Virus record (IMG/VR): IMGVR_UViG_3300033148_001203
Location: 1 to 31,484 of that record
Direction: 5' to 3' (one strand)
Origin: a virus
DNA length: 31,484 bases
Shown: positions 1-31,484 of the stretch, one piece after another
How the letters are laid out: each line of letters starts with the position of its first letter
Numbering within the stretch: position 1 is the stretch's first letter
Program-made: the position numbers and the translations under genes
Notes under the pieces: generated by a model
What the model was told of the DNA's origin: nothing
Seen by the model: only the letters and a program-made list of their open reading frames with translations
The model's database searches: none

Positions 1-1578
1 ACTGGAGCCATCCAATTCCAATACGGTGCCGAATTTAGCGGGGGAAGCCTTGATTAAAGGAGTGCCCACCGATGCCGCCACACTAGCATTAACAGAATCA
101 TCATCAATGTTTGAATCACCATCGCTCCCGTCGTAATGATAAACGCACGTTACGTCAGCGTCAGCCGTTTCTTTTGTTCTTTGGGCCGTTATGACATACC
201 CATGTTGCAAATTTGTTATCTGAGAAGCGGGAGTGGCAATCCCATGTTCAATATCAAAGTCATGTGAGTGGGAAGCCATGGCGAACAAATTGGTGGCTAT
301 CTTGTATTTTGTGCTTCCAATATCAATAACAAGATACTCAGTCCCATCAATGGTGGTTCTGGTTGCCAGACTGGACCAGTCCTTTTCCATATATGCATCT
401 AGTGCGGAACTGTCCACCGTAGTCGCCAAGGCCGCATTGATAAGGGCCAAGTCCGTTACAAGGTCTGCCACCTTGCTCTGAGGGACCTCTTTTAATTCTA
501 TGCGTGTTCCAGCTGAATCAATTTCAAACTCATTGGCATCAAACTTGTCGATGAGGTATCCAGCACTTGAATCAGAAGAATCCAAAAGAACCTTATTGTC
601 GCCAGAACCCCCACCAACAAACGCTTCCCAATAAGTGGGGGAGCCTGAAGGAAGGTTGCCTGTATTGGCGGCTTGAAGTGACTTGTAGATGGAACCCGCC
701 GAAGTACACCACTCGTTGAGGCCGTAAGTGTGGCCCGACTGATAATCGGCCATGCACAGACCATATACAACGGAATAAGTCGGGTATCGTGCGTCCGACT
801 GTGTTTTGGTCCAGTAGGTGTTCCCAAGACTTGGGGAGGGTGGGGTGATTCCCGTTAGATACCTTCGATTTCGTATTTGCCAGTTACCACCTTGAACCAT
901 AAATACGGGTTGCGGCTCGTCTGCGGAAGAATCACCAGCATCCAAACCACCAAATTCAAAACCAATGTCAGCAATGTCTGGGAGTATTCCAAGTTCTGTT
1001 TGTGCCTTCTCGGTATCGCCGTCGAAGACAACGGTAAAGATTCCCAATGCTTTCTGGGTTGAATCAATATTGTCATTTTCAACAAGGATAATGGTTGGAT
1101 CGATGTAGTCGGCTTGATCGTCCTCACTATAGGAATACGACAATACAGTGGCGGCTTCCAGCGTAAAGGTGTACAGGCCCCCAGTTTCCGAGAAGGAGGT
1201 GTACGTAACCGATTCCACGTTGGTTCCGTTGTTTAGCCGTATTACCCCGCCTTCCCCCAAAGGATAGTTACTGCTATCTGCCAGTTCAAGCGTCTTCACC
1301 ACAATACTGGAAACAGATCCGGCGGGAACCGCCACATTGAGCAAACCATTGTGCTCCAATATCCAATTATTGTCAATGGCGAAATAGAAACTTGTAGCAT
1401 CAGTGAAGTCGGTAAATGCTTCATATTGCTCTGTGGTTGCATTGCGCTTCAGACAATGGATCTCATACGTCTTTTGCTCTTTAAGGAATATCGAAGGAAA
1501 ATCTTCCTCTAAGAGTCCAGCACCATTGGCATCAACCCAAGTTCCATTGAGTACGTCAAGGTATAACAAATTAGCCAT
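1..1578 (-). CDS. Tail fibre / receptor-binding protein, 3' end missing
   Basis: The frame opens at ATG 1578 behind an AAGGAG ribosome site and stays open for 526 codons to the left edge, so the C-terminus is missing. The N-terminal ~110 residues resemble the virion-attachment domain of baseplate-upper proteins, but weakly. Around residues 280-320 there is a Tyr/Trp-rich segment (YQSGHTYGLNEW... NTGNLPSGSPTYW), the pattern of small carbohydrate-binding (CBM5/12-like) modules in phage fibres. At residues ~476-526 the pattern VYHYDGS... SPAKFGTVLELDGSS matches the first strands of a LamG/concanavalin A-like lectin domain. It is the last gene seen downstream of the tape measure, the usual place for host-recognition proteins. 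The order of domains suggests sugar binding on the host surface; this is inference from motifs. Confidence 0.75.
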   Translation of the reverse strand, partial: MANLLYLDVLNGTWVDANGAGLLEEDFPSIFLKEQKTYEIHCLKRNATTEQYEAFTDFTDATSFYFAIDNNWILEHNGLLNVAVPAGSVSSIVVKTLELADSSNYPLGEGGVIRLNNGTNVESVTYTSFSETGGLYTFTLEAATVLSYSYSEDDQADYIDPTIILVENDNIDSTQKALGIFTVVFDGDTEKAQTELGILPDIADIGFEFGGLDAGDSSADEPQPVFMVQGGNWQIRNRRYLTGITPPSPSLGNTYWTKTQSDARYPTYSVVYGLCMADYQSGHTYGLNEWCTSAGSIYKSLQAANTGNLPSGSPTYWEAFVGGGSGDNKVLLDSSDSSAGYLIDKFDANEFEIDSAGTRIELKEVPQSKVADLVTDLALINAALATTVDSSALDAYMEKDWSSLATRTTIDGTEYLVIDIGSTKYKIATNLFAMASHSHDFDIEHGIATPASQITNLQHGYVITAQRTKETADADVTCVYHYDGSDGDSNIDDDSVNASVAASVGTPLIKASPAKFGTVLELDGSS

Positions 1579-1599
1579 AAATCAAAATCTCCTTTTGCA

Positions 1600-2136
1600 T
1601 TACAATACAAGTCTATTGAAAATTCTCAAATCACCCAGTTGCCACCACTGGCTTAATTCAGACATTACGTTGGGTTGTCCTGAATCATCAGACTCCGTTA
1701 TGGTGATGGCGTTTAGCATGTGGCGTTCAACCCCATAAAAATTCCCACCAATCTCAATATCATTCTGATTCGGCCGAATTAACGATGCTTTGAGATTAAC
1801 AATCCAATTGTTTATTCGATACATCTCAGCGAAGACATACACAGTGTACAATTCATCAGCCTCTTCCATTGGCAATTCCAAGGATTGACCAGCCACCGCC
1901 ACTTGTTCCGTTCCTGAAATTAAATACCCCCCGAGAATATCAACCTGACCATACTCCTCCAAACTCTCGGTTACGGCGAAGGGGCCATTGTAGGTATCCG
2001 TTTCAAAAGAGGTCCCGTCATCGGGGGTGTTGTGCTTATGTTGGTTCCCACCTCGGAAGTAAGGGGGCAAGTCTTTGTGGACGCGAACAACGTCACCCAC
2101 TTGCCTAAATGCCCTGTTGGATAGTATCTTGCCCAT
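1600..2136 (-). CDS. Tail protein of unknown function (178 aa)
   Basis: The ATG overlaps the stop of the upstream gene by one base (TAATG), so translation is probably coupled. The protein is acidic and beta-rich and has no signal peptide, membrane segment or clear catalytic motif. It lies between a 317-residue tail protein and the fibre gene, so a tail-tip or fibre-attachment role is reasonable. I do not recognise the family. The short N-terminal stretch with Arg/His (residues 13-35) followed by repeated hydrophobic strands is the only visible structure. Confidence 0.6.
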   Translation of the reverse strand: MGKILSNRAFRQVGDVVRVHKDLPPYFRGGNQHKHNTPDDGTSFETDTYNGPFAVTESLEEYGQVDILGGYLISGTEQVAVAGQSLELPMEEADELYTVYVFAEMYRINNWIVNLKASLIRPNQNDIEIGGNFYGVERHMLNAITITESDDSGQPNVMSELSQWWQLGDLRIFNRLVL

Positions 2137-3089
2137 TAATCCGTTTCCTGTTGTGGAAGTTTCAGAGTTTTCCAGTCAATTGGAAACAATGTCGCCCTTC
2201 TGAAGGTAATGGCTACCAGCGGAGCCACAACCAGACCACCATTCCCGTCGAGGTTTTGAGGGACTGTTACTTTCGTGTCCTTCTTGCTTCCAGCTGTAAT
2301 GGAACTATCCAAGTCTGATTCACGAATGGCGATTCTTTTGCCGCCAACCAAAGTATAAAATCCAATGTCCAATGGGTCTGCCAACCAACCATAATCCCCT
2401 TCGGCCACGGCTACCTCGTATCGCACTTCAAAGTAAAACTCACCCTCAGCGTCTATCTTGCGAGTGCCCGTGACATTCCGCATCCATCCTTGGAATGGTT
2501 GGAGTTTCCTCCCAGCTACCCTCACGGAATGCAAATTAATGCTTCCCTTGTACAGGCGTTTGGTATCTGCAAGGTACTTTCGTTCATTGCGCTTAATATT
2601 GAGTACGTCGCGAGATTCAGGCTGAACCCATGGCGGATCGGTGAACATGTCACCAGCTGAATTGTCATTAAGTTTAGTGGGCTGTCCTTTTGTCAGAGTA
2701 CCTGGAGTTTCACCATGGCTCATGTAATACCCAGTGACAGCTCGTTGCTCGGTATAAGTGCCGAAATTTATCTCGGGTTTTCTCTTTGTGGGGTCTTCGA
2801 AGTCTCCACGGCGAACAGTGTTGGCCCCTGATGCCGTGTTATAGTCTAAGAACACCGTCCATTTAAACCCATCTTCGCCTTCGCGGGGCTCTGCCCGTAT
2901 TTGCGTTAAAATGGCGGAGCGGTCCTGTTCAAACCTTGTGTTTAGTGGGGGAATTTCTACAATGTCCTTTACTTCGACAACCGTAAGTTCCACGTCACTG
3001 TCAACAATCCATTCGTCAGTATAAACAATTCCAGAATTGGATTTGTTCATTATAGGTGGTTTCTTGTATCTATAAAACGTATAAGCCAT
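2136..3089 (-). CDS. Probable distal tail / tail-tip structural protein (317 aa)
   Basis: This gene starts directly after the tape measure stop codon (TAA then ATG), the usual position for a distal tail protein. The protein has many alternating hydrophobic and polar stretches expected of beta structure, for example VELTVVEVKDIVEIPP at residues 34-49 and GEFYFEVRYEVAVAE near residue 225. No enzyme motif is visible. By position it should cap the tail tube and carry the fibre complex. I cannot confirm a Dit fold by eye. A second in-frame Met (MNKSNSG) at residue 14 is a possible alternative start. Confidence 0.6.
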   Translation of the reverse strand: MAYTFYRYKKPPIMNKSNSGIVYTDEWIVDSDVELTVVEVKDIVEIPPLNTRFEQDRSAILTQIRAEPREGEDGFKWTVFLDYNTASGANTVRRGDFEDPTKRKPEINFGTYTEQRAVTGYYMSHGETPGTLTKGQPTKLNDNSAGDMFTDPPWVQPESRDVLNIKRNERKYLADTKRLYKGSINLHSVRVAGRKLQPFQGWMRNVTGTRKIDAEGEFYFEVRYEVAVAEGDYGWLADPLDIGFYTLVGGKRIAIRESDLDSSITAGSKKDTKVTVPQNLDGNGGLVVAPLVAITFRRATLFPIDWKTLKLPQQETD

Positions 3090-4973
3090 TTAAAAATCCT
3101 CGCCGTGTAGCAGATCACCCAACTTGTCAGTCCATCTAGCCGTCTGCCTACTTATTTCTTTTAGGACCCCAGTGTTGTCGCCTGTGTTCTGTTCAATTTT
3201 GGACATGTCTCGGGAACCTTTTCCCAGTGCTTGCGATACACCACTAACACCTCCGGCAGATACGGCTCCCAATGCTTGTTCCTCTTTGGTGAGTTCCAGC
3301 CCTCTTTCTTTCTCATCATTTATTGACGTAATAATTTCAAGTAGTTTCTGCCCAAGCGTAAGTTTCTTAACTTCGTCTTTCTCGGCATTAAGTTTCTTTT
3401 CAAGCTCCAATCCTTTGAAACTTAGAGCGTTTAGCCTTTCCTGTTGTGTGGCTTGGCTCTGGGTGAAACGAAACATAGCCTCATCCAAATTGGTGCGAGC
3501 ATCCTTGATTGCCATTGTTCGGGCTTCTTCTGACCGCAACAATTTCACTCTAACCTCATGCAACCTCTGCATCTGTTTAAGGAATGGAAGACCGGCGAGA
3601 TTTTGTGTGTTGATCTTTTCCTCTATGTCAAGTTGTTCTCTCTTGATTAAAAGCATCTTTTCAGCAAAGGGAGACCCTTTCGCCATTTCAAGGTTCCATC
3701 TGCGCTGTAGGTCAGCCAACCCTTGCAGAACCTTCGGCGCGTCCTTAGTGGCTTGGTCTTGTCGTTTAAAGCCCTCTTCAGTAATCTTGTTTAAGGCCTC
3801 TGTCTTTCTCCGCTGAGCTTCAATTAATTTGGCTTGCTCTTCTTTTCTTTTGGCAATCTTGCCTTCCCAAAGAAGCCTCGCCTTTATTTCGGCAGTAATT
3901 CCTTTCTGTGCCGCCGCATCACCAATGGTTAGCTTTCCCAATTGATCGGCTATAACAAACAATGGCCCAAGTGTGGTTGGAAAAAGTACGGTCATCATTT
4001 TGTCGAAGAACGTGGTATGTTGGGCAAGGTCCTTTATCATCCCAGAAAGATGTTCGACGGCGGGGTTTACTTTCTTAATGCCGGATATCATCGAGGACAG
4101 CCCACTGTCAACCAAACCAGTACTTCGAACCAACGTTCCCAAAGCCTCCTTCATTTCTTTCCATTGCTCACTTAAAGTCCTTGTTTGGTTCATGGTTTCA
4201 TTTTGGGTTCTGACAAAGTCACCCATGGCGAGTGTGGACTGCTCGTACGACTCTTTTAATATCTGTACAGCCTTCGCCTGTTGCACCGTCCATCCGTTGG
4301 CTTCCATCAAGGCGGCAACTTGATCACGAAACTGTTTGGTGTCCTGTCGTACCGCTATACGCAACGATTTCAACTGTCGGGTTTGTCCCAACATACCTTT
4401 GGTCAATGCTTCGGTTGCGAAAGTTGCACCCTGCTCAATATCATTGAAGGAAACAAGGTCTTGGGCCAATCGTGCGGTCTGTACGGACATCTCCAACGCT
4501 TGTTTTGTGGAGAAACCCAAACCAACGAGGAGGTCACCAGTACTGGATAAGAGTTTCTTGGTGGTGGAGTCTGCCAATAGGAACTCTTTTGAGATGGTTT
4601 GGGCCGCTTTCTCGGCATGTTGTCCCATCCCCGCGAAAGTTACCGCAAATTTATTTATGACTTCCGTCTTTCGAGCAGAGGCCAAAACAACGTCCCACAC
4701 CCTCTTAAACCCTGCCATGGCAACTCTAGCCGCCAACCATACTCGGCCGAGGCGACTGACGTTTCGCACAAACGAATCTAGTTGGGATTGCTTGCCCAAC
4801 AAAGATTGAGTGACATTGGTCCTCTTGGACTGCTCCCCCACCTTGCGCTGGAAGTTCCGAAAAGCGATTTCTGCTTTGGAAAGGTCGTTGCGCAACTTTT
4901 TATGATCAGCGCGAATAATGGCGTAAATGTCGCCCACGAATCCATCGCCAGGACCTGCCAAACCTTGAGCCAT
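3090..4973 (-). CDS. Tail tape measure protein
   Basis: The 627-residue protein is mostly helical, with long Lys/Glu-rich coiled-coil stretches (residues ~370-560). It follows the frameshifted tail chaperone, the conserved order in siphophages. An N-terminal block (residues 14-120) with KKLRNDLSKAE and a hydrophobic region around VWLAARVAMAGFKRVWDVVLASA resembles the start of many tape measure proteins. The region around residues 120-230 (KFAVTFAGMG..., STGDLLVGLGFST) is typical of the conserved tape measure domain. The protein fills the tail tube, sets tail length and is ejected with DNA. At the usual ~0.15 nm per residue, 627 residues would give a tail of roughly 90-100 nm; this is an inference. 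Confidence 0.88.
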   Translation of the reverse strand: MAQGLAGPGDGFVGDIYAIIRADHKKLRNDLSKAEIAFRNFQRKVGEQSKRTNVTQSLLGKQSQLDSFVRNVSRLGRVWLAARVAMAGFKRVWDVVLASARKTEVINKFAVTFAGMGQHAEKAAQTISKEFLLADSTTKKLLSSTGDLLVGLGFSTKQALEMSVQTARLAQDLVSFNDIEQGATFATEALTKGMLGQTRQLKSLRIAVRQDTKQFRDQVAALMEANGWTVQQAKAVQILKESYEQSTLAMGDFVRTQNETMNQTRTLSEQWKEMKEALGTLVRSTGLVDSGLSSMISGIKKVNPAVEHLSGMIKDLAQHTTFFDKMMTVLFPTTLGPLFVIADQLGKLTIGDAAAQKGITAEIKARLLWEGKIAKRKEEQAKLIEAQRRKTEALNKITEEGFKRQDQATKDAPKVLQGLADLQRRWNLEMAKGSPFAEKMLLIKREQLDIEEKINTQNLAGLPFLKQMQRLHEVRVKLLRSEEARTMAIKDARTNLDEAMFRFTQSQATQQERLNALSFKGLELEKKLNAEKDEVKKLTLGQKLLEIITSINDEKERGLELTKEEQALGAVSAGGVSGVSQALGKGSRDMSKIEQNTGDNTGVLKEISRQTARWTDKLGDLLHGEDF

Positions 4974-4975
4974 AC

Positions 4976-5263
4976 TTATGCCCTTCCTGAGTTATGATCT
5001 GTTGCTTTTTTAGTGAGCATAAAATTATGCCACATTGCGTCTGTTTGCATTTTAGTTGCTTTCTTTATTTTCTTTGGCAATGGTCCGTCTGCCAAACCCG
5101 AAGAAACATCTTGGGACACAAGGTCGGACTCTCTGCGATAAAACTCTTTCCAGTAAACAAATTCCTTTGAGCTTATCCATCTTTGAGCTTCCTTTACACT
5201 CTTGTGTCCCAATTTTTCAGCTAAGAAGTACCAGAACCACAGTTCATCTCTTCGGTCGAAGAC
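4976..5263 (-). CDS. Downstream (T-like) part of the tail assembly chaperone, reached by -1 frameshift
   Basis: This frame has no good start of its own: a TTG at 5212 is the first possible start and has no ribosome site. Read through from the upstream gene by a -1 shift at A AAA AAG (5263-5269), it gives VFDRRDELWFWYFLAEKLG followed by a basic helical segment, the pattern of the lambda T / DUF4035-like domain. The long product would be about 225 residues: 130 from the upstream frame and 95 from here. In siphophages the short and long chaperones bind the tape measure during tail assembly and are absent from the mature virion. The stop lies two bases before the tape measure ATG. Confidence 0.8.
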   Translation of the reverse strand, partial: VFDRRDELWFWYFLAEKLGHKSVKEAQRWISSKEFVYWKEFYRRESDLVSQDVSSGLADGPLPKKIKKATKMQTDAMWHNFMLTKKATDHNSGRA

Positions 5264-5652
5264 TTTTTTGCCTCTTCACCTGCATCGGCACGCAGACCGT
5301 TCTCCTTCGAGATGTGGTCAAGCACAATGTCCAAGGCGGCGGAGGATTTGGTGTCCATGAGAAGTATCGCTTGGTCCTCCGAAAGGATGCGAGCACCATC
5401 TTCGCCAACCATGCACAATTCGAGAGTCTTGGAACGCAGACGCTTCCAATCAACCTCTCCGAATTTAACACCGTCTTCACCGTCTTCGATGTTTGAGCAC
5501 TGTGCCATTGTCTTGTCGTACTCTTCACGGTCTGAGCCTGACATGCTCTTAACCAAGACAACACCACCCCACTCTTTAACTTCCAAGGGTGTGATGGTGA
5601 TGTCCTTCGCATTGTTAATGTCCTCAAAAGTGAGGATTTTTTGTTTAGTCAT
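5221..5652 (-). CDS. Tail assembly chaperone, short (G-like) product
   Basis: The 143-residue protein is acidic, and its N-terminal part (ITPLEVKEWGG-VVLVKSMSGSDREEY) is typical of Phage_TAC chaperones. It lies between the tail tube and tape measure genes, as in lambda-like and HK97-like phages. The start is fixed by TAGGAGACCAAGATGA; the same string precedes the gene at 10516-10920. Most ribosomes should end at 5221. A fraction should slip at codons 129-130 (AAA AAG, 5263-5268) into the -1 frame to make the long chaperone. The C-terminal residues after the slip site (SSTEEMNCGSGTS) are unique to the short form. Confidence 0.85.
   Translation of the reverse strand: MTKQKILTFEDINNAKDITITPLEVKEWGGVVLVKSMSGSDREEYDKTMAQCSNIEDGEDGVKFGEVDWKRLRSKTLELCMVGEDGARILSEDQAILLMDTKSSAALDIVLDHISKENGLRADAGEEAKKSSTEEMNCGSGTS
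5263..5269 (-). promoter_or_regulatory. -1 programmed frameshift site A AAA AAG
   Basis: On the coding strand the bases GC A AAA AAG fall in the zero frame as GCA AAA AAG. This is the classic X XXY YYZ heptamer, identical to the E. coli dnaX slip site. A perfect inverted repeat, TCTTC-GACC-GAAGA, follows at once and could form a stimulatory hairpin, although the spacer is shorter than usual. The -1 frame downstream is open to 4976 and encodes a recognisable chaperone extension. Confidence 0.85.
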
Positions 5653-5677
5653 CTTGGTCTCCTAGTTGACTATGGGT

Positions 5678-6067
5678 TTATCCGAACGTTACAGGTCCCG
5701 TAACCTTGATTGAGTATTCGGCAACATACCGTTCCTCAATGGGGCCTAGAACGCGGAAGCGGTTCATGTACCCTGTGAAATTCCACGGGGTCTGGTCGGA
5801 ATCGGGATGACGCAACTGAATTATTTCAGGGTCGCCGTCGATGGGGGGAGGGGCTGTGGAAGGTTTGTATGCAATGGTTCCTTCCAGTGTACCACCTTCA
5901 ATGAGTTTTCCTGGTTTGTATTCCATAGCGTCGGAGCCATGGTGGGTCATGTCGACATCCTTGCGTGCCAACTCAGGGCCGTTGTTTTCAACGATCTCAG
6001 CGAGGAAACCAGACGAGAAGTCGATTTCAATACCAGTTGAGACAATACCTTCAGTACTGAATGCCAT
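5678..6067 (-). CDS. Major tail (tube) protein
   Basis: The 129-residue protein contains the pattern of phage tail tube proteins: an N-terminal strand-loop (STEGIVSTGIEIDFSSGF), a central region with THHGSDAMEYKPGKLIEGGTLEGTIAYKP, and a C-terminal pair of strands (EERYVAEYSIKVTGPVTF). The H-x-G-x-D ... F/Y-x-P-G-x-x-E-G-G-x-x-x-x motif is shared by small tube proteins of many siphophages. It stacks as hexameric rings around the tape measure. It is upstream of the tail chaperone and downstream of the tail terminator, as expected. An AAAGGAG-type ribosome site lies upstream of the ATG. Confidence 0.85.
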   Translation of the reverse strand: MAFSTEGIVSTGIEIDFSSGFLAEIVENNGPELARKDVDMTHHGSDAMEYKPGKLIEGGTLEGTIAYKPSTAPPPIDGDPEIIQLRHPDSDQTPWNFTGYMNRFRVLGPIEERYVAEYSIKVTGPVTFG

Positions 6068-6082
6068 AACTGTTTCTCCTTT

Positions 6083-6502
6083 TTATGTTGTGGTTCGAAT
6101 AACCTTTAACGTTGCCGTAAACGTATTCCGTTTCTTTTCATCTTTGCCTGTAAAGAAAATTCCGTTCCTAACTGCAATCTGTTCGTACCTAGTGGCGGGT
6201 GTTCCGTCTGCCGGATCAACCACCCACCTTTCTAGCTTCCTTAGATACAATATAGCTGATTGGAGCTTTTTCCATCCATCAAGATAATCCATGTCCCGCA
6301 CCAAAAGCTGACAAGCATCAAATTCAAACAATGGGCGTGCCCTGTCATGGCTTCCTTGTGGTGGGTCGGGAAGTGCGTCGGTAAGGACAAGAATATTGTT
6401 TGGCTTGTCGGGGATGGTTCCTATAAATATGTCGGCTCCAAACACCCCGAAACTTCCTTCGGACTCTAACTTATCTTTTAGATCTTCACTACTTGGATTC
6501 AT
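6083..6502 (-). CDS. Tail terminator / tail completion protein candidate
   Basis: The 139-residue protein lies between the HK97 gp10-like gene and the tail tube gene, the normal slot for the terminator that caps the growing tube. It has a short N-terminal helix (SSEDLKDKLES), a central strand region (NNILVLTDAL, FEFDACQLLVRDM) and a second helix (GWKKLQSAILYLRKLERW). This matches the alpha/beta layout of terminator (gpU/DUF3168-like) proteins. The ATG overlaps the upstream stop by four bases (ATGA). The assignment rests on position plus this pattern. Confidence 0.65.
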   Translation of the reverse strand: MNPSSEDLKDKLESEGSFGVFGADIFIGTIPDKPNNILVLTDALPDPPQGSHDRARPLFEFDACQLLVRDMDYLDGWKKLQSAILYLRKLERWVVDPADGTPATRYEQIAVRNGIFFTGKDEKKRNTFTATLKVIRTTT

Positions 6503-6861
6503 CCTCGCAACTCCTTTCTTATAATCCGAATTACCATTCTTGCACTTGCTCTAAGCGCATTTTCCAAGAACTTTGCCTCACCTATGGGATGTTTGTTTGC
6601 CAATATCTCATGGACGAAGATGGCATAAGATACTCCCTCGTAAACCACTTTAACGGCGATGACACCATTGGCATCGCCCAACATGTACGTCCTTGCAGAT
6701 GCTTTGAGTGCCCCCGTGTCAACTGGTGTCCTTAGTTGTGATTGGCGTTGGACGTACAATCCAGAAGTCAACACTCCGTTGCGCAAGAGGCGGATGGAGT
6801 CGTTCCATTTCCTCTTCAACTTCATGTTGACTTTGCTTACATCTAAAGTTATACGAGCCAT
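6499..6861 (-). CDS. HK97 gp10-like neck/tail protein
   Basis: The protein is 120 residues and basic. It carries the hallmark of the HK97 gp10 family: a long N-terminal helix, then QSQLRTPVDTGALKASARTYML (T-P-V-D-T-G-x-L), a strand VIAVKVVYEGVSYAIFVHE, and a C-terminal helix with FLENALRASARMV. These proteins sit at the head-tail joint or the top of the tail. The gene overlaps the stop of the upstream adaptor gene by 13 bases, and its own stop overlaps the terminator start. Confidence 0.85.
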   Translation of the reverse strand: MARITLDVSKVNMKLKRKWNDSIRLLRNGVLTSGLYVQRQSQLRTPVDTGALKASARTYMLGDANGVIAVKVVYEGVSYAIFVHEILANKHPIGEAKFLENALRASARMVIRIIRKELRG

Positions 6862-7217
6862 ATGCGATAAACCGTGTCAGTGTTCCTGATGTTTGGATCG
6901 GATTGTTTTGCCATAGATTGAAATAAGTCGTAATCGTCTTTTAATGCTTCTGGGTCTGTGGCATCACTTGGAAGGTCTGCAATAGTCCCACGGAACCAAT
7001 AACCATAAACGGAAGTATCCTGTCCAGGAAACACTTTTGCCTTCGAGATTAACTTCTCGCCCTTTTCGGCCACAAATTCTTCCTGTTGGTCCATCCACCT
7101 CACCTTGATGTCAACTGGAGCGGCGTACGTTGCCTGTGAATAACCGTCAACCGCCGTTTTTGCCCAGTATACAGCATCTTGTGTTCGCATTCGACTTTGG
7201 AGTGTTATCCTTGACAT
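6849..7217 (-). CDS. Head-tail connector (stopper-like) protein
   Basis: The 122-residue protein sits between the adaptor candidate and the gp10-like gene. Its layout (RMRTQDAVYWAKTAVDGYSQATYAAPVDIKVRWMDQQEEFV) matches small beta-barrel head-tail stoppers of the SPP1 gp16/HK97 type: an early YW.. motif, then a strand with R-W, then E-x-V-x-x-x-G. It would close the connector after packaging and receive the tail. No other domain is visible. The assignment combines position and pattern. Confidence 0.65.
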   Translation of the reverse strand: MSRITLQSRMRTQDAVYWAKTAVDGYSQATYAAPVDIKVRWMDQQEEFVAEKGEKLISKAKVFPGQDTSVYGYWFRGTIADLPSDATDPEALKDDYDLFQSMAKQSDPNIRNTDTVYRIWLV

Positions 7218-7218
7218 G

Positions 7219-7590
7219 TTAATCCCTCGGGAAGAATTGGAAGTTCATGGCGTACTTCCCGTTGTTTAATTTCTCCAGTGTGCCAGTGGGGTCCAATATC
7301 ATTGCTTGCTGTCCATACAAGGTAGAAAGCAATCGCATCCCAGTCTTGCCACCATAGGACACCTCTTGCAGTTCCACCTTTTCTTTGGTGAACCTCTGGT
7401 CATGAATGGCGGTAAAGTGGGCTGACAGCCACCTTTCAACCTCTTTAAGCGTGCCGTCTGCAATACCCTTGCCCGTAAGGTTGTCTTCCACAATACGATT
7501 TGCGGCGGTGATGTACGGGGTGAGGTTCGTTATCGTGGAAATTACGTCTATTATTTCAAACACTTCTGCTGAGGTCACTCTTACTGCCAT
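7219..7590 (-). CDS. Head-tail adaptor candidate (123 aa)
   Basis: This is the first neck gene after the sugar-modification cassette. The protein begins with a helical block (SAEVFEIIDVISTITNLTPYITAANRIVEDNL), then ADGTLKEVERWLSAHFTAIHD, the helical-bundle pattern of phage adaptor proteins (HK97 gp6/SPP1 gp15 type) that dock on the portal. The C-terminal part contains QQAMILDPTGTLEKLN, common in this family. An AAAGGAGATTTTGTT leader precedes the ATG. The stop is one base from the next ATG. Confidence 0.7.
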   Translation of the reverse strand: MAVRVTSAEVFEIIDVISTITNLTPYITAANRIVEDNLTGKGIADGTLKEVERWLSAHFTAIHDQRFTKEKVELQEVSYGGKTGMRLLSTLYGQQAMILDPTGTLEKLNNGKYAMNFQFFPRD

Positions 7591-7609
7591 AACAAAATCT
7601 CCTTTTCTT

Positions 7610-8311
7610 TTACTTTACACTCAACCAGCTTCGCATCCAAGGCTCGTTTATTTCGTGGGGTTTGGGTGTTCCATGGAAACAGACAATCTGACCATCAAGT
7701 GGAACGACGCCATCTTTCATGTGAACCTTATAAGAAATGGCTCCCACTTGCTCTTGGATCACGAGCGGCGTTCTTCCGTATTCTTCTTCAAGCCATCTCT
7801 GCAAATATTCCTGTTCCCATATTCTAGGGTTGTTCCATTTGTCTCGCAAACCACTTTCCATCGCCAGACGGAACCGTTTCCATACCTTGGAATAGTCGCC
7901 ATGCCATGCCATCAGCCCACTTGCGCGGCGGGGGGCATGATAAAAATCGTTTAGCATTGAGAAGTAAGAGGGTTCCGCTTGCCAGCGTTGAGCCCAGTTG
8001 GTAATGTCTTTCGCAATCACCGTATCAAGGTCAAAAAACAATACAGATTCGTCTTTACGGAAAACCTCAGGCCGGAACAATTCAAACTTACTCCACCACC
8101 CTGGAGCATCTGTGTTGAAGCCAATAACAGACACTCTCCCTCTCTTCCGAGCGTATTCAAGCGTCAAATGGCCCAGATCCAGATCGGTAAGGCACACAAA
8201 GCGGAACGGCACTTCCAATTTCATAATGCAATTCTCAAGCAGACGCCGAACGTACAATTCATCATAACAACCACCACTGCGACAAACACAAGCTATAGCC
8301 AATTTATTCAT
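7610..8311 (-). CDS. GT-A type glycosyltransferase
   Basis: The 233-residue protein starts with a Rossmann-like strand (NKLAIACVCRSG) and carries a D-x-D motif (FFDLDTV, residues 92-98), the metal and nucleotide-sugar site of GT-A transferases. The segment GWWSKFELFRP just before it is typical of phage and LPS-type glycosyltransferases. Later residues (W-H-G-D-Y, R-I-W-E-Q-E-Y-L) fit the acceptor side. It should transfer a sugar from a nucleotide donor, but donor and acceptor cannot be told from sequence. Its start overlaps the upstream methyltransferase stop by four bases, so the cassette is translated as a unit. Confidence 0.8.
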   Translation of the reverse strand: MNKLAIACVCRSGGCYDELYVRRLLENCIMKLEVPFRFVCLTDLDLGHLTLEYARKRGRVSVIGFNTDAPGWWSKFELFRPEVFRKDESVLFFDLDTVIAKDITNWAQRWQAEPSYFSMLNDFYHAPRRASGLMAWHGDYSKVWKRFRLAMESGLRDKWNNPRIWEQEYLQRWLEEEYGRTPLVIQEQVGAISYKVHMKDGVVPLDGQIVCFHGTPKPHEINEPWMRSWLSVK

Positions 8312-9852
8312 TTAACCAACTCCTTGAATGTGTTCGCAACTGTTTTCGGTTGGAGATATTTGGTGTCCAAGTATTTGTACCAATTGTCCAAGCTCCCCTT
8401 GGGGCAACTGTTTTTCCAGAAGTCTTCAACGAAGTATTCATTCCATAACAATAAAGTCGGGATCTTAAACACAGTCGCCATTATGGACAGCCCCGAAGGA
8501 TACCCAAACACGCCTATTGACTCTTTCATAAGGGCAAACGCTTGACTTAGCGTGGTCTTTCCCGTTAAGTCAACCATTGCAGAGTTGGTTTTCATTCCAA
8601 GCAAGTTTGGTACGTAGGTTTCATCCCAGGAAGCACCAACCAGTATCGGCCTCGCCCCTGTTTGTTTTTGGATAAGCTCTATGGCTTCCCTTGTTTTGTG
8701 CAAATTGAATTCTGCTTTCCAATGAGCATACATTCCGTGCGGAACAACGTACACCACAAAATACTTTCCATATTTCGCTTTGTATTGAATGCGAGCTTGT
8801 TTCTCCTCCAGATCTTCATAAATTGGGAAGTGCCAATCAACTTCCCATTGCGGATCAACGTCTTCCAAGGCCGCACCAAATCGAGTGACCCCATTGTACG
8901 CCATAAAATAATCACACCCAAGATGTTTTGGAAATACGGTTCGGCCGTCTTCCAAATAAGCTTCCCGCCATATGGGGTCTTGGTGGTTCTTGTGCTTGAC
9001 GTATCCCGCCGCATTTATAAACGGAACTTTTTGAACATACGGGAATGATCTGTCTCTGTCAGGGCGAGGAGAGGATATCAAAAGATCCGGTATCCCTATC
9101 CCCTTGTCCTTGCAGAACGATTTCAACTTCGTCAATACCCAGTATATGTCACCAATCCCAGGAGGAACCATTATCGAAGCTCTTTGGATCTTTGGGCGTT
9201 GGAAGAAAAACGTTCTTTTGGATTTGACGGGGCGTGTTGTTTTTTGTATCTTAAAACCATACCCTGAAACCAGCGTCGTTAATTGTTCAGGTTCCAACAT
9301 CCATAGATGCTCAACCTCTTTCCAATGATGTTTGAATTCAAAGTCTGGGAAGTCTATGATGAGTCTTCCATTCGGTTTGAGAATACGAAAGCATTCTTCA
9401 AGGTAGGGTCTTGGATCGGGAAAATGTTCCAATACGTCGTTAAGCGTAATAGCGTCGAAGTATTCCGTGGGGAAGTTAACTTCCAATAGGTCTTGGTAGT
9501 GAACATGCTTGGAATGTGCCTTCTCATCGCATGAGAGTTCGACCCCTAGCGCATTTATCCCGTTCATCCTACTAACCATGACAAAGGCCCCGTTTCCACA
9601 CCCTACGTCCAACAATCTTGTTTTGGCTTCGATGCCGTATTGTTGTATCCGCATTTTGGCAACCTTTACGTCCTGCTCGAAAGTGTGGGTGTACTCCTCT
9701 TGGTGGTATTGGTTCTTGTAAAAATCCGCTATTTCTTTTTCGCTTAAATTTACGATTTGGCGTTTGATGCCACAATCCAAACAGACAGCCATGTTCAGTT
9801 TATGAATTACTTGGCGTTCTGATTTTGTGCTTCCGCATACACATAAATCCAT
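8308..9852 (-). CDS. Zinc ribbon + SAM methyltransferase + GT9-like glycosyltransferase fusion
   Basis: Three parts are visible in 514 residues. Residues 4-27 hold C-x-C ... C-x-x-C (Cys4, 6, 24, 27), a small zinc-ribbon. Residues 80-90 (LLDVGCGNGAF) are methyltransferase motif I, with TLNDVLEHFPDP (137-147) and LKPNGRLIIDFPD (158-170) as motifs IV and post-IV of class I SAM enzymes. From ~225 the protein changes: IMVPPGIGDIYWVL resembles the N-terminal loop of heptosyltransferase-like (GT9) enzymes, and GYPSGLSIMATVFKIPTLLLW near the C-terminus matches the GT9 nucleotide-sugar site. It may methylate and glycosylate the same glycan. The next gene upstream in transcription ends in TAATG overlap with this start. 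Confidence 0.82.
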   Translation of the reverse strand: MDLCVCGSTKSERQVIHKLNMAVCLDCGIKRQIVNLSEKEIADFYKNQYHQEEYTHTFEQDVKVAKMRIQQYGIEAKTRLLDVGCGNGAFVMVSRMNGINALGVELSCDEKAHSKHVHYQDLLEVNFPTEYFDAITLNDVLEHFPDPRPYLEECFRILKPNGRLIIDFPDFEFKHHWKEVEHLWMLEPEQLTTLVSGYGFKIQKTTRPVKSKRTFFFQRPKIQRASIMVPPGIGDIYWVLTKLKSFCKDKGIGIPDLLISSPRPDRDRSFPYVQKVPFINAAGYVKHKNHQDPIWREAYLEDGRTVFPKHLGCDYFMAYNGVTRFGAALEDVDPQWEVDWHFPIYEDLEEKQARIQYKAKYGKYFVVYVVPHGMYAHWKAEFNLHKTREAIELIQKQTGARPILVGASWDETYVPNLLGMKTNSAMVDLTGKTTLSQAFALMKESIGVFGYPSGLSIMATVFKIPTLLLWNEYFVEDFWKNSCPKGSLDNWYKYLDTKYLQPKTVANTFKELVK

Positions 9853-10535
9853 TAGAGTGTCTCCTTAAAAGATACTTTTGGGAACATTGTTAACGTTGAG
9901 TGTGGGTTTGCATTAACAACCTTAAAATCCAATTTCTGTGAAACTATGGCATCTTGCATTTCTTGGAATCCGCTTGTATGTAGATGCAAAAGTCCTTTGG
10001 AAGGGCTGTCGGGGTTTTTTAGGTTTGGGTGGTAATTCCTTTCTCCATTTGGTCCGGCTTTCATGTCGAAACCCAGCAACACCACTTTTTTCGCTCCAAG
10101 ATGGTATGCTAGGTTTACAGCGGTTGCGCCACTGCTCTTGTTCCAGGACAGTCCGTCCTTTTCAAGACACATTCCTTTGGGTTGTCGTTTCATCAGCTTC
10201 ACCCATTTGGGCAATTTAGCGGATAGAGCTTCCTTTTCAGGCATGTTGGTGACGCATAGGCCATTGAAACGCCTTAAATTGTCCCAATGCATGTTCCACC
10301 ACCCAGAATCGCCAAAAAAGCACACAGGAACCCAGTCTCGGCAAATTATGGACGACGTAGTGGACCCGTGCCAGTCCCCATAAGCGTCGTTAACCGCAAT
10401 TACCTTCTTCCCTTTTAAGAAAGGCCGTAGGTTAGTATCTTTTAGGGAGGGGCCGCCGCCAATAAGGAAGCAAGTCCCACCCCTCCATATTGGAGGAGCG
10501 GACCACATCTTTCGTTTAGGAGTCATCCTCATCAT
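9852..10535 (-). CDS. MptE/DUF115-like protein of a phage sugar cassette
   Basis: The 227-residue protein has the glycine-rich N-terminal motif CFLIGGGPSLKD (residues 22-33), then VIAVNDAYG (45-53), VPVCFFGDSGWW (69-80) and SSGATAVNLAYHLGAKKVVLLGFDM (134-158). This series is the signature of the DUF115/6-hydroxymethylpterin-pyrophosphokinase-MptE-like fold, which is related to GT42 sialyltransferase-like proteins and is common next to glycosyltransferases in phages. The exact reaction is unknown. Starts at 10535, 10532 and 10526 are all possible; it overlaps the upstream gene by 20 bases at most. It precedes the methyltransferase-GT9 fusion with one-base overlap. Confidence 0.75.
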   Translation of the reverse strand: MMRMTPKRKMWSAPPIWRGGTCFLIGGGPSLKDTNLRPFLKGKKVIAVNDAYGDWHGSTTSSIICRDWVPVCFFGDSGWWNMHWDNLRRFNGLCVTNMPEKEALSAKLPKWVKLMKRQPKGMCLEKDGLSWNKSSGATAVNLAYHLGAKKVVLLGFDMKAGPNGERNYHPNLKNPDSPSKGLLHLHTSGFQEMQDAIVSQKLDFKVVNANPHSTLTMFPKVSFKETL

Positions 10536-10920
10536 CCAAAAGGGCTTTGGCTTCGGATAGTTTCAGGAAGCCTTCGTGGAGGCGTGTGCCGCCACTGTCT
10601 TCCACTTCAGCGGGGGTGAGGTCCTTGATCTCTTTGGCACTGAGGTCCTCAAGCAACTCTTTCTCAACCATGAAAACAACGTACTTCCCGTTTGCCTGTT
10701 TGGTGACGATGGTTTCCTTGTCAACCAATTTGTCTGTCTCGGGGTCCGTGTTCTTCTCGGGGGGAGTGCTTCGCTCTGCATCTTCGCCCACAAGAATCTT
10801 AAACTTGTTAACAAAGATCTTGTCGAGGCGTTTGGCGCTTCCAATAACTGCACCCTTCTGGTATCTCTTGCCATCCTGGTAATGACTGCCATGTAGTACT
10901 TCGAAATTAAACTTACTCAT
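10516..10920 (-). CDS. Small acidic protein downstream of the capsid gene (unknown)
   Basis: The 134-residue protein has a compact basic N-terminal part (FEVLHGSHYQDGKRYQKGAVI... LDKIFVNKFKIL) and a long acidic tail. The N-terminal pattern (x-G-x-H-x-x-G-x-x-Y-x-K-G, then L-D-x-x-F-x-N-K-F) occurs in many short phage proteins encoded just after the capsid gene, whose role is not known. It starts from TAGGAGACCAAGATGA, behind a strong hairpin. A head-completion or DNA-end role would fit the position but cannot be shown. Confidence 0.6.
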   Translation of the reverse strand: MSKFNFEVLHGSHYQDGKRYQKGAVIGSAKRLDKIFVNKFKILVGEDAERSTPPEKNTDPETDKLVDKETIVTKQANGKYVVFMVEKELLEDLSAKEIKDLTPAEVEDSGGTRLHEGFLKLSEAKALLDDEDDS

Positions 10921-10945
10921 CTTGGTCTCCTAATAAGTTAGAAAT

Positions 10946-10973
10946 GGGGAGTATGGTGTGACCCATACTCCCC
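10946..10973 (-). terminator. Strong hairpin after the capsid gene
   Basis: A perfect 11-bp stem, GGGGAGTATGG / CCATACTCCCC, has a six-base loop and sits 16 bases after the capsid stop. The following bases on the coding strand (ATTTCTAACTTATT) form only a poor U tract. It may be a partial terminator or an RNA 3' end stabiliser that keeps capsid mRNA more abundant than downstream messages. Confidence 0.6.
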
Positions 10974-10988
10974 TAGCGGATGCGGAAT

Positions 10989-11972
10989 TTAAGAAGCGGT
11001 CCAGTGGTAGACACCGCACTTCCCTTCTTGGTCCGAACGGATCTGCGGAACCATGATGGTCATCACCTTGAAGTGATTCATCATGCCATCACCGGATTTC
11101 CATTGAACAGGAACGACACTCATTCCAACAACGATGCGGACAACGTCGGAGGTGAGCTGAACCATGATCACATTCCCAGCGGCCATGTAGTCAGCCACTT
11201 GGATGAATTCCAAGCTGTCGGTTTCCAACAGGCGTTGGCGGATGGTGAGATCGCCGTTTGCCTTGAAGTCCTCTTCCAGTTTGGTTTCATACGCGGTCGG
11301 CACGTACAGACCATATGGCCCGAAGTACTTGTCGGCGATGAGGGCCTGTTTCATTGCCAATACTTCGGCAAGGATGGTGGCTCCCGTCGAGCTGGAATCG
11401 GTCCATGCCGTTCCTGATCCAGTGTTACGATCGGGATACGTGGTAAGACCGTAGACCTTGCCACTGCCGAAAGTGAAACTGTAACCGTTGAACAACGAAG
11501 ACTCAACCTTCTCTGCAACCTTACGTGCGGCAACTTCACTCTGGGTGGTATCCAGCGGCAAGCCACGGGTACGCGAGGAATTGAGGACGCGGGTTGAGAT
11601 CTGGAAGCCCTTGTGAACGATTGGGAGGGGCATCTGCGAGAGTTCGTAGACAACACGGTCATCCGCGGACTTCACAATCCCTTCCATGTTTACTTCGGCA
11701 TCGTTCATGTCGCTGATCTTCTCGAATTCCAATACGGTCTGTCCAAGACCATTGGCAATGTCGTAACGCAAGCCACGACTGAGAAGATCACCAACCGACC
11801 GGAGGCGGGAACGGGCAATCTGGACGACGGTCGCGTCCATGCGTTTCCACTCATCCTTCTGGAGAGTGCCGTTTGTGCGCAGAGCGCGCCAGTTCATGTC
11901 GTTCTGCAGGAGAACGGCGGAGACGTCGCCAATGGCTTTGCCTTGGAAGACGGAATCAACAATCGGATCCAT
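10989..11972 (-). CDS. Major capsid protein (HK97 fold)
   Basis: The 327-residue protein follows the protease/scaffold and decoration genes. Its pattern fits an HK97-fold capsid protein of the encapsulin-like branch: N-terminal arm, E-loop region near residues 60-110, and an A-domain with FGPYGLYVPTAYETKLEEDF (residues ~217-236) followed by strands NVIMVQLTSDVVRIVVGM. The sequence FGPYGLYV...Y...L is found in phage capsids related to encapsulin shells. It assembles the icosahedral head. It is the largest single-domain structural gene in the region and is followed by a strong hairpin, as expected for a highly expressed gene. The final assignment to a named family needs a profile search. Confidence 0.85.
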   Translation of the reverse strand: MDPIVDSVFQGKAIGDVSAVLLQNDMNWRALRTNGTLQKDEWKRMDATVVQIARSRLRSVGDLLSRGLRYDIANGLGQTVLEFEKISDMNDAEVNMEGIVKSADDRVVYELSQMPLPIVHKGFQISTRVLNSSRTRGLPLDTTQSEVAARKVAEKVESSLFNGYSFTFGSGKVYGLTTYPDRNTGSGTAWTDSSSTGATILAEVLAMKQALIADKYFGPYGLYVPTAYETKLEEDFKANGDLTIRQRLLETDSLEFIQVADYMAAGNVIMVQLTSDVVRIVVGMSVVPVQWKSGDGMMNHFKVMTIMVPQIRSDQEGKCGVYHWTAS

Positions 11973-11996
11973 AAGAATATTCCTTCTTTTAGTTGT

Positions 11997-12452
11997 TTAA
12001 AGAAAACGAACGGGGCAAAGGTTGACGGGATCGACAGTGCTGGAATCGCTCATGTCACAAGCCGCAAGGGCAACACACATGATGTCTTCGGTGGTTCCAG
12101 CGGAATCGTCCGTGGCTTCCTTGAAGTAACCGTCACCGTTGGAGACAAGATTGTCACCCTTGGCGATAGCCTCTCCATCTGCGATACGAACGTTGGCGCG
12201 TTCGCCACGTTTGTAGATGTCATACTGAACAGTGTTTGCATCAGCATACACTTCACTGACTTCCTTGCCTTGGATGTCGTCTTCAAACACAATGGCGCGT
12301 TCGCCACTTGCTCCGGCGGTGGAATGCTTTTGAACAGTGTCATCCGAATCACTGGTCAGTTCGCAAAGCATTCCAGGATAAAGAGCGGCAGAGGCCTTCT
12401 GAAGACCTTCGAAACGCTCACCACCCTGAATCCGTATGGTTCTTATTGCCAT
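11997..12452 (-). CDS. Capsid decoration / cement protein candidate
   Basis: The 151-residue protein lies between scaffold/protease and capsid genes, the usual place of the decoration protein. It has the beta-rich, small-residue composition of DUF2190-like cement proteins: early ALYPGMLCELTSD (a P-G-x-x-x motif), a central YADANTVQYDIYKRGERANVRIADGEAIAKGDNLVSNGDGYFKE (G-x-x-I-x-x-G-D-x-L-x-x-x-x-D-G) and a C-terminal V-N-L-C-P-V-R-F. These proteins bind the outside of the head and stabilise it after expansion. An AGGAGAG-type site precedes the ATG. Confidence 0.75.
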   Translation of the reverse strand: MAIRTIRIQGGERFEGLQKASAALYPGMLCELTSDSDDTVQKHSTAGASGERAIVFEDDIQGKEVSEVYADANTVQYDIYKRGERANVRIADGEAIAKGDNLVSNGDGYFKEATDDSAGTTEDIMCVALAACDMSDSSTVDPVNLCPVRFL

Positions 12453-12484
12453 GATAAACTCTCCTTCTTGTTTTTGTTACAAAT

Positions 12485-12985
12485 TTACTTGACGGGGAAG
12501 GCTTCTTCGGGATCGTCGATGCCTCCGTTGTCTACGATGGTTTGACCGCCACCAGCTCCACCATAGTTGGTCGATCCCAACATGGCTTCGACGGAACGCA
12601 ACGAGGTTTCGTCCATGGTGTCGAGGGCGTCGTTCGAAAGCAAGCATTGTGTGTTTGCTTTGAGACGGTCACGAATGGGAGCGGCTTGGTTTGCGGCCAA
12701 TTCAGCCTTTACAGCTTTAATGGCGTCCGCAGTGGCTTCCTTCTTGATTGCCTCAATGTCAATCTTTTCGTTGGTGACAGGAGCAGGTTCCGTTTTTGGT
12801 TCGGCCTTGGGCTCTTCCTTGGGCTCTTCCTTTGCAGGGGCCTTTGGTTCCGGCGTTTCTTCATTGGTGGCGATCTTCTTGAGAACGCCTTCGTCCATGC
12901 CCATTAGGGCGACGCGGTCATCTTCGCCGAAAGCCGATTTCTCATTGGCAATCAGTGCGTTGACCAGTTTTTCTTTTTCTTCCAT
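12485..12985 (-). CDS. Possible nested scaffold protein from an internal start
   Basis: Within the protease/scaffold gene an in-frame ATG at 12985 (MEEKEKLVNALI) is preceded by AAGGAACAGGCC, a good ribosome site at the right spacing. It would give a 166-residue protein made only of the acidic, Glu/Lys/Pro-rich scaffold domain. Lambda uses this layout (protease C and scaffold Nu3), and many phages do the same. Nothing but the site and the parallel supports it here. Confidence 0.45.
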   Translation of the reverse strand: MEEKEKLVNALIANEKSAFGEDDRVALMGMDEGVLKKIATNEETPEPKAPAKEEPKEEPKAEPKTEPAPVTNEKIDIEAIKKEATADAIKAVKAELAANQAAPIRDRLKANTQCLLSNDALDTMDETSLRSVEAMLGSTNYGGAGGGQTIVDNGGIDDPEEAFPVK

Positions 12986-13879
12986 GGCCTGTTCCTTCTG
13001 TTCGGGTTGTGAGTTCTTTATTTGGTAAAGTACTGTCTTTTCCACTTCAAACACTTCCATATCAAGTACAATAGAATCGTTTTCAACCTTATATTTTCGT
13101 TTCAACAAGACATCAGGTTGGTCTTTGAATTCAAGTTCGTATATTACCTCCTCGTCATCTACCTGCTGAATCCACAACCAATCCGCGTTATGTGCTGTCT
13201 GCAATGCATCACTCAAATCATCCCGAATTTGCTCATGGGATAGCTTGTTTGCCGTAAGTTGTTTCTTAAGCCAATTCCACGCCTTGGACAATCCTTTGTC
13301 TTCGAGGTTCTGGGAATTGAACCGAGGGAACCCAGCACCGTCGGCAATGGAACAAGCTCCTACTTTTCCTGGGAGTAATGCCAAATGGTCGGGCATGTAG
13401 TTCACCACTACCTTGTCATACGGTTTGCCCTTAAAATCACCAGCCTCTTCTCTAGCTTGGACAAACAACCCCGTGGATACTTCAAGCATCTCATTGTTCT
13501 CAATGGACGTGAGAACCTCGGGGGCGACTGCTCGAAGCTTCTCTTTGTCAATCCATACTTCGGCCTTCAGTTTCTCATCATCAAAGAGTGCATTGTAGAT
13601 CGCACCTATGTTTGACTTGATCATCTCGGGCTGGTTGGCGGTTGTTTCCACACCGCTCTCCGTCTCGGGATGCCATATGCAGATAGGACGACCGTTCCAA
13701 CCCAAAGTGGACAATTCCAATTGTTCACCAGGATAGAAGGCCCCATTCCACACACCCACTTTAATCATTACGGTAGGACCCACGAGGTAAGTGGTTCCAT
13801 CCCGCACCTCTTCGCGCATGATGACATCCATATTGGCTTTCATCATCACTGAATTTCTTTTCTTATTGGTTACAAGCAT
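12485..13879 (-). CDS. Prohead protease (DUF2213-like) fused to scaffold
   Basis: The N-terminal ~190 residues carry the DUF2213 pattern: G-x-P-I-C-I-W-H-P-E (residues 67-75), VSTGLFVQ (132-139) and VNYMPDHLALLPGKVGACSIADGAG (158-182). The D-H-L-A-L-L-x-G-x-x-G-x-C block is the family hallmark, with candidate Ser and His catalytic residues. The middle (~185-300) is helical and unknown. The C-terminal ~165 residues are rich in Lys, Glu, Pro and Ala (repeats of E-P-K) and look like a scaffold. The enzyme would cleave scaffold inside the prohead. GGAGACC sits in front of the ATG. An internal start is described separately. Confidence 0.8.
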   Translation of the reverse strand: MLVTNKKRNSVMMKANMDVIMREEVRDGTTYLVGPTVMIKVGVWNGAFYPGEQLELSTLGWNGRPICIWHPETESGVETTANQPEMIKSNIGAIYNALFDDEKLKAEVWIDKEKLRAVAPEVLTSIENNEMLEVSTGLFVQAREEAGDFKGKPYDKVVVNYMPDHLALLPGKVGACSIADGAGFPRFNSQNLEDKGLSKAWNWLKKQLTANKLSHEQIRDDLSDALQTAHNADWLWIQQVDDEEVIYELEFKDQPDVLLKRKYKVENDSIVLDMEVFEVEKTVLYQIKNSQPEQKEQAMEEKEKLVNALIANEKSAFGEDDRVALMGMDEGVLKKIATNEETPEPKAPAKEEPKEEPKAEPKTEPAPVTNEKIDIEAIKKEATADAIKAVKAELAANQAAPIRDRLKANTQCLLSNDALDTMDETSLRSVEAMLGSTNYGGAGGGQTIVDNGGIDDPEEAFPVK

Positions 13880-13890
13880 AAATGGTCTCC

Positions 13891-14070
13891 TTATGTTCTG
13901 GTCTGTTTCGTTATTTCGTCAATCGTGCAATCGAGCGTGATTACCCCGTCGACGTTGGTTGAAACCGTGTGATCGACCAAAAGCGCGTCAATACGGTCTA
14001 TCTCGTCTTGATCCTGTGTGACGATGTTCGTCACGCCGCCTATTTCGTTCACAAATTTATAATGTTTCAT
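13891..14070 (-). CDS. Small hypothetical protein (59 aa)
   Basis: This short frame starts at ATG 14070 behind AGGACCCAC and ends at TAA 13891, twelve bases before the protease start, with that gene's GGAG site directly after it. It encodes MKHYKFVNEIGG... and an acidic, Asp/Thr/Val-rich protein (D-Q-D-E-I-D-R-I-D-A-L). The frame is filled neatly between two certain genes with normal spacing. The function is unknown. Confidence 0.6.
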   Translation of the reverse strand: MKHYKFVNEIGGVTNIVTQDQDEIDRIDALLVDHTVSTNVDGVITLDCTIDEITKQTRT

Positions 14071-14077
14071 GTGGGTC

Positions 14078-14647
14078 CTACGTGTTATATGCTAGCGTGA
14101 AATTATACGGACCAGCGGCGAGTTCGGTAAGTTTGGTTTGGCTTCCGGCTGATACAGCGGGACAAGTTGCGTCCATGTCAAGTGTAAATCCTACTGGCAC
14201 GGTGTCCCTGAGGGCATACAATTGATCAACAATCGAATCCACTTCCAAATTCGGATTACTGTCAATGATCAACGATGTTAAATTCACGAGAGTCGAAAAG
14301 TCGAACGCGGTTAGTTGGTTTGCTCTGGCGTTGATCGACGTTAAACCCGTCATCAAAGTGGCGTCGTACGCTTCGACCTTATCATTATAAACGGTTGTCG
14401 TACTTGGCGCGGCATAGTCGTCCATGGTGACGACCCACGTTCCATCTTCATTTAGTGTTGGACTAGGTGGATTTCCGGTTGATACCTGATCACTTGGACC
14501 CGTCCAAACAAGATTGGTTCCGCCGACAATAGCGGGGTCGAGGCTGGTTGCACCAGCTTGGAACGTGATGGACACCGTCGGGTCAGGGGAAGCACCCCCT
14601 CCCCGAAACTTAAACGCAGATTCTATACTGTTATTCCAAAATGGCAT
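14078..14647 (-). CDS. Leucine-rich-repeat-like virion protein
   Basis: The 189-residue protein starts behind AGAGGATAACATC. Its N-terminal half is Pro/Gly/Thr/Ser-rich and beta-like. Residues ~100-150 carry a leucine-rich-repeat-like pattern (LTSINARANQLTAFDFSTLVNLTSLIIDSNPNLEVDSIVDQLYAL), with L-x-x-L/I-x-x-x-x-N-x-L spacing. Short LRR proteins of this kind occur among accessory virion proteins of marine and environmental phages, where they may bind partners on the capsid or host. It is in the head accessory cluster. Function beyond protein binding cannot be claimed. Confidence 0.6.
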   Translation of the reverse strand: MPFWNNSIESAFKFRGGGASPDPTVSITFQAGATSLDPAIVGGTNLVWTGPSDQVSTGNPPSPTLNEDGTWVVTMDDYAAPSTTTVYNDKVEAYDATLMTGLTSINARANQLTAFDFSTLVNLTSLIIDSNPNLEVDSIVDQLYALRDTVPVGFTLDMDATCPAVSAGSQTKLTELAAGPYNFTLAYNT

Positions 14648-14658
14648 GATGTTATCCT

Positions 14659-14922
14659 CTACGCTTCGGCTATCCCGAGTTCGGCTGTCTCACCACCCGC
14701 ACATACGGCATAAATTCCAAATTGGCACAACCACGGTGGGATTTCATAATTGGTTTTGGTTGAGGATAGTGAAAATCCTTTGGTAGCTTCTGCCGCATTG
14801 CCCACAGCAAACCATATCGTATCACCCGATATGTGTTCCAGGATAATGCCTGAACGGCCCTGACTTGCAGGAAGTACTTGTGATGCGGTTTCTGTTATTG
14901 ATTTACTGTCTACGCTTGCCAT
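14659..14922 (-). CDS. Small virion-cluster protein of unknown function (87 aa)
   Basis: It starts behind TAGGAGTTTAAC and ends just before the LRR gene. The sequence is small-residue-rich with a pattern of beta strands: RSGIILEHISGDTIWFAVGNAAEATKGFSL, then W-L-C-Q-F-G-I-Y-A-V-C-A-G-G. Short proteins of this pattern (x-N-x-S-x-x-x-I-W-x-x-x-G) are found in phage structural clusters and may be head fibres or cement, but I cannot identify a family. There is no membrane segment. Confidence 0.6.
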   Translation of the reverse strand: MASVDSKSITETASQVLPASQGRSGIILEHISGDTIWFAVGNAAEATKGFSLSSTKTNYEIPPWLCQFGIYAVCAGGETAELGIAEA

Positions 14923-14931
14923 GTTAAACTC

Positions 14932-15273
14932 CTATTGTCCTGATGCTGGATGTTCTCTTTTGATAGCTTCTTTAATAAGTAACTTAATTTCACCGATGTC
15001 CTCACCCAGATGTTTCACCTCATTTGCCAAGACGCTTTCAACCTTTCCTTGTTCCCTTACCGCTTCCAATGCCGTACTCGAATTCTTAAAGGACAAAGTC
15101 ATCAATACGATAAATATGGTGAGGCCCCCTCCCAGTACCCACAGCATCCAAGAGAACCGACCCTCAAGTCGGCAGAGGTGGCGTGATATCTTGCCTTGGA
15201 TGTTGTCTTTGTCTTCGATGTCATCTTCTATCTTAGAAATTGCGTCTTCCTGGTGGCATTTGTGCGCGGTCAT
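14932..15273 (-). CDS. Single-helix membrane protein with coiled coils (holin-like candidate)
   Basis: The 113-residue protein has an acidic N-terminal helix (AISKIEDDIEDKDNIQGKISRHLCRLEGR), one strong membrane segment (residues ~42-61, WMLWVLGGGLTIFIVLMTL) and a C-terminal amphipathic helix (VESVLANEVKHLGEDIGEIKLLIKEAIKRE). This layout is close to XhlA/hemolysin-type accessory lysis proteins or to small holins with one membrane span. Position among head accessory genes is unusual for lysis, so another membrane or injection role is possible. Start fixed by GGGAACCAAC before ATG. Confidence 0.65.
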   Translation of the reverse strand: MTAHKCHQEDAISKIEDDIEDKDNIQGKISRHLCRLEGRFSWMLWVLGGGLTIFIVLMTLSFKNSSTALEAVREQGKVESVLANEVKHLGEDIGEIKLLIKEAIKREHPASGQ

Positions 15274-15330
15274 GTTGGTTCCCTTGTATGTGTGTTCAGT
15301 AACTTGATGTTATTTTAATATACACTCACT

Positions 15331-16593
15331 TTAATTTTCAACCAGAACCATGTCAAACGTGGTGTTTACCCCTCCTTGTTTGGAGATGCATATCGCAGAG
15401 ACCCTGATATCTGTTTTTGCTGGAATGGCGGCTGGAACTGGGAAGGGCATGATGATAAAGGAGGTTCCATTTGTGTCCAAACCAAATGTCTTCTTTACTT
15501 GAAATACCCCCCCATACAGTCTCATTGACAACCTTCCATTCAATGCATAATCCCGTGCCAAACCCACCAAACTGTTTGTTCCTTGAAGCATATACCCTGT
15601 AAACCCGTTGGGGATGGTGTACAATGCCATTAAGGTCTGATTGTAACTGATTTGGATTCGGGAATACACAATTGTATCACCACTATTAACAGAATCCACA
15701 TTGCCCACCAAATCCGAAGTTCCTACATTTTTCTTTCTAAATACTCGCCATAGGGGGGTGACTAGTTGCGCCAATGATGTTCCCTCAAGCGTCTTTGTCT
15801 GTACCACCAAATCACCATTTATGTCCAATCCCTGGACTTCTATTGGCTCAGTATCCGACGCACTGGAGCTTTTGATGTGGCTCACGGGGGCGGTCCCATC
15901 TGCCGGATAGGAGTAATCCCCTCCGTAATCCCAGACATCCTCATAAGCAGCAATACCGACGGCATCGTTTTGTCCGAATTTATGAATCACTGAACTACCT
16001 ATAACATCTCCTTTGGATATAGCCAAACCATTTTCAGCGTCAGTTGTTCTTAGATTTCCAGAACCAGTGGCTCCAATATTAACAAAGACACCCGATGGGT
16101 TTAGAGCTTTGTTTACGTTTGTAACCAATTCTGCATCGTCTTGCTCTGATATTGGGTCAGCTATTCTATGCGAACTTGGTTTGATGTAATCTGGATGGAG
16201 GATTACGCGAATATGGAAATCAGTGGTGGGAGCGGCTCCGTTGGTGTATACTATTCGGAATTGGTCTACAGCTGGTTGTACTTGATACGTTTTCCCTGAC
16301 CCCCCTAGAATGGTATAGTTGTCGACCCAGTGCCACCCATCCCCATCCCCAACCCTCTGCTGAATTTGCAATCCATCAACAGCACTTGGGACGTCCGAAT
16401 AGACCGCTATCGCAATCACGCCATATTGTGCGACGTCAGTAGGTTCCCCAACAAAGGGTTCGTCCGCTTCCAGATTCTCTTCTGTGGAATTGTTATTGTC
16501 CACAAATGAAAATTCCCTTACGGGTAGTGGATTAGTTTCCTTTATTAAATTTCCAAGCCAATCCAATATTTTTATGTGGCGAATTATACTCAT
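15331..16593 (-). CDS. Virion structural protein, beta-rich (fibre/spike candidate)
   Basis: I place the start at ATG 16593 rather than 16608, because TAATG joins it to the collagen-gene stop and GGAGATCAATGTA gives the correct site. The 420-residue protein has long beta patterns, including VIHKFGQNDAV, the block VWDYGGDYSYPADGTAPVSHIKSS and EVQGLDINGDLVVQTKTLEG, then RVFRKKNVG. The motifs H-K-F-G-x-N, D-x-G-G-x-Y-x-Y-P and G-L-D-x-x-x-x-V-x-x-x-x-x-L are shared by virion proteins of many environmental phages; their exact place in the particle is uncertain. It is encoded just after the collagen-like protein and may form a joint head or tail decoration. Confidence 0.7.
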   Translation of the reverse strand: MSIIRHIKILDWLGNLIKETNPLPVREFSFVDNNNSTEENLEADEPFVGEPTDVAQYGVIAIAVYSDVPSAVDGLQIQQRVGDGDGWHWVDNYTILGGSGKTYQVQPAVDQFRIVYTNGAAPTTDFHIRVILHPDYIKPSSHRIADPISEQDDAELVTNVNKALNPSGVFVNIGATGSGNLRTTDAENGLAISKGDVIGSSVIHKFGQNDAVGIAAYEDVWDYGGDYSYPADGTAPVSHIKSSSASDTEPIEVQGLDINGDLVVQTKTLEGTSLAQLVTPLWRVFRKKNVGTSDLVGNVDSVNSGDTIVYSRIQISYNQTLMALYTIPNGFTGYMLQGTNSLVGLARDYALNGRLSMRLYGGVFQVKKTFGLDTNGTSFIIMPFPVPAAIPAKTDIRVSAICISKQGGVNTTFDMVLVEN

Positions 16594-17501
16594 TACATTG
16601 ATCTCCATTTGACCGTGTTGGTTACAAACGTTAGTGATTCCCCTTCATAAAGAAACTCAGTGGCGGCCTCATTTACCGTTGCGCCACCATAAGAACTAAT
16701 TGTAAGTGTGCCCGTTCCCGTGTTTGTTATTGTGAAGCTTCTGCCATAGGGAAGTCCTGATGGATTTGGGAGGTGGACGGGAAAAGTGCCATCAGCCCAA
16801 ACAATATCGTCTTTCAAATCAACGTTGTATTCGGAATCAACCTCCTTCAATTTGGGAGATTGGTTTATTTTACGGACTTCTGCTTCCCCCAAACCACCAT
16901 TACCTCGACGAACCCGAATCCATTCTGTGGTTTGATCTGCCACTTTTAACCGAAAACGATATCCTTGGTTCTCCACTTCTATTTCTGGTGGAGCCCCTTC
17001 CTTGCCTGTTGGGCCCCGTAAACCCTGTTTTCCATCCCTACCTTGTTTTCCTAGCTTCCCCCGCATGCCAATCATCCCCTTATTTCCCACAGAACCCTGT
17101 CTTCCTGCGATTCCTTGCGTACCTGTTGCCCCCATTACCCCCTGTGTACCAGACGGCCCCTGTATTCCCTGTTTCCCTTCTATGCCTTGTGGTCCCCTTG
17201 GCCCCGTGAACCCTTTCGGACCTTGTTTACCCTCCACACCTTCTTCGCCTTGAATTCCTTTGGGTCCAGTTTTTCCATCAGCACCTCGAGGGCCTTTGGG
17301 TCCTGTAAATCCTTTGGGGCCATGTGATCCCTGCTCGCCTTGTTCCCCCTGCGGACCTTCTTCGCCTTTGGGACCATTTGCCGTTTCAGAGACTTTCTTG
17401 TTGTGTTTGATTTCCTTTTGTGGTTCCACTTTAAGTTTGTTTAATCGCATGTGTGTTATTTTCAAATCAAGAACTTCTTGTTTGGTTGCGCGTTTGGTCA
17501 T
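16593..17501 (-). CDS. Collagen-like virion protein
   Basis: The start is ATG 17501, within ATGA over the head-protein stop and behind GGAGAAAAGTAGC; longer frames are an artefact of overlap. Residues 1-42 are basic and helical. Residues ~43-171 are about 42 uninterrupted Gly-X-Y triplets (GPKGEEGPQGEQ..., GPRGPQGIEGKQG...), which should form a collagen-like triple helix, with many Lys/Glu/Gln rather than hydroxyproline sites. The last ~130 residues are beta-rich and probably trimerise and seed the triple helix. Such proteins form surface fibres or stalks on phage heads or tails. Translation is coupled on both sides. Confidence 0.85.
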   Translation of the reverse strand: MTKRATKQEVLDLKITHMRLNKLKVEPQKEIKHNKKVSETANGPKGEEGPQGEQGEQGSHGPKGFTGPKGPRGADGKTGPKGIQGEEGVEGKQGPKGFTGPRGPQGIEGKQGIQGPSGTQGVMGATGTQGIAGRQGSVGNKGMIGMRGKLGKQGRDGKQGLRGPTGKEGAPPEIEVENQGYRFRLKVADQTTEWIRVRRGNGGLGEAEVRKINQSPKLKEVDSEYNVDLKDDIVWADGTFPVHLPNPSGLPYGRSFTITNTGTGTLTISSYGGATVNEAATEFLYEGESLTFVTNTVKWRSM

Positions 17502-18538
17502 GCTACTTTTCTCCGAGGTGGGGGATTCTTTCCAGTTTTCTTTCTGTAGAAACCCCTTAATTTCGCAACGCCTTTTTTGTTTTTGTATTGAGCTCCGATA
17601 ATAGGTTTGCGGCGTGGAGTTACATCTTCTATTCCTGGGATAAAGGGGATGGGAACGCATCGGCAGTTAGGATGCAAAGGAATGAGCCCACTTATTTCGT
17701 CCAGTGTGAACACACGGCCTTCCAAATCAGCACAGTCAGGGCAAACGTCCTGAATAGCGGTGGACCATTCCACCAATACGGTTACTCCCTCAATTCCTTG
17801 GGACTTGTATGTGTTCAATGCCCCTTGCACGTGTGCTCGAACTATTTCCGTACGAGCTATGGTCGTGGCACGCTTCAAACCTATGTCAACCAGCTTCACC
17901 ATCTCCCGCGCAACCACCCTTGGATTTTTCCCCTCCGCCAGACCTTGGGCCAATGACCTGCTAATCTGTTGAGCCATACTTTCCGTCACACCCTTCAACT
18001 CGGCAAAATTGCGCTGATACAACAGACGCACGTTCTCAAGGTGTATGGGCTGAAAGAGGGCTCCTTGTGCCATTGTTGCCACTGCTCTTACGCGAGCAGG
18101 TCCACCAGCCACTGACACCAATGAATCGAACACGGCATTGCCCGATCGTTTGGCTAATTCCTCGTATCCCCTTTGAATTCCTTTCGAATACGCCGAAGAA
18201 ACGTAAGTGTCAGCCCAACGCTCATCCACAACTCTCATAGTTGGGCCTGTTTCCAGGAATAGGATTTCTTTTTCCAACATCTCGTTCAACCACACAATAA
18301 AATCACTGAACTTTTCAGGATCAGTGGAGAATGCAAACGCTTTTGGGCCGAGTGCTTCCTGATTGGTTGCCAAATCCAACGCATCGTTGGTATGCACTGA
18401 TTTCGTTATTAGTTGCTTGGCCTTTTTGAACCGTCGTCGTAGTTCAGCAATATAGGAAAGACGAATCCTACCTGTGCGGGTAGGATCTCGAAGGAGTGCC
18501 ATATTGAATACACTTACTCTTTTATTCCGTTGGCTCAT
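17498..18538 (-). CDS. Minor head protein, Mu F / SPP1 gp7-like
   Basis: The C-terminal part has the family mark: ARTEIVRAHVQGALNTYKSQGI, then CPDCADLEGRVFTL and LIPLHPNCRCVPIPF (C-x-x-C ... H-P-N-C-R-C), a metal-binding-like motif. The protein is about 346 residues and comes straight after the portal gene, as in many phages. It joins the portal or enters the prohead and helps head assembly or DNA delivery. The start is uncertain: 18538 (behind AGGAGAATG), 18568 and 18502 (MALLRDPTRTG) are possible. The last ~60 residues are Lys/Arg-rich. It ends in ATGA with the collagen-like gene. Confidence 0.88.
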   Translation of the reverse strand: MSQRNKRVSVFNMALLRDPTRTGRIRLSYIAELRRRFKKAKQLITKSVHTNDALDLATNQEALGPKAFAFSTDPEKFSDFIVWLNEMLEKEILFLETGPTMRVVDERWADTYVSSAYSKGIQRGYEELAKRSGNAVFDSLVSVAGGPARVRAVATMAQGALFQPIHLENVRLLYQRNFAELKGVTESMAQQISRSLAQGLAEGKNPRVVAREMVKLVDIGLKRATTIARTEIVRAHVQGALNTYKSQGIEGVTVLVEWSTAIQDVCPDCADLEGRVFTLDEISGLIPLHPNCRCVPIPFIPGIEDVTPRRKPIIGAQYKNKKGVAKLRGFYRKKTGKNPPPRRKVA

Positions 18539-19961
18539 CATTCTCCTCATCGTCCATATCGTCTTCATCGTCGTCAGTTAGGGCAAAATCGCCGTATGTT
18601 ACTTGCAATTCCTGAACTTGGGCTTCCGTATAACTCATCACAACCCGAAGATACATTTCAAATGGCATGAGTTCGTGAAGCCCACTGGTAACGTACAACG
18701 AATACGATTCAGTTTTAAGTTTCTCAATCTCACTCTTTCTTTTAGCATCGTCGGCTTCAAGAGCAGGCCAATTGATTTCATACTCGGACGGAACGAGGAC
18801 ACCAAAGAGAACCAATCTATCAATAAACGTACGGAGGATATCAACTTCAGCAAAGTCGGTGCGTCTTTCGTCAACGCGTGTGTTCCAATTGTTTTCATCC
18901 ATCACGGAAGCCAACTCACCACGCTCACTTCCAGTAAGGATCCGTGTGGGAATGCCCTTCGCACCAGAAATAAGTGTTAGGGGTGCTTTTAGGTGTTCCC
19001 ATACTTGGGCTATGGCTGGAGCAACTGATTTAACCTCCACCCCTTGAAAGACGCCATGACGCTTCATGCCGTGGACAAATTCTTCGACCTCGTCATTGAG
19101 ATCATCCGTATTGGTAATTTCAACATCCTTGTCTACGTTGAAAAAGAGACCCTGATAAGCACCGAGCCAAAACATTTCTGCATCGCCGCCGCCCACTTTC
19201 TCAATGTTCTTGACGTAGTTAAACACTGACTCAAGGCGTGGGGTTCCGTAGACTTCGCTATCTTCCTTTTCCTCTGCAACATGGATTACACGCGACCAAT
19301 GTACTTCAGTCGCAACTGAGTCATGTGTGCTTTGGTTGCTTAGGTTGCTCTGTAGCGTTATTGAGTATTTGGTGGGTTGGCCGAACCGAGGATCCTTATG
19401 GTTACTCTCCACTTCCAATATCTCAACCTTTCCTTGGGGATAAGCCTGTAGGTAATTGACTGTTAAAGTTGACGCTGAATCGGCAAGTTTGCTCACAGGT
19501 TCTTTCAACGCCTTCCCATCACTGAAACCAATAAACAACACACCAAACTGACCTATTCCGCTCAATATGTCAATCTTTTTGAGATAATGCCATATTCGGA
19601 TTTTTTTAACAAGGCTTTTCCACTCCGTAAGGAACATACTTGCTTTGTCTTTCTTGTCAGGAATGGTTATCTCGGGAATACCCCTCCAACTTGCTTCGGG
19701 AAAAGCCTTCACCACACGCTTACCAATTCCTTCACGTGCCCACATGGCATAATAATCATCGTAAACCAAATTCTTCTTGTACCCTAACGCCGCATACACG
19801 TCACGCTTGCCCTCGTATGATTCCCCTAATTTGGAAAACAGGGCGGCTCTTTGGCTAACTAGACTGGACAAATTCGACAAACATCTTTTTTCTTCGCCTG
19901 AGAGTTTATTGGTGGTGGGCTTACGAGTTGCCTTCTTTTTCTTCTTGGTATCTTTGGGCAT
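18522..19961 (-). CDS. Portal protein (DUF1073-like)
   Basis: The 479-residue protein follows the large terminase and precedes the minor head gene. It has a basic N-terminal tail, then DDYYAMWAREGIGKRVVKAFPEASW (residues ~68-92). Other patterns are HWSRVIHVAEEKEDSEVYGTPRLESVFNYVKNIEKV near 220-255 and GIPTRILTGSERGELAS near 340-357, the hallmark of DUF1073/gp6-type portals. The C-terminal end is highly acidic. It forms the dodecameric channel through which TerL pumps DNA and to which the neck binds. AGGAGATTCATTTC precedes the ATG. Confidence 0.9.
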   Translation of the reverse strand: MPKDTKKKKKATRKPTTNKLSGEEKRCLSNLSSLVSQRAALFSKLGESYEGKRDVYAALGYKKNLVYDDYYAMWAREGIGKRVVKAFPEASWRGIPEITIPDKKDKASMFLTEWKSLVKKIRIWHYLKKIDILSGIGQFGVLFIGFSDGKALKEPVSKLADSASTLTVNYLQAYPQGKVEILEVESNHKDPRFGQPTKYSITLQSNLSNQSTHDSVATEVHWSRVIHVAEEKEDSEVYGTPRLESVFNYVKNIEKVGGGDAEMFWLGAYQGLFFNVDKDVEITNTDDLNDEVEEFVHGMKRHGVFQGVEVKSVAPAIAQVWEHLKAPLTLISGAKGIPTRILTGSERGELASVMDENNWNTRVDERRTDFAEVDILRTFIDRLVLFGVLVPSEYEINWPALEADDAKRKSEIEKLKTESYSLYVTSGLHELMPFEMYLRVVMSYTEAQVQELQVTYGDFALTDDDEDDMDDEENDEPTE

Positions 19962-20016
19962 GAAATGAATCTCCTAATTTTCAATATTATTTTGGAATAC
20001 TATACTATATTTCTGA

Positions 20017-21510
20017 TTATTTCTTCCGCCGCAATGCACCACCAACCCGCTTCTTTGCATTGAGTTTATTGTAGGCTCCTCCGGCGGCATCCACCTGATC
20101 TCGTTGCTTTGCCAAGGGGAACCCACGCATTTCGGCAACAAACTCCCGTGTCCAGGCTCTTCTTAGGACCCATACCTTTCCGTTTTCTACAGCTATGCTC
20201 AGAGGCTCTGCGCGAGCATCCTTGGAACCTGACACCTTGTCACTGTATGCTCGGAACCCCGCAAGGGTTTCACTTATGGTTGTCTCCACACTTTCCTTTC
20301 CGCCGGATCCAGGCTCTTGCTCCACCCATATCTTAACGCTATGTCCATCTAATTCTGCAGTGTTGCGGATGTGGGGTTCTCGGCGGCGTGCATCCCAGCT
20401 ACCACGCACCACGTCAAGGACAATAACACGCTTGTTGGGCATCTCGCCCAACAATACCCCCGCTGTATGTGCCGCGCCCCGTTTGCGGTTGTTCTGCGTA
20501 CCAGCTTTGTCCCAGTACCGTACTTGCTTTAATATCTTGTATGGGGCTTCGTCACAATAATTTAATTGTTTGGTGTCAAATGCATTTCCGCCCTTGGCAA
20601 TGGGGTTCTGTGCCATCTGTCCGCTATATTTTCGAGAACCATAATCCTCCATTTTCTCATCGAGGGTTTCTTGGTCCAGACGAACAGGGTCCATAAACCC
20701 ATTCACATACTTGTCTCTCAATTCAGGTGGATTTACCAAATCACTTTCTTCAGCTGGGATACATATGTGTTTTATTTTCTTTTTGGTCTTTCCCAGCATA
20801 AACCCAGTGGGGTCGTCTTGATGTAGCCTCTGCATGACCATAATCATCGTCGTGACCTTTGGGTCCACATGCCTAGACAAAAGCGTACCTTCTATCCATT
20901 CATTGACATTGCCGAGGTTTACACCACTCACCGCATCTGCGTCCATAGGGTTGATTGGATCATCTATAATGAGATAATGCCCATGCATGCCCGTGACGGA
21001 CCCCAGGATGGAAGTGGTTAATCGTTCCCCTCCTTCCGTATTCTTGAAATGGCTCTTTTGTTTTAAGTCTTCTCTGATTTTAATGTTGGGGAAATAGAGC
21101 TTGAACTTGTCGGAGTTCACAATGTCCCTTGATTTTAGAGCAAGGTCCAATCCCAACTTCTCCGCATAGCTTCCCACGATACTTCTAATAACTGCATCCC
21201 GCGTCCATACCCATATGGGAAACATCTCGGAACAGATTGTGGATTTTGTGGATCCTGGAGGTATGTTAATAATCAAATCATACTCTTTGGGCTTTCTTGG
21301 CTCTATCCATTGTGTCTGTACGTACTGTAATTCGTCACACAGATATTTTAGATGCCAATTCCACACCGCCTTTTCAGGAATAACCACATCCCAAAATTCT
21401 TGCAGGAAGTAATAGAAACTTCTTCTGCATTTTTCAGCTTTGATTTCATGTAGAGGTGGTATCTTTTCTTTATACTGTGCTACTGCTTCAGCCTTCGTTG
21501 ATCTTGGCAT
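20017..21510 (-). CDS. terL: Terminase large subunit
   Basis: The 497-residue protein has both enzyme halves. Walker A is the variant INIPPGSTKST (residues 81-91), Walker B LIIDDP (180-185) and the coupling motif MVMQRLHQDD (224-233). The nuclease half has RYWDKAGT (Asp334), VEQEPGSGG (396-404) and DQVDAAGGAY (Asp474), the acidic triad of RNase H-like terminase nucleases. It cuts concatemeric DNA and pumps it into the head with ATP energy. It lies directly after the small subunit (4-bp gap) and before the portal. The Ser in place of Gly in the usual GxGKS pattern is common in this family. Confidence 0.95.
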   Translation of the reverse strand: MPRSTKAEAVAQYKEKIPPLHEIKAEKCRRSFYYFLQEFWDVVIPEKAVWNWHLKYLCDELQYVQTQWIEPRKPKEYDLIINIPPGSTKSTICSEMFPIWVWTRDAVIRSIVGSYAEKLGLDLALKSRDIVNSDKFKLYFPNIKIREDLKQKSHFKNTEGGERLTTSILGSVTGMHGHYLIIDDPINPMDADAVSGVNLGNVNEWIEGTLLSRHVDPKVTTMIMVMQRLHQDDPTGFMLGKTKKKIKHICIPAEESDLVNPPELRDKYVNGFMDPVRLDQETLDEKMEDYGSRKYSGQMAQNPIAKGGNAFDTKQLNYCDEAPYKILKQVRYWDKAGTQNNRKRGAAHTAGVLLGEMPNKRVIVLDVVRGSWDARRREPHIRNTAELDGHSVKIWVEQEPGSGGKESVETTISETLAGFRAYSDKVSGSKDARAEPLSIAVENGKVWVLRRAWTREFVAEMRGFPLAKQRDQVDAAGGAYNKLNAKKRVGGALRRKK

Positions 21511-21514
21511 AGGA

Positions 21515-22330
21515 TCAGCCCCCCAACAAAGAAGGAGCTTCGTTCGGGCACGTCAGTTCGGCATCTATGCTTTCAAAGCAATCCAGCAACGAATCCAAAG
21601 CGGCATCGTTCAACGCTCCCAAGTCAATTTGGGAAACTGCACCCTCCCCATTGTTGTTGACGCTGATATTGTTGTACACATCTCGCACTTTCGTTTCTTT
21701 CTGGTTCCTTACTTTGCCCCCTGTGGAGACCTTGAATTGCATCTCCATATTTGCTTTCCATAAAGTCGTTTGGAAAGTAGGGTCATTTAATCCAGCACGT
21801 GCCTTCCTTTCCCACCACGCTTTAGACACAGACTCTATCATTAAAAGAGCCTTGGCAAGGAAAGGGTTCTCCATTGCCATTTCTTCCAGCTTGCCCTTTA
21901 GGAATCCCATCTGCACACAAATTTCATTTAACCCATAGCCATCAAATGCCATTTCGAACATCGGTTGGAGTTTTTCCTTTACCAGCGTCATGTCTTTCCA
22001 ACCACTCTTGCTGACGTAATTGTGTCGCTCAACTTGTGGGGCTCGGGTGGTAGACAGGTCATGTAGCATCCAATCGAACCAATCGTCCGTTCCACCGTCG
22101 TAAGGGCACACACTGTTCATGTCCTGTACCACTCGGGAGCATTTGAGATTCTTTGCGTGCTTCTTAGTGTCTACTGAGTATCGCTTGGCACGCCGCCATT
22201 TCCCTATAAGAGTGTTAAGACTGAGGTGGCGTTCTTCGGGGGGGATAGTGCTTTCGGATTCGTCAGGTATTTGGGTCTTGTCGAGGTCTTGTTCTATCTG
22301 GTTTCTTTTCTTTCGAGTAAACTTGTGCAT
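21515..22330 (-). CDS. Terminase small subunit candidate
   Basis: This gene is directly upstream of terL. The 271-residue protein has a basic N-terminal tail, then a segment in the middle (FEMAFDGYGLNEICVQMGFLKGKLEEM, residues ~127-153) that looks like the helix-turn-helix of small terminases. It is followed by KALLMIESVSKAWWERKARAGLNDPTFQTTLWKANMEMQFK, with the W-W-E ... A-R-A-G-L ... F-x-x-x-L-W-x-x-N-M pattern of several TerS families. It should bind the packaging site and hand DNA to TerL. The longer N-terminus is unusual, since many TerS are 140-180 residues. Confidence 0.8.
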   Translation of the reverse strand: MHKFTRKKRNQIEQDLDKTQIPDESESTIPPEERHLSLNTLIGKWRRAKRYSVDTKKHAKNLKCSRVVQDMNSVCPYDGGTDDWFDWMLHDLSTTRAPQVERHNYVSKSGWKDMTLVKEKLQPMFEMAFDGYGLNEICVQMGFLKGKLEEMAMENPFLAKALLMIESVSKAWWERKARAGLNDPTFQTTLWKANMEMQFKVSTGGKVRNQKETKVRDVYNNISVNNNGEGAVSQIDLGALNDAALDSLLDCFESIDAELTCPNEAPSLLGG

Positions 22331-22382
22331 AACGGTTTCCTTGTTGAGTTACCTTATGCACATTAACATAATGGGCGTGTGT

Positions 22383-22865
22383 TCATTCCTTCATGACTTC
22401 ACTCTTCAATTCAAGTTCGCTTATGTCTGGACATCCCATCAAGTGCGAGGTGCATTCACCGTCCAATAGATCATCGCAATCGTCGCATACGCTCTTTTTC
22501 TCCAGTTCAAGTTCAAACTCCACGCCGACCGCCTTGAGCACCACGCAACATATCGCGATTGCTAGGGATAATTCACCATATCGATAGTACCGACACGGTG
22601 AATTATACTCAATCTCCACATGGTATCCCACTGGTCCATACCAGCCAATCTTTACGGAATACCCGACCTTCTCCAACGCTGCAAAAGCATGGTTAAGGTC
22701 ATCGGCGGGATTCCAATAGTTCGAGTGAAGATACCTCACCGAATCTTGGTACGGCGTCTTGCCACAGTCATCATTCCAGAACGGGATAATCTCAGCGTGA
22801 TACCACCCCATGACCTTCTCGGCCACGAGCGCGTTGAGTTGTTCTTTGGTTTTAATCTTGATCAT
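22383..22865 (-). CDS. Likely phage ABA-sandwich (DUF2591-like) protein
   Basis: The 160-residue protein starts MIKIKTKEQLNALVAEKVMGW, then has W-N-P-A-D-D-L-N-H-A-F-A-A-L-E-K-V-G and a strand KIGWYGPVGYHVEIEY. This series (helix with x-A-x-x-V-M-G-W, then A-W-x-x-x-E-K-x, then central strands) matches the ABA-sandwich/DUF2591-type phage proteins, whose role is unknown. The last ~50 residues add C-D-D-C-D-D... C...C, a possible metal site. It starts behind GGAGCTAACTG and overlaps the neighbouring gene by 14 bases. Confidence 0.6.
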   Translation of the reverse strand: MIKIKTKEQLNALVAEKVMGWYHAEIIPFWNDDCGKTPYQDSVRYLHSNYWNPADDLNHAFAALEKVGYSVKIGWYGPVGYHVEIEYNSPCRYYRYGELSLAIAICCVVLKAVGVEFELELEKKSVCDDCDDLLDGECTSHLMGCPDISELELKSEVMKE

Positions 22866-23232
22866 CAGTTAGCTCCAATGTGAATTCGATTCCCTTAGCT
22901 TTCAAATAGCACGCCAGAAGCGCGACGGTGGGGTTAATGTGGAAGAAATCGTATGCTATGTTATTCCGCTCGATATTCATTTCGTAGCTATCATCGTTAC
23001 ATGTGTCGAGCTGTAAATAAAAAACGTCAGCCCGCACAAGCTCAATCGCGGCGTGGAAGCCTTCGGGTTTGTGGTAGATTGGCTTGGTGCGTCCACTCGG
23101 GGAAAATACCTCTTTTCTACAATGGACGCACCAATGGTAATCTACCGTTACCCTACGCCAATCATGCACACATTCCCCCGCCGCTTCCGCAAACGCCGCA
23201 CCAAGTTGTTTTTTAGTCGTTATCTTGATCAC
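22852..23232 (-). CDS. Small protein with Cys-rich centre, possible ABA-sandwich relative
   Basis: It starts at GTG behind AGGAGACTGAGTC. It begins MIKITTKKQLGAAFAEAAG, a clear echo of the next gene's start (MIKIKTKEQLNALVAEKV), and ends with ALLACYLKAKGIEFTLEL, an echo of VVLKAVGVEFELEL there. Between them it has HDWRRVTVDYHWCVHCRKEVF, a C-x-x-C site that could hold zinc. The shared ends suggest descent from one family with an altered middle. Function unknown. Confidence 0.6.
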   Translation of the reverse strand: MIKITTKKQLGAAFAEAAGECVHDWRRVTVDYHWCVHCRKEVFSPSGRTKPIYHKPEGFHAAIELVRADVFYLQLDTCNDDSYEMNIERNNIAYDFFHINPTVALLACYLKAKGIEFTLELTDDQD

Positions 23233-23235
23233 GAC

Positions 23236-23520
23236 TCAGTCTCCTACAATATTGTATGTTTTTGCAAAAACATCAGGCTTGCATGGGTAGCACTCACCTA
23301 CAACACCTTTGATGATCATGTCTCCAATACTTGCCATATGCGAACCCTCAAGAGTGAATATCTTAAGGCCCTCTCCTGCCACAATGTCGCAATACTCTTG
23401 CCACTTCCAATGCGTTGCAGTGACATGTTGGCCGGTAAATTCAATAACCTCGTGCAGATTTTTACCTGTCCACTCAACGAACTCAATCGTTACGGGCTTT
23501 TTAGTTGCTTTCTTGATCAT
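23236..23520 (-). CDS. Conserved small phage protein (94 aa)
   Basis: The protein starts MIKKATKKPVTIEFVEWTGKNLHEVIEF and contains GLKIFTLEG, then SIGDMIIKGVVGECYPCKPDVFAKTYNIV. The ending G-D-x-I-I-K-G-V-x-G-E-x-Y-P-C-K-P-D-x-F-x-x-T-Y recurs in many small phage proteins of unknown role. The start overlaps the upstream stop within TCATGA. There is no enzyme motif or membrane segment. Confidence 0.65.
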   Translation of the reverse strand: MIKKATKKPVTIEFVEWTGKNLHEVIEFTGQHVTATHWKWQEYCDIVAGEGLKIFTLEGSHMASIGDMIIKGVVGECYPCKPDVFAKTYNIVGD

Positions 23521-23903
23521 GATTCACCTTTTTCTTCGGGGTTTACTATTTCATCGATTCGGTTTCCCCACCACCATGCCTCGTCACTATCGGACTCATC
23601 AACCAGTTTCTCGATGCCATTGATAATCGCCTTAAGCTCTGCAACGCGCGCCTTGAGCTCGGCATTATGCCTACTCAATTCAATGCAACTGCTATTCATG
23701 TCGTTGAGTTCAGCCGTCAGCCGCTTGATCTCCTCGCGCTCGGTTACGTCGAGGAAGATAGCGTGTGGCATGCATTGCGCAAAATCAACATTATCACACT
23801 CACCCGGTCGATCAAAATAGCACCCTAGACATTCATCTTCGGATTCAATTTGTGTTTTCTCTAACTTGCGCCCTTCGTACTCGACTATCTGCATTTCTTT
23901 CAT
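23517..23903 (-). CDS. Cys-rich coiled-coil protein (128 aa)
   Basis: The N-terminal ~50 residues contain C-L-G-C-Y-F-D-R-P-G-E-C-D... C, a probable metal-binding cluster. Residues ~55-100 form a coiled coil (EREEIKRLTAELNDM, ELSRHNAELKARVAELKAIINGIEKL). The start overlaps the upstream stop within GGAGGTGAGTCATGA, which also holds the ribosome site. Such small phage proteins often bind nucleic acid or a host partner, but no function can be assigned. Confidence 0.6.
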   Translation of the reverse strand: MKEMQIVEYEGRKLEKTQIESEDECLGCYFDRPGECDNVDFAQCMPHAIFLDVTEREEIKRLTAELNDMNSSCIELSRHNAELKARVAELKAIINGIEKLVDESDSDEAWWWGNRIDEIVNPEEKGES

Positions 23904-24895
23904 GACTCACCTCCAAATTTTTCGGTGCGCCTGAAAATTATCTTCGTGGCATAGAACCAATTCTTTTTGTCCACATATTCAGACGCAATGTCGTTCGTGT
24001 TGCCGTCGCAATCAAGAAAGTGTGCGAACGAATATGCAACGTTGTCAACCGTAAGCCCCTTCGTATTCGTGCGTGGCTTTGAATGTGTGTTAATCGAATA
24101 CGTTGGATAGCCTCTCGACCAGTCGAGCCTGAACCCTATCTCCGTGTAAGGTTCGAGTCTAACGCACTCGCAAACGCCCTCGGTCTTGTTGCACGCCGCG
24201 CATGTCGTGGGGTGGGGATTCTCTCTAAATCCTTGGTTCACCTCAAGTTTCTCGCAGGAGTGATAAGATGCAGTACCAATGAGTAACGAGGCTTCGGGCT
24301 TCTCCACTTCCTTCGGCGGCATTGTCATGCCCGATATGAAAGTTCCTCCGACTACGAGTTCCTTCGGCGGCAACTCCCCAAGCTCGCGCAAGCTGTCTAT
24401 GTGCTGTTGCAGGGCTTCGCGGTTGTTGGGGTGTCGGATGTCGCTTTTGGACAGAGTGGACCCGTAAATTTCTGCATGTGTTATTGTACAGTCCTCGACC
24501 GCTCTCCAATCCACGCCCTTTGGTATCACGCACGCCTTTACGGTGTCCTCTGCGTTCGGTTCGCATGGTCGGGCGCAGTCCCACGCTAACTGATACGTGG
24601 ATGAGTTAGCGACTTCATCGACCATCGTCAAGAATCGCGAACCCCTCATTTCGATAAACGCTCTAGGCGGACGTAATTGCTCTCCGTCATCATTTACCTC
24701 AACGATATCTCCCTGCTTGGGGGTCGGGACGAGGATTAGGTAGCTTTCGTTTATAAAGGCAAATTCTGCTTTTTGCACGTTGCCATTGGCGTCCACAAAC
24801 AATTCGCCGTGCTTCGGGAGTCTGATCCCATCCGCATGCGGCATGTAGCCCTCGGGTACGTTCACTTTGATTTCGTAGGTGTTTGTCTCTTTCAT
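23900..24895 (-). CDS. Unknown phage protein, Cys-rich C-terminus (331 aa)
   Basis: I place the start at ATG 24895 (MKETNTYEIKVNVPEGY), behind AAGGAGTAGAGACC; a longer frame reaching into the tRNA-like gene is excluded. The N-terminal third is acidic with a strand pattern (SYLILVPTPKQGDIVEVNDDG), then IEMRGSRFLTMVDEVANSSTYQLAWDCARPC. The C-terminal third has HPTTCAACNKTEGVCECVRL, a C-x-x-C ... C-x-C zinc-like site. A terminator sits just upstream, so it may begin a new transcript or be read through. I do not recognise the family. Confidence 0.55.
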   Translation of the reverse strand: MKETNTYEIKVNVPEGYMPHADGIRLPKHGELFVDANGNVQKAEFAFINESYLILVPTPKQGDIVEVNDDGEQLRPPRAFIEMRGSRFLTMVDEVANSSTYQLAWDCARPCEPNAEDTVKACVIPKGVDWRAVEDCTITHAEIYGSTLSKSDIRHPNNREALQQHIDSLRELGELPPKELVVGGTFISGMTMPPKEVEKPEASLLIGTASYHSCEKLEVNQGFRENPHPTTCAACNKTEGVCECVRLEPYTEIGFRLDWSRGYPTYSINTHSKPRTNTKGLTVDNVAYSFAHFLDCDGNTNDIASEYVDKKNWFYATKIIFRRTEKFGGES

Positions 24896-24914
24896 GGTCT
24901 CTACTCCTTGGTTT

Positions 24915-24942
24915 GAAAAACAGGGAGGAACTAGCTCCCTGT
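24915..24942 (-). terminator. Terminator after the tRNA/tmRNA pair
   Basis: On the minus strand an 8-bp stem ACAGGGAG / CTCCCTGT with a 7-base loop is followed by TTTTC (plus-strand A run at 24916-24920). It ends 33 bases past the tRNA-like gene and would close the stable-RNA transcript. The ribosome site of the next gene lies just behind it. Confidence 0.75.
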
Positions 24943-24975
24943 CACATAATTGCAAACATCCCTTTCGGGAATTAA

Positions 24976-25055
24976 AGTATGCGACGGGACTTGAACCCGC
25001 ATCCACTGTCGTGTTAACGATGCATCCAGTGCTCTACCAATTAAGCTACGCATAC
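24976..25055 (-). tRNA. tRNA-like gene with an abnormal anticodon arm
   Basis: The ends are canonical: acceptor GTATGCG (25055-25049) with CGCATAC (24983-24977), D arm GCTT-AATTGGTA-GAGC, and T arm GCGGG-TTCAAGT-CCCGT. Between the D arm and the variable bases there are 24 nt (CTGGATGCATCGTTAACACGACAG), against 17 in a normal tRNA, and no 5-bp stem with a 7-base loop can be drawn. Removing the six bases GATGCA (25021-25026) would leave a perfect CTGTC/GACAG stem with an eight-base loop GTTAACAC. The amino acid identity cannot be read; GUU in the loop hints at Asn but does not prove it. No CCA is encoded. It may be a damaged tRNA, or one with an insertion. Confidence 0.6.
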
Positions 25056-25084
25056 TCTGCGGATATATACCCGTCCGCTGGGTT

Positions 25085-25441
25085 TGGTGGAGGCGGCGGG
25101 AGTCGAACCCGCGTCCTGCGATGCATCCAATGTTCCATTATACATGCTTTTGCCAGCCTTACTCTTATGACGCGAAGGAGCTGTCTTCCTCCGGCGACCA
25201 GTGTCTTTCAAGTCCTTCTCTGGGCTTGGACATTATGCGTGCCAATTTGACTTCCCTTCAATATGGCTAAAAGGTTAACCAGTCACTCCGGAGAGTAGAC
25301 TAGGCTACAGCTTGCTCACGCAAGCCTGAGAACATAATCGGTTTAGCAATTATCTTCGTGATCGGCTTTTAAGGAGGCCAACCGATCAACCTCCGCATGT
25401 GGTGACATATTCAGCAACACAGTCGAAACCATGTCGCCCCC
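25085..25441 (-). ncRNA. ssrA: tmRNA (trans-translation RNA)
   Basis: The 357-nt gene is complete. The 5' end GGGGGCG (25441-25435) pairs with CGCCTCC (25095-25089), followed by A and an encoded CCA. The D-like arm is ATGGTTTCGACT and the T arm GCGGG-TTCGACT-CCCGC. After TTGGCCTCCTTAAAAGCC a resume codon GCT (25347-25345), preceded by TAATT, opens a tag frame of 15 codons, AKPIMFSGLREQAVA, ending in TAG at 25300. The resume codon is at nt ~95, as in E. coli (90). The tag ends in Ala-Val-Ala, a plausible ClpXP degron. tmRNA rescues stalled ribosomes together with host SmpB. It is flanked by phage genes on the same strand, so it is phage-borne here. Confidence 0.92.
25300..25347 (-). other. tmRNA tag reading frame
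   Basis: This part of the tmRNA encodes AKPIMFSGLREQAVA and a TAG stop. It was chosen because it is the only one of the three frames after the conserved GGCCTC...AAAAGCC segment that begins at a base context like the E. coli resume site (A at -4, T at -5) and ends in small residues. The length (15) is longer than the usual 8-12. Confidence 0.75.
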
Positions 25442-25472
25442 AAATTGTAAAAGAACACCAGCCCGAAGGCTT

Positions 25473-25491
25473 GGCGGGTGTGTTACCCGCC
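25473..25491 (-). terminator. Hairpin pair upstream of tmRNA, possible terminator of the upstream gene
   Basis: A 7-bp stem GGCGGGT-AACAC-ACCCGCC lies here, followed on the minus strand by a second small hairpin AGCC-TTCG-GGCT (25461-25472). On the plus strand the first stem is followed by TTTATTATAATA, so it could stop plus-strand reading. On the minus strand no U run follows, so it may instead be a 5' leader or processing site of the tmRNA. A TATAAT string lies just before it on the minus strand, but no -35 box is visible. Confidence 0.35.
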
Positions 25492-25528
25492 TTTATTATA
25501 ATATGCTTACTTTCATTCCTCCTAGATT

Positions 25529-25909
25529 TCATCTTCTTTTCTTTTTGCTTGGTTCTTGTCCTGGGTCCAAAAAACACACTTCACAATCCTTTTTAAACTT
25601 ATGCCCGTGTGGGCATTCAGGCTGAGCAACACTCTGGGGAGGTTGTTCCTTTGGCTTGAACCCCATTTCGCACAAAGTAAACAACAGGTGTTCAACCGCA
25701 TCATGTGGCAAAGTGATGCTATGAAGGCCATCTCCAATAGAGATACACACTGGTCCGGCAGATAAGTTACCATGATGCTCACCTTCGGAATCAAACAGTT
25801 TGAAGGATCTGCCCTCCTCTTTCTCCAGTTCGTTCACAAGAGCCGCAAGTTCAGCTCCTTTCACGTCAATTTCTTTTCTCTTTTCTTTTAGTAATTGAAC
25901 ATGTGTCAT
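25529..25909 (-). CDS. Small helical protein with Cys/His C-terminus (126 aa)
   Basis: I place the start at ATG 25909 (MTHVQLLKEKRKE), within ATGA over the upstream stop and behind GGAGAAAAAG. The N-terminal ~40 residues form a charged coiled coil (KRKEIDVKGAELAALVNELEKEEG). The middle is beta-like (FKLFDSEGEHHGNLSAGPVCISIGDGLHSITLPHDAVEHLLFTL). The C-terminal end holds CPHGHKFKKDCEVCF, a C-x-x-x-H... C-x-x-C metal-like cluster, then a Lys/Arg tail. Unknown function. Confidence 0.6.
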   Translation of the reverse strand: MTHVQLLKEKRKEIDVKGAELAALVNELEKEEGRSFKLFDSEGEHHGNLSAGPVCISIGDGLHSITLPHDAVEHLLFTLCEMGFKPKEQPPQSVAQPECPHGHKFKKDCEVCFLDPGQEPSKKKRR

Positions 25910-26211
25910 TCTTTTTCTCCTGTTGTAGGTTTTTTCTTTGTCTCCATATTCTTTTCCAGTTTCAGACAATCCTCTTTACTTAATCCATGCCCTATTGCCT
26001 CACGAGGTGTGAGATTAAGCTCTTTCAGATATTCGGGCAATGGGTCAGGAACGTTTTCACAATTCCAAAACCACCATTGATCCGCTATGGATTGCGAGGT
26101 TGCCAACTGGTAGGTTATCCCAAGCTCCTTCATAACGACTTGTGGATTTCCCCTCACCATATTTAGCTGTTCTTCCTTCATCGAGGGCCATACACGGTAT
26201 CTAAGATTCAT
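25906..26211 (-). CDS. Hypothetical phage protein (101 aa)
   Basis: The protein begins MNLRYRVWPSMKEEQLN behind an AAAGGAGAACAGAT leader and ends in the ATGA shared with the next gene. It contains VVMKELGITYQLATSQSIADQWWFWNCENVPDPLPEYLKELNLTPREAIGHGLS. The end region reads like a short two-helix DNA-binding domain (LPEYLKELNLTPREAIGHGLSKEDC), but this is only an impression. Likely cytoplasmic. Confidence 0.55.
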   Translation of the reverse strand: MNLRYRVWPSMKEEQLNMVRGNPQVVMKELGITYQLATSQSIADQWWFWNCENVPDPLPEYLKELNLTPREAIGHGLSKEDCLKLEKNMETKKKPTTGEKE

Positions 26212-26226
26212 ATCTGTTCTCCTTTC

Positions 26227-26568
26227 TTAATTCTTTGGAATATGATGGAATGCACCGTTATCGCGCAAAACAAGGCCCCGCGCCACTAAAGACTCCATGC
26301 ACTTTACCGTTGCTGAGGGAGACACTCCTATGCGCATAATGGGCTTATCCTGGACGGAATCCCAGTACCCATGGTGCTTCAACCACTCCAAAGCATATTT
26401 CTGACAGTAACCAAGGCCCTTTCGTGGGTCTTTCCTGCGATCCTCTTTGTTCTGTTGTATGCGTGCATAATCATTTAGGTCTGCCAATACTTCAGAGAGG
26501 GACATTTGCTCACCATCTTTAAGTATGGCGGCTCCATTACCACAAATTCCTTCTGTATACTTATTCAT
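26227..26568 (-). CDS. Small winged-helix-like protein (113 aa)
   Basis: The last ~55 residues (YALEWLKHHGYWDSVQDKPIMRIGVSPSATVKCMESLVARGLVLRDNGAFHHI) have the pattern of a winged helix: helix, short turn, S-x-S-A-T-V-x-x-x-x-E-x-L-V-A-R-G-L-V-L-R-D as recognition helix plus wing. This suggests DNA binding, possibly a transcription regulator of this early-type operon. The start overlaps the neighbour's stop by one base (TAATG). Confidence 0.55.
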   Translation of the reverse strand: MNKYTEGICGNGAAILKDGEQMSLSEVLADLNDYARIQQNKEDRRKDPRKGLGYCQKYALEWLKHHGYWDSVQDKPIMRIGVSPSATVKCMESLVARGLVLRDNGAFHHIPKN

Positions 26569-26774
26569 TATTCAGTCTCCTCTTCTTTTATGCTCCAATC
26601 AGTTTCCCAGCATTCATCATCGCGGAACGCCCAGAACTCTTTTGGTTCGCAAAGAATGCCGTCTTCAAATTCAAACAGATGGCCGGTTTGTTTCATTGAT
26701 TCTTCATCGGTAAAGTATCGGTGAGTGAGGGTCTTCCCTTCTTTAAGTGCTTTGATTGCTTCTTTCTTGATCAT
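26568..26774 (-). CDS. Small acidic protein (68 aa)
   Basis: The start is ATG 26774 (MIKKEAIKALKEGKTLTHRYF) behind GGAGGAACAAATAAG; a longer upstream frame overlaps another gene and lacks a ribosome site. The pattern K-A-L-K-E-G-K-T-L-T-H-R-Y-F, then H-L-F-E-F-E-D-G and E-F-W-A-F-R-D-D-E-C-W-E, is seen in small phage proteins of unknown role, often with a Trp-rich acidic end. Confidence 0.65.
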   Translation of the reverse strand: MIKKEAIKALKEGKTLTHRYFTDEESMKQTGHLFEFEDGILCEPKEFWAFRDDECWETDWSIKEEETE

Positions 26775-26775
26775 C

Positions 26776-26952
26776 TTATTTGTTCCTCCGTTCTTTACAT
26801 TTCCTAAAGATGAAGCTTGCTTCGCGAATTGCCTCGTCTTTGGATTGTGGTTGGTTAAAATCAAACAATTCACATCCAGGATGCATGATATCAAGAAATT
26901 CACAAAGGCTTTTTATGCTTAGTTTCCTCATGGCATATAATCCGTGTGCCAT
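26776..26952 (-). CDS. Small hypothetical protein (58 aa, or 51 from the inner start)
   Basis: This short frame ends in TAA one base before the next ATG (TAAGATG). It encodes MAHGLYAMRKLSIKSLCEFLDIMHPG and an acidic-to-basic helix (SKDEAIREASFIFRKCKERRNK). The inner Met (26931, MRKLSIKSL) is as likely as 26952; no start has a strong ribosome site. The neat fit between genes and the sensible amino acid content support it. Confidence 0.45.
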   Translation of the reverse strand: MAHGLYAMRKLSIKSLCEFLDIMHPGCELFDFNQPQSKDEAIREASFIFRKCKERRNK

Positions 26953-26980
26953 GCGATGATGTTGGCGGTTTACTTTTTAC

Positions 26981-27282
26981 TCATAATCTATTCCTTGCAC
27001 TCTTTTTGAGATAGTGGTTTATTGTTTGTGAGATGTACCCAAGCGGGTGTATAGCGGTTTTAACGGCGATGGGTTGGAATGCTACTCTCAGACGGTAATT
27101 CTTCGCGTGGTTCTCTATTTCCACCACCCATGCAGTCGTAACACCTTCGTCATCCTTTATCTCATAAGCTCTATGGGGGTGCTGACCTCGCTTGAACCTC
27201 TCGAACGTCCATTCTTCACGTACTTATCCGCTTTTGCTTCGGCTTTCTTATAATTCTCTTTCCATTGTTCCCATACTTTCAT
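26981..27282 (-). pseudogene. Small gene broken by a frameshift
   Basis: It starts at ATG 27282 behind a strong GGAGGATACACACC site and reads MKVWEQWKENYKKAEAKADKYV..., then meets a stop after 41 codons. The -1 frame, starting after its own TAA near codon 19, continues with EEWTFERFKRGQHPHRAYEIKDD and on to TGA 26981, about 80 sensible residues (V-V-E-I-E-N-H-A-K-N-Y-R-L-R-V-A-F). The two halves read as one ~100-residue protein if a base is missing or extra around 27210-27225. No slippery heptamer is present there. It could be a sequencing error, a real pseudogene, or two proteins. Confidence 0.5.
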
Positions 27283-27297
27283 GGTGTGTATCCTCCG

Positions 27298-27885
27298 TTA
27301 GAATTTTTTACCGTGCATATGTTCGCGTCCTGCATTGAACTTCATCTTTTCGCGTATGGCCCCCGTCAGGTTATACCCGAACCCATGGCAGAAGTCCATA
27401 ACGCGAATAACAACGTCTGCCATCTCTTCCTCAACACCCGTGAACTCGGGTATGTGCTCACTCGGGGAATTGTCGTGGCGCAATGCTTCCAAAGCCCCAG
27501 ACAATTCCGAATGCATCAAAGCAATCATCATGCCTTTGTTCCTTCCCTCCTTGTCTTTCCAGAACCCTTTGTCCACCGCATGCTGGTGTATCTCCGTCGC
27601 GAGGTCATCCATATAACCACACGCACGGTTCTTGTCTCGTTCATTCATTGCGTTGGTTCTTTCGTTTTTCAACTCTATCTGTTTCATGTTCCAGATGTGG
27701 ATGTGGGCGGGCTTGCCGTTTGGTGAGTTGGAACGTTCTTCCATCCCGCATAAAATGTAACATCCGCACTTTTTGCAACTTACCTCAATTCTGTGATACT
27801 CTGCGTTGTGATACTCGTAAACAAACTGCTTTGTGTCACAAGCAACGCATGCAACTATTAAACTTTCTTGTATTTTAGAACTCAT
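27298..27885 (-). CDS. Zinc-ribbon + MazG-like nucleotide pyrophosphohydrolase
   Basis: The 195-residue protein has an N-terminal C-x-x-C ... C-x-x-C zinc ribbon (Cys13, 16, 37, 40). The C-terminal part (residues ~90-195) follows the all-alpha MazG/dUTPase-like pattern: MHSELSGALEALRH (Glu127, Glu133), SEHIPEFTGVEEEMADVVIRVMD (Glu154, Asp157; the E-x-x-D part of the metal site) and MKFNAGREHMHGKKF at the end. Proteins with this ending are common in phages. It should hydrolyse a nucleoside triphosphate to the monophosphate and pyrophosphate, perhaps altering the nucleotide pool or alarmone levels. It starts behind AAAGGAAACCACACC and probably leads the leftward operon. Confidence 0.75.
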   Translation of the reverse strand: MSSKIQESLIVACVACDTKQFVYEYHNAEYHRIEVSCKKCGCYILCGMEERSNSPNGKPAHIHIWNMKQIELKNERTNAMNERDKNRACGYMDDLATEIHQHAVDKGFWKDKEGRNKGMMIALMHSELSGALEALRHDNSPSEHIPEFTGVEEEMADVVIRVMDFCHGFGYNLTGAIREKMKFNAGREHMHGKKF

Positions 27886-27923
27886 GGTGTGGTTTCCTTT
27901 TATTGTTTATTCTTGGCTTAACT

Positions 27924-27929
27924 ATTATA
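27924..27929 (-). promoter_or_regulatory. Candidate -10 box for the leftward operon
   Basis: TATAAT on the minus strand lies 39 bases upstream of the MazG-like start, at a good distance for a promoter with a short leader. The -35 area (27947-27952) does not match TTGACA well, so it may need an activator or be chance in an A+T-rich stretch. Confidence 0.3.
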
Positions 27930-27996
27930 TGGTATTATTCATTCTTTCTACACTATTGCACTGGTGTATTCTTTGATGCCATTACACTTCCTCATT

Positions 27997-28056
27997 ATAT
28001 ACGAATGCGATAACTATGCGACCTTTCGCAATACCTATACTTTCGCATTCGTATAT
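27997..28056. repeat. 14-bp inverted repeat with internal TGCGA half-sites
   Basis: ATATACGAATGCGA (27997-28010) is repeated exactly inverted as TCGCATTCGTATAT (28043-28056), with 32 bases between. Inside the spacer lies another pair, TGCGA (28017-28021) and TCGCA (28026-28030). Four half-sites are thus arranged symmetrically. This looks like a regulator binding region or part of an origin, in the gene-free stretch upstream of the MazG-like gene. Confidence 0.6.
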
Positions 28057-28084
28057 TGGCACTGCTTCTAACTCTATTATAACA

Positions 28085-28182
28085 TCGGGAATAGGGTGCT
28101 TCGTTTCTATTATATTAATTCGGGAATTACATGCTTCGTTTCTATATTCGTAATTCATATACCCCCCCCCCCATTCGGGAAT
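28085..28182. repeat. 35-bp direct repeats ahead of the C tract
   Basis: TCGGGAAT starts at 28085, 28120 and 28175, and TGCTTCGTTTCTAT occurs at 28097 and 28132. This gives two 35-bp units plus a partial third. A run of 11 C (28162-28172) lies before the third copy. The segment codes for nothing visible and probably belongs to a control or replication region. Confidence 0.6.
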
Positions 28183-28252
28183 TAGGGGTAATTTTTTATT
28201 CTATGATGGACGTGTTCGTGAACATCAAAACTCACCCCCCCATTTGTTTTGA

Positions 28253-28306
28253 TTTAGGCTTGCCTAAAACTCTTAGGCTTGCCTAAAACTCTTAGGCTTG
28301 CCTAAA
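28253..28306. repeat. Three tandem copies of the TTTAGGCTTGCCTAAA palindrome
   Basis: Three palindromes follow each other with a 19-bp period (unit TTAGGCTTGCCTAAAACTC). Each has 7-bp arms TTTAGGC/GCCTAAA, or slightly shorter, around a TT centre. A further half-like GCCTAGG follows at 28311. Palindromes of this kind are typical dimer operators. They lie between the MazG-like operon and the abnormal island. Confidence 0.75.
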
Positions 28307-28309
28307 CCC

Positions 28310-28758
28310 TGCCTAGGGGCATGGTATGGGCGTGTGGTTTGTTGCGGTTAAGGCGTGTGTAATTACGTGCAAATGCAGGGGGTGTATATAAGGGGGTAGG
28401 GCGGGCGTGTACAACAAAACCTATACAAAACATACTATAAAGCACCCTACAACACAAGGGGGGCACACATACCAGTATACACGTGGGTATTGTATTGCTT
28501 GTAAGGTATGGCGTGTATTGTGGTTTATATAGGGTGTTTTTATGGTAGTGGTATGGGGGTTGTTGTGTGGTGGTATTGTGTGGTGGTATATAATGGGGGT
28601 ATATACTTACGCGTGTGCATGTGGGGCGTTATGCGTATGCATGCGTACACGTAGGGGCACGCATTATGCACACGCGCGTATGGTTGCCATGTGTGGGGGT
28701 GTTATAGCCTGTGCGTTTGTGTGTGCCCTACAATGCCCTGTGTTGCGTTGTGTGCAAT
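28310..28758. other. G+T-rich stretch with no convincing gene
   Basis: The plus strand is dominated by G and T with many TGTG and GGGG runs; open frames on either strand are short and of odd composition. A plus-strand frame at 28542-28760 is Cys/Trp/Val-rich and lacks a ribosome site. Near the left end TATATAAGGGG occurs at 28385-28395. No promoter or RNA can be supported. Confidence 0.5.
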
Positions 28759-28787
28759 AAAAAACCCCCTACCTATGCGGTGGGGGG
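28759..28787 (-). terminator. Rho-independent terminator, leftward
   Basis: On the minus strand CCCCCCACC-GCATA-GGTAGGGGG (one C-A mismatch) is followed by TTTTTT. It would end leftward transcription of the small island genes upstream of it. Confidence 0.7.
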
Positions 28788-28816
28788 TAATGGGGGTTTA
28801 CGTTACTGTGTGTGCT

Positions 28817-28993
28817 TTACAGGCCCTTGTTGTGGGGTTTGCGTTGCGTTGTGCAATATTGCCTATGTTGGCATGTGGGGCAATGGCAAGGCTTGCGCGG
28901 GGGGCGTGCGATTAGTGGCATGTGTTTGTTGTTTGTTGTTTGTAGGGCCTGTGCGTGTGCGTTAGCGGCTTGTTTGGGTGTGTTGTTTGGCAT
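28817..28993 (-). CDS. Small Cys/His-containing protein of the island (58 aa), doubtful
   Basis: The ATG at 28993 lies two bases past the stop of the preceding frame and follows GGGGGG. The protein is rich in Asn, Gln, Ala and Pro and has CHCPTCQHRQYC, a C-x-C-x-x-C ... C metal-like motif near its end. Coding-strand A+C bias is the same as in the H1-like gene. A terminator comes 30 bases after the stop. The bias alone can create open frames, so this is tentative. Confidence 0.35.
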   Translation of the reverse strand: MPNNTPKQAANAHAQALQTTNNKHMPLIARPPRKPCHCPTCQHRQYCTTQRKPHNKGL

Positions 28994-28997
28994 AGTG

Positions 28998-29213
28998 TTA
29001 AACCCCCCATGTGGCACGCCATACAACGCTATTGCCAAACCCGCCAATACTGGCAACGGGCTTTGCTATTGGCATGGGCCTATTTTGCGTTGTTTGTGTG
29101 CTGTAAACGGTTTGGGCGGTATTTGCGGCTTGCGCTACAGTGGCAACCATAGCAAGGCTTATGGGGCCATTGTAGGCGTGTGAGTTTATTTTGGTGGTTT
29201 TAGTGGTGTGCAT
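28998..29213 (-). CDS. Small Thr/Ala-rich protein of the island (71 aa), doubtful
   Basis: It starts at ATG 29213 behind AAAGG and reads MHTTKTTKINS..., then a hydrophobic small-residue part (SLAMVATVAQAANTAQTV). The frame before the ATG passes through a terminator, so the shorter start is preferred. It follows the H1-like gene and shares its A+C-rich coding strand. No family is recognised. Confidence 0.35.
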   Translation of the reverse strand: MHTTKTTKINSHAYNGPISLAMVATVAQAANTAQTVYSTQTTQNRPMPIAKPVASIGGFGNSVVWRATWGV

Positions 29214-29257
29214 AATGTGTGCCTTTGTGTGTGTGTGGGTTTGCGGTGTGTGGTAAC

Positions 29258-29285
29258 AAAAAAGCCCCACCGTTGCCAGTGGGGC
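29258..29285 (-). terminator. Rho-independent terminator after the H1-like gene
   Basis: On the minus strand GCCCCAC-TGGCAACG-GTGGGGC is followed by TTTTTT. It begins eight bases after the H1-like stop codon, so that gene has its own transcript end. Confidence 0.85.
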
Positions 29286-29292
29286 GCATAAC

Positions 29293-29799
29293 CTATTTTG
29301 CAGGCTGTGGGGTAGCTTTGGGCCAAAGCTGTTTGGCGGTTACGTTAGTGGTGTAAACCGTACCATTTTTGGTGGCCTGTTTGGCAAAGGTAAAACCCCT
29401 TTTGGTTTGCAGGTAATTAACGTGCAATTGTACCCGTGCAACCCTATAGCCAAGTTTAGCGGCTATGGCGGCAAGGGTGTGCTTGTTTGCCACTAGCATT
29501 TGGTCAATTTTTGCGGCTTGCGTACCTTGGCGGCTGTTAAACGCCGTTGTGGGCAATGCTACCTTTTTGGGTGTGGGGGTTTTGGGTGTGGTTGCCTTTG
29601 GTGCTACCTTGGCGGGTGTTGCCTTTGCCTTAATGGCGGCGGCGTTTGCCTTTGCAGTGGTGGCGGTGCGGTTACTGGTGGTTGCTTTGGCGGCTTTGGT
29701 GCTTTTTGCGGTTGCCATGTTTGGCCCCTTGTTTTGTGTGCCCTTGTGGGCGTTGCGGTTTGTGTGTGTGGTTTTGGTTTGCTGTGGTGTGTGTGCCAT
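29293..29799 (-). CDS. Histone H1-like Lys/Ala/Thr-rich protein with a C-terminal winged-helix-like part
   Basis: The start is taken at ATG 29799 (MAHTPQQTK, 168 aa) behind ACAGGGGCCAAAC. A second ATG at 29718 (MATAKSTKAAK, 141 aa) has the same leader, CAAGGGGCCAAAC. Residues ~28-85 are a basic low-complexity region of K, A, T and P (AAIKAKATPAKVAPKATTPKTPTPKK), much like histone H1 tails. The last ~70 residues (KIDQMLVANKHTLAAIAAKLGYRVARVQLHVNYLQTKRGFTF) form helix-turn-helix with a wing, similar in shape to DUF3489-type domains. It should bind DNA, perhaps compacting it or binding the nearby palindromes. Composition differs strongly from the rest of the phage. Confidence 0.7.
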   Translation of the reverse strand: MAHTPQQTKTTHTNRNAHKGTQNKGPNMATAKSTKAAKATTSNRTATTAKANAAAIKAKATPAKVAPKATTPKTPTPKKVALPTTAFNSRQGTQAAKIDQMLVANKHTLAAIAAKLGYRVARVQLHVNYLQTKRGFTFAKQATKNGTVYTTNVTAKQLWPKATPQPAK

Positions 29800-29810
29800 G
29801 TTTGGCCCCT
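29713..29810 (-). repeat. Duplicated start signal AGGGGCCAAACATGGCA
   Basis: A 17-bp block that includes ribosome site and ATG occurs at 29713-29729 and again at 29794-29810, exactly 81 bases (27 codons) apart and in the same frame. This gives two equal starts for the H1-like gene. Confidence 0.7.
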
Positions 29811-29842
29811 GTGTTGGTTGTTTGTGTTGGTGTATGCCACTA

Positions 29843-29870
29843 CCTATATGCAAGGGTTAAGCAATTGCAA
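29843..29870 (-). promoter_or_regulatory. Candidate promoter of the H1-like gene
   Basis: On the minus strand TTGCAA (29865-29870) and TATAGG (29843-29848) are 16 bases apart and 43 bases before the first start codon. Each box matches the sigma-70 consensus at four of six bases. Confidence 0.35.
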
Positions 29871-30013
29871 GGGGCTACTAATGCCCGTTATGCCTGTTAT
29901 GTGCCTTTGTGTGGTAGTATGCCATTGTGTTGCAATGTGTTAAGTGCTATAAAAGTTTTTTTGCAAAAAGCCACATAATGGCCATTTGTTACAATTTAGG
30001 GCCTCTAAAAAAC

Positions 30014-30205
30014 TTTAGGCTTGCCTAAAAAATGGCGGTGTTTTTGCCGCTGTTTGGTGGGTTTGCGGCTGTGTTGCGCCGTGCCATATTTTGCGGTTTT
30101 GTGTGGTGTGTTTTAGGCTTGCCTAAAACAGTTAGGTGTGGGTAATGGTTTTAGGTATGGCACAAAGTTTTAGCCTTGCCTAAAATGTTTTAGGGTTGCC
30201 TAACA
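30014..30205. repeat. Dispersed TTTAGGCTTGCCTAAA palindromes upstream of the H1-like gene
   Basis: Perfect copies lie at 30014-30030 and 30111-30128. Variants TTTTAGCCTTGCCTAAAA (30168-30185) and TTTTAGGGTTGCCTAACA (30188-30205) follow. Further half-sites (TTAGG, TAGGCG) lie between and after them. They are the same family as the array at 28253-28306 and precede the leftward H1-like gene. Confidence 0.75.
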
Positions 30206-30304
30206 TTTTTAGGCGGGGGTTAATAGTGACCCCTTAAAAGCCACATACACATATATAAGGGGATGTTGCACCTGTAATTTTTTGATCTGGAAATTTACCA
30301 AAGG

Positions 30305-30336
30305 AAAACGCCCCACGGTTTATCAGGCCGTGGGGC
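30305..30336 (-). terminator. Rho-independent terminator of the rightmost operon
   Basis: On the minus strand GCCCCACGG-CCTGATAAA-CCGTGGGGC (perfect 9-bp stem) is followed by GTTTTCC. It lies 115 bases after the last small gene of the right-hand group. Confidence 0.75.
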
Positions 30337-30450
30337 TACACACAAACATATCAAGGGGAAAATATTAAGCCACTACATATACAAGAGGCTCACTGTATGG
30401 CACAAACCCTCGCCTATGCCATACATGAACCACCTATGCAGTTTTAATGC

Positions 30451-30645
30451 TCATTTGTGCTTCATTACAGGCCGTACAACATAGCTATTGCCACAACTCT
30501 CACCCACACCACCTCTATGTGACTTTGCGAAGACATCTGCAGTCGTTTCGGTCATAGGCGTTCCATTGCCCATTTGAATTTCTTTTCCGGTTTTCGTAAT
30601 ACACCAAACCAAGAATTTCGTAGGTGATTGCATTTCGTTGCCCAT
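30451..30645 (-). CDS. Small hypothetical protein (64 aa)
   Basis: It starts behind AAAGGAGTTTGAAGT. The protein is short and basic to neutral, MGNEMQSPTKFLVWCITKTGKEIQMGNG..., ending SCGNSYVVRPVMKHK. It has no known motif. It is the last gene before a terminator and lies in the same orientation as its two neighbours. Confidence 0.55.
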   Translation of the reverse strand: MGNEMQSPTKFLVWCITKTGKEIQMGNGTPMTETTADVFAKSHRGGVGESCGNSYVVRPVMKHK

Positions 30646-30702
30646 ACTTCAAACTCCTTTATTTGTTTGTGTGCTATTCAGTTTGACTGATTGGTTCCTG
30701 CT

Positions 30703-30885
30703 TCAACAACCGTTCTTGCATACCCTCACAGGGGTAGGAACGTCAACGGGGTATCGACTCTTCTCTGATACCCGTTTGCGTACAATGATTGTAATCTGTC
30801 TGGATTGGCGTTTAGTGATTGTTTCGCCACAGTCGTTACACTTGACGGTTTGGGTGTTGGGGTGGTTAACGGTGAAGGCTTTCAT
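30703..30885 (-). CDS. Small zinc-finger-like protein (60 aa)
   Basis: The start overlaps the upstream stop within ATGA. The protein contains VKCNDCGETITKRQSRQITIIVRKRV (C-x-x-C) and ends VRVCKNGC, a second C-x-x-x-C. Four cysteines at this spacing suggest a zinc ribbon. It is basic and may bind nucleic acid; no more can be said. Confidence 0.6.
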   Translation of the reverse strand: MKAFTVNHPNTQTVKCNDCGETITKRQSRQITIIVRKRVSEKSRYPVDVPTPVRVCKNGC

Positions 30886-31484
30886 GTGGTGCTCTCCTTT
30901 TGTTGAGTGGTGGGGTAAAACTCGTTTATCAAATCATGTCCAGCGGGTTCACTTAACACCTCTTCAAGGTGCTCGGTGAGATCAACACCCAACTCCAACT
31001 CAGGGTGTGCCACTGGTGTGACAATATCACAGAAGGCGTCGAACGCCTTATTGAGGTCTTTAAATGCCTTGAGCATTTCGGCTCGAAGGTGGCGGCTTCG
31101 AGTATTGTACCAATCATCGAAGTTAACCCCATTACCTACCCACAATTGCATTTCAACCATTTCCTTAGTGCACCCTGAATTCTCATACGCCCCCATAAAG
31201 TAATCAACGTTCTCGGCAAAGCACATTTCACCATGACCAGTGGCATACCACAGCGTGATATTGAAACACAGGGCCTCAACCTCAATGGCCCCATAGGTAA
31301 GGCCGTCTATGGTGAGTTCCTCAAGTTTGCCTTCCTTGTGAAGGAAACCACCGAACCGCCCATCGTATGCACATGTAAAGCAATGGTGTGCTTGCATGTC
31401 ACCATCACCTGAGGGGTTTATGTCTTTCAATTCAAATACACCTGCTTGACATGCAAGGGCAAAAACCAACGTGTTGAATTCACA
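30882..31484 (-). CDS. Unknown protein, 5' end outside the window
   Basis: The frame is open to the right edge, where it reads CEFNTLVFALACQAGVFELKD, so the start lies outside. About 200 residues are visible. They include HHCFTCAYDGRFGGF (C-x-x-C), a long acidic to hydrophobic middle (GAIEVEALCFNITLWYATGHGEMCFAENVDYFMGAYENSG) and a C-terminal helix (LRAEMLKAFKDLNKAFDAFCDIV). It could be an adaptor or enzyme, but no family is recognised. Confidence 0.6.
   Translation of the reverse strand, partial: CEFNTLVFALACQAGVFELKDINPSGDGDMQAHHCFTCAYDGRFGGFLHKEGKLEELTIDGLTYGAIEVEALCFNITLWYATGHGEMCFAENVDYFMGAYENSGCTKEMVEMQLWVGNGVNFDDWYNTRSRHLRAEMLKAFKDLNKAFDAFCDIVTPVAHPELELGVDLTEHLEEVLSEPAGHDLINEFYPTTQQKESTT

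Follow-up and report, generated by a model that had tools for sequence, protein, structure and literature searches.

The window, by which we mean the whole stretch of DNA analysed, is an entire virus record of 31,484 bases, and this record is probably part of a larger genome. It contains a one-piece tmRNA gene that is followed by a tRNA-family gene and has phage-type genes on both sides (Table 1).

The tmRNA gene and its neighbours

Table 1. Features of the tmRNA locus and of the phage genes around it
Feature	Position	Strand	Evidence and remarks
One-piece tmRNA (ssrA), 357 nt, CCA encoded	25085..25441	-	ARAGORN and RF00023
Tag reading frame, GCU...GCC UAG, encoding AKPIMFSGLREQAVA and stop	25300..25347	-	ARAGORN coding part, gene positions 95-142
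Pseudoknot PK1, GGAGG/CCUCC and UGAUCGGUU/AGCCGAUCA	25359..25394	-	Stem search; gene positions 48-83
Candidate PK2-PK4 region	25154..25281	-	Stem enumeration in one sequence
tRNA-family gene, separated from the 3' end of the tmRNA by 29 nt	24976..25055	-	RF00005, 51.0 bits, E 2.5e-8
GC hairpin, ACAGGGAG-loop-CUCCCUGU, then UUUU	24915..24942	-	Direct reading
Hairpin resembling a terminator, GGCGGGTGTGTTACCCGCC TTTATTAT; upstream of the tmRNA, opposite strand	25473..25491	+	Pattern scan
Hypothetical protein gene, next after the tRNA-family gene	23900..24895	-	ORF; start ATG at 24895
Terminase large subunit	20017..21510	-	phrog_38, E 2.3e-80
Portal protein	18522..19961	-	phrog_146, E 4.5e-53
Major head/virion structural protein	10989..11972	-	phrog_771, E 7.8e-33; phrog_264
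Phage-type pyrophosphatase, upstream of the tmRNA	27298..27885	-	phrog_3301, E 2.3e-28

The tmRNA was called with identical ends by cmscan, whose match to RF00023 covers the full length of the model (positions 1-374; 119.1 bits, E 3e-46, far above the gathering score of 47 bits), and by ARAGORN, which reports it as the sole tmRNA of the window and assigns to it the tag AKPIMFSGLREQAVA followed by a stop. The earlier note, made from the letters of the window, had proposed a complete tmRNA with matching acceptor ends, a canonical T arm and an encoded CCA; the gene is borne out to its exact coordinates, and the other elements can be read directly from the sequence. Thus, the acceptor stem (GGGGGCG/CGCCUCC) carries G3-U70, the alanine identity pair, the T arm (GCGGGUUCGACUCCCGC, AAGCAUGUA) is canonical, and A73-CCA is encoded. 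Taken together with the Rfam alignment, these elements make up a tRNA-like domain, which has no anticodon arm.

The tag frame proposed by the note is the one that ARAGORN calls, with the codons GCU AAA CCG AUU AUG UUC UCA GGC UUG CGU GAG CAA GCU GUA GCC UAG. The hexamer AUAAUU lies directly 5' of the resume codon GCU, which cmscan aligns with the Rfam consensus, and a GGCUUGC/GCAAGCU hairpin precedes the UAG that ends the tag. PK1 is clear and has the textbook form. Stem enumeration in this single sequence yields candidates for PK2 (gene positions 161-187, UGGUU/AGCCA and CCUUU/GAAGG), PK3 (211-244, GUCC/GGAC and CCAG/CUGG) and PK4 (254-288, GAAG/CUUC and CAGCU/GGCUG), the region of PK2-PK4 having low posterior probabilities, and thus weak support, in the Rfam alignment. 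These features bear on the idea that the molecule is a decoy, i.e., a tmRNA-like RNA that titrates host SmpB or otherwise blocks host trans-translation. A molecule consisting of the tRNA-like domain only, and resembling a sequence of phage DS6A, does inhibit tmRNA strongly, perhaps via SmpB titration (PMC4131195); a decoy would not, however, need an open tag frame with a stop, a resume region and pairings for PK1 and the candidate PK2-PK4, all of which are kept here, and we regard such a role as very improbable.

The tRNA-family gene has an anticodon arm that is about 7 nt overlong (CUG GAUGCAUCGUUAACACGA CAG), does not encode CCA and was missed by ARAGORN at default settings; with introns allowed, ARAGORN called it Cys(GCA) with a 9-nt intron, a call that we do not trust. 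The 11-mer UGGAUGCAUCG is common to this gene and the 3' part of the tmRNA, and the palindrome GATGCATC occurs in the window only at these two places. A match to the Y RNA-like family YrlA (RF02553) at 25000-25133 was rejected, as it scored 32.8 bits against a gathering score of 69 and is a composite of the T arm of the tmRNA and the D arm of the tRNA. The tRNA-family gene may share a transcript with the tmRNA, and the GC hairpin beyond it is a possible terminator of this tmRNA-tRNA unit; with a T run of only 4, that hairpin was not picked up by the terminator pattern scan, which returned 2 sites in all against 0.9 expected by chance.

The abnormal anticodon arm of the adjoining gene, as well as the departure of the tag end from the usual, would suit a decayed, non-functional passenger. 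Such decay is in our opinion very unlikely, since the tmRNA has kept G3-U70, its T arm, CCA and PK1 as well as the resume region intact.

Phage context and probable origin

Downstream of the tmRNA and on the same strand are genes for the terminase large subunit, the portal, head morphogenesis and a tail fibre, as well as for a head maturation protease-like protein, head decoration, the major head protein, the neck and a tail assembly chaperone, together with a weak holin match. Upstream are small genes, one of them similar to phrog_3474, and the pyrophosphatase. The tmRNA therefore has phage-type genes of its own (minus) strand on both sides, as the earlier note had stated. Since, in addition, no integrase was found among the contig proteins scanned, the gene lies within phage DNA, and a prophage junction in ssrA was rejected on the same grounds; the contig itself may be a fragment. 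Nothing seen suggests assembly chimerism at the tmRNA. The hypothetical protein next to the tRNA-family gene has no PHROG or Pfam match. SmpB, which the note had proposed to look for in the phage, is absent from the contig, so the tmRNA would rely on host SmpB.

Several other features of the contig were observed. An alpha-2,3-sialyltransferase family match (phrog_4603, E 2.4e-27) lies at 9852-10535 (-), with methyltransferase and glycosyltransferase genes nearby. A TTTAGGCTTGCCTAAA-like sequence is present six times at 28245-30220, in one cluster at about 28.25 kb and another at 30.0-30.2 kb; the clusters flank a gene-poor stretch of ~1.7 kb with a strong G>C and T>A bias on the plus strand, possibly an inserted element or a replication or regulatory region. 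Within this skewed region, an ORF at 29293-29853 (-) encodes an Ala/Lys/Thr-rich protein with a more ordinary C-terminal part; the product has no PHROG or Pfam match and is possibly histone-H1-like. Reading TAG as sense in the gene-poor right part increased the apparent coding only slightly, and table 11 was therefore kept.

Across about 85,000 genomes, each representing one species, an exact match to the 22-nt 5' end of the tmRNA is present in only three contigs, which come from Lentisphaerae, Verrucomicrobia or Victivallales MAGs (L132-L134) and have the tags ANEEYALAA, ANTELALAA and ANEEYALAA. Such a match would fit a host ssrA at a prophage-host junction, or host DNA captured recently, that has no function for the phage; integration at ssrA is known, and one of the origins proposed for phage ssrA genes is imprecise excision (PMC9004378). 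However, the terminase and portal genes downstream and the pyrophosphatase upstream, the failure to find an integrase among the proteins scanned, the many differences and the quite different tag relative to the chromosomal tmRNAs found, and the lack of smpB nearby all speak against such an origin, to which we assign a very low probability.

Tags in Verrucomicrobiota/Lentisphaerota are mostly short (ANEEYALAA type), unlike that of the window, although two tmRNAs of the phylum (L162 and L163) have tags of the same style as the window's, AKDNVISFPGAAPEAMAA and AKDNVISFSSAAPEAMAA. Among the matches listed, the best-scoring viral tmRNA in global pairwise alignment (L101) has the tag AKDIVEFPGLQARAA, which likewise resembles AKPIMFSGLREQAVA in its AK... 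start and FxGL; it differs in length (415 nt versus 357 nt) and in its tag end (RAA versus AVA). Given the longer tags of the AK...F[PS]G type in that phylum and in another virus, the window's tag represents an established style in divergent form. The presence of this style within Verrucomicrobiota/Lentisphaerota points to descent from there; the tmRNA thus probably derives, directly or via other phages, from a tmRNA of that phylum, the last residues of the tag having diverged. The affinity is moderate and is carried by the tRNA-like domain and PK1 only.

The phage may infect Verrucomicrobiota/Lentisphaerota. Its terminase is closest to those of Bacteroidota phages (about 40%), so this host assignment is tentative. 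When 289 genomes from the likely phylum were searched for prophage terminases, 8 gave matches, all of them weak or partial. Relatives were recovered by terminase (29-50% identity) and portal (about 32-38%); the gene adjoining the tRNA and the pyrophosphatase yielded none. The search for the same tmRNA in related phages, proposed by the earlier note, was negative: no tmRNA was present in 90 related or terminase-bearing loci.

The tag end and the proposed function

The tag ends in AVA and so departs from the Ala-Ala end of the canonical ssrA degron. Among the matches listed, the tags of viral contigs and the window comprise 65 distinct sequences (the window's own included, and a few others probably miscalled), of which 56 end in AA, 43 of these in LAA; AVA is found in the window's tag only. 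Of 87 Verrucomicrobiota/Lentisphaerota tmRNAs, picked from matches to the window's tmRNA and some of them from near-identical genomes, 84 have tags ending in AA and none in VA. The distinctiveness that the earlier note had ascribed to this end therefore holds in both sets. VVA occurs once among the 65 tags, in the tmRNA of L036 at 2041-2457 (-), for which a 33-residue tag, GEDNIAGLLDEAAAIMNNADAVLAGAEVAEVVA, with Gly as the first residue is predicted. Three permuted (two-piece) viral tmRNAs (L064, L097 and L125) have predicted tags ending in AGR, which would not be degrons of the usual type unless ARAGORN misread the frame.

Of the elements of the E. coli tag, the final two alanines matter most and provide the principal contact with ClpXP; substitutions at either position increase KM and leave Vmax almost unchanged (PMC7652416). 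LVA, AAV and SVA variants serve as degradation tags (PMC9382460). The KM effect and the use of these variants suggest that AVA would still act as a degron, though a weaker one, provided that the host protease does not differ.

We consider it likely that the window encodes a functional phage tmRNA that rescues ribosomes with host SmpB and whose AVA degron is probably weaker. The RNA would probably share a transcript with the phage genes next to it and with the tRNA-like gene downstream, be processed, and be charged with alanine through G3-U70. During infection, a time at which messages are being cut, it would act with host SmpB to free ribosomes stalled on the broken ones, and AKPIMFSGLREQAVA would follow the charged Ala in the peptide added to the stalled protein. 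The end AVA would still act as a C-terminal degron, probably a weaker one than host tags ending in LAA or MAA, so that the phage would benefit chiefly from recycled ribosomes and less from fast destruction of the tagged proteins.

A stronger version, in which AVA represents a shift away from the host degron (LAA/MAA), such that ribosomes are still rescued but the tagged proteins of the phage are broken down at a lower rate or by a different protease, appears unlikely to us, if less so than the alternatives considered above; the earlier suggestion that a phage tmRNA might redirect tagging found no direct support. If the stronger version were true, phage tmRNAs would comprise a class in which the tag end has been altered recurrently (AVA in the window, VVA in L036). 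Altered ends allow a direct test of whether phages want ribosome rescue only or protein destruction too; no experimental test of the purpose of a phage tmRNA was found in the searchable literature. The window's tmRNA offers one clear case, from a phage that may infect Verrucomicrobiota/Lentisphaerota, a group whose phages are poorly sampled.

Comparison with known tmRNAs

The earlier note called phage tmRNAs rare. They are indeed uncommon, but they are well documented: an earlier list comprised mycobacteriophages and phage G (PMC4131195), and a later survey reported a tmRNA in 402 of 18,146 phage genomes, a share that it puts at 2.3% (PMC9004378). Our blastn search of a phage collection matched many annotated phage tmRNAs, many of them from Streptomyces phages and some from others. 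Likewise, an IMG/VR scan for the exact T-arm/acceptor/CCA end gave at least 119 stretches, in most of which ARAGORN found tmRNAs, from dozens of viral contigs. A tmRNA in a phage is thus not new as a kind; the unusual feature is the tag end.

Like bacterial one-piece tmRNAs (RF00023, ssrA), that of the window combines a full-length model match with a G3-U70 acceptor, T arm, PK1, resume codon and encoded CCA, as well as candidate pairings for PK2-4; it differs in lying in a phage contig and in its tag end, AVA rather than (L/M)AA. With the tmRNAs of mycobacteriophages (Bxz1, Cali, Wildcat and others), Bacillus phage G, Streptomyces phages and Melnitz, it shares completeness and a position among phage genes, although its phage is unrelated to these carriers. 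The Melnitz tmRNA is a two-piece molecule, whereas the window's is one-piece, and the tags of Streptomyces phages among the matches listed end in LAA, whereas the window's tag ends in AVA.
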